This document shows positions 1 through 64,000 of a DNA stretch of 64,000 nucleotides, piece by piece; position 1 is the first letter of the stretch, and each line of letters opens with the position of its first letter. The notes beneath the pieces were generated by a model that saw only the letters and a program-made list of their open reading frames with translations, was not told the DNA's origin and ran no database searches. The stretch lies in NCBI GenBank assembly GCA_022766945.1, contig JALEOU010000044.1, positions 1 through 64,000 of the forward strand. The letters are read 5' to 3'. Source of the DNA: Fusicatenibacter sp. (GTDB taxonomy: Bacteria; Bacillota; Clostridia; Lachnospirales; Lachnospiraceae). The position numbers and the translations under genes are program-made.

Positions 1-56
1 AATCTGCGTAAAGCGCTGTCCAACGTCTCGTTTTCTTTAACGATTACATTTGACAT
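1..56 (-). CDS. rpsU: 30S ribosomal protein S21, N-terminal fragment (runs off window start)
   Basis: Reverse complement reads MSNVIVKENETLDSALRRF, the typical S21 N-terminus; truncated at base 1. Confidence 0.85.
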   Translation of the reverse strand, partial: MSNVIVKENETLDSALRR

Positions 57-263
57 AGTCTCACACCTAACCTCCCTCCAGTTGTAGATTGTGCATAATA
101 CAACTGTATGGGTATTTTTTTTGCACTGTTATTATTATAACAGAAAAATCCCATTCGTCAACTGCTTTTACTCATTTTGGCAAAAAAGTTATTTTTCATC
201 GGTATTTCCACCGTTTTTTATGCAACATCACAGGAAACTTCTTCCAATGGTGCAAAACCTTAC

Positions 264-2903
264 TTAGCTAATCTGAGCCAGGAGTACCTCTTTTGCACGT
301 AAAATCGCATCTTCAATCTTCTCAGGATTCTTGCCGCCTGCCTGTGCCATATTTGGACGGCCGCCGCCGCCTCCTCCGACAACCGCTGCCACTTCCTTGA
401 TTAGTTTTCCTGCATGTGCACCCTTCTTCATTGCATCGTCTGTCACCATAGCCAAGAGGCTTACTTTTCCTTCTTTCGCAGAGGCCAGTACAACCACTCC
501 GCTGCCAAGTTTCTCTTTTAACTGGTCACCCAGATCACGCAGACCATTCATATCAACATCCGGTACCGATGCTGCAAGAAGATTCACACCATTTACTTCG
601 GTAACTTTATCCATCACATCGCCGAGAGATTCTCTGGCAAGTTTGCTCTTTAAGGATTCATTCTCACTGGAAAGTGTTTTTAGTTCGTTCTGGAGATGAG
701 CGATCTTGTCCAGCAGTTCCGATGGTGTCGTTTTCAGAAGTGCTGCTGCTGCATGCAGACGTTCCTCCTGCTCTTTATAATAAGCGGTAACTCCGGAACC
801 GGTCAGTGCTTCAATTCTTCGAACACCGGCAGCAATACCAGACTCAGAAACAATCTTAAAGAGAGAAATCTCGGAAGTATTTTTTACATGAGTACCGCCG
901 CACAGTTCCTTGGAGAAGTCTCCCATGGATACAACGCGTACCTCATCTCCGTATTTCTCACCAAATAATGCCATAGCACCGGATTTTTTCGCATCATCGA
1001 TGCCCATGATATCGGTATGCACCGGAAGCTGTTCCTGAATTTCCTTGTTTACCAGGTCTTCCACCGCGCGAAGTTCCCTGGGGGTAACTGCTGTAAAATG
1101 AACGAAATCAAAACGAAGTCTGTTTGGCGTCACAAGAGAACCTTTCTGCTCTACATGGGATCCCAGAACGGTTTTCAGTGCTTTCTGAAGCAGGTGTGTT
1201 GCACTGTGGTTTTTCTCCGTATCTTTTCTTGCCGCGGTATCAACCTCCAGTGTCACTGTTTCTCCATCGGAAATCATTCCGGATTTCATAACACCGACAT
1301 GACCGTATTTTCCGCCTCGCAGCTTGATGGTATCCTCCACCTCGAAGACACCGTTTGCGGTTCTGATCACACCGCGGTCACCCTGCTGACCACCCATGGT
1401 AGCATAGAATGGAGTCTTTTCCACAAAAATGGTTCCCTTCTGTCCTTCCATAAGAGCGGCTACGATTTCGGTTTCAGTTGTCATGACTGTCACTTTGGAA
1501 TCGTAGATCAGATATTCATATCCTTCAAATTCCGTAGTGATGGACGGGTCAATCTCATCATAAACAGTGGCATCAGCGCCCATGTAGTTTGTCACCTCAC
1601 GGCTCTCTCTTGCGCGGGTGCGCTGCTCTTCCATAGCTGCACGGAAGCCTTCTTCATCAATCCCATAGCCCTTCTCCTCCAGAATCTCTTTTGTCAGATC
1701 CAGCGGGAACCCATAGGTATCGTACAGTTTGAAAGCGTCCTGTCCATCCAGTGTCTTTTTCCCTTCTTCCTGCATCTTTGCTTCCAGATCCGCAAGAATC
1801 CGAAGACCCTGATCTATGGTTTTGTTAAACTGTGTCTCTTCATTGCGCAATACATTGAAGATGAACTCTTTTTTCTCTTCCAGTTCCGGATAGCCATCTT
1901 TTGACCCGTCAATCACGCTTGCACTAAGCTTTGCAAGAAACAGGCCGTCAATGCCAAGAAGACGTCCGTGACGAGCCGCGCGGCGAATCAGCCGTCGCAG
2001 CACATATCCTCTGCCTTCATTGGTAGGCATAATACCGTCAGATATCATAAAGGTAGCGGAACGAATATGGTCTGTAATCAGTCGAATAGAGACATCCGCA
2101 TCGTGGTCTGCACCGTAGGTTTTTCCTGCAATCTCGCAGACCTTATCGCGCAGTGCCTGAATCGTATCCACATCAAAAATGGAATCCACATCCTGAACCA
2201 CAACCGCCAGACGCTCCAGCCCCATACCTGTATCAATGTTCTTCTGAATCAGTTCTGTGTAATGTCCTTCTCCATCATTGTTAAACTGGCTGAATACGTT
2301 GTTCCATACTTCCATATAGCGGTCACAATCGCATCCGACTGTACATCCGGGCTTGCCGCAGCCGTACTTTTCACCGCGATCATAGTAGATTTCAGAACAC
2401 GGGCCGCAGGGACCTGCACCGTGCTCCCAGAAATTATCTTCCTTACCAAAACGAAAAATGCGTTCTGCCGGAATACCTATTTCTTTATTCCAGATCTCGA
2501 ATGCTTCATCATCATCCTGGAAAACGGATGGATATAAACGATTCGGATCCAACCCGATCACCTCGGTTAAGAACTCCCAGGACCAGGCAATTGCTTCATG
2601 CTTAAAATAATCACCAAAAGAAAAGTTACCAAGCATCTCAAAGAAGGTTCCATGACGAGCCGTCTTTCCAACGTTTTCAATATCACCGGTACGAATACAC
2701 TTCTGGCAGGTGGTTACCCTTCTGCGCGGCGGAATCTCTGCGCCCGTAAAATACGGTTTGAGCGGCGCCATACCGGAGTTGATCAGAAGAAGACTTTTAT
2801 CATTGTGCGGAATCAATGAAAAGCTTTTCATCGCCAGATGTCCCTTACTCTCAAAAAACTCCAGAAACATCCTACGTAATTCATTTACGCCATATTTTTC
2901 CAT
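264..2903 (-). CDS. alaS: Alanine--tRNA ligase
   Basis: 879 aa; class II AlaRS motifs, SATHLLQKAL and CGGTHV editing motifs, Gly-rich C-terminus. Confidence 0.98.
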   Translation of the reverse strand: MEKYGVNELRRMFLEFFESKGHLAMKSFSLIPHNDKSLLLINSGMAPLKPYFTGAEIPPRRRVTTCQKCIRTGDIENVGKTARHGTFFEMLGNFSFGDYFKHEAIAWSWEFLTEVIGLDPNRLYPSVFQDDDEAFEIWNKEIGIPAERIFRFGKEDNFWEHGAGPCGPCSEIYYDRGEKYGCGKPGCTVGCDCDRYMEVWNNVFSQFNNDGEGHYTELIQKNIDTGMGLERLAVVVQDVDSIFDVDTIQALRDKVCEIAGKTYGADHDADVSIRLITDHIRSATFMISDGIMPTNEGRGYVLRRLIRRAARHGRLLGIDGLFLAKLSASVIDGSKDGYPELEEKKEFIFNVLRNEETQFNKTIDQGLRILADLEAKMQEEGKKTLDGQDAFKLYDTYGFPLDLTKEILEEKGYGIDEEGFRAAMEEQRTRARESREVTNYMGADATVYDEIDPSITTEFEGYEYLIYDSKVTVMTTETEIVAALMEGQKGTIFVEKTPFYATMGGQQGDRGVIRTANGVFEVEDTIKLRGGKYGHVGVMKSGMISDGETVTLEVDTAARKDTEKNHSATHLLQKALKTVLGSHVEQKGSLVTPNRLRFDFVHFTAVTPRELRAVEDLVNKEIQEQLPVHTDIMGIDDAKKSGAMALFGEKYGDEVRVVSMGDFSKELCGGTHVKNTSEISLFKIVSESGIAAGVRRIEALTGSGVTAYYKEQEERLHAAAALLKTTPSELLDKIAHLQNELKTLSSENESLKSKLARESLGDVMDKVTEVNGVNLLAASVPDVDMNGLRDLGDQLKEKLGSGVVVLASAKEGKVSLLAMVTDDAMKKGAHAGKLIKEVAAVVGGGGGGRPNMAQAGGKNPEKIEDAILRAKEVLLAQIS

Positions 2904-3023
2904 GACTGTTTTTCCTCCATAATAAAACAGATCCGTAACTATTCAGCATTCAGTCCAGATAATACACCTGACATCCGATCAGTTCCAAACAGTTACACAT
3001 ATCACATATCATAGCACAACCAT

Positions 3024-4250
3024 TTACTTTACGCAAACTTTTTTGAAATTCTTCTTACCCCTTTTCAGGACAATTCCATCACCCATAAGTGCATTTTTTG
3101 TCAAAACATATTTAAAATCTGTGATTTTTTCTCCGTCCACAGAGACACCGCCCTGCTCCACAGCACGACGGCCTTCATTTCTGGTTTTCACCAGTTCTGA
3201 CTTTACGAGCAGGCTGACCAGATCAATCGATCCCTCGTTCAAATCTTCCTCATTCAGCTCACATATCGGCATGTGTTCGGAATTTCCGGAAGAGAAAATG
3301 GCTCTTGCACCTTCCTGCGCCTTCTTTGCCTCTTCCTCTCCGTGTACCATGGCTGTCAGTTCATATGCCAGAATCTCCTTTGCCTCATTTAACTGACTTC
3401 CCTCCCACTTGTCCATCTCATTGATCTGCTCCAGAGGCAGGAAGGTCAGCATACGGATACATTTTAATACATCCGCATCACCTACATTGCGCCAGTACTG
3501 ATAGAAATCAAACGGGCTTGTTTTGTTCGGATCCAGCCATACTGCATTTCCGGCAGTCTTGCCCATCTTTTTGCCCTGGGAATCTGTAAGGAGGGTGATC
3601 GTCATTGCGTAAGCATCCTTACCAAGTTTCCGGCGGATCAGTTCCGTACCGCCAAGCATATTAGACCACTGATCATCACCGCCAAACTGCATGTTGCATC
3701 CGTATTTCTGGAACATGTAGTAAAAATCATAACTCTGCATGATCATGTAGTTAAATTCCAGGAATGAAAGACCCTTCTCCATACGCTGTTTGTAGCACTC
3801 TGCTCTTAACATGTTATTTACACTAAAGCATGCACCCACTTCGCGCAGCATCTCAACATAGTTCAGGTTCATCAGCCAATCTGCATTGTTCAGCATCATC
3901 GCTTTCCCCTCACCAAAATCAATGAAACGCTCCATCTGACGTTTGAAGCACTCGGCATTGTGATCGATCTCCTCACGGGTCAGCATCTTTCTCATATCTG
4001 TTCTTCCGGACGGATCACCGATCATGGTGGTTCCTCCGCCAATCAGCGCAATCGGTTTATTTCCGGCCATCTGCATTCTCTTCATGAGCGTCAGCGCCAT
4101 AAAATGACCGGCTGTCAGACTGTCCGCAGTACAATCGAAGCCGATATAAAAGGTCGCCTTCCCATGATTGACAAGTTCTTTGATCTCTGCTTCGTCGGTT
4201 ACCTGGGCAATCAATCCTCTGGCAACTAATTCGTCGTAAATCTGCATCAT
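3024..4250 (-). CDS. tyrS: Tyrosine--tRNA ligase
   Basis: Class I TyrRS with GHFMALTLMKRMQ and KMGKT motifs, C-terminal S4 domain. Confidence 0.97.
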   Translation of the reverse strand: MMQIYDELVARGLIAQVTDEAEIKELVNHGKATFYIGFDCTADSLTAGHFMALTLMKRMQMAGNKPIALIGGGTTMIGDPSGRTDMRKMLTREEIDHNAECFKRQMERFIDFGEGKAMMLNNADWLMNLNYVEMLREVGACFSVNNMLRAECYKQRMEKGLSFLEFNYMIMQSYDFYYMFQKYGCNMQFGGDDQWSNMLGGTELIRRKLGKDAYAMTITLLTDSQGKKMGKTAGNAVWLDPNKTSPFDFYQYWRNVGDADVLKCIRMLTFLPLEQINEMDKWEGSQLNEAKEILAYELTAMVHGEEEAKKAQEGARAIFSSGNSEHMPICELNEEDLNEGSIDLVSLLVKSELVKTRNEGRRAVEQGGVSVDGEKITDFKYVLTKNALMGDGIVLKRGKKNFKKVCVK

Positions 4251-4334
4251 ATTATTCTCCTTTATCAGTTCTTTTCTTCGGGTACGTATGACCGTTTCGG
4301 ATCGAGAACTTTTTTGCTGCTTTGCAGTGTAAAA

Positions 4335-4650
4335 GCATTAAAAAAGCCCTCGTCCTTTCGATTCCAAGGACGAGAGCCCGTATCTCCCGTGTTACCACCT
4401 TACTTCACAGCTGTCTCACGGCAGCTGCCTTTGTCGGTATCCAAAAAGTGAATACCCTGACGCTGTAACGTTCGTCTCTTACGGCGCAGCCTACTTTTGA
4501 ACGGAACAAATGATCCGTTTGGTTTCGGTGCGCAGCTCCGGGAGGTATTCGAATCCATGGATCGTTGTGCGCCTCTCATCAACCGGCAGCTTTCTGTACA
4601 CATCTCCACAGCCTACTTGTTCCCTTCACAGCCTTTCTGATATGAACCTA
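4335..4650 (-). promoter_or_regulatory. T-box leader (probably Tyr-specific) upstream of tyrS
   Basis: Minus strand contains AAGGTGGTAACACGGG (T-box), followed by terminator stem CTCGTCCTT/AAGGACGAG with T-run; GAATACC upstream is compatible with a UAC specifier. Confidence 0.9.
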
Positions 4651-4681
4651 GTATAATCATTGCATTTCAAAATGTCAAGTA

Positions 4682-6034
4682 TTACTCTTTCGGAAATGAA
4701 AAGTAAAAACAGGTTCCTTCCCCCAGATGGCTGACTACCCGAATCTCGCCTTTATGCACCTTAACAATCCATTTCACCATGGAAAGACCAAGACCCTGAC
4801 CATCATTTTGACTTCGGGAAGGATCCGCCTGATAAAATCTGTCCCAGATCTTCGGTAAATCCTCCTCGGAAATCCCAATCCCATCATCACGGACTTCTCC
4901 GTTCATTCGATCTCCCCAGCTTTGCAGGCTTACGCAGATGTGACCGCCTTCCTTCCCGTAGGTCACTGCATTGTTCAAAAGATTCATCCAAAAACGGATC
5001 AGAAGTGTCTCGTCACCAGTCAGATACATGCCCTCAGTGATATTTGTTTCCAACGTTATCCCTTTTTCGTCTGCTTTTTCGCGGATTTCTTCCACCGCCA
5101 TCTCTGTCAGTTCGCTGAAATTAATTCGTTCCTGCTCTACCTTTTCTCTTCCCTGGTCTGCCCGTGAGAGTATCAAAAGCTGTGAAATCATTCCTGTCAG
5201 GTACTTTACTTTCTGCTCAAGAAGGAGTACACCTTCCCGCACTTCATCATCCAGATGATCCTTTTCCAGAAGTTCCTCACACTGGAGCACCATAGCGGAA
5301 AGCGGTGTGCGAAGTTCGTGTGATACATCCGAAGTAAACTGCTGTTCTCTTGACAGACTTTTTTCCACCTGATCCAGAAGCTCATCAAAAGTAGCTGCCA
5401 GATGATAAATTTCATCTTTCCCTTCTCCGAGCAGGATTCTTTGGGACAGATCGCCGTCCCTGCAGATTTTCTGAACGGTTTCTGTCATTGTTTTCACAGG
5501 ACGCAGTGTCTTTCCTGTCATATAATACCCCAGCGCTGCGCTTAAAAGAACAAGCAGCGGCAGAAAAATCACCGCCAGGTGAACAGTGGATCGAAAGTTT
5601 GCTTCCGCAGCGGTAACTGAGACAACACCCCGAATGTCTACCACCCCATAGTCCGAAACACGATAGACAAGATCCATCACGTAATATTCCGCTGAAACTC
5701 CCTGATATCGTCTGACACTTCCATCTTCAAAAGGTATCTGATTATCAAATCCATACGGGATTTTCCCATAGAGAAGAGTCCCGTCGGAAGCATAGACGGA
5801 CAGGTAAATGCCGTGTTCCAGTTCCAGCAGATCGGAATCGAATCTTAATTTTTCTCCGTCAAAACGTATATTTTCTCTGGCATCCATGACCTGTTTTTCC
5901 AGCTGGTTCTGTACATTGCCAAGCAATTCCTGACTGCTGATGGAAAACAGAATTGCAAGAATCCCAAAAACAACCGCTGACATCAAAACTGTGTATAGAA
6001 ATGTCAGCTTTACTTTCAAAGATACTTTTTTCAT
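4682..6034 (-). CDS. Sensor histidine kinase (HAMP, HisKA, HATPase)
   Basis: Two TM segments, FTSDVSHELRTPLSAM H-box, GQGLGLSMVKWIV G-box. Confidence 0.95.
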   Translation of the reverse strand: MKKVSLKVKLTFLYTVLMSAVVFGILAILFSISSQELLGNVQNQLEKQVMDARENIRFDGEKLRFDSDLLELEHGIYLSVYASDGTLLYGKIPYGFDNQIPFEDGSVRRYQGVSAEYYVMDLVYRVSDYGVVDIRGVVSVTAAEANFRSTVHLAVIFLPLLVLLSAALGYYMTGKTLRPVKTMTETVQKICRDGDLSQRILLGEGKDEIYHLAATFDELLDQVEKSLSREQQFTSDVSHELRTPLSAMVLQCEELLEKDHLDDEVREGVLLLEQKVKYLTGMISQLLILSRADQGREKVEQERINFSELTEMAVEEIREKADEKGITLETNITEGMYLTGDETLLIRFWMNLLNNAVTYGKEGGHICVSLQSWGDRMNGEVRDDGIGISEEDLPKIWDRFYQADPSRSQNDGQGLGLSMVKWIVKVHKGEIRVVSHLGEGTCFYFSFPKE

Positions 6035-6708
6035 TTTTCCTGCTCCCTCAGGACATACCCGACTCCTCTGACTGTATGAATCAGCTTTTTTTCATACCCT
6101 TCATCAATTTTTTTCCGCAGATACCGAATATAAACATCGATCACGTTCGATCCACCCAGATAATCATAATTCCAGAGATGCTGCTCCAGTTTTTCTCTTG
6201 ACAGCACCATCCCCTGATTCTGAATCATATAGCGAAGCAGCGAAAATTCTTTTCCTGACAATTGAATTTCTTTTCCACCGCGCAGAACTCTGTGCGTGTC
6301 CACATGCAACTCCAGATCCAGAAGACGGTAAACACTTGTTTTTTCCGTGGCAGGCTTTCGAAGCATTACGCGGATTCTTGCAAGTAATTCCTCAAAAGCA
6401 AAGGGTTTAATCAGATAATCATCCGCACCGGCATCCAGCCCGGCAACACGGTCCTCAATACTATCCCGCGCGGTCAGAAGCAATACAGGGACCTTATTTC
6501 CATCCTGGCGCAGCTTATTCAAAACCGTGATTCCATCTATTTCAGGCATCATAATATCCAGAATCAACGCATCATATTCCGCACAGAGAAGGTAATCAAA
6601 CACCTCCCGTCCATTATGACAGGAATCCACACTGTAATTTTCCGCAGCAAGTCTTCTGACAATCAGTTTATTCATATCCCGATCATCCTCTGCAACCAAT
6701 ATCCGCAT
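6031..6708 (-). CDS. OmpR-family response regulator
   Basis: MRILVAEDDRDMNKLI receiver, DALILDIMMPEIDG phosphoacceptor, winged-helix C-terminus; likely internal start at MRILVAEDD; overlaps the kinase start. Confidence 0.93.
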   Translation of the reverse strand: MRILVAEDDRDMNKLIVRRLAAENYSVDSCHNGREVFDYLLCAEYDALILDIMMPEIDGITVLNKLRQDGNKVPVLLLTARDSIEDRVAGLDAGADDYLIKPFAFEELLARIRVMLRKPATEKTSVYRLLDLELHVDTHRVLRGGKEIQLSGKEFSLLRYMIQNQGMVLSREKLEQHLWNYDYLGGSNVIDVYIRYLRKKIDEGYEKKLIHTVRGVGYVLREQEK

Positions 6709-6776
6709 ATGATAAGCCTCTTTCCATATCAATTTTTTCCGGTTTCTGCTCTTCTCCATTACCTGATTCCGATCAA

Positions 6777-7460
6777 TCAGTCCACTTCTTCCTTCCATTC
6801 CAGCAACTGGCCATCCGCTGCATTGAGTTCAAATTCATATTCTCTCCCATTATAGTGGATTTCACCTTCATATCTCCAACAGCCATCTTCTTCTTCCAGT
6901 TTCATTTTCAAATGCTCTTTTCCGGCTCCCTGAACACGGTTCAAAACAATTTCCGCTGCCTCATCGTATGCCATCACCTGGACCGCTGCATGATCGTGTT
7001 CCTCTTCATGTTCATGGTGCGTATCGCTTTGCGATTTGCATTCCATTTTCCGCACTTCGCCGGTGGAGACATCAACGTCACAGTCATAATTACTGTTCTG
7101 CACACAGAACTCGATCTCATAAATTTCTTTTCCATCATCATACTCTTTCTTGACAGTGACATAGGAAGCATCTGCTTCTTCCACTCCTGCATATCGAAAA
7201 GCAATCTCTTTTGCAGATGTCTCATCAATTACACTGTACGCTTGTGTTTGCTCTGTTGTTTCTGTGTTTGCTTTTGCTTTATTGCTGTCTGCTGTAGTTT
7301 TTGGTGCAGTCGCCTGCATCTGATCTTCGCCTGCATAAGATACGGACGAAACTGTAATCTGCGTCTGATCCATTTGACCTGCCTCCCTGGAACCACAGCC
7401 GGCAAGGAGGACTCCTCCTGTAAGAACTAAAATCGTAAGAAATCTTTTTTTCATCATCAT
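6777..7460 (-). CDS. PepSY-domain lipoprotein with His/Glu-rich loop
   Basis: Lipobox LLAGCGS; two PepSY-like repeats; central HHEHEEEHDH segment. Confidence 0.85.
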   Translation of the reverse strand: MMMKKRFLTILVLTGGVLLAGCGSREAGQMDQTQITVSSVSYAGEDQMQATAPKTTADSNKAKANTETTEQTQAYSVIDETSAKEIAFRYAGVEEADASYVTVKKEYDDGKEIYEIEFCVQNSNYDCDVDVSTGEVRKMECKSQSDTHHEHEEEHDHAAVQVMAYDEAAEIVLNRVQGAGKEHLKMKLEEEDGCWRYEGEIHYNGREYEFELNAADGQLLEWKEEVD

Positions 7461-7586
7461 TCTCCTCTATTATTTCGTCATGCTCAAGTTATAAAAATGA
7501 TTCGATCCAGATCAGTGAATCACTGTACTGTTATCTCACGGTTTTATCCTATACTGAAAAGATGAAAAGAAGATTAAAAAGCGAAT

Positions 7587-7943
7587 TTATTCTCTGTGAG
7601 TTCCCCTCACAATGCGGATACCTCCATTCTCAATTATTCTGCAGATTTTAATCATCCTCTCACATTCGGTCCCATCTTTTTTCATGCGACAGACTCCTAC
7701 GTGTATTGTTGTGACCTGTTCTTTCTGCAAACGTTCCAGTTTTTCCTGCATTCCGGGATCTTCCTCCGGTTCCTTTGGCTGCATCTCCTTACATCCGCCG
7801 CAGGTCATAAGAACGGCCAGTTCGGTATCTTTCGGATATCCACAAAAAAAATCTGTTTTTTCCCAAAAAGCAGAAAGACAACCTGCTCTGGTACAGACAT
7901 CATTTGAATTAAGACAAGTTAATATTCCTATCTTTTCTTTCAT
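7587..7943 (-). CDS. CGGC-domain protein (small Cys-rich protein)
   Basis: MKEKIGILTCLNSNDVCTRAGC...LMTCGGCKEM pattern of the CGGC family; start chosen at MKEKIG. Confidence 0.75.
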   Translation of the reverse strand: MKEKIGILTCLNSNDVCTRAGCLSAFWEKTDFFCGYPKDTELAVLMTCGGCKEMQPKEPEEDPGMQEKLERLQKEQVTTIHVGVCRMKKDGTECERMIKICRIIENGGIRIVRGTHRE

Positions 7944-8018
7944 AAATATACCCTCACAATTATCAACACAAATCGCCGCACGCAAATGTTCATCGTTTGC
8001 TGAGCGGCGATTAGGATA

Positions 8019-8774
8019 TTAATAAAACAGAATATGAAGGTTTCCCTTGCTGTCATTTACAACTTCGCTGTCTACCTGGTAAATCTCACGGATTAATTTC
8101 GATGTCAGAACTTCCCTGGGAGTTCCTTCCGCCACAATTTGCCCTTCCTTTAGCACGTACAGACGGTCGCAGAACATTGCTGCAATGTTAAGATCATGAA
8201 TTGCGGAAATCACAGTGACATCCAGTTGTTTTACAATTTTCAGGAGCTGCAGCTGGTGTGTAATATCCAGATGATTGGTTGGTTCATCCAAAATCAGGCA
8301 TGGTGTTTGCTGTGCCAGCGCCCTCGCAAGAATCACCCTCTGCTGTTCCCCTCCGGACAGCGTAGAAAAGCTGCGGTCTGCAAACTTTGTCATTCCCACT
8401 TTTTCCAGCGATTGACGGACAATCTCATAATCTTTGGCATTATCCCTCTCCAGCGCTTTTTTGTGCGGAGAGCGCCCCATGAGGACAACTTCACGCACTG
8501 AAAAATCGAAATTATAATAGTTATGCTGAGCAACAACAGCGATTTTTCTGGCGGACTCTTTATAGCTCATAGCGTCGATCGGAGTATCATCAATTTCAAC
8601 ATAGCCCTCATCCGGCTTTAAAACACGATACATACATTTGAGCAATGTGGATTTTCCACTGCCGTTTGGTCCGATCAGTCCAACAAACTCTTTTGTATTG
8701 GTCGTCAGGTTCAGTCCGTTCAGAATTCTGGCAGCACCGTAAGAAAGTTGAATTTCTTTCGCCGAAATTTTCAC
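8019..8774 (-). CDS. btuD: ABC transporter ATP-binding protein, cobalamin/siderophore type
   Basis: Walker A GPNGSGKST, LSGGEQQRV signature, LILDEPTNHLD; downstream of riboswitch-associated BtuF/BtuC-like genes. Confidence 0.88.
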   Translation of the reverse strand: MKISAKEIQLSYGAARILNGLNLTTNTKEFVGLIGPNGSGKSTLLKCMYRVLKPDEGYVEIDDTPIDAMSYKESARKIAVVAQHNYYNFDFSVREVVLMGRSPHKKALERDNAKDYEIVRQSLEKVGMTKFADRSFSTLSGGEQQRVILARALAQQTPCLILDEPTNHLDITHQLQLLKIVKQLDVTVISAIHDLNIAAMFCDRLYVLKEGQIVAEGTPREVLTSKLIREIYQVDSEVVNDSKGNLHILFY

Positions 8775-9859
8775 GTCCGTTCACCTCCAAACCCATAGGA
8801 ACGCCGTACCATAAGATAAATAAAGCATGGGGCTCCGATCAGGGAAATCAAAACGCCGATCGGCAATTCTGAATTCTTCAGGATGATGCGGCAGAGTACA
8901 TCCGCCCAAATGAGAAAAATGGATCCGACCAGCGCTGAAATTGGAATCAGCAGTTTATGATCCGTTCCAAAGATCATGCGGACTGCGTGAGGAACGACCA
9001 GACCTACAAATCCGATTACTCCGGCTGCATATACTGCGAATCCAACCATCAGTGAAGACAGGATCATGTATTTTCCCCGGACTTTATGAAGATCTGTTCC
9101 CAACGTGACAGATGTTTCATCCCCAAGAAGCATCAGGTTCAGATTGCGGAACTGCGTCCAGAAAATGGCTGTTCCCAGAATCATGATCGGCAGAATCACT
9201 CTGACATTCTCCCACTTGGCACTTGCCAAACTCCCCATAGTCCAGAACATAATTTCCGATGTTGCATTTTTATCATTCGCCAGATAGATCGCAAAGTTCG
9301 AAAACGCAGAACATACCGCGCTTACCGCCATTCCGGCGAGAATCAGCCTTCCGGCATTTGATGTTCCACCTATCTTCGACAAAAACAAAACAGCAAAAGA
9401 GGTGGCAACAGCACCCAGAAAAGCCATAATTCCCACAGAATTGGATCCCAAAAAAGTTCCAAAACCAAACAGAATTGCCAGTGTTGCTCCAAGCGAGGCA
9501 CCGGAGGAGATTCCAAGCACATAAGGATCCGCCAGCGGGTTTTTTACAACAGCCTGCATAATGACGCCGCACACAGAGAGTCCCATTCCTACCGCCACAG
9601 CGAGAAGGACTCTTGGGAACCGAATCAGCCAGACAACATCATGTACGGCACCGGAGGCATACGAGGAAAAACGCTCATCGCGAAATATTTCCCACGCAAT
9701 CACACTGTATACTTCCTTTACCGAGATTTCCGCATTTCCGAACGTAATTGCTGCAAGAACAGAAATAATCAGCAGAGACAGCAATATCACCAGCGCAGAG
9801 ATAAATGCCGGTATCGGCACTGTTTTTTTCTTCCCTTTTCTTCTAACAGTCAACTTCAC
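8771..9859 (-). CDS. btuC: FecCD-family ABC transporter permease, cobalamin type
   Basis: Multi-TM permease with NPLADPYVLGISSGASLGA and GFVGLVVPHAVR motifs. Confidence 0.9.
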   Translation of the reverse strand: MKLTVRRKGKKKTVPIPAFISALVILLSLLIISVLAAITFGNAEISVKEVYSVIAWEIFRDERFSSYASGAVHDVVWLIRFPRVLLAVAVGMGLSVCGVIMQAVVKNPLADPYVLGISSGASLGATLAILFGFGTFLGSNSVGIMAFLGAVATSFAVLFLSKIGGTSNAGRLILAGMAVSAVCSAFSNFAIYLANDKNATSEIMFWTMGSLASAKWENVRVILPIMILGTAIFWTQFRNLNLMLLGDETSVTLGTDLHKVRGKYMILSSLMVGFAVYAAGVIGFVGLVVPHAVRMIFGTDHKLLIPISALVGSIFLIWADVLCRIILKNSELPIGVLISLIGAPCFIYLMVRRSYGFGGERT

Positions 9860-9885
9860 GTTCTTACCTCTTCATGTGTCAGAAT

Positions 9886-11049
9886 TTAAAGATCCAGATC
9901 CGGATACAGTCCCTTTGCAAACGTAACAATACCGTCTTTCGTGCGGGTCGCACTTGCATACATTTCACTTAGCATAATCGGAACAACTCTCTGATTCTGT
10001 ACTGAACTAAGGCTTGCAAATGCTTCCTCTTCCAAAAACACGTTCAGTTTCTCTTCTCTTATCTGTTCCGGATCGTCCCCGCTGTATGGCATATAAACTA
10101 CAAAAATCACATCCGGATTCGCAGAGATGATATCTTCTTTTCCCACATTCGAAACATCCGGCAGAAGCAGTTCTCCTCCAAGCTTTGTCACCATATCACC
10201 GCCAAGAGAATTTGCCCCATAATTTGTAAAGCTATCCTTACCCGACTCCAGGATCAGAACACTTGGCCTTTCTTCCAGTCCTTCCGTTTTCGTAACGACT
10301 TCTTCAACCGTATCTTTCATATCATTGACAATTTGTTCAGCCTTCTCCTGAACATCAAAGATCACTCCAATGTTCAGAATATCCGTATATTCATTCTCCA
10401 GTGTTTTCGCATAAGCAGTTCCGCCGCTTGGATGTGTGTTCGAATTCATATATGTATTCACACCTTTGTCAACCCAGCCTTTCGCCTCACCCAGTGTCTT
10501 TTCGCCAAACAGAGATCCCCAGGAAAAAATCATGTCCGGTTCCAGCATCGTTATTGTTTCAAGTGACGGTGTAAACTCATCCAGATAGTTTGTTTTGGAA
10601 AATGCCTCTTTTTGATCATCCGGCACTTCATTATCAAGACCTGCCGTCGCAATCAGGTGATCAGAAAGGCCAAGAGACAGCATCGTCTCAATACATCCCT
10701 GATAAACCGCAACAACTCTTTCCGGAGCTTTCTCATAGGTTGTTTCCATGGCCTGTCCTTCCGAATTATAGGTGGTGATTGTCACCGGATACTCTGTTTT
10801 CTTTGCTGCTGCTTCCTCTTCCTGAGAATCTTCTTCGATGCTTTCATCTGAAATATCTTCAGAAACCGATTCTGTCTGTTGTGTATCCCCACTCCCTGAG
10901 AGTTGATTTTCCTCGCGGATCGCAGATGCATCTTTTCGCTGTGAATCACCGCTGCTGTTTTGATTGGATCCACAGGCTGCCAGTCCAAGGAGCAAGGATG
11001 CTGATATCACTGCTGATATCACCTTTTTTGTCATTTGTTTTGTTCTCAT
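9886..11049 (-). CDS. btuF: Periplasmic-binding-fold substrate-binding lipoprotein, probably cobamide
   Basis: Lipobox LLGLAACGS, BtuF/FhuD-like fold (PERVVAVYQGCIETMLSLGL); preceded by cobalamin riboswitch. Confidence 0.87.
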   Translation of the reverse strand: MRTKQMTKKVISAVISASLLLGLAACGSNQNSSGDSQRKDASAIREENQLSGSGDTQQTESVSEDISDESIEEDSQEEEAAAKKTEYPVTITTYNSEGQAMETTYEKAPERVVAVYQGCIETMLSLGLSDHLIATAGLDNEVPDDQKEAFSKTNYLDEFTPSLETITMLEPDMIFSWGSLFGEKTLGEAKGWVDKGVNTYMNSNTHPSGGTAYAKTLENEYTDILNIGVIFDVQEKAEQIVNDMKDTVEEVVTKTEGLEERPSVLILESGKDSFTNYGANSLGGDMVTKLGGELLLPDVSNVGKEDIISANPDVIFVVYMPYSGDDPEQIREEKLNVFLEEEAFASLSSVQNQRVVPIMLSEMYASATRTKDGIVTFAKGLYPDLDL

Positions 11050-11194
11050 GTTTTCTCCTTTCTTTCACTGACAATGGAGAAACTCAGGCATTAAAAAAGT
11101 ACCTACCCCAAAAAGCAGATACCAAAACATACAGCTGCAGCTATTCAAACTTTGCACTGTATTTTCGGATGTCCCTTTACTCGGAAGTTTCATC

Positions 11195-11410
11195 TCGCCT
11201 AAACAAAGCAGGTTTCCTGACTTCAGTATCATCATCCATTTACTGCCTTCTCACAGGTTTCTCCCGCAATGGCTGCTTTTCTGTAAATGGACTACTCTGT
11301 TACAGTGACCGGATCGCTCAGGATTTTCACCTGATTCCCTCTTTCCCGTCCTTTTCACATACCTGCACGGACGGACACTTTGTCTGTTATTCCATTATCA
11401 TTTCTGATAG
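11195..11410 (-). promoter_or_regulatory. Cobalamin riboswitch upstream of the btuFCD-like operon
   Basis: Minus-strand B12 box AGTCAGGAAACCTGC near 11208-11222; plus strand gttacagtgaccggatcgctcaggattttcacctgattccc matches the conserved aptamer core; boundaries approximate. Confidence 0.88.
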
Positions 11411-11593
11411 ATAATTTATTCTATTCAAGAGTAACACAGTTATTTTTTTTTTTCAATCTTTTTTGATATCCAAACCTGTTTTCGCGGAAAATTTCAGTTC
11501 TTTTTTTACTGGCGATTGACTTTTTCGTCGCCAAATGATAGTCTTTTTGTGCGGATTTGTTGCGGAGAATTTTACACTAGGAGGAAATCTTAC

Positions 11594-12388
11594 ATGATGT
11601 CTGAATCGAACGAACACCCAGATAAAAAGGCTCTTCTCGTTGTGAGCTTTGGAACCGGTTTCCCGCTTACCCGTGAAAAGACTATCGACCGGATCGAGGA
11701 ATCTCTTTCCATGTCTTTTCCGGATCGTACACTGTACAGAGCATGGACCAGCGGCATGATCATCCGAAAACTGCAGAAAAAGGACATATTTGTCATGAAT
11801 GTGCGAGAAGCGATGGAAGCGATGATTCATGATGGAATTACCGATGTGATTGTACAGCCTACGCACGTAATAAATGGTATCGAAAATGATCGTATGAAAG
11901 AGGATATTCTGTCATACGCTGACTCCTTTGCCTCTGTCTCGATTGGCGTGCCTTTACTTACATCCACACAGGATAACGAGGAAGCAATCAGGGCTGTGAT
12001 GAATGAGTGGCAGATTCCGGAAGAAGAGGCACTTGTTTTTATGGGGCACGGGACAACCCATTATGCAAATTCAATCTATGCAGCACTGGATTATACGTTT
12101 AAGGATCTGGGATATAAAAATGTATTTATCGGTACAGTGGAAGCTTATCCCTCTTTCCAAAATCTTCTGCGTCAGATCCAAAACTATTCGCCTGGAAAAA
12201 TACACCTGGCTCCCTTTATGATCGTAGCCGGAGATCATGCCATCAACGATATGTCCGGGGATAATCCTGATTCCTGGAAGTCACTTTTTGAAGAGGCTGG
12301 TTTTTCAGTTGAATGCTATTTGAAAGGTCTTGGTGAATACGAAGGCATCCGTACTCTTTTTGTGCGTCACGCGAAAGAAGCGGTTTGA
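11594..12388 (+). CDS. cbiK: Sirohydrochlorin cobaltochelatase, CbiK type
   Basis: KKALLVVSFGTGFPLTREKTID, MGHGTTHYANSIYAALD and GDHAINDMSGD motifs; RBS TAGGAGGAAAT before ATG at 11594. Confidence 0.94.
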   Translation: MMSESNEHPDKKALLVVSFGTGFPLTREKTIDRIEESLSMSFPDRTLYRAWTSGMIIRKLQKKDIFVMNVREAMEAMIHDGITDVIVQPTHVINGIENDRMKEDILSYADSFASVSIGVPLLTSTQDNEEAIRAVMNEWQIPEEEALVFMGHGTTHYANSIYAALDYTFKDLGYKNVFIGTVEAYPSFQNLLRQIQNYSPGKIHLAPFMIVAGDHAINDMSGDNPDSWKSLFEEAGFSVECYLKGLGEYEGIRTLFVRHAKEAV

Positions 12389-12404
12389 AAGCGGTTTGAT
12401 ATTT

Positions 12405-12444
12405 TACGATGTCGGAGGAACTATTTCGTTCATCCGACATCGTA
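12405..12444. repeat. Perfect 12-bp inverted repeat (possible terminator without obvious T-tract)
   Basis: TACGATGTCGGA ... TCCGACATCGTA between the convergent cbiK and aspA genes. Confidence 0.7.
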
Positions 12445-12449
12445 GATGA

Positions 12450-12576
12450 TACTCATCTCATCCGTTATACGGAATCCGATCTCTGGTCCGATAGCACCAA
12501 GTCCAAGTACTGCGGTGCCATCTGTGACAACTGTTATCAGATTTCTCTTCGCCGTGCAGATATAGGATTTCTTTTT
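12450..12576 (-). pseudogene. Malic enzyme relic (internal fragment)
   Basis: Minus frame reads KKSYICTAKRNLITVVTDGTAVLGLGAIGPEIGFRITDEMSII; YTAKxNLxxVVxDGTAVLGLGxIGP is a malic-enzyme hallmark. Confidence 0.8.
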
Positions 12577-14003
12577 AAAAGCAAATCCTTCCCTGAGATT
12601 CCCGGTTCTGTCATCTGTACAGGATTCAGTATCTTCTCAAGGTCTTCCTCTGACAAAAGTTTTTCCTCGAGTATCAATGTACGCACAGACTCACCTGTCT
12701 TCATCGCTTTTTTTGCAATCTCTGCGGCTTTCTGGTAGCCCACATGAGGACAGATAGCTGTAATGATTCCAACACTGTTTTCCACCAGATATCTGCATCT
12801 TGTCTCATTTGCTGTAATACCGGTGACACAATTGTCTACAAAAGTCTGCACTGCATATGCAAGAGTATCAATGGATTGGAACATACAATAAAATATAATC
12901 GGCTCAAAAGCGTTTAGTTCCAGCTGTCCGGCTTCTGCTGCCATAGTTATAGTTACATCATTTCCAATAATATTAAAGGCAACTTGATTCACAACTTCCG
13001 GAATAACCGGATTGACCTTGCCTGGCATGATGGATGAACCGTTCTGCTTGGCCGGAAGATTGATCTCAGCAAAACCGGCTCTCGGGCCTGATGACATTAG
13101 CCTTAGATCATTTGAAATCTTTGAGAGGGTAACAGCACATGCTTTGATCGCTCCAGACACTGCAACAAACGGATCTAAATTCTGTGTGGCATCAATCAGA
13201 TCAAATGCCTGAACAAATTCCATACCGCTGATCTCTACCAGGTTCGGCACAATTCTTCTCAAATAGGTTTCATCCGCATTGATACCGGTTCCAACAGCTG
13301 TTCCGCCCATATTCAACGTACACATCTCGTCCATAGCTTTATCCATACGGTTAATATCACGCATAACCGCTACCGAATAAGCATGAAATTCCTGTCCCAA
13401 ACGAATTGGCACCGCATCCTGCATCTGAGTTCTGCCCATTTTTATGACTGAATCAAATTCCACAGCTTTTTCAGACAGAGCTGCATGGAGCCGAAGCAGC
13501 TCTTTTTTCAGATTTTTCAAAAGACGCAGAGATGTCATCTTTCCGGCTGTAGGAATGACGTCATTGGTGGATTGACCACAGTTTACGTGATCATTGGGAT
13601 TGATAATGGAATAGTCTCCTTTTTTACCTCCGAGAAGTTCTATAGCACGGTTAGCAATTACTTCATTGGCATTCATATTCAGTGAAGTTCCTGCGCCGCC
13701 CTGAATAGGATCTACAATAAAATCCTCATGGAATTTCCCCGCAAGAATCTCATCACAGGCCTGTACAATAGCGGTTGCTCTTTTTTTATCCAACAATCCC
13801 ACTTCACAGTTTGTAATCGCTGCTGCTTTTTTTATATAGGCAAGACTATTGATGATCTCAGGATGCATATTTAAGCCGGTAATATGGAAATTCTCGGCTG
13901 CCCGCATCGTTTGTACACCGTAATACACGTCCCCAGGAACATCTTTGATACCGATGGAATCCTGCTCCACACGATAATCTATTTTTTGACTTCTTTCCAT
14001 CAC
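12537..14003 (-). CDS. aspA: Aspartate ammonia-lyase
   Basis: Fumarase/aspartase family: GSSIMPGKVNPVIPEVVNQV signature, MGRTQMQDAVP. Confidence 0.94.
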   Translation of the reverse strand: MMERSQKIDYRVEQDSIGIKDVPGDVYYGVQTMRAAENFHITGLNMHPEIINSLAYIKKAAAITNCEVGLLDKKRATAIVQACDEILAGKFHEDFIVDPIQGGAGTSLNMNANEVIANRAIELLGGKKGDYSIINPNDHVNCGQSTNDVIPTAGKMTSLRLLKNLKKELLRLHAALSEKAVEFDSVIKMGRTQMQDAVPIRLGQEFHAYSVAVMRDINRMDKAMDEMCTLNMGGTAVGTGINADETYLRRIVPNLVEISGMEFVQAFDLIDATQNLDPFVAVSGAIKACAVTLSKISNDLRLMSSGPRAGFAEINLPAKQNGSSIMPGKVNPVIPEVVNQVAFNIIGNDVTITMAAEAGQLELNAFEPIIFYCMFQSIDTLAYAVQTFVDNCVTGITANETRCRYLVENSVGIITAICPHVGYQKAAEIAKKAMKTGESVRTLILEEKLLSEEDLEKILNPVQMTEPGISGKDLLLKRNPISARRREI

Positions 14004-14146
14004 TTAAATCCTCCATTTTTTATTCTTACCCAAAGGTATGTTTGTATCTGGTTGTTGACTTTATTATAGAGAATCACTAAACTATAAGCAAATACATATA
14101 ACAATATAGTTATTATAGCTTCATAATTATAATTAAGGAGTCTACT

Positions 14147-15085
14147 ATGTTTCAAGGAATGGAATATGTATACGAAGTTTATCGTGAAAAGAGCTTTTCT
14201 AAAGCCGCAAGAAATCTTTTTATCTCGCAGCCATCATTAAGCGCAAATATCAGACGTATTGAAAAACGAATTGGTTATCCGATCTTTGACCGCAACACGA
14301 AACCTTTGGGATTGACAGAATGCGGAGTGGAATATATCAAATCCATTGAACGAATCTTGGCAGTTGAAAACGATTTCACTGAGTTTATCAATGATTGGGG
14401 AAATTTAAAAAAAGGCAGTCTGATCCTAGGCGGCAGCAGTCTTTTTTCTTCTTTCGTATTGCCGTCTCTTATGGGACAATTTGCTGCCCAATACCCAAAA
14501 ATTCAGCTTACATTGATTGAAGAAAACACGTCCAAGCTCCAGGAAATGCTTCTTTGCGGCAGATTGGATCTGGTTCTTGACAACAGCATTCCGGACAGGC
14601 ACATCTTTGATTATTGTACCTATGGTGAAGAGCATCTGGTACTTGCGGTGCCTGCCAGTTTTCCTATCAATCAAAAACTCATGGAATATCAGGTATCAGT
14701 AGATGAAATACGCAGTCATAATTATCTTGACAGTTCCATAAAGCATGTTCCATTAAATCTTTTCCGTGAAGAATCCTTTGTTTTGCTCAAACAGGAAAAC
14801 GATACCGGAAAGCGTGCGATCGAGCTTTGCCATCAGAATGGTTTTCACCCGAAGGTCGTATTTGAACTTGATCAACAGCTCACATCCTACAATGTTACCT
14901 GTTCCGGAATGGGAATCTCATTTATCAGTGACACGCTCATCAGCCGCGTAACGGCTAATCTTGATGTAGTTTACTATAAACTTGACGAAAAAATCGGAAC
15001 CAGAAAGCTTTTCTTCTATTGGAAGGCAGGCAGGTATGTCAGCAGGGCCATGGATGAATTTTTACATATTGTAAACAAACAATAA
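14147..15085 (+). CDS. LysR-family transcriptional regulator, divergent from aspA
   Basis: N-terminal HTH SFSKAARNLFISQPSLSANIRRIEKRIG; LysR substrate domain. Confidence 0.94.
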   Translation: MFQGMEYVYEVYREKSFSKAARNLFISQPSLSANIRRIEKRIGYPIFDRNTKPLGLTECGVEYIKSIERILAVENDFTEFINDWGNLKKGSLILGGSSLFSSFVLPSLMGQFAAQYPKIQLTLIEENTSKLQEMLLCGRLDLVLDNSIPDRHIFDYCTYGEEHLVLAVPASFPINQKLMEYQVSVDEIRSHNYLDSSIKHVPLNLFREESFVLLKQENDTGKRAIELCHQNGFHPKVVFELDQQLTSYNVTCSGMGISFISDTLISRVTANLDVVYYKLDEKIGTRKLFFYWKAGRYVSRAMDEFLHIVNKQ

Positions 15086-15113
15086 AAAAGAGCTGTTTTT
15101 GAGCAGCTCTTTT
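15086..15113. terminator. Bidirectional intrinsic terminator
   Basis: AAAAGAGCTG / CAGCTCTTTT perfect stem. Confidence 0.85.
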
Positions 15114-15122
15114 GTACCACTA

Positions 15123-15776
15123 TTAATAACCGCGATCCTGATCGAGAATGTAAAGAAGTGCGTTGCATATGCATGCTGCAATATTGCTTCCTCCTTTTCT
15201 GCCTCTGGCAACAATATATGGAACATCCGTTTCCATAATCAGCTCTTTCGACTGTACTACATTGACAAATCCAACCGGTACACCGATAATCAAAGCCGGA
15301 CGGATTTTTCCCTCCTCAATCAGCTCATACAGACGAACCAGCGCCGTCGGCGCATTCCCCACCGCTATAATCACTTCACGATCCAGCCCGACTGCTTTCT
15401 CCATACAGGCTGCTGCCCTGGTAGTACCGCTTTTTCTCGCCTTTTCTGCAACATCCTCATCGGACATAAAGCAATATACTTCTCCGCCATGGCGTGCCAG
15501 CACTTTCTTGTTAATTCCGGACCGCGCCATCTGCGTATCAGTCACTATGCAGGCACCTTTTCGTATTGCGCACAGTGCCTTTTCCACAGCCCCTTCCGAA
15601 AAACATAGCTGATCTGCGTAGTCAAAATCAGCACTGGTATGGATACAGCGTTTGATAATCAGTTCCTGATCTTCCGGAAACCTTCGTCCTTTGAGTTCCT
15701 CCGTAATGATCTCAAAACTCCTCTTTTCAATCTCGTGAGGACTTACATTTTCCAGCTGTACTTTCATTGATGTCAC
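15123..15776 (-). CDS. cbiC: Precorrin-8X / cobalt-precorrin-8 methylmutase
   Basis: [24 protein letters not shown] and [16 protein letters not shown] motifs. Confidence 0.95.
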
Positions 15777-17302
15777 GCTCCTTTTTCAAGTATCTCATAT
15801 ATTTTTTTCATATCCAGATGTTCTCTTAATGCATCTGCCAGAATATCATACTGTTTTTCTTTGAAAGCCTGATAATCCATACTGTGAATTTCCTCCATAG
15901 CGATTCCCTTGGCTTTTGCAAGTGCTTCCACAACTTTTCCGGCAACTTCCTCCCGGTCAAAGATGCCGTGAACATAGGTGCCGTATACATTTCCGCTCTG
16001 CGCCCCGTCTGTTTTTTTCACATCAAATGCTGTTTCTTTTCTTTCAACAGTATCTGTCACAAGCTTTGTGAGTGACTGCAGAGAATCTGATAGAAGGCTC
16101 TCTCCCATGTGTATCTCATAGCCTTCAATAGCAGTGCCGTTCATTTCCTTTAGGATTCCCTCTCTTGGGCTAAAGATTCCTTCCACTCGTGTGCGCGTTT
16201 TCTGTTCCGCAAATACTGTGTCCATGGGAAGAAGTCCCATACCTTTGATGCTTCCACCCGCTTCGACTCCATGGGGATCGTTCAGTGTCTCACCAAGCAT
16301 CTGGTATCCGCCGCAGATTCCAAAAATCACCGTACCACTGGCAGCTGCTTTCAGAATCGCTGCTTCCAGACCATTCTGACGCATCCACAGCAGATCCTCC
16401 ATCGTATTTTTCGTCCCCGGCAAAAGGATCATATCCGGATTTTCGAGGTCCGATACCGTCTGTACATATCTTAGGGATACACCTTCAATGCTTTCAAACG
16501 GATTAAAATCTGTGAAATTGGATATACGCGGAACACGTATCACTGCAAGATCAATTACACCAATCTTCTCTTTTCTGTCAAATCTCTCGGTCAGACTGTC
16601 CTCGTCCTCCACTTCAATCTGCAGATATGGCGCAACACCAACTACGGGTATCTTTGTTTTCTCCTCAAGCATCGCAACACCAGGATCCAGAATCGTTTTA
16701 TCACCGCGAAATTTATTGATAATCAATCCCTTGATTCGATTTCGTTCTTCCGGTTCCAGAAGCTCTACCGTTCCATACAGCTGAGCAAAAACGCCTCCAC
16801 GGTCAATGTCCCCTACCAGCAGTACCGGTGCATCTGCCATTTTTGCCATGCCCATATTAACAATGTCATCTGCTTTCAGATTAATCTCCGCAGGGCTTCC
16901 TGCACCTTCAATGACGATAATATCATGGGTTTCTTCCAGAGTATGGTACGCTTTCATAATATCCGGAATCAGAGATTTCTTATGAGCAAAATACTCCCGT
17001 GCGCTCATATTCCCCAGAACTTCCCCGTTTACGATTACCTGCGAGCCTGTATCATTTGTCGGCTTTAACAGAATCGGGTTCATAAGTACAGAAGGTTCCA
17101 CACCGGCTGCTTCTGCCTGCATTACCTGAGCGCGCCCCATCTCCAGACCTTCACGGGTAATAAATGAATTCAGTGCCATATTCTGTGATTTAAAAGGAGC
17201 TACTGAAAAGCCGTCCTGATGGAAAATGCGGCACAGTCCCGCACAGATGAGGCTCTTTCCGGCATTCGACATAGTCCCCTGAATCATAATTGCTTTTGCC
17301 AT
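15773..17302 (-). CDS. cobQ: Cobyric acid synthase
   Basis: [43 protein letters not shown] glutaminase motif. Confidence 0.96.
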
Positions 17303-17319
17303 CCGTATTCTTCCTTTCT

Positions 17320-18372
17320 TCAATCGTACCATTGCATGATCTGCTGCATTGCCATCAGGAGAATTTCATTTTCCCGATGACGACGGATCGCAATCCGATA
17401 GTATCCTTCACAAAGCCCCGGATAATTGCTGCAGTCGCGAATCAAAATTTTTCCTTTTTTCAGCCGATCTGCAAGTCCTTTCGGACCGCGAAAGAACAAA
17501 AAGTTCGCACTGGAATCCCATACCGTCAGTCCAAGCTTTTCCAGTTCCCTTTTCATAAAAGGGCGTTCCTTTGCTATGACTTCCCTGGCTTTTTCTACAT
17601 AGGCATCTTCCAAAAGTGCCGCAGTTCCGGCCATCTGTGCCGGGATTGAGACGTTCCAGGATGGAAGCATCTGATACATCCTGCTGATCAACTGCTCATC
17701 TCCACAAAATCCGTATCCAAGCCGCAAGCCAGGCATCGCATAGGTCTTTGTGAAAGCTTTCAAAAGAAACATGCCAGGAAACTCTTCCAGATAGCCTTTC
17801 ATCGTTATTTTTTCCGGTTCCATGGTTAGATCTGCAAAACACTCATCCAGCATCAGAAAAATCTTCTTCTTCCTGCATTCCTCTGCAATCTGAAGCAGCA
17901 GCTCCCGCTCTGTCACAATACCAGTCGGATTATTCGGATTGCACAAAATCACAAGATCCAAATCCTCTGTCAAATTTGACAGAAAATCTTCCGTCAGAGA
18001 AAATCCCTGTTCCTCCGTTAGCGGTGCAAACCGGATGAAGCAGCCTGCAGAAGAAAGTGCACTCTCATATTCAGCAAAGGAAGGGGCACAAAGAAGCGCC
18101 TTTCTTGGTCTGAGCGCACGCACCAGCGCATAAATCAATTCCGCCGCGCCATTTCCGAAAATGATTTCTTCCTCTGGTATCTGTTCTTTTTGAGACACAG
18201 CTGAAAGCAGACGTCTGCAGCCGCTGTCCGGATACTCTTCGATTGACTGAACACTGTCGATCACTGCCTGTCTGACACAATCCGGCGCCCCTAAAGGATT
18301 CACATTTACAGAAAAGTCATAGTCGTATGTTTGGGAGTAAATATCTCCTCCATGAGGATTCCATCTCATCAC
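17320..18372 (-). CDS. cobD: L-threonine-O-3-phosphate decarboxylase (CobD/CobC-type aminotransferase fold)
   Basis: HGGDIYS start, [27 protein letters not shown] motif; in cob operon. Confidence 0.92.
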
Positions 18373-18432
18373 TTGTAATCCAGCTCTCCTATCCTATATA
18401 TTTCTTGCCGCAGCGTTCCAGGAAATCTGATT

Positions 18433-19401
18433 CTATATCAGAACGAAAAACAGCAGTTTCGCTCCTCCAAACAGCAGCAGTCCCAAAAAAGAAGTTAAGT
18501 ACATCAATTGATTAGCCCGTCTGATATCTTCCGGAACAACCGGACGAATGGCGTCTCCGATCGTTGGTTTTTTCACTACCTTACCAAAATACTTCGCATC
18601 ACCTGCCAGCCGGACCTCCAATGCCCCAGCCATCACAGCTTCCGTCTGTGCGGAATTGGGACTTGCATGATTTCTGCGGTCTCTTTTGTATATCTTCTTT
18701 GCATTTTTCCAGTTCATTCCAAGCAAACCAGATGCAGCAATCATAAGCCATGCGCTGATTCTCGATGGCAGGTAGTTCAGCAGATCATCCAGTCTTGCAG
18801 CGCAGCGTCCAAAGTAAAGATATTTTTCATTTTTATATCCCACCATAGAATCCATTGTATTGACTGCTTTATAAAAGAAACCGGCGACAGGGCCTCCAAT
18901 TGCCAGAAACAGTAAAGGAGCAATAATGCCATCCGAGGTATTCTCTGCAACCGTCTCCACTGCCGCTTTTGTCACTCCCGCCTCATCCAGCTCATTGGTA
19001 TCACGTCCCACAATCATAGAGACTGCATAACGTGCACCCTCAAGGTCTTTCTCCTCCAGTTTCCGGTAAACCTTCATGCTCTCGGTTTTCAGTGATTTTG
19101 TTGCCAGGATCTGCCAGGACCACAGCACCTCCAGTGCAAAAGCAGCTGCAATGTGAAGTTTTCCTGCTCCCCGGATCAGCATCCAGGGAATACCGGTACA
19201 GACAAAGCATACCAGGATAACCAGCAGTACACCTCCAAGAAGCTCTCCTTTGGAACCGGAAGGAACAATTTTTCTTATTTTTTTTTCCAGAAAGGCAATC
19301 AAATTTCCGATCATACGGATCGGATGATAGATAAATGCAGGATCTCCCAGCAGCAGATCAAGAACATACCCAACTGCCAGTGCGATCAACGCTGATTTCA
19401 T
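18433..19401 (-). CDS. cbiB: Adenosylcobinamide-phosphate synthase
   Basis: DLLLGDP...HPIRMIGN and AVNTMDSMVGYKNEKY motifs. Confidence 0.95.
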   Translation of the reverse strand: MKSALIALAVGYVLDLLLGDPAFIYHPIRMIGNLIAFLEKKIRKIVPSGSKGELLGGVLLVILVCFVCTGIPWMLIRGAGKLHIAAAFALEVLWSWQILATKSLKTESMKVYRKLEEKDLEGARYAVSMIVGRDTNELDEAGVTKAAVETVAENTSDGIIAPLLFLAIGGPVAGFFYKAVNTMDSMVGYKNEKYLYFGRCAARLDDLLNYLPSRISAWLMIAASGLLGMNWKNAKKIYKRDRRNHASPNSAQTEAVMAGALEVRLAGDAKYFGKVVKKPTIGDAIRPVVPEDIRRANQLMYLTSFLGLLLFGGAKLLFFVLI

Positions 19402-19416
19402 ACTGGTTTTTCCTCC

Positions 19417-20835
19417 TTAACACAGGTCATTGATCCCGTTCTTCACTTTTCGGCTTTTGATACACGCTTCCAGAAATTCCAATGCAAATTCAGGACACGC
19501 ATAATAATACAGATGCGGAAATCCCATCATCCTGTTTTTTGTGGCATGGATGCATTCCCAGGTTCTTTTTCGAAGCGGTTTTGCAGCATGATAAGCCCTT
19601 CCGCAGTCAGTGCTGTCAAAATAATGAAATTCATGGCTGCGAATCGGACCGCACCGACTGCCCAGGATCTCCCGGGCGTTGGCATGTAGTTCGATGTATC
19701 CAAAACGGCGCAGATGATCCGTGCGGTATACATTTCCAGGAACAGCACCCACCATTTCATAGGTTCCCCCGTTCATATCCTCCATAGATTCTGACAGATA
19801 CATATATCCTCCGCATTCTGCAAGGCAGGCGGCACCGTCAAGAAGCGCGTTTTTCACAGAATTTCTCATGATTGTATTTTCTGAAAGTTCCTTTGCGTAA
19901 AGCTCCGGATACCCGCCGTACAATAGAATACCGTCTGCCTGATCCGGTATCTTTTGATCATGCAATGGAGAAAAAGATACAATTGCTGCTCCGAGTTCCT
20001 GCAGAAGACGCAGATTATCCCGGTAAATAAAACAAAACGCTTCATCTTTTGCAACGGCCAGTACCGGTTTACCCAGGCGTACTGCTTCTGCCCTTTCGCT
20101 TTGCAGCACTTTTTTTAATTCCTCCGGTTCCTCTCCTGACAATTCTTCCGCACCAGATGCGATTTTTTGCAGTTTCTCAAAGTCCAAAGAGGTAAGGAGT
20201 ATTTCTGACAGCCGATCCACCTGGGCAGAAAGGTTCTCCACTTCATCCGGCAAAACCAATCCCAGGTGTCTGCTTTGAAGCTTTCCTTCCGGAATCTCGG
20301 GAACATAACCAATACAGGAAATACCAAGTTCTTTCTCAGCGATGGGAGCTAATTCCTGATACAGCATCCCGGACATCCGATTGAAGATTACACCTGCTAT
20401 ATGACTGTCTCTCCGAAACTCTATAATCCCACGTATCCAGGCAAGTGCAGACAAGCTCATTCCTCTGGCATCCACCACAAGAATCACCGGCGTTTTCGTC
20501 ATCCTGGCCAGATCATAAGCACTGCCCTTCGTTGAGACGCCCCCAAGTCCGTCATAATATCCCATAACGCCCTCAAAGACCGAGATATCTCCTTCCCTGG
20601 CCCCTCTGGCAAACAGGTATCTGGTCATCTCATCCCCGGTAAAATACGGATCCAGATTCCTTGAACTTGTTTTTACCACACGTTCATGAAACATCGGGTC
20701 AATATAATCCGGTCCACACTTAAAAGCAACCGGTGTTTTTCCAAGCTTTTGCAATGCACGCAGGATTCCGCAGGTAATCATTGTCTTTCCGCTGCCGCTT
20801 TTTCCTGCAGCAATCATAACCCTTGGAGCCTTCAT
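19417..20835 (-). CDS. cbiA: Cobyrinate a,c-diamide synthase
   Basis: GKSGSGKTMITCGILRAL; KCGPDYIDPMFH; class I glutaminase ECGGYMYL. Confidence 0.95.
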   Translation of the reverse strand: MKAPRVMIAAGKSGSGKTMITCGILRALQKLGKTPVAFKCGPDYIDPMFHERVVKTSSRNLDPYFTGDEMTRYLFARGAREGDISVFEGVMGYYDGLGGVSTKGSAYDLARMTKTPVILVVDARGMSLSALAWIRGIIEFRRDSHIAGVIFNRMSGMLYQELAPIAEKELGISCIGYVPEIPEGKLQSRHLGLVLPDEVENLSAQVDRLSEILLTSLDFEKLQKIASGAEELSGEEPEELKKVLQSERAEAVRLGKPVLAVAKDEAFCFIYRDNLRLLQELGAAIVSFSPLHDQKIPDQADGILLYGGYPELYAKELSENTIMRNSVKNALLDGAACLAECGGYMYLSESMEDMNGGTYEMVGAVPGNVYRTDHLRRFGYIELHANAREILGSRCGPIRSHEFHYFDSTDCGRAYHAAKPLRKRTWECIHATKNRMMGFPHLYYYACPEFALEFLEACIKSRKVKNGINDLC

Positions 20836-22811
20836 CAGCGCTCACCTCCCGATGCGGTAAAAATGTATACCGGATTTTGTCCCATCATCAGATGACTATT
20901 TCCGGCACGTTTCGATACTGCTGTCTGGATGCAGACCACATCCGGATCACAAAAAGTCAATTCCCGGAAACAAGCAGCAGCCTCAGCCTGTGTCTCCAGA
21001 GTTATGGCATTCAGCACAACCCGAATGCGAGGATTTTTTGCAAGAAGAAGCTCCAGAATACTCCGAAGATTTCCTTTGGAACCACCGATAAATGCATGTG
21101 TCGGTACCGGAAGCGCATCCAGTGCTTCCGGAGCTGTGCCTTCAATGATTTCCAGATTGTCTACTGCAAAACGGATTTTGTTTTTCCAAAGCAGTTCTAC
21201 CGCTGCCGCATTTCTTTCTACGGCATATACTTTTCCCTGCCAGGCCTCAAGTGCCATTTCCACGGATACGGATCCTGTGCCCGCTCCGATATCATATACA
21301 ACCGAATCCGGCTGCAGCTGTAAATGTGACAGGGACGCGTTTCTCACTTCCCGCTTTGTCATGGGAACTTTATCCCTGAGAAATTCTTCATCCGGTATTC
21401 CCCGTTTTCTTCCACTTTCTGCATGCGGATTTTCAATCAGCATCACAGATAAGGGCATAAATTCCATGGAAAGGAGTTCCGATGGTGTTCCCCTGACAAT
21501 GCACTCATCGGGATAAGAGAGATTGGCGGCCACCGTAATCCTGAGATCTTCCATTCCATATAATAAAAACTTTTTGCAGATACTTCTGATTCCACTCTCA
21601 TTTCCTGTAAGTGCAAATACAAGACGATGGTGTTTCACCTCATCAATATAATTACATTCCCTTCCGTGAAGGCTGATCATCCTGACTTCTTCCCAGGAAA
21701 TTCCAAGATGCGCACAGAGAGATACAACCGATGAGATTCCCGGCAGGAGCCTGACATTCATTCCCTCTTCTCCGGAAAGAACTTCAAGAAGGCGTTTCGC
21801 TCCGCTGTAAAATCCAACATCACCGGACTGCAGAAGTACAATTTTTTCATATTCCGGATGCTGCAGAATGTAATCCCTGATCTCACTGCTCTGGTAAGCG
21901 GAAAACATTGCCTTGTGGTAGAAACCCGCTGCATTCAGCATCCGCCTGGCACCAATCAGGAGATCTGCCTCTTTACACGCCTGATCCACTTCCAGTGTCA
22001 TCTGAGACGGTTCCCCCATACCAATTCCGGCGATCGTTATTTCCCGCTTCACAGGAATTTCAAAACGTCTGACAAGTTCCTGCTTCACTTCGTTTTCCGA
22101 AAGTCCGGTTTCTTTTAACGGACGACCAATCACAATAATTGCGGCACCAGTACGTTTTGCTGCCTCAATCTTTTCTTCAAATCCTCCGTTTTTTCCGGAT
22201 TCTTTTGTCACAAGGTAAACAGCACCTGTCATTTCCAGCATAGCCGCATTCAGCTCCACAGTAAAAGGTCCCTGCATTCCGATCAGATGCGCTGCGTCAA
22301 AGCCAAGTTCCTGACATGCAGACATAACAGAAGCTGTAGGCAGTACTCTGGCGTAAATACGCTCCTTATAATCTGAAAGTGCGGTAAACTTCACTAATTC
22401 TTTGCTCCCTGTTGTCACAAGAGCTTTCCCGGGATGTTCGGCAAGATAGGAAACAGCTTCCTCAACAGATTCCACTAATATACAGGAAGGATCTGCATCA
22501 AGTGCCGGGCGCAATAATCGAAAGTACTCAACTCCAGTCTGCAAACAAGCAGACCGGATGTTTCTGGATACAATATCTGCATAGGGATGTGTTGCATCAA
22601 TGACAAGCCTGGGAGCTTCCTTGCAAAACAATTCTTCCATTTGCCTCTCATCCAGTCTTTTTGCCAGAACATGCAGCTGATTTCCTTCCTCGATCCGGCA
22701 TTTCCCATATTCTGTCGCTGTGCAGGCGGTTGCCGATATTTCATACTTACGCAGAAATTCGCAGATTCTTCGTCCTTCTGTCGTCCCGGCAAATACAATC
22801 ACTTCACTCAT
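20835..22811 (-). CDS. Fusion protein: precorrin-6A reductase (CbiJ/CobK) - CbiE - CbiT
   Basis: N-term VFAGTTEGRRICEFL (CobK/CbiJ); middle ITIAGIGMGEPSQMTLEV (CbiE methyltransferase); C-term MTKREVRNASLSHLQLQPDSVVYDIGAGTGSVSVEMAL (CbiT). Confidence 0.93.
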   Translation of the reverse strand: MSEVIVFAGTTEGRRICEFLRKYEISATACTATEYGKCRIEEGNQLHVLAKRLDERQMEELFCKEAPRLVIDATHPYADIVSRNIRSACLQTGVEYFRLLRPALDADPSCILVESVEEAVSYLAEHPGKALVTTGSKELVKFTALSDYKERIYARVLPTASVMSACQELGFDAAHLIGMQGPFTVELNAAMLEMTGAVYLVTKESGKNGGFEEKIEAAKRTGAAIIVIGRPLKETGLSENEVKQELVRRFEIPVKREITIAGIGMGEPSQMTLEVDQACKEADLLIGARRMLNAAGFYHKAMFSAYQSSEIRDYILQHPEYEKIVLLQSGDVGFYSGAKRLLEVLSGEEGMNVRLLPGISSVVSLCAHLGISWEEVRMISLHGRECNYIDEVKHHRLVFALTGNESGIRSICKKFLLYGMEDLRITVAANLSYPDECIVRGTPSELLSMEFMPLSVMLIENPHAESGRKRGIPDEEFLRDKVPMTKREVRNASLSHLQLQPDSVVYDIGAGTGSVSVEMALEAWQGKVYAVERNAAAVELLWKNKIRFAVDNLEIIEGTAPEALDALPVPTHAFIGGSKGNLRSILELLLAKNPRIRVVLNAITLETQAEAAACFRELTFCDPDVVCIQTAVSKRAGNSHLMMGQNPVYIFTASGGER

Positions 22812-23535
22812 AACGGTATCCTCTTGGAGTTACCATCCGGCCATTGATACATTTTGTCTGGCTGTTCCCGATAAATACGGTAGTAAACATATCAACTTTT
22901 GTTTTTGCAAGCTCTGCAAGTGTTATTACCTGATATTCTTCCCCTTCACGTCCGATCTGACTTACCAGGCCGCATACGGTAGAAGGAGATTTGTGCTGCA
23001 TCATCAGAGTACAGGCTTTTTCCAGATAGTCTGAACGTTTGTGACTTCCAGGATTGTACAGGCAAATCACAAAATCTGCCTCCGAAGCCAGCAACAGACG
23101 TTTTTCTATTTTTTCCCACGGTGTGAGCAAATCACTGAGACTGATCAGCGCAAAATCATGAATTAACGGCGCACCGAGTACTGCAGCACCTCCGGTTGCT
23201 GCAGTAACGCCTGGGATCACTTTCACTTCCGTTTCCGGCCATGCATCGGACAGTTCAAACATAAGACCGGCCATTCCATAGACCCCTGCATCACCGCTGC
23301 AGATCATTGCAACTCTTTTCCCTTTCGCAGCCTCCTCAAAGGCAAGACGGCAGCGATCCACTTCTTTTCGCATTGGTGTTGTAAGAAATTCTTTTTCAGG
23401 AAAATGTTCTCTTACAAGATCCACATATACAGTATATCCGATGATCACATCACAGTCGCTTAATACTCTGGCAGCCTCAATCGTCATCTTCTCGTAAGCT
23501 CCCGGACCAATCCCAACAACAAAAATTGTATTCAA
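22804..23535 (-). CDS. cbiH: Precorrin-3B C17-methyltransferase
   Basis: NTIFVVGIGPGAYEKMTIEA; TTG start at 23535 overlapping the cbiG stop (TTGA) with GGAGG upstream. Confidence 0.93.
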   Translation of the reverse strand: MNTIFVVGIGPGAYEKMTIEAARVLSDCDVIIGYTVYVDLVREHFPEKEFLTTPMRKEVDRCRLAFEEAAKGKRVAMICSGDAGVYGMAGLMFELSDAWPETEVKVIPGVTAATGGAAVLGAPLIHDFALISLSDLLTPWEKIEKRLLLASEADFVICLYNPGSHKRSDYLEKACTLMMQHKSPSTVCGLVSQIGREGEEYQVITLAELAKTKVDMFTTVFIGNSQTKCINGRMVTPRGYRYE

Positions 23536-24554
23536 AATACAGCCCTCCAGTCTGATGCTGCCAGTGCAATGGTTACACCATTGGCAGCTTCTTTTTTCCA
23601 TAGTAAATGTCTGCCCTTCATCAGGGCGCTGCGCTCACAGACATTATCCACGCCTGTGATCTCGCGCACAAAGTCAGATACTGTAAAATCACCTTCTGCT
23701 TTCTGCAGTTCTTCTTTTGGATAAGTATCAAATCTCCATTGATGGTGTTCTGCCATCGCCAGAATTCCCGGTTCTGCCGCTTTTAAATCAATGCTGGCAA
23801 GTCCTGTCACAGCAAGAGAAGAAACTTCTGCCATGTCCAGTACACGGTTCAGTGCCATTTCCAGCTTCTCCTCTTTTGTACCTTTTCTGCATCCGATTCC
23901 AACTGTTACGATCTCCGGTATTAAATGCAATGTCCTGGGAAAGGGCATTTTTTGGTCTGACAAGCTGATGCAGATTCCAAGATCAGCATCTTTCTCTGTC
24001 AGTTCCGCTGGAATTACCCCCTCAATTGGAAAATCGCTGGAAAACCCAACTCCCTTTCCATCCACAATTCTGGCGGATACTTCTTTTGCAAGCTTCATAT
24101 CCGTAATCCGACAATGGTTTTTCACGGCAAAAACATCGACTGCAAATTTTCCCTGAACATCCGTCGCTGTCGTAATCACCGGCACAGCTCCAAGAATACC
24201 CGCAATTTCTTCTGTCAGATCGTTGGCGCCTCCGATATGACCGGAAAGCAAGGAGATTACAAATTTCCCCTGTTCATCCGCAACGAGGACCGCCGGATCC
24301 GTTTTCTTACTTTTTACAAACGACGCTATACTGCGAACCGCTATCCCTGCTGCTCCAAGAAACAGAATTCCCTCTTTTTCCTCAAACATCCGTCCGGTCC
24401 ACTCTTTGAGTGATGGACAGATCGGCAGCAGACCAAATTCTTTTCCGTAGGCCTCTGTTCCATATCCTTCACATTGATGATTGACAAGTTCCTTCTGCAG
24501 CAGACGGTTTAACGCACAGCCATTTCTTGTAAAACTTACAATTGCAATTTTCAT
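23532..24554 (-). CDS. cbiG: Cobalt-precorrin-5A hydrolase
   Basis: LLSGHIGGANDLTEEIA and TVGIGCRKGTKEEKLE motifs. Confidence 0.94.
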   Translation of the reverse strand: MKIAIVSFTRNGCALNRLLQKELVNHQCEGYGTEAYGKEFGLLPICPSLKEWTGRMFEEKEGILFLGAAGIAVRSIASFVKSKKTDPAVLVADEQGKFVISLLSGHIGGANDLTEEIAGILGAVPVITTATDVQGKFAVDVFAVKNHCRITDMKLAKEVSARIVDGKGVGFSSDFPIEGVIPAELTEKDADLGICISLSDQKMPFPRTLHLIPEIVTVGIGCRKGTKEEKLEMALNRVLDMAEVSSLAVTGLASIDLKAAEPGILAMAEHHQWRFDTYPKEELQKAEGDFTVSDFVREITGVDNVCERSALMKGRHLLWKKEAANGVTIALAASDWRAVF

Positions 24555-25315
24555 TCTGTCTTTACAGCCTCGCGGAATTCTGTTGAAAAGGACGGATTAT
24601 ACAGATCACTTCTCCTGTAATTTCCCTGGGCCACCGCATTACCGATAATCATCAGAGCTGTTTTGGTAATGTGATGTTCTTTCGCGGTATCTGATAGTGT
24701 TCCAACCGTACAGCGATATGTCTCTTCTTCCGGCCAGGTTGCTTTATATACAATCGCTGCCGGAGTATCTTCTGAATATCCTCCTGCAATCAATTCCTGC
24801 TGAAGCGCTTCCAGCAATCCGGTGCTCAGAAACAAAACCATAGTAGCCTGATGTGCCGCAAAGGACGCAATACTTTCCCGTTCCGGCACCGGTGTTCTTC
24901 CTGCCATACGTGTAATAATCACGCTCTGGGAGATGCCCGGAAGGGTATACTCCAGATTCAGCGCTGCCGCTGCCCCGGAAAAAGAACTTACACCCGGACA
25001 GTCATCATAGACAATCCCCAGTTCATCCAGAGCATCCATCTGCTCCCGGATTGCGCCGTACAGACATGGGTCTCCTGTATGAAGACGCACCGTAGTAAGT
25101 CCTTTACTCTCCGCTTCTTTCATAACCTCCAGAACCTGCTCCAGTGTCATCACCGCACTGTTATAAACTGTGCAGCCCTCTTTTTTCATCTCCAGCAATT
25201 GTGGATTCACCAGGGATCCTGCATAAATAATTACATCTGCTTCCATAAGCAGTCTCTGTCCGCGCACTGTAATCAGATCCGGCGCACCCGGACCCGCTCC
25301 AATAAAATGTACCAT
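24551..25315 (-). CDS. cbiF: Cobalt-precorrin-4 C11-methyltransferase
   Basis: VHFIGAGPGAPDLITVRGQRLL; LHTGDPCLYGAIREQ. Confidence 0.95.
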   Translation of the reverse strand: MVHFIGAGPGAPDLITVRGQRLLMEADVIIYAGSLVNPQLLEMKKEGCTVYNSAVMTLEQVLEVMKEAESKGLTTVRLHTGDPCLYGAIREQMDALDELGIVYDDCPGVSSFSGAAAALNLEYTLPGISQSVIITRMAGRTPVPERESIASFAAHQATMVLFLSTGLLEALQQELIAGGYSEDTPAAIVYKATWPEEETYRCTVGTLSDTAKEHHITKTALMIIGNAVAQGNYRRSDLYNPSFSTEFREAVKTE

Positions 25316-25317
25316 CG

Positions 25318-26007
25318 TTAATCTTCCTTTTCTTTTACAATAATCAGAGAATAATAGCCTGCGTTTTCCGGTATCTGATCCGCTCCAAGATAGATTTTCT
25401 GGTCCTCCATGCCACAGTTTTCAACCATGAATACTTCACTGTTTTTCTTCATCAGCAGGTCTTTTACCTGATCCATTTTCTTTCCAGCTTTCATCAGCAC
25501 CTTTGTTCCGGGAAGCTTTAGTGCCTCTTCAATCTGATAGGATGCCGGAATTACATGGAGTTCTTTGGATTTCTCTACAAGGCCCATAGAAAGCGTTGCC
25601 GCGACAGCGCAAAACGAGGGAATTCCGCTTGTAATCTCCGCATGATAGCCATCGGCCAAAACTCGTTTATGTACATAGAGATAGGTCGAGTAAATGGTCG
25701 GATCTCCCAGAGTTAAGAACACTACATTTTTTCCGCTTTCAAGCACGTCTTCCACAAGTTTTGCCGCCCGGTCATGGTTCTCTTTCAAAATGACCGGATT
25801 CTTTGTCATTGGCATGGGAAGTGCAAGCAGCGTTTTCTTCTCCAGTTCCGGTACTGCCTGAACTGTAATTTGATATGCCACACTGTCCCTGGGGCTTTCT
25901 CCCGGAACAGCAATGATTTCATTTTCGAGGATCAGACGAACTGCTTTTAACGTGAGCAGCTCCGGATCTCCCGGTCCGATCCCGATTCCAAATAATCTAC
26001 CAGACAT
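25318..26007 (-). CDS. cbiL: Precorrin-2 C20-methyltransferase
   Basis: LFGIGIGPGDPELLTLKAVRLI; TLGDPTIYSTYLYVHK; start taken at MSGRLFGIG. Confidence 0.94.
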   Translation of the reverse strand: MSGRLFGIGIGPGDPELLTLKAVRLILENEIIAVPGESPRDSVAYQITVQAVPELEKKTLLALPMPMTKNPVILKENHDRAAKLVEDVLESGKNVVFLTLGDPTIYSTYLYVHKRVLADGYHAEITSGIPSFCAVAATLSMGLVEKSKELHVIPASYQIEEALKLPGTKVLMKAGKKMDQVKDLLMKKNSEVFMVENCGMEDQKIYLGADQIPENAGYYSLIIVKEKED

Positions 26008-26033
26008 ATGATTCCTCCACATCGCTCTTTCTT

Positions 26034-27191
26034 TTAGCTGTTATGTTCTTCTTTTATTTTTTCCAGCATGGATGCTGCTCCCTCTGTCATGCCAAGCAAC
26101 CCTGCATTGCTTGAAAATATCACTGCCTCTGTCGGAATTTTTCCTTCAATGTGATGATTCATATAATACGAGATTTTATCTGTCACCTTGCGCATGACTG
26201 TCTCCAGACGGCCCTCCTCATGCAGTATCTGAATTGCCTCCTCCGTCGTTCCAGTCTCCAACAGACGATGAATCAGCGGTAAAGGAGCCCCTGCTCGGAC
26301 CGCAGCCGCTGCAAGAAGTTCCACACGACAGTCCGCCTCATGAGAATGCGTATTCATGATACCCCCGGAAACCTTGACAAACTTACCGATATGCGCTACA
26401 AACAGCAGCCCTTCGAATTCGAGTTCCGCTGCAAATTCCAGTGTCTTTCCGACATAATTGCTGCATTTGATGGATTGATCCGCATGGATCCAGGGGTATG
26501 CTTTTAAAAAATCCTGACCATAATTTCCGGGAGTTGCCAGAAGAATTCTGGCTCCCTGCGCTTTTCGCATCTCCATCTCCACACGTATCGTGGAAATCAG
26601 TGCTTCCTCGCTCATCGGAACAACAATTCCGCTGGTTCCCAATATTGAGATGCCTCCTTCAATACCGAGCCTGGGATTAAAAGTGTGTTTTGCAAGTTCC
26701 TGTCCCTGCGGCACGGAAATGATCACTTTCAATCCCCCTGGCTCATCCAGCAATCTCCGAATTTCCTCAATATTTTCGATGATCATTTTCCTCGGAACAC
26801 GATTGATCGCTGCTTCTCCCACAGGCTGATCCAGCCCCGGATTGGTCACTCTGCCGACACCTGTTCCTCCATCAACAAGAATGGCATTTCCCGGAATCCG
26901 CTCCACGGATGCAAAGATCAGTGCCTGATCCGTCACATCCGGATCATCTCCTGCATCCTTTCTGATGGCACAGGATACTCGATCCGAATCCTTTTTCGTT
27001 TCAAGAATCTCCAGATTCAGAAGGATTCCTTTGGGAGTGCGGATTTGTATTTCGTGAATCTCTTTTCCGGACAGAAGCATAAATGCCGCCGCACGCGCAG
27101 CACCTGCTGCACAGGAACCTGTCGTGTATCCGCAGCGAAGTTTCCGATTGCCTTTCATTACATAGCAATCTTCCAGCCCCATCTTCCCCAT
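26034..27191 (-). CDS. cbiD: Cobalt-precorrin-5B (C1)-methyltransferase
   Basis: LRCGYTTGSCAAGAARAAA; DDPDVTDQALI; GTSGIVVPMSEEALI. Confidence 0.96.
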   Translation of the reverse strand: MGKMGLEDCYVMKGNRKLRCGYTTGSCAAGAARAAAFMLLSGKEIHEIQIRTPKGILLNLEILETKKDSDRVSCAIRKDAGDDPDVTDQALIFASVERIPGNAILVDGGTGVGRVTNPGLDQPVGEAAINRVPRKMIIENIEEIRRLLDEPGGLKVIISVPQGQELAKHTFNPRLGIEGGISILGTSGIVVPMSEEALISTIRVEMEMRKAQGARILLATPGNYGQDFLKAYPWIHADQSIKCSNYVGKTLEFAAELEFEGLLFVAHIGKFVKVSGGIMNTHSHEADCRVELLAAAAVRAGAPLPLIHRLLETGTTEEAIQILHEEGRLETVMRKVTDKISYYMNHHIEGKIPTEAVIFSSNAGLLGMTEGAASMLEKIKEEHNS

Positions 27192-27193
27192 GA

Positions 27194-28489
27194 TTATCTC
27201 CTCACCATTTTCAGATAATCCTCTAGGCAGGTCAGAGTATCAGTAAGGATTTGATCCGTATGTGCATCAGATAAAAAGATCGCTTCAAACTGGGAAGAAG
27301 CCAGATGATATCCGTGTTCAAGCATCCATGCAAAGTATTTTGCAAATGCCGCTGTATCCGATTTCTTTGCCTGCGCATAATTCCGTACCGGCCCTTCCTG
27401 GAAGAAAACACAGCCAAGCGAATCAAGATAATTTACTGTGCAGGGAACTTCATACTGTTCAAAAATTTTTTTCATCCCTCCAAAGAGTTTCTCACCTTTT
27501 TCTGCTAATCCGGTGTAGATTTCGGGATGGTCTTTTAAAATAGTAAGCTGTGTAATACCGGCAGCCATCGCAACCGGATTGCCGCTTAAGGTTCCTGCCT
27601 GATATACCGGACCTACCGGGGAGACCATTTCCATTACTTCTTTTCTTCCTCCATATGCGCCTACCGGCATACCGCCTCCGATAATTTTTCCATATGTGGT
27701 CAGATCAGGGCACACCTGAAACTTACCGGCCGCTCCGGTAAAACCACCCAACCGAAAACCAGTAATTACTTCATCAAAGATCAACAGTGCACCATGACGA
27801 TCACAGAGTGCACGAAGTCCGGAAAGGAATCCATCCTCCGGAAGAACAACACCCATATTGGCCGCCAGAGGCTCCACAACAATGGCAGCTACCTGCTCCG
27901 GATTGGCATCCAATAGCTGTTCGACACTGGAAAGATCATTGTAAATTGCTGTCAGTGTATCCATCGTACATCCCGCTGGTACACCGGCGCTGTCTGGAAT
28001 ACCCGCTGTCATAACTCCGGATCCCGCCTTGACCAGCATACAGTCAGAATGCCCGTGGTAACATCCTTCAAATTTGATAATTTTACTTCTTCCGGTAAAA
28101 CCTCTCGCAGCGCGCACTGCACTCATCACTGCTTCCGTACCGGAATTTACCATGCGGATCATCTCAATCGACGGAACGGATTCACAGATCAGTTTTGCCA
28201 TTTCCACTTCAATCTTTGTATCGGCACCAAAACTAAGTCCATTTGCACAGGCACGTACGACTGCTTCCTGTACCTCAGGATGATTATGCCCAAGAATCAT
28301 AGGCCCCCAGGACCCGATATAATCTATATACTGGTTTCCGTCTTCATCGAAAACGTAAGGACCTGCTGCTTCGTGAATGAATCGCGGTGTCATTCCCACT
28401 GCTTTATAAGCACGGACAGGCGAATTCACACCACCCGGTATATATTCAACGGCCTCCTGAAACAATTCTTCCGATTTCTTTGCTTTCAT
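27194..28489 (-). CDS. hemL: Glutamate-1-semialdehyde 2,1-aminomutase
   Basis: PGGVNSPVRAYKAVG; LIFDEVITGFR; TTYGKIIGGGMPVGAYGG. Confidence 0.97.
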   Translation of the reverse strand: MKAKKSEELFQEAVEYIPGGVNSPVRAYKAVGMTPRFIHEAAGPYVFDEDGNQYIDYIGSWGPMILGHNHPEVQEAVVRACANGLSFGADTKIEVEMAKLICESVPSIEMIRMVNSGTEAVMSAVRAARGFTGRSKIIKFEGCYHGHSDCMLVKAGSGVMTAGIPDSAGVPAGCTMDTLTAIYNDLSSVEQLLDANPEQVAAIVVEPLAANMGVVLPEDGFLSGLRALCDRHGALLIFDEVITGFRLGGFTGAAGKFQVCPDLTTYGKIIGGGMPVGAYGGRKEVMEMVSPVGPVYQAGTLSGNPVAMAAGITQLTILKDHPEIYTGLAEKGEKLFGGMKKIFEQYEVPCTVNYLDSLGCVFFQEGPVRNYAQAKKSDTAAFAKYFAWMLEHGYHLASSQFEAIFLSDAHTDQILTDTLTCLEDYLKMVRR

Positions 28490-28495
28490 TTTGCA

Positions 28496-30937
28496 TTACT
28501 CCTTTTCCTGCTGTTCCGTTTTTATCTGCACTGCAAGATCCGCCAGACTCTCCAGTGTAGCTTCCCTGGCGATATAGATCTTCATGCCGTATTCCGATGC
28601 TGCCTCTGCGGTCTTATGACCGATACATGCCGCTTTCAAATGTGACAGATCTGTCGTTCCAACTGCTTGTACAAAGCCACGAACCGTTGATGCGCTGGTA
28701 AATACAACAAGGTCAATTTCCTCTTCCCTGCAGAGTTTTTGTTCGATTCCGATTCCGGATGTTTCGTATGAGGTCTCGTAGATCGGCACATCATCGATTA
28801 CGATCCCCGGGACTTTTGCGAGTTCCTCCAGAATTTCTGTTCCGCCCATTGACGCTCTCGGAAGAAGAATGCGGTCACCTTCTTTCATTTTCCACGCTAA
28901 CGCTCTTCCAAGACTTTCACCGTCATATGTTTTCGGAACCAGATCCGGCAGAATTCCTCTGTTTTGCAGTTCCTTTTTCGTCCCTTCTCCAATCGCTGCG
29001 ATCAGACAGCCCGACAGACTTCTCAAATCTTTCTTTTCCTGAAGAAGTGCATCAAAGAATACCCGGACTCCATAGGGACTGGTAAATGCAATCCACTGAT
29101 ATCTGCAAATCTCTTTGATTGCTTCCTGTAAAGTGCAATTATCCGAAATCGGCTCTGTCACAATCGCTGGCAATTCCAGTACCTCCGCACCCATCCTACG
29201 TAAAAGATCTGACATTTTCCCGGAACGCTCCGCCGGACGTGTCACTACAATCTTGTATCCGGAAAGCGGCAGTTTCTCATACCATGCAAACTGGTCCGCA
29301 AGTGCACACACTTTCCCGACAACGATGATGGCAGGCGTCACTACTCCTATTTTCCTCACTTCTTCGGAAAGTGTTCCAATTTCCGCTACAATTCTCTTCT
29401 GTCTGGCAGTGGTACCTTTCTGTAATACTGCAGCCGGCATATGCGGATCCATTCCCGCGTCAAGAAGACCTTTCATGATGCCGTCCAGTGCAGTAATGCC
29501 CATCAGAAAAACGAGCGTTCCCTTTGTACGCACAAGCGCATCAAATGCAATCTGCAGCGGCTCCCCGTTTTTCTGATGGCCGGTAATAATATGTACCGAC
29601 GAACAATAATCTCTGTGGGTTACCGGAATTCCATTATAAGCGGGTACTGCAATCGGAGAGGTTACTCCAGGTATCACTTCGTATGGAACACCGTTTTCTG
29701 AGAGAAGCTCCAGTTCTTCACCGCCTCTTCCAAACAAGAAAGGATCCCCACCTTTTAGCCTTACAACCCGAAGCCCTTTTTTCGCTTCACCAAGGAGGCA
29801 AAGGTTAATCTCTTCCTGCGGCATCGTATGATGCCCTGCACGTTTTCCTACATCAATCATTCTGGCACTTTTGGGAATCATTGCGAGAATACTATCTCCC
29901 ACCAGACGATCATAGACAACCACCTGTGCTTCTTCCAGAACCCGCTTTCCTTTGATCGTCAACAAACCTGCATCTCCGGGTCCTGCTCCCACAAGGTATA
30001 CTTTTCCCATTTTTGCTGCCTGTGTTTCTTCGCTCTTCTCTGTCCCTACTTCTGATGGACTTTCTGTTTTCGAAAGAAAACGAAGCGCAAGCTTCTTTCC
30101 AAGCTGTTCCGCATCCTGGATATTTCCCTCTATTTCATCAATCCGAATCCCTTCTTCATCATCCAGATAGAAAAGTCCCCGGAGTTTCAGAATATTGCCA
30201 TCAATTTTGGCATGAGCCGCTACCGGTGAAGAACATCCTCCGTTTAACGTCCGAACAAAAGCACGTTCAGCAAGAGCCGCAGATCTGCTCATCTGGCAGT
30301 CAAATTCCTGTAGATATGAATAATCTCTTCCCTTTTTTCCCTGAACTGCAAGAATTCCCTGTCCTGCTGCGGGAATTACTTCCTCCGTTGAAAAATAACG
30401 GCTGATTCTTTTTTCATACCCCATTCTTTTCATTCCTGCCGCAGCCAATATCAATGCTCCGTACTGTCCTTCATCTAACTTTTTTAGACGTGTGACCAGA
30501 TTTCCGCGGACACTCTCAAAACGGGCATTTGGATAAAGTTTCTGCAGCTGCAGAATTCTCCGAAGGCTTGATGTTCCGATGGGTTTAGCAAAATCGATGG
30601 TATCCTGTCCTTTCGGAAGCACTAAAACATCTCTCTCATCCTCGCGTTTGGAATATGCTACCAGAGGCAGCTCTTCCGGAACTTCCATCGGGATATCCTT
30701 CAAACTATGTACAGACAAATCTGTTTTGTCCTCCAGCAATGCCCGGTCAAGCTCTTTCACAAACAAGCCTTTTCCACCAACATTTTCCAAAGGGCGATCA
30801 AGGATTTTGTCTCCTGTTGTTTTCATCGTTACGAGAGATACTTCTGCATCCGGTACATGACTCATCAGGTATTCCTGTACCATCTCAGACTGGATCACTG
30901 CCAGCCTGCTCTCACGGCTTCCAATCCGTATTTTCAT
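28496..30937 (-). CDS. Trifunctional fusion: porphobilinogen deaminase (HemC) - uroporphyrinogen-III C-methyltransferase (CobA/SUMT) - uroporphyrinogen-III synthase (HemD)
   Basis: N-term MKIRIGSRESRLAVIQ...LNGGCSSPVA (HemC); GKVYLVGAGPGDAGLLTIKG and VRLKGGDPFLFGRGGEE (SUMT); C-term VVTRPAERSGKMSDLLRRMGAEVLELPAI (HemD). Confidence 0.95.
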   Translation of the reverse strand: MKIRIGSRESRLAVIQSEMVQEYLMSHVPDAEVSLVTMKTTGDKILDRPLENVGGKGLFVKELDRALLEDKTDLSVHSLKDIPMEVPEELPLVAYSKREDERDVLVLPKGQDTIDFAKPIGTSSLRRILQLQKLYPNARFESVRGNLVTRLKKLDEGQYGALILAAAGMKRMGYEKRISRYFSTEEVIPAAGQGILAVQGKKGRDYSYLQEFDCQMSRSAALAERAFVRTLNGGCSSPVAAHAKIDGNILKLRGLFYLDDEEGIRIDEIEGNIQDAEQLGKKLALRFLSKTESPSEVGTEKSEETQAAKMGKVYLVGAGPGDAGLLTIKGKRVLEEAQVVVYDRLVGDSILAMIPKSARMIDVGKRAGHHTMPQEEINLCLLGEAKKGLRVVRLKGGDPFLFGRGGEELELLSENGVPYEVIPGVTSPIAVPAYNGIPVTHRDYCSSVHIITGHQKNGEPLQIAFDALVRTKGTLVFLMGITALDGIMKGLLDAGMDPHMPAAVLQKGTTARQKRIVAEIGTLSEEVRKIGVVTPAIIVVGKVCALADQFAWYEKLPLSGYKIVVTRPAERSGKMSDLLRRMGAEVLELPAIVTEPISDNCTLQEAIKEICRYQWIAFTSPYGVRVFFDALLQEKKDLRSLSGCLIAAIGEGTKKELQNRGILPDLVPKTYDGESLGRALAWKMKEGDRILLPRASMGGTEILEELAKVPGIVIDDVPIYETSYETSGIGIEQKLCREEEIDLVVFTSASTVRGFVQAVGTTDLSHLKAACIGHKTAEAASEYGMKIYIAREATLESLADLAVQIKTEQQEKE

Positions 30938-30946
30938 ACTTTAGCC

Positions 30947-32191
30947 TCACTCCTTTGCTTCCTTCTTCTTGTCATACAGCTGTTCCAGGCTGGATACGCA
31001 TTCCAGAAAATGATCCCGTTCCATGGAATCTTTCATATAAAACATCATCTTGTTCACAACTTTTCCCGCAGCTGTATCGATCTGACGTTTCAGAGTCTCC
31101 TGTTCTCCTTCCGATAATGGGAGTTTTCGAAGTATTCTGTGGATTCGAAGATTCAGATCCTCCACCGCGTCAGACTCGATTTCCTTCATACGAGGAACCA
31201 GATCCAACGCATTATACCATCGATAAAACTCCTCCATCTCTTCCGACAGAATCTGTTCTGCTTTTCTTAATGCGCTTTCATTTCCTTCCGCTCCATTCAG
31301 CCTAAAATCATCAATATCATATAAGGTAATCAACTCCAGTTCTCCGATGGATGGCTCAATATCACGCGGAACAGCCAAATCTATCAAATACATTGGGTGA
31401 GAAATCTCAAGGTTATCCAGCAATTCCTGTCGGATTGTACAATTTGGACTCGAAGTAGCACTGACTACAATATCACACTGCGGAAACAATTCCATCCGTT
31501 CTCCATAATGAATTCTTTTACATCCAGGCGGAATCGCAACTACCCCGCTTCGATACTGACGAACCGTCACAGTGACATCCGCACCTGCCCTTTTCAGTGT
31601 GATAGCAGCAAGTTTTCCCATTTCACCATTTCCGATTACCATACAGGTTTTCCCGTGCAGATCAACTCCATCATCTGCAAGCATGGCAATCGCACGATCC
31701 ATAGCAGTTGCATTTGCATGCGTAAATGTCACCTCTGTCTTAACTCGTTTTGCTGCTGTCACTGCGCCGCGAAAAAGCACCTCAAGTACATTGTCCGTAC
31801 AATAATTCTCTCTGGAAAGAGAAAGTGCATCTTTTACCTGAGAGATAATCTGATCCTCCGCCAATATCATCGATTTCAGTCCACAGGTGAGATGAAAAAG
31901 ATGCTCTACCGCCTCATGCTCCTCTCTTATAATAAAACAGTCTCTGTATTGCGCCGGATCCAGATTCTTTTGCGCGCAAAGCAGTGCGAGTAGATCCTCC
32001 CGCCACTCCTGATCCGTACTCACCCACAATTCCATACGGTTACAGGTAGACAAAAGAACACATCCCCTGATTCCTTCCAGGTTTTTGAATTGTCTCTCAG
32101 CCTCCGCAGCAGCTTTTTGCGTAAATGAAAATCTGGCACGCAGATCCACATCCGCAAGACTGTGATCTATTCCAATCATCCGGATACTCAT
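30947..32191 (-). CDS. hemA: Glutamyl-tRNA reductase
   Basis: STCNRMELW; AEDQIISQVKDA; start taken at MSIRMIGIDHS. Confidence 0.95.
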   Translation of the reverse strand: MSIRMIGIDHSLADVDLRARFSFTQKAAAEAERQFKNLEGIRGCVLLSTCNRMELWVSTDQEWREDLLALLCAQKNLDPAQYRDCFIIREEHEAVEHLFHLTCGLKSMILAEDQIISQVKDALSLSRENYCTDNVLEVLFRGAVTAAKRVKTEVTFTHANATAMDRAIAMLADDGVDLHGKTCMVIGNGEMGKLAAITLKRAGADVTVTVRQYRSGVVAIPPGCKRIHYGERMELFPQCDIVVSATSSPNCTIRQELLDNLEISHPMYLIDLAVPRDIEPSIGELELITLYDIDDFRLNGAEGNESALRKAEQILSEEMEEFYRWYNALDLVPRMKEIESDAVEDLNLRIHRILRKLPLSEGEQETLKRQIDTAAGKVVNKMMFYMKDSMERDHFLECVSSLEQLYDKKKEAKE

Positions 32192-32339
32192 CTTAACTAT
32201 GCTCCTTTTTCCATATTCCAACCTATCATACCACAGAATGTCAGAATTCTGAACAGTTTTTCATAAAAATATTTGAGCTGATTTACAGTTATTAAATCTT
32301 CCGGACTTTTTAATTACATGCATGTCAATTCATAAATAA

Positions 32340-32372
32340 GATGCCACACTCTGCATACAAGAGTGTGGCATC
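32340..32372 (-). terminator. Intrinsic terminator after the MutS-like gene
   Basis: GATGCCACACTC / GAGTGTGGCATC perfect 12-bp stem. Confidence 0.8.
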
Positions 32373-32386
32373 CCACGTAAAACTTT

Positions 32387-34087
32387 TCATTCATTCAGTT
32401 GTTCCCAGATCCCGTTTTCTTCAAATCTGGCTGCCGCTTTTTTTGCTCCTTCTACAATTTCTCTTTCGTATCCCATGACAGAAAGCAGTGCGATTGCATT
32501 TCTTCCCACTGCTCTGCCTTCTTTCAAAAGATAGTCGAACTCCACATCCTGATCCGTTACCTTTTCTTCAAAATGGTAATTTGTGTACAGTTCTTCCAGA
32601 ATATAGGTCAGCTCAATATCATGCGTGGCCGCGAAACAGAGTACCTGTGGTTTGCGAAGGCTGAAAAGTACCTGTGAGGATGCAGCGATTCGTTCTACGG
32701 TATTGGTACCGCGGAAGACTTCATCGATTACACAAAGCAGCGGTTCTTTTTTCCTGCTTTGATCAAGGATTCTTTTCACTGATCGTATTTCCACAATGTA
32801 GTAACTTTCTCCATTTTCAATATCATCGCGAAGAGCCATAGATGTCATTACCCTGCACATCACGCTTTGGTAAGAATGGGACAGACTGGTATCAATGGAT
32901 TGCGCAAGAATCGCGTTTAATGCCACACTCTTCAAAAAGGTCGATTTTCCAGAAGCATTGGAACCGGTAATCAGGATTCCTCTTTTCGCACAGATACTGT
33001 TCGCTACAGGTTCCATAAGCAGCGGATGATACAGATCCTCCAGATCCATCACAAATTCTTCTATTCTGCCATTTGAAACATATTCCGGTATGCAATAAAA
33101 AGGAAGAGATTTTCGATACGAGGCAACGGATATGGCAAAATCAAGCACTCCGATATCGCTGATCATCTGCGTTAAAGTATTGCTGTTCTGCTTCAGATCC
33201 CGGATCACAGAATAAAAGGAAATAAAATCGAAAAGGAAAAATGTATTAAAGTAAGAAGAAAGCATACTGGCAAGATCCCCATCCATTCCTCTTGTATGAA
33301 TCAAAGTAATGCATTTTTTCCTGATTCCGCGCATTTTTCTACTTTCTACTTGAAGACGCAAAAGATAATCAGATAGTTCCGGTATTTCCATTTTTCCAAG
33401 TTTCCCGGCTGTCCGCAAAATCCTCAGAACACACATAAGACTCTTCAAACAGGCATCAATCCTGCCGGATTCCCTGCTGTGCACAATCACATTGATCGTC
33501 AGAAAGCTTATAAACACCATCATTCCAATAGCAGGCCAGACAAAAAGAAATGCAATTCCAACAAGCGCGGATGCAGACAGAAAAAAGTATTTCTTTCTGC
33601 TTCTTTTCGGAACATTTCGAATCGCATCGATATAATCAGAGATCGAATAGCCATAAATTCTTCCAATCCCATCCAGTGCTTCCTGTACCAAAACACGTTC
33701 TTTTTCATGACAGTCAAAATAGGAGATCAGGCGTTCTCGTTCGTTTAATACGGTTTCGTCAAGCTCTGGCATTCGGAGAGCACAATAGAGGTATTCATCT
33801 CCACACGCTGACATACTGTGGTTTATTTTTTGATAAACCAGATCCATATTCAAATCATTCCATGTAATGTCATCTATACTCAGGCTTTCCCCATATTTTC
33901 GTCTCGCATAATCCGCCATACAGGCAAGCTCTTCTGCCTGATACTCCCTGTGGGGTATCGTACCCCACAGGTCAACGATTCGTTTGCGACGACGCTTCTT
34001 TTGACTGTGGTTTTCTCTTATCATCAGAACCATAGCTGCTGCGATCAGAACCGCAACTGGCAGTATTTCCTGATATCCTGTATCCAT
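32387..34087 (-). CDS. MutS-family ATPase (MutS domain V) with N-terminal membrane segments
   Basis: GILITGSNASGKSTFLKSVALNAILAQS Walker A and CVIDEVFRGTNTVERIAAS; hydrophobic AVLIAAAMVLMI and LVGIAFLFVWPAIGMMVFISF. Confidence 0.9.
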   Translation of the reverse strand: MDTGYQEILPVAVLIAAAMVLMIRENHSQKKRRRKRIVDLWGTIPHREYQAEELACMADYARRKYGESLSIDDITWNDLNMDLVYQKINHSMSACGDEYLYCALRMPELDETVLNERERLISYFDCHEKERVLVQEALDGIGRIYGYSISDYIDAIRNVPKRSRKKYFFLSASALVGIAFLFVWPAIGMMVFISFLTINVIVHSRESGRIDACLKSLMCVLRILRTAGKLGKMEIPELSDYLLRLQVESRKMRGIRKKCITLIHTRGMDGDLASMLSSYFNTFFLFDFISFYSVIRDLKQNSNTLTQMISDIGVLDFAISVASYRKSLPFYCIPEYVSNGRIEEFVMDLEDLYHPLLMEPVANSICAKRGILITGSNASGKSTFLKSVALNAILAQSIDTSLSHSYQSVMCRVMTSMALRDDIENGESYYIVEIRSVKRILDQSRKKEPLLCVIDEVFRGTNTVERIAASSQVLFSLRKPQVLCFAATHDIELTYILEELYTNYHFEEKVTDQDVEFDYLLKEGRAVGRNAIALLSVMGYEREIVEGAKKAAARFEENGIWEQLNE

Positions 34088-34168
34088 ATTCTGTACTCCT
34101 TTTGGATCTTTCCTGCTGTATTATTTCTCGCAGGGAGTCGATGGATGTATTATAGCACACATGGTATC

Positions 34169-36802
34169 TTAACTGCTACCTGAATTATCCGAAACAGGGA
34201 TTTCATTAATCACAATATCATTGTGAGAATAATCGTCATACCGATACCTGTGGTTTTCAAACAGAACTCTGGTCCCTTTCGCGTTTATGCTTAAATCCGC
34301 TGTGACAAGAAATATGTCTTCTGCATTTTTTCCATATTCCGGTACTTCCATGTTTTGTATGCTTACATTCTCCGTTCCTGTCACGCTGATGACACCGTAT
34401 CGGTTAACATTCCATTCTGATATTTCATAAGAAGTTCCAAATGGAATTCCCTGGAGTGTTTTTTCCATTATCACGGAACCATCTTTTTCTGTATGGCTAT
34501 TTACATATTGCGCGTCAAACAGAAAAACCATTTGATATTCATGATCATTCCCCCAGAGGTCCTTACCTTTAACCGTCAAAATAAATGTGGGATTGCCATG
34601 CGACCAGACAATTTCGTCTGTCATGATTTTCTTGGCCAGTGTAATCTCCGCCAAAGGAGGATCTTCCATGCAGATGCTCTGTAACTCACCCGTTTCCAGA
34701 ACTTCGAATTTCATCGGTTCTGCTTTCATATAACCCTCCGGAGCACTGATCTCTTCCAGCAGATATCTTCCGGCAGCAATATGGTTGAAACGCAACGGTT
34801 CCTCATCGCTGATCCATTCGCAAATCAGATTGCCGTCCTCATCTGTCAGACGGAGCTGTGCGCCGGATAACAGCTTTTGAGAAACGCTGTTCTTTTTTGA
34901 GATTGCGAGCTTTATAAAATCATTTTCCACCTCAATGACTCCGTCTGTTGCTTCCGCACACACTCCATATTGATCAACAGTAAATTGTCTGACCGTTGTA
35001 TCGGTCACATAACCGGATGGCGCCTGAATTTCCTTGTAGCAATAAGTTCCCGTTGCCAGGCCAGTGAGTACGGCTCTTCCATCGGATCCCGTAACAATAC
35101 GAATCTGTTCTTCCGGATATTCCTGATTCCAGTACAAAAACACAGCACCGGAAAGACTCAGAGTTGCTTCTTCACCTTCTGCCTTTTTTCCTGTCTTATG
35201 GATGATAATCTGATTTTTCTGATCCTCAAAAGAAACCTCTTTTGTCACAAGCAGGGTATCTGCATCTTTCCACGAAAGTGTCACTTCTTTTCTCTCGTCA
35301 TTCAAAAGATAACCGTTGGATGGCCGTATCTCCTGGACCATATACGTTCCATAATCCAGTTCCGATGAAACCGCCACACCATTTTGGGTGGTGATTGTGT
35401 CTGCAACATCACCTTTCTTATAGATTTGCTGTCCGTCCGGAGTGCTGATATCCTCGCCTGCAATTATCTGAAAGACAGTTCCTGAAAGAGGTTCCTTCGT
35501 ATCTGCATCCGTCTTTTTTACCGTGATCTTGCCCTTTCCGCGCTGATTTGTTACCCGGAAAAGGATCGTTTCGGTTCCTGGCTCATCAACAACAAATTCC
35601 TGTGTCCAGTTTCCCACATACCCTGTCGGAACTTCCTCTTCGACTTTAAATTTTCCCTGATTCTGTTCTGTATATTCCAGATTATATCTGCAATATCTCC
35701 CAGTCTCTTCTTCCCAGTCCAGAAAACCAGCAAAATCCCAGGCAGAACCGTTCCACTCATAAAGCTCAAACTTAACATTTCGAAGGAGCAGACCGCTTTT
35801 GGCATCTGTCTTTTCGATGATCAGGTCTGCCTTTTTCGTAAACTGGCACATAATCTCAGAAGTATAACCAAACTCACAGGTCATCCACGCCAGGACGTCT
35901 CCGCCTTTTGTGTCATAAATTCCTTTCCATCTTTTCATCTCATTATCATTTTCCCAATTATTATAGTCGATCCGATGATAATAGATGCCTTCCGGGTTTT
36001 TATCGCCGTTGACAAATGTGAGGGTCTGGCTTTCTCCTTTGTATGTATAAGTAACCCAGCCATTGGGATTCTTCGGTGAAGTTTCGCTTCCGTCTGACCA
36101 GATAATTCCGGTTTTCTCCTCATATCCCATTCTTGCCATGGCAGCCTGATTGAAATAGATATTTTCAATCTGATCATGAACCTGAAATCCCTGATAAAAA
36201 TCCAGATCCGAAAGCGTAAAATGGCCTTCCAACGATACGGGCTGCATACGATCATCAAAATAGGAAAAGCGTACGGTAACAGACAAAAGACCCTTGATAT
36301 CAATAACCGGTTTATTGTCATCCACAGAGACAATCACACTGGTGTAAGAATCATCGGGAAGGTTCTGATGTTTCTCCCAGTCCAGAAGCGTAATCCGAAG
36401 ATTGATCTGTTTTCCCTGATAAACCCCTACATTCGTATAGTCAACATACATCTTCCCTTTACGTTCATCAGCCGCAATAAAAGAACGGGTGTTACTCCAC
36501 GCTGTGATATCCGCCTGCTTCCACCAGGTGGATATAATCTGCGCCTCCTGTTGTCCGTATACACAAAAATCATTATCCCAGTTCTCGGAAAAACATATTT
36601 CTGTCTGACTCGTAATAATCGGACTAAACTGGTAATACCCGTCGATCATATCTGTTTCCGAAACAAGAATCCCATTTGACATACTATCCAGAGAATCATA
36701 GTTTGCAGCTGCAACTACAGCCTGCGCGAAAAGCAGACGGATCAGGATAAGAATGATTGCCAGGGGAACTATTTTCCAAAGCCTTTTCAAAAAATCTGTC
36801 AT
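34169..36802 (-). CDS. SpaA/prealbumin-like multi-domain surface protein, N-terminal TM, no C-terminal LPxTG
   Basis: Repeated ITVKKTDADTKEPLSGTVFQI / IIHKTGKK...LSGAVF / LAISKKNSVSQKLLSGAQLRL and EIxAPxGY motifs; start chosen at MTDFLKRLWK. Confidence 0.85.
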   Translation of the reverse strand: MTDFLKRLWKIVPLAIILILIRLLFAQAVVAAANYDSLDSMSNGILVSETDMIDGYYQFSPIITSQTEICFSENWDNDFCVYGQQEAQIISTWWKQADITAWSNTRSFIAADERKGKMYVDYTNVGVYQGKQINLRITLLDWEKHQNLPDDSYTSVIVSVDDNKPVIDIKGLLSVTVRFSYFDDRMQPVSLEGHFTLSDLDFYQGFQVHDQIENIYFNQAAMARMGYEEKTGIIWSDGSETSPKNPNGWVTYTYKGESQTLTFVNGDKNPEGIYYHRIDYNNWENDNEMKRWKGIYDTKGGDVLAWMTCEFGYTSEIMCQFTKKADLIIEKTDAKSGLLLRNVKFELYEWNGSAWDFAGFLDWEEETGRYCRYNLEYTEQNQGKFKVEEEVPTGYVGNWTQEFVVDEPGTETILFRVTNQRGKGKITVKKTDADTKEPLSGTVFQIIAGEDISTPDGQQIYKKGDVADTITTQNGVAVSSELDYGTYMVQEIRPSNGYLLNDERKEVTLSWKDADTLLVTKEVSFEDQKNQIIIHKTGKKAEGEEATLSLSGAVFLYWNQEYPEEQIRIVTGSDGRAVLTGLATGTYCYKEIQAPSGYVTDTTVRQFTVDQYGVCAEATDGVIEVENDFIKLAISKKNSVSQKLLSGAQLRLTDEDGNLICEWISDEEPLRFNHIAAGRYLLEEISAPEGYMKAEPMKFEVLETGELQSICMEDPPLAEITLAKKIMTDEIVWSHGNPTFILTVKGKDLWGNDHEYQMVFLFDAQYVNSHTEKDGSVIMEKTLQGIPFGTSYEISEWNVNRYGVISVTGTENVSIQNMEVPEYGKNAEDIFLVTADLSINAKGTRVLFENHRYRYDDYSHNDIVINEIPVSDNSGSS

Positions 36803-36803
36803 C

Positions 36804-37931
36804 TTATTTCCTCCTCTTCCGGTTTCCCTTCTCACCCAGTACAGCGAAAAGGAAAACAGCACCAACTGCTGTGAGCAGCCACAGAACTACATTCTGTCCG
36901 TCTCCCGTCACAGGTCCAAAGACTTTCGATGGAAGTTCTTCAAATCTGGCAGAGAAAATCCATTTTTCATCCGTCTGGGCCATGGCATATTCATTTTTCA
37001 TGTCCTCAGGTACCAAAAGAATAAATTTCATGCTCTTATCGCAACCGGGTTCAAAGACACCAAGGCTGATTTCCTGTTGTAATTCCGCTGATCTTAAGCT
37101 TCCCTGATATACCTGTTTTCCATCCAGTTCAATGATAAGCTGTATCTTCTGCGATAAATCTCCGGAATTTTCACCTGCTTTGGTCGAAAAAAAGAGTTCC
37201 GTCTCTGTTTTTGATGGATTCTGTATCCGAACGGTATCGCTGACCAGATCACCCGGCATCAACAGACCAAAATTTGCGAAAAAATCTTCCGGTAATGCCA
37301 CCAGTTCCGAGGCATCTTCTTTCAGTTCCACATTCAGATTCTGATAGTTCCTGTTGATCGTCACCGATTCTCCCGATTTATGAATACAAACCTCCGGTTC
37401 ATAGCTGCCCCACGGATCTGAGCTATCAAAATCCGGTGTGAAATTAGCAGACTGAATTGCCTCAGCCGTGATATTGAGTAAAAATCTTTTCTCAGCTTCT
37501 GTTTCCGTCCAGTCAGAAGGAATCTTTACCTCACGGAAAAGATCAATTGATTCTCCTTCTTCCAGCGGCTTCCTATAGTAATAATACTCTCCCTGTAAAA
37601 TCCAGATTGCAGTATTGATATCACATTCCACTTCAGAATGGGAGGTTATTTCACTTTGGTCAAGCGCAACCTTCACTCGCACATAACACGGCATTGCAAG
37701 ATTGGTGATCCTGGGTATTTTCGAAATCGTTTCTGACGGCAGCACAATTCTCTCCGATTCCCCATAGGTCGTACCAGCTCTTGTCAATTCTTCCAGAGAA
37801 ATATTCACATCTCCAATTGACAGATGGTTCTGTACTTCCACGCTGGTATTCCGGTATGCAAAAACTGCAATTGTTCCACTAAAAAGTAGGAAAACAAGCA
37901 ACATCAAACTTACGATTCCTTTATGTCTCAT
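36804..37931 (-). CDS. TasA/camelysin-like surface protein with PVTG-type sorting signal and TM tail
   Basis: N-term signal IAVFAYRNTSVEVQNHLSIGDVNISLEE; C-term FGPVTGDGQNVVLWLLTAVGAVFLFAVLGEKGNRKRRK. Confidence 0.75.
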   Translation of the reverse strand: MRHKGIVSLMLLVFLLFSGTIAVFAYRNTSVEVQNHLSIGDVNISLEELTRAGTTYGESERIVLPSETISKIPRITNLAMPCYVRVKVALDQSEITSHSEVECDINTAIWILQGEYYYYRKPLEEGESIDLFREVKIPSDWTETEAEKRFLLNITAEAIQSANFTPDFDSSDPWGSYEPEVCIHKSGESVTINRNYQNLNVELKEDASELVALPEDFFANFGLLMPGDLVSDTVRIQNPSKTETELFFSTKAGENSGDLSQKIQLIIELDGKQVYQGSLRSAELQQEISLGVFEPGCDKSMKFILLVPEDMKNEYAMAQTDEKWIFSARFEELPSKVFGPVTGDGQNVVLWLLTAVGAVFLFAVLGEKGNRKRRK

Positions 37932-38496
37932 CAGGCATCACCTCACTTTTTTCTTTTCCCTCATAAAAATTCCAGGCTGCCTGATAATTTTCAAAAGGAA
38001 TTCCCTCGTGTTCTGCCTGCACCGACTCTTCATAGCAGATCACTTTCCGCGTGTCCTGCGAGCTGTTTTTCATCCCTTCACCGTCATAATGAATACCGGA
38101 AAACAAAGGCGTTGTTGCTTCCCCGGACGACAGCGGAGTTAGATAATAGAAAAATCCATCCTGACCATCCACCCAGTGCTCCAGATCCACATCTGTGAGT
38201 GTAAATCCCTCTCCTGCGTCACTGCCCTCAAACACAACTGCCATTCGGACATAACAAATTACCCCGGTCTGGTTCCTTACAGAAGCAGATTTTAAGATAT
38301 CAGATGGTTTTTCCGGATCCAACGGATCAGGAGTTGGAAATTCTTCTTCGATCTCTGTTGTAATGCAGCCCACAGTAAAACGGTTCTGCAGTTTCTCGGA
38401 ATCCGTGAAAAAAGCACCTGTCATATTCACAGTGAACAAAGCTGACATGAGCATCAGTCCGGCTGCTGCAATCAAGGCTTTTCCTGCCTTTTTCAA
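37921..38496 (-). CDS. SipW-dependent-type (TasA/CalY-like) secreted protein
   Basis: LFTVNMTGAFFTDSEKLQNRFTVGCITTEIEEEF resembles the xxAYFTDxxxxxNxFTVGxVxIxxxE pattern. Confidence 0.78.
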   Translation of the reverse strand: MKKAGKALIAAAGLMLMSALFTVNMTGAFFTDSEKLQNRFTVGCITTEIEEEFPTPDPLDPEKPSDILKSASVRNQTGVICYVRMAVVFEGSDAGEGFTLTDVDLEHWVDGQDGFFYYLTPLSSGEATTPLFSGIHYDGEGMKNSSQDTRKVICYEESVQAEHEGIPFENYQAAWNFYEGKEKSEVMPDET

Positions 38497-38510
38497 TCTC
38501 TGTACTCCTT

Positions 38511-39224
38511 TCAGTCAATTCCTGCAGTTACTGCTCCTTCTAATCCTTCGTTCTGCATGTAGTATTTTTCCCACGCTGAAATGGCCTGATCACGAACGCT
38601 TCCGGTTCCATCAGAAGTGTTCACTGTCTGAATTGCATAAGAACGTACCGGTATCTCCAACTGTACTTCATCCATCTGCCCTTCCACGATGTTCGCAAAT
38701 CGTACACTGGTAAAGAGCGGTTTTGTGGATTCTCCCGGACTTAATATGGAATCATAATTATACACATAAACCATATAATCTCCTGTCTTTTTCTGATACA
38801 TCAGATTCCAGCCATCCATCTGATCCTGGGCCGACAGCTGAACGCCCTCCAGAGAAAAAAGCTCCGTTTCTGCTGCAGCACCATTGTTCTCTCTTGTTCC
38901 ATCCTCTGCAGCAGTCACAACATTTGCCATGGGAATTGAGACATCCATATAAACAAATGCGTCATTTTTCCCCACGTTAGTCAGCAGAGGGTTTTTGGGA
39001 ATTTCCTGTCCGGGCACGATATCCGGTGTTTTTCCTTCTTCATCCGGTTGATAATCCGGTTCTGTCTCTTCTATATCCACTTTTCCAACCACAAATTTAT
39101 TCTGCACTTCCTCGTGATCAGTAAGATAAGCAAGTGTTCCTCCTGAAATTCCGATGGCACATGCCGCCACGAGTGCTGCTGCTATCACCAGGTTCTCTTT
39201 TTTGCTATTCCAAAATTTTCTCAT
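38511..39224 (-). CDS. SipW-dependent-type (TasA/CalY-like) secreted protein
   Basis: CAIGISGGTLAYLTDHEEVQNKFVVGKVDIEETEPD SipW-type signal. Confidence 0.82.
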   Translation of the reverse strand: MRKFWNSKKENLVIAAALVAACAIGISGGTLAYLTDHEEVQNKFVVGKVDIEETEPDYQPDEEGKTPDIVPGQEIPKNPLLTNVGKNDAFVYMDVSIPMANVVTAAEDGTRENNGAAAETELFSLEGVQLSAQDQMDGWNLMYQKKTGDYMVYVYNYDSILSPGESTKPLFTSVRFANIVEGQMDEVQLEIPVRSYAIQTVNTSDGTGSVRDQAISAWEKYYMQNEGLEGAVTAGID

Positions 39225-39390
39225 AGTTATGTTCTCCTTTTGTACTCTTTCACTGTTTTATTCTAAATGCCTGTTCGTTCTCCCGTAAACAGGGTCAAAC
39301 AAATGATTCTTATGGGAAGCAAAAGAACACAAAAATAAGAGGATCTCTCTCATTCCTCCGTACCATCAGCATAAATATGACATTTCCACC

Positions 39391-39412
39391 AGTATGTCCT
39401 GCACGACATACT
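39391..39412. repeat. Perfect inverted repeat upstream of the surface cassette
   Basis: AGTATGTC-CTGCAC-GACATACT. Confidence 0.8.
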
Positions 39413-39431
39413 TTCAATCATCCTGGAAATC

Positions 39432-39449
39432 AGCCGGAGAATACCGGCT
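39432..39449. repeat. Perfect inverted repeat upstream of the surface cassette
   Basis: AGCCGG-AGAATA-CCGGCT. Confidence 0.75.
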
Positions 39450-39498
39450 CATGGGAAATTACCCTTAGGGTAAAAATGATTCTGTAAAAAGTAATTAA

Positions 39499-39517
39499 AG
39501 CCTACCACAGGCAGGCT
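39499..39517 (-). terminator. Intrinsic terminator of the cobT-cob-amidohydrolase operon
   Basis: Minus strand AGCCTGCC-TGT-GGTAGGCT followed by TTAATTACTTTTT. Confidence 0.75.
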
Positions 39518-39595
39518 CTAATTTCAAGATCCATTTTATAAATTTTTTCTAAATTCAAAACCAGATGCTGCTGTTTCCCTGGAAAAAACCGGTTT

Positions 39596-40498
39596 TCAAT
39601 AAACCGCTTTTTGTTCCTGCAGCGGATAATCCCTTTGAAACAGGTTTCTGATTCGCTCTTCCCCTGCTTTCAGCTGCTCATCCAGATCCGGGCATTCTCC
39701 AAGAATACGGTGAAACTGTGTATACTCATCCACAATTCCTTGCCCGTGCAGCACACGATACGCTCCCGCATCACTGCCAAGCGCCATCAAAACTCCTTTT
39801 TCATATCCGCAATGCAGGCTTTCCTCCTGGGTCTCCATGATTTTGTAAAGGACTTCATCCTCATACCGTTTGCTGCCAATCAGATTTGTTACCGTTACTA
39901 CAGTGGGAACCCACACAGCTTTATGTTCAGCCATGCAGCTCAGACTCTCTTCGTTCTGATAATTGCCGTGTTCGATGGAATCCGCCCCTGCTTCCACAGC
40001 ATCTATTACCGCCTGGGGTCCGTTAACATGAACCATCACATGGAATCCCTCTTCATGGGCAATCTTCACCATAGAAAAGACTTCTTTCCGTTCCAAAGCC
40101 TTACCTGTCACTGTTCCGTGATCATTGAAATCAAGAATTCCAGAGGTCATAATCTTAACAAAATCTCCCCTGTTCTGTCTTACCCCACGTACCAGATCTG
40201 CATACTCTTTGATCGTCTCAAATTCCTTCCCGACAATCTGTCCATAGTGTCCTTTTTTGTGTATTGCATAAACCGGTGTACGGTACGTGATTCCATATTC
40301 ACCTGCAATACTTCTTGCCAGCACTCCTGCGCCATATCGGTCTCCGCCATCTCTTACAAAGGATACACCTTTTTCCTGATATTGCTTCAGATGCTGACGA
40401 ATCAGCTTTTCATCCGGACAATCACAATGCGCCTGCGCTGCTTTTTTATAATCAACGCCATCCATAAAAATGTGTGCATGACATTCTCCAAACATCAC
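39596..40498 (-). CDS. Amidohydrolase-superfamily metal-dependent hydrolase
   Basis: HxH (CHAHIF), FVKIM, MVHVNG, SIEHGNY, ALGSDAGA metal-ligand set; 4-nt overlap with cobC. Confidence 0.85.
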   Translation of the reverse strand: MMFGECHAHIFMDGVDYKKAAQAHCDCPDEKLIRQHLKQYQEKGVSFVRDGGDRYGAGVLARSIAGEYGITYRTPVYAIHKKGHYGQIVGKEFETIKEYADLVRGVRQNRGDFVKIMTSGILDFNDHGTVTGKALERKEVFSMVKIAHEEGFHVMVHVNGPQAVIDAVEAGADSIEHGNYQNEESLSCMAEHKAVWVPTVVTVTNLIGSKRYEDEVLYKIMETQEESLHCGYEKGVLMALGSDAGAYRVLHGQGIVDEYTQFHRILGECPDLDEQLKAGEERIRNLFQRDYPLQEQKAVY

Positions 40499-41094
40499 AA
40501 ACGCCTCATTTCCGATTCTACAACAGCTTCCCTGCGTCCCATCTTCCAGTTTTGTTCGGACAGACAGATATGATAACCGCGTCCGTTATCCACATGCCAG
40601 TCATAATATTCTCTCTTTGGCACTCCATAAGCTTCCATGATACTCATGATAGTTCCGCCGTGAACAATCAGTGCCACGTTTTTATAATGGCGGCGAATAC
40701 AGGTATCCACCACTTTATCAAAACCTCGGATGCACCGATTTTTAAATTCCTGCAGGCTTTCTCCGCCCGGAAATGCAAGCGTGGCCATCGAGTCCACCCA
40801 ATCCTGATACTTTTGGTTGTCCTGAAGTTCCTGATAATTTTTATTCTCAAATTCTCCGAAATTACATTCTGCAAGTTCCGGAATCTGTATTTTTTTCGCA
40901 TAAGGATACAACAACTCCGCCGTCTCAATGCAGCGCAGCATCGGACTTACAAAAAGCAGTTCCACCGTATCCGTCTCCATCTCTTTTAATTCACTGATTC
41001 CTTCTTCGCAAAGCGGCTCATCCGTCACACCAATATAACGTCCCTGCAGATTGCCATGTGTTTTTCCATGACGAATCATTGCCATTCTGATCAT
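40495..41094 (-). CDS. cobC: Histidine phosphatase, probable alpha-ribazole-5'-phosphate phosphatase
   Basis: MAMIRHGKTHGNLQGRYIG and VALIVHGGTIMSIM; in cobTUS operon; start at MIRMAMIRHGK. Confidence 0.85.
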   Translation of the reverse strand: MIRMAMIRHGKTHGNLQGRYIGVTDEPLCEEGISELKEMETDTVELLFVSPMLRCIETAELLYPYAKKIQIPELAECNFGEFENKNYQELQDNQKYQDWVDSMATLAFPGGESLQEFKNRCIRGFDKVVDTCIRRHYKNVALIVHGGTIMSIMEAYGVPKREYYDWHVDNGRGYHICLSEQNWKMGRREAVVESEMRRL

Positions 41095-41096
41095 TA

Positions 41097-41483
41097 TTAC
41101 TTTCCACCTTTCAGAACCATTCCAATACCGCATACCACACGGTGAACCTCATCCGCTTTAGTAGCCAGAAGAGTACAGGTACGTCCTGTTGTCTCTCTCC
41201 ATCTTCTGTCAAACGCATCCACAGGCACGACACCATAGCCTTGTTCATTTGTCACAATACAGATCTCTGGATTTTTCAAAAGCAACTCCTCCGCCTTTTG
41301 GACCGGATTCTGTTCTTTCTTCATCCATCTGCGGATCACTTCCTGAAACTGAAAAACGCCTCTGCAGTTCTCCAGCTCCTTCTCAGTACAGACAGCACCG
41401 TCCACCCATCCATCCATAATCCGGAAAGTTTCTTTCGCATAGGCAACTTTTCCCTGGAAAGCTCCTCCGATGACTAAATTCAT
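41097..41483 (-). CDS. CobU-like protein with degenerate P-loop
   Basis: MNLVIGGAFQGKVAYAKETF; VTNEQGYGVVPVDAFDRRWRETTGR; ATG overlaps the cobS stop codon (ATGA). Confidence 0.8.
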   Translation of the reverse strand: MNLVIGGAFQGKVAYAKETFRIMDGWVDGAVCTEKELENCRGVFQFQEVIRRWMKKEQNPVQKAEELLLKNPEICIVTNEQGYGVVPVDAFDRRWRETTGRTCTLLATKADEVHRVVCGIGMVLKGGK

Positions 41484-42256
41484 AACCAACACTCCATTCC
41501 CAGATGAGCCAATACCAGGACAATCAACTGCAGCAGCTCGCACAGAGACAGAAAGTATCCCGCCAGATCTCCGGTAATGCCTCCAAAATATTTTTTGCTT
41601 TTGTAATAATAAAATCCAAAGACCCCTAAGGAAGTCATAAGAGTAAGAATTCCATACCATCCGGAAAGAATTATCGCTGCTGAAGTTACAATAACAAGGG
41701 TAAGCACAAGCACTGCTGCTGTACGTTTTTTTTCAGCATTGTTTGAAAAAGCTGCCGCTGTCCCTTTTGGATTTGCATTCGGAAAGAAAAGCAAAGACAA
41801 TCCGCTCAAAGCTCTTGAGACCGCAAAACCCATAGAATAGGCAGGAAATATTTCCGAACACAATTCCGATGCTGCTCCTGCATAAAGTAAAAAATAAGAA
41901 CACCCCATAATCACAGCAAAAGCTCCTGCATGCGGGTCTTTCAGTATCTCGAGGCGACGTTCTTTCTCTCTCCAGGAGCTTAGGGCATCCATCGTATCCA
42001 GATAGCCATCCAGATGAATTCCACCCGTGATCAGCACAGGCAGAAATGTAAGAATCGCACAGAAAAAAACAGGCCCCGCGTTAAGAATGCCAAGTATCTT
42101 AAAAGCCGCTGCTTCAAGCACCCCAATGACCAGACCGATCCACGGAAAAAAGCATAACGCATATTTCATATTTTCTTTTGCCCAGTCTGCTTTCGGCATC
42201 GGTATTTTTGAATACATAGCAAAAGCCACTTTACAGTTATTCCACAATTTTTTCAT
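41480..42256 (-). CDS. cobS: Adenosylcobinamide-GDP ribazoletransferase (cobalamin synthase)
   Basis: TGGIHLDGYLDTMDALSSWREKERRLEILKDPHAGAFAVI. Confidence 0.96.
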   Translation of the reverse strand: MKKLWNNCKVAFAMYSKIPMPKADWAKENMKYALCFFPWIGLVIGVLEAAAFKILGILNAGPVFFCAILTFLPVLITGGIHLDGYLDTMDALSSWREKERRLEILKDPHAGAFAVIMGCSYFLLYAGAASELCSEIFPAYSMGFAVSRALSGLSLLFFPNANPKGTAAAFSNNAEKKRTAAVLVLTLVIVTSAAIILSGWYGILTLMTSLGVFGFYYYKSKKYFGGITGDLAGYFLSLCELLQLIVLVLAHLGMECWL

Positions 42257-42773
42257 TCGTTTTTATCTCCAGCGGGATACCATAAACGACTTCCGTCACA
42301 CGGTCTGCCCATGAGGCAATTCTGACATTAATGCTCCCCAGAATCTCCTGGTATTCCCTTGTCTCCTTGTCATAAGTATATCCGTCCGAAAAAATTTCAT
42401 TTGTCACAATCACCAGATTTTCCGAAAGGTCCATCAGTCTGGAAATCCCGCAAAGGATTGTTTCGGCCGCACGTTTTGGTCCCGCACCGGAAGGTTCAAA
42501 GATTTCATTTGCAGTCAGATTGGACATACACTCCAAAAGCACATTGGCTTTTGGAGGAATCTGTACCTTTTCCAGGTTTGTGTAACATTCCACGGTTTCA
42601 AAACTCTTTTTGCTCCGCATCGCCCGGTGCCGGTCAATCCTCGCAAAACTCTCCTGATCATAAGGATGCATCGTCGCAATATAAATTCTTCTCCCCTCAC
42701 CAAACCGCAGAATCTGTTCTTCTGCAAAAGAAGACTTTCCGCTTCCGCTCCCTCCTGTCACAAGATGCATCAT
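42237..42773 (-). CDS. cobU: Adenosylcobinamide kinase / adenosylcobinamide-phosphate guanylyltransferase
   Basis: LVTGGSGSGKSSFAEEQ; IATMHPYDQESFARIDRHRAMR. Confidence 0.96.
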   Translation of the reverse strand: MMHLVTGGSGSGKSSFAEEQILRFGEGRRIYIATMHPYDQESFARIDRHRAMRSKKSFETVECYTNLEKVQIPPKANVLLECMSNLTANEIFEPSGAGPKRAAETILCGISRLMDLSENLVIVTNEIFSDGYTYDKETREYQEILGSINVRIASWADRVTEVVYGIPLEIKTNEKIVE

Positions 42774-42797
42774 ACAACAACACTCACCCCGGCTTTC

Positions 42798-43847
42798 TTA
42801 AGTCAGCGGCACATAGGCGTCCATGTTGTTTCCCTCAAAGGTTGTCATTCCTTCGTAAACAGCATTTGCCATATCCAGAATCGGAAACAGCATGACCGCA
42901 CCTGTACCTTCACCAAGACACATGTCACAGTTCAGCGCAGGCTCTTTATGCAAAGCTTCCAGAAGCATGCGAACTGCGGGTTCCTTTGACACATGAGATG
43001 CTATGATATATCCTTCCGTCTCCGGCGCAATACGGACAGCCACAAGTGCTGCCACGCAGGAAATAAAACCATCCATCACTACGGGAACGTGGTGTGCTGC
43101 GCCTGCAAGAAAGGTTCCGGCCATACCCGCGATATCAAATCCGCCAACCTTAGAAAGGACATCAATCGCATCTGTAGAATCCGGCTGATTCACTTCAATC
43201 GCCTTTTCGATTGCTGCAATTTTCCTTATAAGGCCTTCACTGGAAAGTCCGGCTCCCCGTCCGGTTACCTCCGCAGCAGATTTTCCCAGAAGCACAGAGG
43301 CAATTGCACTGCTGGTAGTTGTATTGCCGATTCCCATCTCTCCGGTTGCAAGTATGGTGTATCCTTCTCGGATACGCTCCTCCGCCACAGCAATCCCGGT
43401 TTCCAGTGCCTGAATAGCTTCCTGCCTTGTCATCGCAGGTCCTTTTGTCATATTTTTTGTTCCGTAGGCAATCTTATAATTGGGCAGTATGGTCTCATCA
43501 GCAATGCCAATATCGATTGGAAAAATATCCGCTTTCGCTTCTTTGCACAGAATACTGGCAGTCGCTCTTGTCTGCAGAAAATTTTCCGACACTATCTTTG
43601 TAACATCCTTGCCGCTCTGTGTGACACCCTCTTCCACTACACCGTTATCTGCGCAGAAGACGAGGAGTGCCTTTTTCTCAAGATTAATCTTTTCTTTCCC
43701 GGTAATTCCTGCAATCTGAACCAGCACATCCTCCAGCTTTCCAAGACTGTGCAGTGGTTTTGCAATATTATCCCAATGCCTTTTTGCCAGAGCGATCGCA
43801 TTCTCATCCGGCTGTACGATCGCCTCTTTTGTCTCTTCCAATGTCAT
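42798..43847 (-). CDS. cobT: Nicotinate-nucleotide-dimethylbenzimidazole phosphoribosyltransferase
   Basis: FCADNGVVEEGVTQ; GEMGIGNTTTSSAI; GDI-like C-terminus (LGEGTGAVM). Confidence 0.96.
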   Translation of the reverse strand: MTLEETKEAIVQPDENAIALAKRHWDNIAKPLHSLGKLEDVLVQIAGITGKEKINLEKKALLVFCADNGVVEEGVTQSGKDVTKIVSENFLQTRATASILCKEAKADIFPIDIGIADETILPNYKIAYGTKNMTKGPAMTRQEAIQALETGIAVAEERIREGYTILATGEMGIGNTTTSSAIASVLLGKSAAEVTGRGAGLSSEGLIRKIAAIEKAIEVNQPDSTDAIDVLSKVGGFDIAGMAGTFLAGAAHHVPVVMDGFISCVAALVAVRIAPETEGYIIASHVSKEPAVRMLLEALHKEPALNCDMCLGEGTGAVMLFPILDMANAVYEGMTTFEGNNMDAYVPLT

Positions 43848-43875
43848 TTGATTTTTCCGCCTTTCCCTGTTGACT

Positions 43876-45585
43876 TTAAGACTTTTTCACCCATTTCACA
43901 AAAAAAACATGAGAGCTTGACTTTTCCTCTCCGTTTACTGTCCAGCGATAGGTATAGGTGTATGTAATACATTTTTCAGGATCCAAATCCTGTTTTTCGA
44001 ACGCTTCCGGAGTCATAAAATAAAGGTAATCAAAGTCTTCCCTTTCATCTCCGAAATTATCAATGACGCGATTCGTTCCTTCTGTCAGATACTGCGTCAT
44101 AATTTGATCAGACTCCTCAACGGCATCGTATGCTCCGCATTTGGAAAACTTTGTGGTCTCTCCCTCATTGATCTCCTCCAGAAGTTTCGTCAGAACACCG
44201 CTTCTTGCCGGTTCAAACTGCTGCTTTTTATAGATTACAGTGCGAAGGGAGCATTGGTCCGCATCCATTCGATTACGGATTACCATTGCTACCGCCGTCA
44301 TACCCGTTTTTTTCTGATCATTTGCCTCCGCATAACAGATTGCTGTCATTAAGTCTCTGTCATCCACCCTGGGATCTGTATAATACTGATGTTCCAGAAT
44401 ATAATAGGTGCCGTTTACAGGATCTTTCGCTTTCACATAAGTATCTGAACTGTAGATACATTCTCCGTTACTGTCAAAGCTGTAGTATATCTCCGTTCCG
44501 TTTTCATCCGGCTGCTTCACATAACTGTCTTTTCGCAGCACCCCGTCACCGTCCGTGTAATAAAACCCTTCTGTTGGTTTTTCATCCGTTGGTTTTCGTT
44601 CCGTATCAAACCACTGTTCTTTTACCAGTATTCCTGTTTCACCAAAGTAATACTCTTCTCCCTGAATATCATTCCATCCGATTGCAATGCATCCGTCACG
44701 GTCAGCATAATAGTTCTCCCCATCACAGGTAAAAAACTGATCCCGGTACATTCCGCCCCAGCTGCGGAAATAGTACTTTTTTCCGTCCAGTTCCAGCCAG
44801 CCTGTCTGCATCACTCCCTGATCATCTGCATAATAGGTGCAGCCATCATATTCAAAAAAAGTACTCTGATACATTCCGCCCCAGCTGCGGAAATAATACC
44901 AATTTCCATCCAGTTCCAGCCAGTCTGTCTGCATCACTCCCTGACCATCTGCATAATAGGTACAGTTATCATATTCAAAAAATGTGCTTCGATAAGCACC
45001 ACCCCAGTTCTGAAAATAATACCAGTTGCCATCCCGTTTCACCCATCCGGTCTGCATCACTCCATCACTGTTCACATAGTACAGCTCATGATCGTACTCA
45101 AAAAGAGTGTCCCGGTACATTCCGCCCCAGCTGCGAAAATAATACCAGTTTCCATCGATTCTCTTCCATCCGACAGCCATAACACACTGATCATCCGCGT
45201 AATAGGTACTGCCGTCATATTCAAAAAATGTATTCTGATAGGCGCCGCCCCAACTTCGGAAATAATACCAGTTTCCATCAATCTTTTTCCATCCGGTGCA
45301 CATGACGCCATCACTGTCCAGGTAATACCAGCACCCATCATATTGAAGCCAGCCAGTCACACGTTTTCCGTTTTTATAATAATACCAATTGCCGTTTTCC
45401 TTTTTCCAGCCATTTGTCGTTGTCAAAAGCGTCTCGGCCTTATCCCCGGTCTCCACTATACCTGCGTCACTGCTGATTCCGTTCTGATCTGTCATTCCCG
45501 AAGCGACCAAAGTTTCCGGCGTCTGAAAAAACATTGCTGCTGCAAGTGTCATGACCAACACAGCTTCTACTCGTTTTCTGCTCAT
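43876..45585 (-). CDS. Cell-wall hydrolase (SleB-like) with N-terminal choline/cell-wall-binding repeats
   Basis: Many GWxxxDGNWYYFRSWGGMYxxTFFEYDGxTYYADxxGVM repeats; C-term DRDLMTAICYAEANDQKKTGMTAVAMVIRNRM hydrolase domain. Confidence 0.9.
   Translation of the reverse strand: MSRKRVEAVLVMTLAAAMFFQTPETLVASGMTDQNGISSDAGIVETGDKAETLLTTTNGWKKENGNWYYYKNGKRVTGWLQYDGCWYYLDSDGVMCTGWKKIDGNWYYFRSWGGAYQNTFFEYDGSTYYADDQCVMAVGWKRIDGNWYYFRSWGGMYRDTLFEYDHELYYVNSDGVMQTGWVKRDGNWYYFQNWGGAYRSTFFEYDNCTYYADGQGVMQTDWLELDGNWYYFRSWGGMYQSTFFEYDGCTYYADDQGVMQTGWLELDGKKYYFRSWGGMYRDQFFTCDGENYYADRDGCIAIGWNDIQGEEYYFGETGILVKEQWFDTERKPTDEKPTEGFYYTDGDGVLRKDSYVKQPDENGTEIYYSFDSNGECIYSSDTYVKAKDPVNGTYYILEHQYYTDPRVDDRDLMTAICYAEANDQKKTGMTAVAMVIRNRMDADQCSLRTVIYKKQQFEPARSGVLTKLLEEINEGETTKFSKCGAYDAVEESDQIMTQYLTEGTNRVIDNFGDEREDFDYLYFMTPEAFEKQDLDPEKCITYTYTYRWTVNGEEKSSSHVFFVKWVKKS
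44700..45345 (-). repeat. Tandem repeats of about 120 bp encoding wall-binding modules
   Basis: Repeated ccgccccagctgcggaaataataccaatttccatc ... catcactccctgatcatctgcataatagg blocks. Confidence 0.85.
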
Positions 45586-45694
45586 CCCAGATCTCCTTAT
45601 GTAATCATCTTGCTAGAAGTAAGAATACCATACTCCCCTGGTAAAAGTCAAACAGGCAAAGCACTTTCCGTGCCTTGCCTGCCTAGATTTGCTG

Positions 45695-45834
45695 CTGTTC
45701 AGACAGAAACGAACGCTTTGCAGAAAATAGGTCTTGATGCAGACGCGCTCTCGCTGCGTTTTTCAATAGTCTGCTTACGAGATGCTATAGATGCTATTTT
45801 TGCCCTGCTGTTTCGTCTGAACTCAGAACAGTAA
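45695..45834 (+). repeat. Dispersed intergenic repeat, copy A
   Basis: CTGTTCAGAC ... TGCAGAAAATAG ... GTCTGCTTACGAGAT ... CTATTTTTGC ... GAACAGTAA; shares blocks with copy B. Confidence 0.75.
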
Positions 45835-45864
45835 TCTGGATTTTATTCTTTTCCTGATTCCGTA

Positions 45865-47355
45865 TCAGATACCCAGAAATCTCTTCACAATGCCATCCAT
45901 CTCATCGACATCGCACTCTGTCGTATGCAGTACCGGCGCTGTACGAATCTCTTCAATTGCTCTGGGAATCGCTGTATTTGAGATGCGCGACAGCTCATCA
46001 ATCTGATCGAAATCAGAAAGCTTATCATAGGATGAATCGATCGCTGCAAGAACACTGCGTGTGAATTTATAAGGACTTGCAGTGGATGCAATCACTGTTT
46101 TCGTTTCCAGATCTTTTGTTTCCTCTTTATATTTCTCGTACACCGCAGATGCCACTGCTGTATGTGTGTCAATCACATATCCCGTGTCACCATACATTTT
46201 TGATATTGCTGCAGCTGTCTCTTTCTCAGACGCATAATTTCCATAGAAATCTTCCAGGGAAAAACGCATCTCTTCCGTGATCTCATACTTTCCACCGGCA
46301 GAAAGAGAAGCCATTAATTCACGGTTCTTTTCCGGATTTTCTCCTGCAATACGATAAATCAGCCGTTCCAGATTGCTGGAAATCAAAATATCCATCGACG
46401 GAGAAGTAGTCAGAATAAATTCCCGATTTCTGTCATAAACACCGGTCCGGAAGAAATCATAGAGAACTTTATTCTCTTTGGACGCACAAATCAGTTTTGC
46501 AATGGGAAGACCCATCTGTTTCGCGTAAAAAGCAGCAAGAATATTTCCAAAATTGCCTGTGGGAACAGTCACATTGATTTTCTCCCCATCTGTGATCTCC
46601 CCATTTTTCACGAGATTTGCATATGCGTATACATAATAAACGACCTGAGGAACAAGACGGCCAATATTGATCGAATTTGCGGAACTGAACTGGAATCCTT
46701 CCTCCTCGAGTTCTTTTGCAAGCTCTGTATCATTAAAGATCTTCTTTACGCCGGTCTGTGCATCGTCAAAATTACCATGAATTGCCACTACATGTGTATT
46801 CTTCCCCTTTTGTGTGACCATCTGTTTCTCCTGAATCGGGCTGACACCATGCTGTGGATAAAATACAATGATACGTGTACCAGGTACATCGGCAAAACCT
46901 GACAAAGCTGCCTTTCCGGTATCCCCGGAAGTTGCCGTCAGGATAACAATCTCATTCTTTACTCCATTCTTTCTGGCAGAGACAGTCATCAGATGAGGAA
47001 GAATTGATAATGCCATATCCTTAAATGCGATGGTAGCACCATGAAACAGTTCCAGATAATAAGCTCCGCCCGCTTTCGTCAACGGAGCAATTTCCTCTGT
47101 ATCAAATTTATTATCATATGCTTTCGCAATGCAGTTCTTTAATTCTTCTTCCGTAAAATCTGTGAAGAAACGGCTCATCACCTCATATGCCATTTCCTGA
47201 TAGCTCATGGCTGACAGCTTTTCCATCGGTACATCCAGTTCCGGAATACGGTTTGGTACAAATAACCCTCCGTCTTTTGCCAGACCCTGCAAAATTGCCT
47301 GGGAAGCTGTCACTGTCTCGCCCTTGCCTCTTGTACTTCTGTATAATACTTCCAT
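45865..47355 (-). CDS. thrC: Threonine synthase
   Basis: LFHGATIAFKDMALSIL PLP motif; TATSGDTGKAALSGF; start near MEVLYRSTRG. Confidence 0.95.
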   Translation of the reverse strand: MEVLYRSTRGKGETVTASQAILQGLAKDGGLFVPNRIPELDVPMEKLSAMSYQEMAYEVMSRFFTDFTEEELKNCIAKAYDNKFDTEEIAPLTKAGGAYYLELFHGATIAFKDMALSILPHLMTVSARKNGVKNEIVILTATSGDTGKAALSGFADVPGTRIIVFYPQHGVSPIQEKQMVTQKGKNTHVVAIHGNFDDAQTGVKKIFNDTELAKELEEEGFQFSSANSINIGRLVPQVVYYVYAYANLVKNGEITDGEKINVTVPTGNFGNILAAFYAKQMGLPIAKLICASKENKVLYDFFRTGVYDRNREFILTTSPSMDILISSNLERLIYRIAGENPEKNRELMASLSAGGKYEITEEMRFSLEDFYGNYASEKETAAAISKMYGDTGYVIDTHTAVASAVYEKYKEETKDLETKTVIASTASPYKFTRSVLAAIDSSYDKLSDFDQIDELSRISNTAIPRAIEEIRTAPVLHTTECDVDEMDGIVKRFLGI

Positions 47356-47547
47356 GATCACTCTCTCCTTATATACTCATTCGGATGGATTCATCACCAG
47401 CACCTTATGTAACTGTCACATCCACAGAGTTTTTCTATTTTCTGACAAGCAGTCTTATTATACTGGATAACATAGGAAAAAACAACCCGTAAAAAGGCAC
47501 AGAAACTCATAAACTTTATCACGGCAGTGTATAAAATTTCACGGATT

Positions 47548-48210
47548 TTACATGTCAGAATCCGGATCGGAATTTTCTTTCATTTCCTCCTGCGCTTCTT
47601 CTATTTCATCGCTTTCATCTTCCGGCTGTTCTTCGAGTGCCGGAACTTCTTCTCCCTCCAGATACGTTCCATCTTCGTCTTCCTCTTCTGCCTCTTCCAT
47701 CGCCTTCAGATTCTCTTCGATTTTTTCTTTGGCCCAGGCCAAAAAAGATGCCGCATCACCGAGCTCAAATCCATTTTTTGCAAGAAATGTACTTTTTCCA
47801 CCGATCTTTAATCGAAAATAATTTTCAAACTCGTTAATTCCAACCAAGGAATCCAGGGGGATATCAACGCTTCTGCCCTCTTTTTCATATGTCATGGTCA
47901 GAACGCGGTCTGTAAAACGGAGAACTCTTTCTCCCAGAAGGCCGCCCTTTTTGCATTTTTTCATCTGAGAACGTGCCATGAAATTGGGAAGTCCCAGGCT
48001 CATCAGAAGAAGTGCCGCAGACAAAAACAGATTGAGACAGTCACCCGGGCGGACAAATCCCGACACTACATTACGGATTAGCAACACCAGTGCAGCTGTG
48101 GTACCAAGCCCTGTCAAAATGCGAAGAACCAAAAGAATCTTTTTCAGTTCAAAACGATAGATTTCAATAAACATCCTTTTCGTATACTCAACTCGATTAC
48201 GAAACAGCAT
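47548..48210 (-). CDS. Membrane protein, YcxB-like C-terminal domain, acidic tail
   Basis: Two TM helices then VLTMTYEKEGRSVDIPLDSLVGINEFENYFRL; Glu/Asp-rich C-terminus. Confidence 0.65.
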   Translation of the reverse strand: MLFRNRVEYTKRMFIEIYRFELKKILLVLRILTGLGTTAALVLLIRNVVSGFVRPGDCLNLFLSAALLLMSLGLPNFMARSQMKKCKKGGLLGERVLRFTDRVLTMTYEKEGRSVDIPLDSLVGINEFENYFRLKIGGKSTFLAKNGFELGDAASFLAWAKEKIEENLKAMEEAEEEDEDGTYLEGEEVPALEEQPEDESDEIEEAQEEMKENSDPDSDM

Positions 48211-48365
48211 CTTTCTTTTCCTCCCGGCTTACTTACTAAATATATCATCTCTGCCGCAGACAGCTCGGCGGATAAACCGTTTTGTTTGTCGCAGATATGC
48301 ATTATAATAACCCTTTCCGGAAATATTTGCAATAAAAAGTTGCCATCTGTCAGCAAAACACCCAC

Positions 48366-48400
48366 GTTTTATAAACAGCCACTCAGCCTGTGGCAGAGTG
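48366..48400 (+). terminator. Intrinsic terminator-like hairpin
   Basis: CCACTC ... GAGTGG followed by TTTTATTTT. Confidence 0.55.
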
Positions 48401-48539
48401 GTTTTATTTTCTGCAATATAATTCTTCTCAGTTGTCGCTCCTTACGCACTCTTTATTCTTTTTATCCATTTTCCTCTTTTCAGTCGGAACAGGCACTAGA
48501 TTGCCTTGATAAACTGATCGATTCTTAACATAATATTTA

Positions 48540-48643
48540 TCTGCCGTATTCACACCAACGGTAATCAACTGCTGTGTAGCAATTGGCAGTGCAAATGCGG
48601 CCAGGGTCTGATAGAACTTCTTATCTCTTACAGATAACTGCAT
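48540..48643 (-). pseudogene. MATE-family efflux transporter, 5' fragment only
   Basis: MQLSVRDKKFYQTLAAFALPIATQQLITVGVNTAD matches a MATE N-terminus, then unrelated sequence and a stop. Confidence 0.7.
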
Positions 48644-48802
48644 ATCCAGTCCCCTTTATCATACAGACGAAAGACCATTCTCCTTCCTTTTGCACATAAT
48701 AAAATGCTCAGTCAGACAGACCCGGGCATATTTCAAAAAAATATTAGCATAACGAATGTCATAAACTGACTTGTTCTGTATTTTGGAAAGTAAATTTTTA
48801 TT

Positions 48803-48838
48803 GCAGCAAAGATATCTATTGCCGGATATCTTTGCTGC
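48803..48838 (-). terminator. Intrinsic terminator of leuA
   Basis: GCAGCAAAGATATC / GATATCTTTGCTGC perfect 14-bp stem. Confidence 0.85.
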
Positions 48839-48878
48839 GTTAAGACACTCTTTGTTTGATTTTTTTCCACTGCGCAAT

Positions 48879-50564
48879 TTATCGGTTATTGATAGCAGTG
48901 ACTAAAGCATCGATGGATGCCCTGATGATATCTGGATCAACACCGGCTCCCCATGCAAGCTTGCCGTCCGGTTTACGGATTCCTACATAAGCGATCGCTC
49001 TCGAACTGGAACTCTGCTCCAGTGCATGCTCTGTATAGCTGACCAGATCATACTGAAGGCTGTATGCTTTCTTTAATGCATTGCTCACCGCATTTAGACG
49101 TCCGTTTCCTTCTGCAGTAACCGTTGTATATTCTCCTCCTTCATAATTAGAAGTCACCTGCGTCTCAATTCGTCCCTCCGCAAGCTGTCTGAAATGAACT
49201 CCATTGATATTGTATGGCGTAGTCACATTCTCAAAAGTATCTTTAAACAGTTCGAAAATTTCCTCCGGACGCAGTTCTTTATGCAGATGATCGGAAACCG
49301 ATTTTGCAGTATAACTCATTGCTTCTCTCATCTTTGCCGGCAGATTCAGACCATATTTTGTTTCCAGTATATAGCCTACACCGCCCTTTCCGGACTGGCT
49401 GTTGATACGGATGACATCCGCATCGTAATTTCTTCCGATATCGGTAGGATCGATCGGCAGATAAGGAACCGTCCATTTATCCGGGTTCTTCTCTTCGATC
49501 CAGTGCATACCTTTGGCAATTGCGTCCTGGTGGGAACCGGAAAAAGCAGCGAACACCAGAGCACCACAGTAAGGACATCTCTCATTAATCCTCATGCCGG
49601 TATAGGACTCATATGATTCGCACAGTCCCGGCATATCCGAAAAGTCAAGTTCCGGGTCCACGCCCTGCATATACATGTTCATACCGACCGTAATCACATC
49701 GACGTTTCCGGTACGCTCTCCATTTCCAAACAAGGTACCTTCAATTCGATCTGCACCGGCAAGAATACCCATCTCCGCATCTGATACGCCGCATCCACGG
49801 TCGTTGTGCGGATGAAGAGAGAGGACCACATTCTCACGGTATTTCAGATTCTTGCTTATGTATTCTACCTGGCTCGCATAAACATGCGGCATGGAAAGTT
49901 CCACTGTGCTCGGAAGATTGATAATCGCTTTTCGGTCTGCTGTTGGCTGCCATACATCAAGAACGGCATTGCAGACTTCCAATGCATATTCCGGTTCTGT
50001 ACCGGTAAAACTTTCCGGACTGTACTCAAAACGGTAGGATTCTCCTGCTTCTTCGGTAAGCTCTTTCAGCAGCTTTGCACCTTCCACTGCAATCCTGAGA
50101 ATGTCCTCTCTGGATTTTTTGAATACCTGCTGGCGCTGTGCATAGGAAGTAGAATTGTACACATGAACAATGGCGTTTTTACAGCCTTTCAATGCCTCAA
50201 ATGTCTTTCGGATAATATGCTCTCTTGCCTGTGTCAGTACCTGAACCGTCACATCATCCGGAATCAAATTCTGATCAATCAGTGTACGAAGAAACTCATA
50301 TTCTGTCTCGGAAGCAGCCGGAAATCCAACCTCAATCTCCTTGAAACCCACTTTCACAAGAAGCTTAAAAAACTCGATTTTCTGTTCCAGGCTCATTGGA
50401 ATCACCAATGCCTGGTTTCCATCCCGAAGGTCAACACTGCACCATACAGGGGCCTTTTCGATGTGGTCCTTTTCTGCCCAATCCATGCACGGAACCGGCG
50501 GCATATAATACTGTCTCTGATACTTCTTTACATTCATCATCTGATTCATTCCTCCTGAACTCAC
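48879..50564 (-). CDS. leuA: 2-isopropylmalate synthase (long form)
   Basis: WCSVDLRDGNQALVIPM; SLHPHNDRGCGVSDAEMGILAGADRIEGTLFGNGERTGN. Confidence 0.96.
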   Translation of the reverse strand: MSSGGMNQMMNVKKYQRQYYMPPVPCMDWAEKDHIEKAPVWCSVDLRDGNQALVIPMSLEQKIEFFKLLVKVGFKEIEVGFPAASETEYEFLRTLIDQNLIPDDVTVQVLTQAREHIIRKTFEALKGCKNAIVHVYNSTSYAQRQQVFKKSREDILRIAVEGAKLLKELTEEAGESYRFEYSPESFTGTEPEYALEVCNAVLDVWQPTADRKAIINLPSTVELSMPHVYASQVEYISKNLKYRENVVLSLHPHNDRGCGVSDAEMGILAGADRIEGTLFGNGERTGNVDVITVGMNMYMQGVDPELDFSDMPGLCESYESYTGMRINERCPYCGALVFAAFSGSHQDAIAKGMHWIEEKNPDKWTVPYLPIDPTDIGRNYDADVIRINSQSGKGGVGYILETKYGLNLPAKMREAMSYTAKSVSDHLHKELRPEEIFELFKDTFENVTTPYNINGVHFRQLAEGRIETQVTSNYEGGEYTTVTAEGNGRLNAVSNALKKAYSLQYDLVSYTEHALEQSSSSRAIAYVGIRKPDGKLAWGAGVDPDIIRASIDALVTAINNR

Positions 50565-50624
50565 TGTATTTATTCTATTCTAAGGTCAACGAGAAAATTA
50601 ACGACTTCCAGCTTTTGTGGATCT

Positions 50625-50985
50625 CCAGAGTAAAAAAAAAATCTTCCATCTTCTGCATCCTGCCCGGACACAAGAGACGAAAGATACTCCTATCTTACGC
50701 GGTACCACTCTTGATTTGCGAATTGTTCACATGCTTCGCACACTCTGCAGATACGGATTCGGACCTGATCGATCAGCGGAATCTTCATATCCTTCCCCAG
50801 TAACGGTGGGACTCCGTCTGCGCCTACTCTCCTTCAAACAGATTTGGGGCAGCTGCTCTGAGGTCAGTTCCATTGGACCCATCTGCTGCTTCGCATCACC
50901 CAGCAGCTTTCTGAAACCGGCATCCCATGTAGTATTCCTCTTCTTCGCTTTTCTCCTGACTTGTGACTTATGTTACCATCTTTCC
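50625..50985 (-). promoter_or_regulatory. T-box leader upstream of leuA
   Basis: Minus strand AAGAGTGGTACCGCGTAAGATAGGAGTATC (T-box sequence), then T-rich terminator region (TTTTTTTTTT at 50630s). Confidence 0.88.
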
Positions 50986-51362
50986 GTCTTTCTGTCAACT
51001 GTTTTTCCAGGAATTCCTTGTGTTTTCAGGTGTCGATTGCCATTATTTGTTTTAATCCTCAATTCTTAAATAACCATCGATTGGATTAAATGAAAACTTC
51101 TTGCAAGATAATGTGGTAGCACCAATGATTGCAGCAATTGGATATTCCATGTAAGGAAATTAGATTGAAGCGGCTGTGAAGTGGCTGTTCAGTATCAAAT
51201 AGCAATCAACCATAATTTGACTCAACATAAAAAGAATTTCTGTCTTTCTCTCCATGCACGATTTTTATTACACCCATGAATGAACCCTCCGGATTTTAAA
51301 AGTATATCTATATATTTCTCGAGATGATTATGCAATCCTAATTAATATTTTTTAATAAAAAA

Positions 51363-51392
51363 AACACGATAGCTTATGCAAAACTATCGTGC
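51363..51392 (-). terminator. Terminator after tRNA-Pro
   Basis: CACGATAG...CTATCGTG with T8 on minus strand. Confidence 0.85.
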
Positions 51393-51400
51393 TTATCTGA

Positions 51401-51474
51401 TCGGGGCAACAGGATTTGAACCTGCGACCTCACGGCCCCCAGCCGTGCGCGCTACCAAGCTACGCCATACCCCG
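51401..51474 (-). tRNA. tRNA-Pro(GGG)
   Basis: CGGGGTATGGCGTAGCTTGGTAGCGCGCACGGCTGGGGGCCGTGAGGTCGCAGGTTTGAATCCTGTTGCCCCGA cloverleaf; anticodon loop CTGGGGG. Confidence 0.95.
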
Positions 51475-51557
51475 CAACTGCAAAATACATTATAACAGCA
51501 AAGAATGAGAAAATCAATAGCATAATTAAAATTTTCTCTAAAATCTGAAATCAGGGG

Positions 51558-51753
51558 TTACTGTTCAGAGGTCACATGAAACAGCTGTGCAAAAATAGGA
51601 TCTCGTAAGCAGGCCCCTGAAAAACGCCGGCACTTAATGAGCAGGATTGTTTCTATCCTGCGAATTTAGTACCGCTGCGTTTTGAAGGAGCGGGAACTCG
51701 TCTGCGTCGCGATCTATTTTCTGCACAGTATTCATTCCAGTCTGAACAGTAAC
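51558..51753 (-). repeat. Dispersed intergenic repeat, copy B
   Basis: TTACTGTTCAGA at one end and TCTGAACAGTAA at the other; reverse complement aligns with copy A over several blocks. Confidence 0.8.
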
Positions 51754-51937
51754 AACCAGAGATATTGATCCACGGCAGCGTTCCTTTACAGGCCAACTGC
51801 AGCAGTTAAAAAAAATGGAACAAAAATGAAATTTTTTTCTATAAAAAGTGTAATATTTCCTGTTTTCCTGCGTATAATATAGGGGTATTGCGCTTTTTTC
51901 CGAAAGTTCCTTTTTATTACCATGTAAAGTCTTTTTT

Positions 51938-51964
51938 TGTTGAAAAATGTCTAAATATGTCGTT
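51938..51964 (+). promoter_or_regulatory. Three 10-bp-phased Spo0A-box-like heptamers
   Basis: TGTTGAA (51938), TGTCTAA (51948), TGTCGTT (51958) versus 0A box TGTCGAA. Confidence 0.45.
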
Positions 51965-52029
51965 TTTTCCAGAAAGGTTCTCTTTCGCGTTATAATAATA
52001 TGCATTACCTAACAAAGGAGAAAAAGATT

Positions 52030-52365
52030 ATGAACGAAATCCAGCGTCTTTTACATTCTTTAGGGATTGGGGCCAATTACCGTGGATACAAATATCTGGT
52101 ATTGGCGATTTCTCTTTGTTTGGAAGACGAAGATCAGTTGCTTCGGATCAGTAAAACCTTGTATCCTAAAATTGCGCGTACCTATCATGTCAGCACCAGT
52201 TGTGTAGAAAGAAATATCCGCACGGCAATCAATGTTTGTTGGGAACATGGCAATCGGGAGCTTCTTCTTCATATATCAATGTATCCGCTGGAAATAAAAC
52301 CAACCAATTCAGAGTTTCTGGATATTGTCACAAGTTACCTGAAATGCCGTTCGACCTTTTCCTGA
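52030..52365 (+). CDS. Stand-alone Spo0A C-terminal (DNA-binding) domain protein
   Basis: LHSLGIGANYRGYKYL...LLRISKTLYPKIARTYHVSTSCVERNIRTAINVCWEHGN resembles the Spo0A effector domain; no receiver domain; AAAGGAG RBS. Confidence 0.88.
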   Translation: MNEIQRLLHSLGIGANYRGYKYLVLAISLCLEDEDQLLRISKTLYPKIARTYHVSTSCVERNIRTAINVCWEHGNRELLLHISMYPLEIKPTNSEFLDIVTSYLKCRSTFS

Positions 52366-52439
52366 GCTGCTTATTTGGGGAATACTTTATCATAAAAAGG
52401 TCCATCGGAACTTTTTCCTTTTCTTCCTGACAATGAGAA

Positions 52440-52482
52440 AACCCCCGGAACATCGATTTCTCGTTCCGAGGGTTCTTTTTTT
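52440..52482 (+). terminator. Intrinsic terminator
   Basis: AACCCCCGGAAC ... GTTCCGAGGGTT followed by CTTTTTTT. Confidence 0.85.
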
Positions 52483-52493
52483 GCCTGTTTTGC

Positions 52494-52982
52494 TTATTTC
52501 TGACTATTAATATAATTTACCAGCCCTTCAGCACTGATAATTTTCTGCATAAATTCCGGAAATGCCTGCCCTTTGTAACTTGTTCCTTTGGTTTTGTCAT
52601 AGATCATACCGGAATCAAAGTCAACTTCCACATCATCTCCTGCTTCAATCGCTTTGGCTGCCTCCGGGCATTCGATGATCGGCAAACCGATATTGATTGC
52701 GTTTCGATAAAAGATTCTGGCGAACGTCTCTGCAATTACACAAGACACACCGGCTGCCTTAATTGCAATCGGTGCATGCTCTCTGGATGAGCCGCAGCCA
52801 AAATTCTTGTTTGCCACAATTAAATCACCTTTCTGCACTTTCTTAACAAATTCGCTGTCAATATCTTCCATACAGTGCGTTGCCAGCTCTGCAGGATCTG
52901 AGGAATTCAGGTACCGTGCCGGAATGATGACATCGGTATCTACATTGTCTCCGTATTTAAATACTGTTCCCTGTACTTTCAT
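52494..52982 (-). CDS. leuD: 3-isopropylmalate dehydratase small subunit
   Basis: [13 protein letters not shown]-type motif and [18 protein letters not shown]. Confidence 0.96.
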
Positions 52983-52995
52983 GTTATCTTCCTCC

Positions 52996-54264
52996 TTATA
53001 ATCCCAGTTCTTCCGGTGCGGAGATTTTGCCGGTTACTGCACTGGCTGCTGCTACAGCAGGACTTGCCAGGTATACTTCAGACTCCACATGTCCCATACG
53101 TCCTACAAAGTTACGGTTTGTCGTGGAAATACAGCGCTCTTTCGCTGCAAGTATTCCCATATATCCGCCAAGGCAGGGGCCACAGGTCGGAGTTGATACG
53201 ACAGCGCCCGCTTCGATAAAGATTTTCAAAAGACCTTCTTCCATTGCCTGAAGATAGATGGACTGGGTTGCAGGAATCACGATACATCGAACTCCTTTCT
53301 TCACCTTTCGTCCCTTCAGGATCTCTGCAGCCTGGCGCAGATCCTGAATTCGTCCATTTGTACAGGATCCAATCACAGCCTGATCTATGGTTACCTCTTC
53401 TGTAATCTCATCGATTGTCTTCGTGTTCTCCGGAAGATGAGGGAACGCAATCGTAGGTCTCAGCTGACTTAAGTCAATGGTATACTCTTCATCATACTCT
53501 GCATCCGGATCTGCCTCAAAGATCTGATAAGGACGTTTGGAATGTTTCTCCATGTAAGTAATCGCTTTTTCATCTACCGGGAAAATTCCGTTCTTTCCGC
53601 CGGCTTCGATCGCCATATTAGCAATTGTAAAACGATCATCCATCGAAAGGTTTGCAACTCCTTCACCGGTAAATTCCATAGATTTATAAAGTGCACCATC
53701 CACTCCGATCATACCGATAATGTGCAAAATCACATCTTTCCCACTCACCCATTTGGATGGTTTTCCAATCAGATTGAATTTTATCGCGGAGGGTACTTTA
53801 AACCATGCCTTACCGGTAGCCATACCGGCTGCCATATCCGTACTTCCAACCCCCGTAGAAAAAGCACCCAGAGCACCATAAGTACAGGTGTGTGAATCTG
53901 CTCCGATAATCACATCTCCTGCCACAGTCAGTCCTTTTTCCGGAAGGAGCGCATGTTCAATTCCCATCTCTCCTACATCAAAATAATTCGTGATTTCATG
54001 ACGGCAGGCAAACTCACGAACGCATTTGCAATGTTCGGCCGACTTGATATCCTTGTTTGGGATAAAGTGATCCATTACCAGTGCAATCTTATCTTTGTCA
54101 AAAACTGTTTTCTTCGTAAATTTGTCCATCTCATGAATAGCTACCGGGGATGTAATATCATTGCCCAGTACCAGATCCAGATTTGCTTCTATCAGCTGTC
54201 CGGCTTCTACATGATCCAGTCCCGCTGCATGCGCGAGAATCTTCTGTGTCATTGTCATTCCCAT
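52996..54264 (-). CDS. leuC: 3-isopropylmalate dehydratase large subunit
   Basis: [46 protein letters not shown]. Confidence 0.97.
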
Positions 54265-54293
54265 GATATGTATTTCCTCCTGATCGATTTCTT

Positions 54294-54339
54294 TTACTGT
54301 TCAGGCAACGCACGGCGTCAGTTGCATTCTGAACAGTAA
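54294..54339. repeat. Dispersed repeat, minimal copy C with perfect 11-bp terminal inverted repeats
   Basis: TTACTGTTCAG ... CTGAACAGTAA, inner GCAAC/GTTGC. Confidence 0.8.
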
Positions 54340-54508
54340 CACTGATTTCTCTTTGACGGTGTGTCATAGAGTTTTGATGCTTTTATCTTAGCACATTTCA
54401 TGATATAATACTAATACATAAAAAGAATATTTATTATAATCTCTCGTTATATTTTATTGCCGCCACTTAATATGTTGCGGACCATACTTTCAGGAAAGAG
54501 AGGATATC

Positions 54509-55399
54509 ATGATCGATCATTTGTCTTTATATCACATTTTTTATATAACCGCTGAGTGCGGAAATATTTCACGTGCCTCAGAAAGACTATATATCAGCCA
54601 GCCTGCCGTAAGCAAATCACTTCAGAAACTGGAAGACAGTCTGAATACCATTCTGTTTCACCGTACTTCCCGGGGGGTCACACTTACAGAAGACGGTCTT
54701 TTGCTGTACCGCCATGTAAAGGACGCATTCTCTTCTCTGGAAACCGGTGAAGAATTATTGAACCGAAAGCATCGCCTAGGGATTACCAGAATGCGCATTG
54801 GTGTCAGCACAACCCTATGCAAATATATACTGCTCCCATATCTCAAAGAATACATTGCCGAACATCCTCATGTCAAAGTAACCATTAGCTGCCAGTCTAC
54901 TTATAAAACCCTCGAACTTTTAAAGGAGCGCAAAATTGATGTCGGGCTCATCGGTGAGACCAGCCGGAAAGAATCTTTATACTTCTATCCAATCCGTTAT
55001 ATTCAGGATACTTTTGTCTCCACCAAAGCTTATCTGGAAAATCTGAAAATACGAAGCGAAGATGCAACCATTTTTTCCTCCGCTGCTTTTATGATGCTCG
55101 ATGAAGAAAATATCACAAGACAATGGATCAGCCAGTCACTGCAGGAACACCATATCGAACTGCAAAATATCCTGGAAGTCTCGACCATGGATCTGCTTAT
55201 TGAATTTGCAAAAATCGGTCTTGGAATCGCCTGTGTCATCCGGGAATTTGTGGAGAGAGAACTAAACGAGGGAACACTCATTGAAGTCAACATGGGACTG
55301 GAATTGGAAAGAAGGAGAATCGGACTCATCTGTAATGAGGAAGACAGGCAGGAAACGGCTGTTTCCGAATTTCTGGAAAAATTTCAAATCCATAATTAG
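54509..55399 (+). CDS. LysR-family transcriptional regulator, divergent from leuCD
   Basis: NISRASERLYISQPAVSKSLQKLEDSL HTH. Confidence 0.94.
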   Translation: MIDHLSLYHIFYITAECGNISRASERLYISQPAVSKSLQKLEDSLNTILFHRTSRGVTLTEDGLLLYRHVKDAFSSLETGEELLNRKHRLGITRMRIGVSTTLCKYILLPYLKEYIAEHPHVKVTISCQSTYKTLELLKERKIDVGLIGETSRKESLYFYPIRYIQDTFVSTKAYLENLKIRSEDATIFSSAAFMMLDEENITRQWISQSLQEHHIELQNILEVSTMDLLIEFAKIGLGIACVIREFVERELNEGTLIEVNMGLELERRRIGLICNEEDRQETAVSEFLEKFQIHN

Positions 55400-55436
55400 C
55401 AAATCATTTTCAGCTTTATGATCCCGGAATAAAAAA

Positions 55437-55472
55437 GGGTTTTATCAGTCAATTCTGAGGCTGATAAAACCC
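55437..55472. terminator. Bidirectional terminator between lysR and ilvC
   Basis: GGGTTTTATCAG / CTGATAAAACCC with A/T flanks. Confidence 0.88.
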
Positions 55473-55481
55473 TGAAACTTT

Positions 55482-56519
<1,038 letters not shown>

Positions 56520-56768
56520 CTATTGTAATATCGCCGCGATAACTCCCGTCATCGGGCACCCGATTCCGTCCACCCTTGCAGCCAGCAGATACGTAATCAG
56601 GCCGGAACTGCTCTCTGCAATTACAAAGATCCGTTCCATATATTGTCAGGGAGATCTTTCTTAAAGAAAGTTCTCCGCCAGCAAACAATGTCGATACCGC
56701 GCCTATACTACGGCAGACCTGTCCGTTCTGCCCGGCGCGTCATTGCGCAGGTTAGGTCTCCTCCATTC

Positions 56769-57272
56769 TCAATCCAGATAACGCACGTCATGTGCTCCTC
56801 TTGAAAGTCCGGTAACACCCGTTCTTGCCAGCTCCAGGATTTCATAGCCCTGAACCAGATTCAAAAATCCCTCCAGCTTTGACTGACTTCCTGTCAGTTC
56901 CACGATCACGCTCTCCTGTCCCACATCGACAATTCTTCCGCGGAAAACATCCGCAATTGCGATGATATTACGGCGCTCTGCCTCGTTTACACGAATCTTA
57001 ACAAGAATCAGTTCCCTATGTACACTGTCTTCTTTCTCGAGTACCTTTATGTCACGGACATCAACCAGCTTCTCCAGCTGTTTCGTGATCTGCTCCAGAA
57101 TTAAATCATCTCCACTGCAGACAACCGTCATCCGGGTAAATCTCGGATCAGCGGTTACACCCGCTGTGATGCTGTCAATATTGAATGCACGACGGCTGAA
57201 TAATCCAGCCACACGACTTAGCACACCTGCTGTATTGTCAACAAGCAAAGATAATGTTCTTTTCTGTTCCAT
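56769..57272 (-). CDS. ilvN: Acetolactate synthase small subunit
   Basis: TLSLLVDNTAGVLSRVAGLFSRRAFNIDSI ACT domain; start at MEQKRTL. Confidence 0.95.
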   Translation of the reverse strand: MEQKRTLSLLVDNTAGVLSRVAGLFSRRAFNIDSITAGVTADPRFTRMTVVCSGDDLILEQITKQLEKLVDVRDIKVLEKEDSVHRELILVKIRVNEAERRNIIAIADVFRGRIVDVGQESVIVELTGSQSKLEGFLNLVQGYEILELARTGVTGLSRGAHDVRYLD

Positions 57273-57443
57273 GATAAAAACCCACTTTCTTCCCGATCTT
57301 GTCTCTTCCGAGCACCTTATCCAATATATTAGCAACTACCTTGCACTTTGTCAATGAAATTTCGCAAGGAAATTTCCCGTTTTGCAGAAAACTTTGCCCT
57401 AAATAGTGCTTCCGGGAAGATTATTTGAAGGTTTTTATGTTAA

Positions 57444-58949
57444 TCAGTCCAGTTCAATTTCCAGATAATCCTCAGGAGGAAGTTTCTTTTCCGAAGCTGC
57501 CTGATATTTCTTCAGCTCTGACTGCGCCTTTTTCAGGGATACGTTGGTTCCGGCTCCTGCCATACATCCGCCAGGACATCCCATTCCTTCGATCAGACAG
57601 CCTTTCATTTTTCCTGCTTTTGCAAGTGTAAGTATTTTTTTACAATCCGCAAGTCCCTCCGCATGCTGAATATTTACCGGAACGTCCGGATAATACTCCT
57701 TAAGGCATCTGGTAATGGCATCAGCCACACCACCGGCAACCGCATATCCTCTTCCGGCAGCAGTCGCATTGTGTGATTGTGCCTCCTCCTCAACTTCCGC
57801 CGGCACAATTCCTTTCGCGTCAAACATGCCAAGCAATTCTTCAAAGGTAATGACAAAATCCACATCACTTCTCACATGACGTCTCGATGCCTCGAGTTTC
57901 TTTGCCGCACAGGGACCAATAAACACAACCGATGCTTCCGGATGTTCTTTCTTGATACTTCTCGCGGTTGCCACCATAGGTGTCAGTTCCTGCGAAACAC
58001 TGTCAATCAGCGTTGGAAAATACTTTTTAGCAAGCATTGACCAGGAAGGGCAACAGGAAGTCAAAAGGAATGGCAGTTCTCCTGTGGCAACTTTATTTGC
58101 ATAATGATGTGCCTCTGCTACAGCACCGATGTCCGCACCCATCGCCACCTCATACACGTCCGCAAATCCCAGCTTTTTCAACGCTGCGATCAGTCTGCCC
58201 GGTGTCACATCATCTCCAAACTGTGCAACAAAAGCCGGTGCCACTTCTGCAATAATATTCTTTCCTTCTCTTAACGCACGGCATAGCTGGAAAATCTGAG
58301 ATTTATCAGAAATTGCACCAAACGGACAGCTTACCATGCACATACCGCAGGAAACACATTTCTCCGGATCAATTTTCGCTCTTCCCTGTTCATCACTTCC
58401 GATTGCTCCAACTCCACAGGCTCTCGCACAGGGACGTTCCAGTTTCGAAATTGCGTCATAGGGACAAATTGCCTTACATTTACCGCATTTAATACATTTC
58501 TCCTGATTAATATGGGATTTTCCATCCACAATTTCAATCGCGCCTTTTGGACATACCTGTCGGCAGGGATGTGCCACACAGCCACGGCACATATTGCTTA
58601 CTACATATCCTTTCTCAAGACAGGCATCACACGCAGAAGGAATCACCTGCATCAGCGGCGGTTCATAATACTTTTCATCAATATTACTCTTTTCCATTCC
58701 GGCCGTAATATGAACCGCTTCGTTTTCCGGACGCAGGCTCATTCCCATCGCCAGCCTTACACGCTCTGATGCAACTGCTCTCTCACGATAGATACTTTCC
58801 CGATAAGTCGCTTTTTCCTTCACAATGTGATAAGGAATCGCTTCAATCTCATCGTTGAAATTATCCTTATTGGATTCAAAGGCAACCTTTGCAATTTCAG
58901 TAAAAACCTTTCTTCGAATTTCTTTTACAGGTGTGTTTACACTTCTCAT
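57444..58949 (-). CDS. [FeFe] hydrogenase-family protein, divergent (group B-like)
   Basis: Ferredoxin-type CxxCxxCxxxC clusters; H-cluster motifs LTSCCPSW, FIGPCAAKKLEA, EGMGCPGGCMAG; start at MRSVNTPVKE with RBS. Confidence 0.9.
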   Translation of the reverse strand: MRSVNTPVKEIRRKVFTEIAKVAFESNKDNFNDEIEAIPYHIVKEKATYRESIYRERAVASERVRLAMGMSLRPENEAVHITAGMEKSNIDEKYYEPPLMQVIPSACDACLEKGYVVSNMCRGCVAHPCRQVCPKGAIEIVDGKSHINQEKCIKCGKCKAICPYDAISKLERPCARACGVGAIGSDEQGRAKIDPEKCVSCGMCMVSCPFGAISDKSQIFQLCRALREGKNIIAEVAPAFVAQFGDDVTPGRLIAALKKLGFADVYEVAMGADIGAVAEAHHYANKVATGELPFLLTSCCPSWSMLAKKYFPTLIDSVSQELTPMVATARSIKKEHPEASVVFIGPCAAKKLEASRRHVRSDVDFVITFEELLGMFDAKGIVPAEVEEEAQSHNATAAGRGYAVAGGVADAITRCLKEYYPDVPVNIQHAEGLADCKKILTLAKAGKMKGCLIEGMGCPGGCMAGAGTNVSLKKAQSELKKYQAASEKKLPPEDYLEIELD

Positions 58950-59103
58950 AATGAAAGCTCCTTTCCCCGCAGCTTGCCGATCCTGTTCTTTCCCGCTTTC
59001 AAAACATGGATCCATTTCATTCATTATATCAGGAACAATCCAATCTACACAAGCACGAAAGTGTACAAAATTCCATACAAGCCTTCCTGCGGTTACTGCT
59101 TCG

Positions 59104-60588
59104 TCAGGAAAGGAGTTCTCTGACCATTTTGGCATCAAAGGTCACGGATTCTACCTGATTTACTTCAATCTGATACAGTGCATTTGCCGCTATATGCTCT
59201 GCTGCCTGCTCGAGGTCACGGATTCCGCTGGTGTTTTCATGCAGCTTGATTACCGCATCCAGGCCATCCGGGCTCAGAATACATTCTTCTTCCCGCATTC
59301 CGATGCGTTTCAGAACTTTTGGGAGCGCATATCTGGAAAAGATGACTTTCTTCTCTTCCGGCGTATAATCCGGTATCTCGATCACGGCGAATCTGGACAT
59401 CAGCGGGGCACTGATCTGACTTTTGTCGTTTGCTGTGGCAATCGGATAAACGCCCACCGTCGGTATCATGCATTCCATATAGTTATCTGTGAATCCAAGA
59501 TTATCCAGCAAAGTCAGAAGAACATCGGCAGGATTTCCGTTTCCCTTACCGGACGCAGCTTTATCCAGCTCATTAATGATAAAAACAAGATTGGATTCGC
59601 CCGCCATGGAAAATGCTTCCATAATAATACCTGGCTTTGCATTCGCATAGATTCTCGAACTACCCGTGAGCTGCTCGGGATCATTGATAGAACTCATATC
59701 CAGCGTCGTCCAGGGCAGTTTCAAAATTCTGGCTACTGCATAGGCAATCTGTGATTTTCCTGTTCCGGCAGGACCGATCAGCAAAAGACCATAAGCCGGA
59801 AGTGTATGTGTACGATTGATCTGAATGATTGTCTCTATAATCCTCTGTTTCACACGCTCCATACCGTAAAGTTCCTCATCCAGAATACGCCGAGCTTCTT
59901 TCGGATCAATCGCTTCAAAATAATTACTCTTCCACTGGATATTCATCATTATGGAGAGTGCACGCTGCGCATGGCGTCGTTCTTCCGGTGAGACTTCGTG
60001 AGAACGTGCAACCGCCAGATTTCTTCTTGCCCACAGTCGAATATTGTCCGGCAGCGTTCTTCCGGCGCAGTTCATAAAATCTGTGATGCTCTGAATGCTG
60101 GTAAGTTTCATACTGTCACCGGTCTCTTCCCGGTCCTCATCTTCCAGCTCCTCTTCCGGTGCATCACTTGAAAGAAGACGTTCAATCATAAACTGCAGAA
60201 AACCATCCTCGGCTGAAAGCTTGACTCCCCCGCCAAAGGCAGTTTCGCGAATCTTATATACAGCATACCCATCTTCGCGGTCACATCCTGAGAGACGTAC
60301 ATGAATATGATTTTCTCCAAGCCACTTCAAAAGACTCACAAATCTGGCATCGATCTTTAAAATATCCGCACTGACCGTTCCGTTTTCCTCTTTGCATTCA
60401 AATGCAGTCCGTTTCGATGGATTGGTAAACACTCCAAGGGAATGGTGTTTCAGTTTTCCCCCCTGATTATCCAAAACCAAAATCGGCTGTTCCGGTGATG
60501 TCACTGATTCATTGGTACGAAAAATTGTATAAGTACACTCGGATACCTTTGTTTTTTCCGGTGAATTGCTAAAATCAAACACTGGCAT
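59104..60588 (-). CDS. Lon-like AAA+ ATPase without protease domain
   Basis: YGMERVKQRIIE, Walker A GPAGTGKS, Walker B-like LVFIINELDKA, arginine-finger region; start at MPVFDFSN. Confidence 0.85.
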   Translation of the reverse strand: MPVFDFSNSPEKTKVSECTYTIFRTNESVTSPEQPILVLDNQGGKLKHHSLGVFTNPSKRTAFECKEENGTVSADILKIDARFVSLLKWLGENHIHVRLSGCDREDGYAVYKIRETAFGGGVKLSAEDGFLQFMIERLLSSDAPEEELEDEDREETGDSMKLTSIQSITDFMNCAGRTLPDNIRLWARRNLAVARSHEVSPEERRHAQRALSIMMNIQWKSNYFEAIDPKEARRILDEELYGMERVKQRIIETIIQINRTHTLPAYGLLLIGPAGTGKSQIAYAVARILKLPWTTLDMSSINDPEQLTGSSRIYANAKPGIIMEAFSMAGESNLVFIINELDKAASGKGNGNPADVLLTLLDNLGFTDNYMECMIPTVGVYPIATANDKSQISAPLMSRFAVIEIPDYTPEEKKVIFSRYALPKVLKRIGMREEECILSPDGLDAVIKLHENTSGIRDLEQAAEHIAANALYQIEVNQVESVTFDAKMVRELLS

Positions 60589-60647
60589 ATGTAATTCCTC
60601 CCATTTTAAAGGCTGATACAAGTCTAGCACGAAATATCTGTCAGGAC

Positions 60648-60702
60648 AATAGAAAAACTGCTGCTTTTGCAATTACTTTTATTACAAAAACAGCAGTTTG
60701 AT
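60648..60702 (-). terminator. Strong hairpin terminator after the oadB/oadG pair
   Basis: AAACTGCTGTTTTTGTAAT / ATTGCAAAAGCAGCAGTTT (19-bp arms with two G-T pairs) then TTTCTATT; boundaries approximate. Confidence 0.8.
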
Positions 60703-60710
60703 TCATTTCT

Positions 60711-60863
60711 TTAAGATTCTTTATCCTTCGGATCGTCCTTTTTTCCGCTGCCGATCTTGCCCATGATCAGCACACAGACCATAATAATCAAAATGGTGAC
60801 AAAAATGCCCGCCATTCCTTTCCCCATAATTTCCAGGGCCTGAATAATTGTCGTTGTATTCAT
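60711..60863 (-). CDS. Small OadG-like membrane subunit (50 aa, absent from ORF track)
   Basis: MNTTTIIQALEIMGKGMAGIFVTILIIMVCVLIMGKIGSGKKDDPKDKES; sits immediately after oadB. Confidence 0.75.
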   Translation of the reverse strand: MNTTTIIQALEIMGKGMAGIFVTILIIMVCVLIMGKIGSGKKDDPKDKES

Positions 60864-60878
60864 TTTCTACCTCCCTTA

Positions 60879-62015
60879 TCAGAGCATACTGGTTACCAGG
60901 TTGATTACCATACCTCCGGCGATGACAGAAGCAATCTGTCCGGAAACATTGGCACCTGCTGCATGCATCAGGATTACATTGCCGGGATCCTCTTCCATTG
61001 CCATCTTCTGTACCACTCTGGAAGACATTGGAAATGCAGAAATACCTGCTCCTCCTATCATCGGATTGATCTTCTTTTTCAGGAAAAGGTTGATGAATTT
61101 TGCAAGCAGCACGCCTCCGATGGTATCCATGACAAATGCAAAGAGACCGATCAGCATAATCAGGAGCGTATCCACACGAACAAAGTTTTCCGCCTGAATA
61201 CTGAAGGAAATGGAAATACCAAGCAACAGAGTGATCAGATTTGCCAGATTATTCTGAGCTGTATCAGAAAGTGTTCCAAGCACTCCACACTCACGAATCA
61301 GGTTTCCAAACATCAGAAATCCTACCAATGCAACAGACTGCGGTGCAATCAGACCGACAATAACGGTAACGATGATCGGGAATGCAATCCGCATTGTTTT
61401 GCTGACGCTCTTCGGGTTATATTCCATATGAATACGGCGTTCTTTTTTTGTCGTTACCAGTCGAATAGCAAACGGCTGAATGATCGGAACCAGTGCCATA
61501 TACGAATATGCCGCTACAGCAATCGGCCCGATGTAATTGGATTTCAACACCTGAGAGACAAGAATTGAAGTCGGTCCATCTGCCGCACCGATAATTCCGA
61601 TCGATGCACAGTCTTTGAGTGGAAAACCACAGACTGCTGCAAGCAGAATCGCTGCAAAGATACCAAACTGAGCTCCGGCTCCAAACAGGAACATGACCGG
61701 GTTCGACAGCAACGGTCCAAAATCAATCATGGCTCCGATTCCGATAAACAGCAGAATCGGCATCGCCTCCGATGCATTGATTCCCACTTCGAAGAGCCAG
61801 GAGATGATACCATGAGACTCAATCCCACCCTGAAGTACCTGATCCAGCACTCCGGAATACGGCAGGTTTACAAGGATTGCACCAAAACCCATCGGCAGAA
61901 GAAGAGACGGTTCATACTCTTTTTTAATCGCCAGATAGATGAGGGCAATGCCTACTGCATACATGACCAGCTGTTTCCAGGTAAGGGCCATAATGCCTTC
62001 CACTAAAAATTCCAT
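60879..62015 (-). CDS. oadB: Sodium-translocating decarboxylase beta subunit (OadB/GcdB family)
   Basis: IGAMIDFGPLLSNP; GAADGPTSILVSQ; GGAGISAFPMSSRVVQK; GANVSGQIASVIAGG. Confidence 0.93.
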   Translation of the reverse strand: MEFLVEGIMALTWKQLVMYAVGIALIYLAIKKEYEPSLLLPMGFGAILVNLPYSGVLDQVLQGGIESHGIISWLFEVGINASEAMPILLFIGIGAMIDFGPLLSNPVMFLFGAGAQFGIFAAILLAAVCGFPLKDCASIGIIGAADGPTSILVSQVLKSNYIGPIAVAAYSYMALVPIIQPFAIRLVTTKKERRIHMEYNPKSVSKTMRIAFPIIVTVIVGLIAPQSVALVGFLMFGNLIRECGVLGTLSDTAQNNLANLITLLLGISISFSIQAENFVRVDTLLIMLIGLFAFVMDTIGGVLLAKFINLFLKKKINPMIGGAGISAFPMSSRVVQKMAMEEDPGNVILMHAAGANVSGQIASVIAGGMVINLVTSML

Positions 62016-62097
62016 TTCACAGTTCCTCCATTGTTTTCTTGGTTTTCGGAGTATTCATGCTTTTGCATGACCGCTGACAGAGCTATCACGATGAATG

Positions 62098-62150
62098 AAA
62101 AAAAAGACTTTTATTGCATCGAAAGATTTGTCCTGATGCAATAAAAGTCT
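62098..62150 (-). terminator. Riboswitch-controlled terminator upstream of oadB
   Basis: GACTTTTATTGCATC / GATGCAATAAAAGTC perfect stem followed by T8 on minus strand. Confidence 0.88.
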
Positions 62151-62268
62151 CGCTATTTCAATCTCCTGCGGATCATGGCATCAAAAGCCATAACCGGGTC
62201 TGTCGCATGAAAATCCATTCGATCGCCTAAACCATCTCTTCTGGCAGCTACTCCCTTTTATCTTTTTT
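62141..62268 (-). promoter_or_regulatory. yybP-ykoY-like (manganese) riboswitch
   Basis: Minus strand ATAAAAGGGAGTAGCTGCC ... GACAGACCCGGTTATGG ... AATAGCGAGACTTTTAT: AAAGGGAGUAGC start and AGCRAGACYUUU end of the yybP-ykoY motif. Confidence 0.75.
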
Positions 62269-62298
62269 ATTATAAACAGTTCTGTCATCAAGTGTCAA
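62269..62298 (-). promoter_or_regulatory. Sigma-A-type promoter for the riboswitch-oadB transcript
   Basis: TTGACA-18 bp-TATAAT on minus strand. Confidence 0.8.
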
Positions 62299-62307
62299 CG
62301 CCTTTTT

Positions 62308-63252
62308 TCAAATCAATGCAAACGTTTTTAAAAGATACAGCCAAAACGTCAGAGTAAAAGCACTCCCGCAGGTGGTCAGCATTACCGTGTTTGCTGTCAG
62401 AGAGCCTTCATGTCCCATATTTTTTGCCATCACAAAACAAGTGACCGTCGTTGCGGACCCTAACATCACAAGAATCGCGATCAGTTTTTCCTCCCTGAAT
62501 CCAAGAGCAATCGCGATGGGAAGAAATACCGCAGCAAGTCCAACCAGCTTAATCAAAGCAGCTGCAATCCCCGGTTTCAGATTCTTTGCTGCACTTTTCG
62601 CCTGAAAGGAGGCTCCCATTGCGATCAGCCCCAAAGGAGTGGCCAGAACTGCAAGATTCTGAACCGTTTTTGCCAGAATCGGCGGCTTTGGTATCCGAAG
62701 TACCGACCAGATCAGGCCGATCACTATTCCAAGGATAATCGGATTCGTCACAATTCCTTTGAGGGTTTTTTTCACAAATTTTCCATCGATAGGTTCTCTT
62801 TTCGGGCTGAACACAGAGAGCACCACGACCGCCATTACATTGTAGAGAGGTACACTGCTGATAATCATCAGCGGAGCCATCCCGGAGTTTCCATAAATAT
62901 TCTGAATAAATGCAATTCCGAGAATCGCTGCACTGCTTCGGTAGGATGCCTGAATAAATTCACCCTGAAGTGTCCTGTCTTTCAGGCAAAAGGATAATGC
63001 CCAGACCGCCAGGATGGACAGCATCGTCGCCACAAAGCAAAAGAGGACAAAACGCGTATCCCATACCGTAAAGAAATCAGAATCTGAAAGATCCGAAAAG
63101 AGCAGTACCGGAAGCGCAATTTTGAATACAAATCGATTCAGCTTTTCCGTAAATGTCTCGTCCAGAATACCCACCTTCCGAAACAGAAGTCCCAGGAGCA
63201 TAGTCAGGAAAATGGGCATCGTGGCATTCAGACTGAAAATCAGATTTTCCAT
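62308..63252 (-). CDS. AEC-family (auxin efflux carrier-like) transporter
   Basis: [32 protein letters not shown]; multi-TM; TAATG overlap with preceding gene. Confidence 0.9.
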   Translation of the reverse strand: MENLIFSLNATMPIFLTMLLGLLFRKVGILDETFTEKLNRFVFKIALPVLLFSDLSDSDFFTVWDTRFVLFCFVATMLSILAVWALSFCLKDRTLQGEFIQASYRSSAAILGIAFIQNIYGNSGMAPLMIISSVPLYNVMAVVVLSVFSPKREPIDGKFVKKTLKGIVTNPIILGIVIGLIWSVLRIPKPPILAKTVQNLAVLATPLGLIAMGASFQAKSAAKNLKPGIAAALIKLVGLAAVFLPIAIALGFREEKLIAILVMLGSATTVTCFVMAKNMGHEGSLTANTVMLTTCGSAFTLTFWLYLLKTFALI

Positions 63253-64000
63253 TACATCGGCTTCCCTGCAAGGACTTCCTGGTAATCCTTGTAGTTCTCT
63301 TCCAGAAGTTTCGGTGTATTTAGACCGTAGGGACACTTCTTCCTGCATGCTCCGCAGTGCAGGCATCCCTCAATCTTTTTCATCATCTCCTGGGCCTTCG
63401 GTGTAAGCCAATTTGCTGAGGGTGAGCGCCGTAAAAGAAGACTCATACGGGCACAGGTATTGATTTCAATTCCTGCAGGACACGGCATACAGTATCCGCA
63501 TCCACGGCAGAAGTTACCGGAGAGCTGCTCTTTATCTCTTCGAATGATCTCTTCTATCGTTTCATCCATTGCCGGAGGACACTGGATATATCCGAGAAAC
63601 TCGTCCAGCTCACGTTCTCTTTGTACACCCCAGATCGGCAAAACGTTCTCATACTGATCCTCAAATGCATAAGCAGCAGCCGAATTGGTGATCAGACCGC
63701 CGGACAGTGCTTTCATTGCAATAAATCCCATATTCTTCTCTTTGCATTTCTCCACCAGAGAAATCTCTGCCGGCGTCGCAAGATAGCAGAAGGGGAACTG
63801 CAGTGTTTCATACAGACCGGACCCGATGATTTCTTCTGCTACGTTAAGCCGGTGATTTGTTATTCCAATGTGACGAATTTTTCCCTGCGCTTTCGCCTCC
63901 ACCATAGCCTCATACAAGCCGGTACCATCACCCGGGTGCGGACAAAACGAGGGATTATGGAACTGATAGATATCTATGTAATCCGTCCGGAGAAGCCGAA
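63252..64000 (-). CDS. Aldo/keto reductase with C-terminal 4Fe-4S domain (5' end beyond window)
   Basis: [11 protein letters not shown]... [13 protein letters not shown]-term [16 protein letters not shown] and [15 protein letters not shown]; frame stays open to base 64000. Confidence 0.92.

Follow-up and report, generated by a model that had tools for sequence, protein, structure and literature searches.

What surface structure might four adjoining genes of a Fusicatenibacter species encode, and how could its proteins be processed and anchored with neither a SipW gene nor a sortase gene beside them? Fibres of the TasA/BsaA type are seen as matrix fibres that need no sortase, and sortase pili are treated as something quite apart. 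The cassette described here combines traits of the two. It occurs in Fusicatenibacter and Blautia, common commensals of the gut in which biofilm formation and adhesion have received little study. We analyzed it within a window of 64,000 nucleotides, the whole stretch of DNA under study. As the first-pass annotation had described, the open reading frames include four tightly packed genes on the minus strand at 34169-39224, here called A to D:

38511-39224, minus strand, gene A, 237 aa
37921-38496, minus strand, gene B, 191 aa, TTG start
36804-37931, minus strand, gene C, 375 aa
34169-36802, minus strand, gene D, 877 aa counted from ATG

The spacing runs from -11 to +14 bp, with gaps of 14 bp between A and B and 1 bp between C and D and an overlap of 11 bp between B and C. 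Together with the Shine-Dalgarno-like sequences in the cassette, this spacing makes cotranscription of A to D very likely. A listed TTG start for D at 36865, unsupported and within C, was rejected. Two features precede gene A:

39499-39527, minus strand, putative operon promoter, TTGAAA-N17-TAGGCT with an extended -10 (TGG), proposed from layout conservation
39330-39448, minus strand, structured 5' leader, with hairpins conserved in a sister species

In the sister species (L116) and in L133, L136, L137, L138, and L139, the gene that opens the cassette is preceded by the same promoter layout. Within the leader, hairpins at 39433-39448 and 39391-39412 are followed by a terminator-like hairpin at 39330-39359, and this structure was kept in L116 with paired changes. 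A search of the region, leader included, against Rfam gave no match.

Protein A matched the TasA family model PF12389 of Pfam over residues 14-89 (27.3 bits; cutoff, 22.5) and the NCBIfam model of the SipW-type signal, TIGR04088 (32 bits; cutoff, 19). Against the BsaA family model TIGR04090, A (37.8 bits) and B (32.5 bits) scored below the cutoff of 60, and the congener orthologs of B scored above it (60.9 to 77.9 bits), so that membership of the TasA or BsaA family was found for A in the window and for B in the congeners. A PDB profile search with A found no relative, and its resemblance to Bacillus subtilis TasA lies mainly in the N-terminal part. TasA/CalY-like N-terminal signals had been proposed for three of the proteins. 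The proposal held for A (through TIGR04088) and for B, with the signals of B and C recognizable but weaker than that of A; the window copy of C has a degenerate form (AYRNTSVEVQNHLSIG), its congeners have a clearer one (AYYQDSVSVQNHISTG), and the L057 ortholog of C scored 20.1 bits against TIGR04088, above the cutoff of 19. From these matches, A is likely a TasA/BsaA-like major fibre subunit and B a BsaA-family SipW-dependent second subunit. Since A and B are TasA/BsaA relatives, a fibre appears to be the best reading of the locus, and A-B-C-D probably form one operon for a SipW-dependent TasA/BsaA-type surface fibre in this Lachnospiraceae gut bacterium.

In such a fibre, A, B, and C, which carry the signals, would be exported by Sec and then cut by a SipW-type signal peptidase. 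The freed N termini (xYLTDxxxxxNxFxVG) would act as donor strands, by which TasA polymerizes (PMC9674648), and A and B could polymerize without a sortase. SipW-type signals are shared with the tapA-sipW-tasA system of B. subtilis, in which the mature N terminus of TasA is the donor strand (PMC9674648, PMC10151520). The cassette also resembles Clostridium perfringens sipW-bsaABCRSD in its small SipW-dependent TIGR04090 proteins and accessory secreted proteins (PMC7395162), a likeness drawn at the level of the BsaA family. BsaA secretion requires SipW, and BsaA polymers do not need the neighboring SrtB (PMC7395162). In C. perfringens sipW adjoins a sortase gene (PMC7395162), and in Fusicatenibacter congeners too sipW lies with the cassette. 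Unlike bsa, the operon studied here has no two-component genes, its C has a sorting signal, it includes the CnaB adhesin D, and its sipW is in trans.

The earlier suggestion of a pilus or amyloid-like fibre was thus retained for a TasA/BsaA-type fibre and dropped for a conventional sortase-polymerized pilus. A SpaA-type pilus polymerized by the class C enzymes of contig C13 would account for the SpaA/CnaB modules of D, which resemble those of pilins and ancillary adhesins, and the genome does have a class C sortase. But direct reading of A, B, and D found no sorting signal; the C13 class C sortase belongs to its own pilus cluster with LPxTG pilins, a locus separate from the cassette; and the congeneric cassettes have class B, not class C, sortases. 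With no class C sortase in the window and no LPxTG on the major subunit, the pilus was rejected as extremely improbable.

As first noted, the window itself holds neither a SipW nor a sortase gene, and a search there for remnants of sipW or srtB found none. The genome search identified one SipW and three sortases outside the window. The SipW gene (C58:47479-48000) lies beside polysaccharide genes, and its product matched TIGR02228 at 102 bits and has SGSMEP and THR motifs. One sortase is encoded on C5 and two on C13, and that on C5 is of class B (TIGR03064, 175 bits; cutoff, 153.75). At the same site in Fusicatenibacter congeners the order is sipW-A-B-C-D-srtB, between common flanks (cob genes, an amidohydrolase gene, and a MutS-like gene); the order A to D and the flanks are thus conserved in the neighborhood. 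In the window genome and in one sister species, neither sipW nor srtB is present at this site, and the sister genome G203 has its SipW gene at the same place as the window genome.

In the SipW tree, the C58 protein belongs to a lineage different from that of the congeners' cassette SipWs, and grouping it with them was rejected (AU test, P = 0.003), which rules out a relocated cassette copy. On this phylogenetic evidence, it is a nonorthologous stand-in rather than a moved copy. Since sipW is present in most outgroup cassettes, its loss from the site in the window lineage has better support than either a loss of srtB there or a gain of srtB in the other lineages. As to srtB, Blautia-type cassettes lack it, and the C proteins of the window genome and its sister fall outside the srtB-bearing clade in a tree with a poorly supported backbone. 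Supply of the enzymes in trans, as the first-pass annotation had proposed, is well supported: SipW and a class B sortase are present elsewhere in the genome, congeners carry both in cis, and in the window species and one sister the C58 SipW and the conserved C5 SrtB would serve the cassette from a distance. Among 200 Lachnospiraceae genomes, gene A was found in 28, all of them SipW positive (28/28, versus SipW in 35/172 genomes without A; Fisher P = 5e-17), and gene C occurred with SipW in 25 of 26 genomes (P = 1e-13).

That two related species have neither enzyme gene at the site, and that the signal of C is degenerate in the window, might also mark a decaying relic whose proteins are no longer properly exported without an adjoining sipW and srtB. 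But all frames are intact, the promoter and ribosome sites are kept, and SipW and SrtB are encoded elsewhere in the genome. The dN/dS of A to D between the window and the sister species is low, at about 0.08 to 0.23 (a rough value, dS being high), which suggests purifying selection on all four genes despite the missing enzyme genes. The relic was rejected on the low dN/dS, and we regard it as very improbable.

How the fibre would be held at the surface depends on protein C, which combines a SipW-type N terminus, two beta domains, and a C-terminal sorting signal:

36804-36917, minus strand, sorting signal of C, GPVTGD, a hydrophobic stretch, and KGNRKRRK, from direct reading

The ending reported for the larger protein (PVTGD, TM, and KGNRKRRK) was thereby confirmed. 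The window copy of C, including its separate domains, had no Pfam match; whole C had no NCBIfam match, and a PDB profile search with it found no relative. Its homologs align over their whole length, and the TG of the sorting motif is conserved. Of the eight cassettes with their own srtB, seven have APKTGL and one has APKTGV, and the two without it have GPVTGD or GPATGD. In other genera VKTGD is frequent and degenerate forms occur at times (VKTSD, AKTED), so that in some species C may be simply a membrane protein. The clostridial SrtB motif is (S/P)PXTG (PMC4155245, PMC5118464), and the C. difficile enzyme favors S or P in the P4 position. Like clostridial SrtB substrates, C has xPxTGD, a hydrophobic stretch, and a basic tail, in a genome with a class B sortase; its P4 residue is G in the window and sister species and A in congeners with their own srtB, neither S nor P. 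C is likely the wall-anchored base of the fibre: having an N-terminal segment like those of A and B, it would be tethered to the wall by the class B sortase. The role proposed for C is comparable to that of B. subtilis TapA, an accessory protein believed to initiate the fibre and to anchor it, but TapA is not described as sortase anchored, and that system has no SpaA/CnaB protein. B. cereus TasA-CalY-CapP filaments also combine two TasA-like subunits with a third SipW-processed protein at the wall but are described as sortase independent and, unlike the cassette, have no CnaB adhesin (PMC13082335).

The AlphaFold2 model of C, the one TasA-like protein modeled, had a mean pLDDT of 72, with residues 19-42 below 50. 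At this middling confidence, the top-ranked folds were those of other beta-sandwich proteins, with neither TasA nor CalY among the best 50. They raise a different picture, in which no long fibre forms. C would then be a receptor of two domains, bound to the membrane or the wall in the manner of enterococcal WxL-interacting proteins, and would keep A, B, and D together in a compact complex at the surface. Foldseek lists the Enterococcus faecium WxLIP (9i1y, 9i25) at probabilities of 0.98 to 0.99, and some C homologs keep the TM despite degenerate sorting motifs. We consider this unlikely, as the TM-scores to WxLIP are low (0.2 to 0.3) with a model of moderate confidence, and polymerization is known for the studied members of the families of A and B.

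For the fibre, D would be the adhesive component. Two of its regions bear on this:

34643-35839, minus strand, four SpaA/CnaB modules of D, from PF17802 matches and isopeptide triads
34172-34267, minus strand, conserved C-terminal segment of D, FENHRYRYDDYSHNDIVINEIPV..., from invariant residues

The several SpaA modules first noted correspond to four PF17802 domains in Pfam (E = 2e-52), with triads K331-E388-N419, K430-E491-D527, K536-E591-N627, and K636-E684-D714. The Lys and Glu columns were invariant in 8/8 congeneric D proteins, and the last residue was N or D. The N-terminal domain (about 300 aa) and the C-terminal domain matched no Pfam family, and fold matches were to the Bacillus anthracis TIE protein and ancillary pilins. 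The protein indeed lacks LPxTG and any other sorting signal, but the N-terminal TM once assigned to it is better explained as a signal peptide that is cleaved off, judging from AxA sites and homologs with KPxEAAAGY. In the C-terminal segment, F848, N850, D856, H860, and N866 are invariant among 14 D proteins from Fusicatenibacter, Blautia, and related cassettes, making it a candidate docking strand. D is likely a secreted, nonanchored CnaB/SpaA adhesin at the tip or side of the fibre: cut by an ordinary signal peptidase, it would form a rigid, isopeptide-stabilized adhesin attached to the fibre, perhaps through this segment. In D, as in CnaB/TIE-type adhesins and in ancillary pilins (6fwv, 4oq1), a distinct N-terminal domain is followed by a stack of isopeptide CnaB modules; unlike them, D has no sorting signal. 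Cys80 in the N-terminal domain is invariant, D has eight other cysteines, and this region has a pLDDT below 50; a thioester was considered from Cys80 and the TIE fold match.

Taken as a whole, the cassette might tentatively be seen as a hybrid fibre, with a TasA/BsaA donor-strand polymer, a covalent SrtB-linked base, a CnaB adhesin docked by its C-terminal strand, a nonorthologous trans SipW replacing the dedicated peptidase, and a motif suited to the conserved SrtB. The locus is best read as encoding a variant of the C. perfringens BsaA and B. subtilis TasA fibres, whose base would be anchored by sortase B, which would bear a CnaB adhesin, and whose subunits would be processed in trans. No paper on the cassette was found in the literature searched, which covered subscription journals only in small part. 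Because some species have dedicated enzymes in cis and others have them in trans, harmless species offer matched pairs of substrate and enzyme on which the specificity of SipW and SrtB can be tested directly. Elsewhere in the genome, 1 of 40 PxTGD-coding matches had a TM and a basic tail: the protein at C84:10676 ends in SPQTGD, a TM, and RQKRRIK, the same kind of signal as that of C.

The four adjacent open reading frames reported in the first-pass annotation are genuine, and all are intact and almost contiguous on the minus strand of the window.

38511-39224, minus strand: gene A, with Pfam TasA/camelysin and SipW-type signal matches, both above cut-off
37921-38496, minus strand: gene B, with a weak BsaA-family match in the window copy
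36804-37931, minus strand: gene C, without a family match in the window copy
34169-36802, minus strand: gene D, with four SpaA/CnaB domains, as the earlier mention of SpaA-type modules had implied, and conserved isopeptide triads, for which a check had been proposed

The orthologs of B in congeners exceed the TIGR04090 cut-off, and homologs of C combine two beta domains with an N-terminus of SipW type and a sorting signal containing TG. D lacks an anchor, and its C-terminal segment is conserved. The model of D (pLDDT 79) matched the Bacillus anthracis TIE protein and ancillary pilins, matches that probably arise via its CnaB stack. The model of C was of moderate confidence, and TasA was not found by the fold search; WxL-interacting proteins were among its fold matches, which lends support to a rival reading in which no long fiber is formed.

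Neighborhood comparison, as had been suggested, showed the A-D order to be kept in congeners, mostly with sipW and srtB alongside. In these genomes, the corresponding locus runs from the cob genes and an amidohydrolase gene through sipW, A, B, C, D, and srtB to a MutS-like gene. Genome G204 has three cassette copies (L120, L121, and L122) and G202 has two (L118 and L119); in L136 (G200), srtB separates C from D. In the window genome and the sister species genome G203 (L116), A-D lie at the orthologous site without sipW or srtB; L132 closely matches the other half of the locus. More distant Lachnospiraceae, including Blautia, mostly have sipW and A-D without srtB in the region sampled. In paralogous sipW-A-B-C-D-srtB cassettes of some congeners, A has long acidic low-complexity tails. 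The MutS-like ATPase gene (window 32387-34087, minus strand) adjoins the cassette in most congeners, scores far under the MutS1/MutS2 cut-offs, and is 47% identical to that of L057, versus approximately 70 to 84% for the other flanking genes.

As claimed previously, neither a SipW nor a sortase gene lies inside the window. The window is contig C79 of a genome that named relatives put within or beside the genus Fusicatenibacter (Lachnospiraceae). The recommended search of the window genome (3.19 Mb, 99.6% complete) located a SipW-type peptidase on contig C58 (47479-48000; L014:7480-8001), one class B sortase on C5 (TIGR03064, 175 bits, above cut-off), and, apart from the cassette, a pilus cluster on C13 that combines LPxTG pilins with a class C sortase. 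The C58 peptidase, with SGSMEP and THR motifs, is the only SipW-type peptidase of the genome above the family cut-off, and its gene has an AMP-ligase gene on one side and genes for polysaccharide biosynthesis on the other. The sister genome shares this orphan SipW at the syntenic site, with the same neighbors (L117:6525-7034). The C13 cluster (L011:8353-18682) encodes a class C sortase, a signal peptidase, and proteins of 1,881 (LPQTG), 502 (LPSTG), and 331 (LPQTG) amino acids.

Among 200 Lachnospiraceae genomes, A was present in 28, all SipW positive, while SipW occurred in 35 of the remaining 172 (p 5e-17). C was found in 25 SipW-positive genomes and one SipW-negative genome (p 1e-13), the latter 86% complete and with a weak hit. 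Of 31 genomes, 25 have SipW no more than 10 kb from A or C; the window genome is among the six that do not. The SipW of the window lineage falls in a group (support, 86/88) with those from other TasA-type loci. That it is a moved cassette copy was rejected, as grouping with the congeners' cassette SipWs failed (AU p 0.003). A decaying cassette was likewise rejected on the dN/dS of A-D versus the sister (0.08 to 0.23, approximate because dS is near or above 1).

In the eight Fusicatenibacter cassettes that include srtB, the motif of C is APKTGL (7/8) or APKTGV (L136), and the two that lack srtB have GPVTGD and GPATGD; further cassettes without srtB have VKTGD, SPKTGD, VSTGD, VDTGD, or degenerate motifs. 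Clostridioides difficile SrtB cleaves (S/P)PXTG, as assayed with SDSPKTGDN (PMC4155245). The C signal is consistent with a class B sorting signal, although the published preference at P4, the residue preceding PxTG, is S or P and the window C has G. Scanning the window genome for PxTGD codons gave 41 matches, against 27 for the reversed control. Apart from C, a hydrophobic stretch and basic tail follow the motif in only one of them (SPQTGD, C84:10676). That second protein (L168; C84:10616-10890) ends in SPQTGD, a transmembrane segment, and RQKRRIK, its signal being of the classic clostridial SrtB type.

Gene order, signals, triads, enzyme presence, co-occurrence, and selection were observed. 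The earlier proposal of a fiber built with enzymes in trans gains candidate enzymes elsewhere in the genome, and we infer both the fiber and their use. The C58 SipW would cleave the signal peptides, A and B may polymerize by donor strands by analogy with TasA, which does so (PMC9674648), SrtB would anchor C, and D would be a docked adhesin. SipW, TasA/BsaA subunits, a CnaB adhesin, and class B sortase are known parts; their combination and the cis/trans enzyme difference among related species are new.

In seven loci, including the window, a putative promoter of the same form precedes the opening gene of the cassette; in the window it thus stands immediately before A. The operon 5' leader (window 39330-39490, minus strand) had no Rfam match. 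It contains two hairpins, with compensatory changes between the window and L116, and a terminator-like hairpin, common to both loci; in the hairpin scan, the latter was also scored in L134 and in none of the remaining leaders. The leader is possibly an attenuator or riboswitch-like control.
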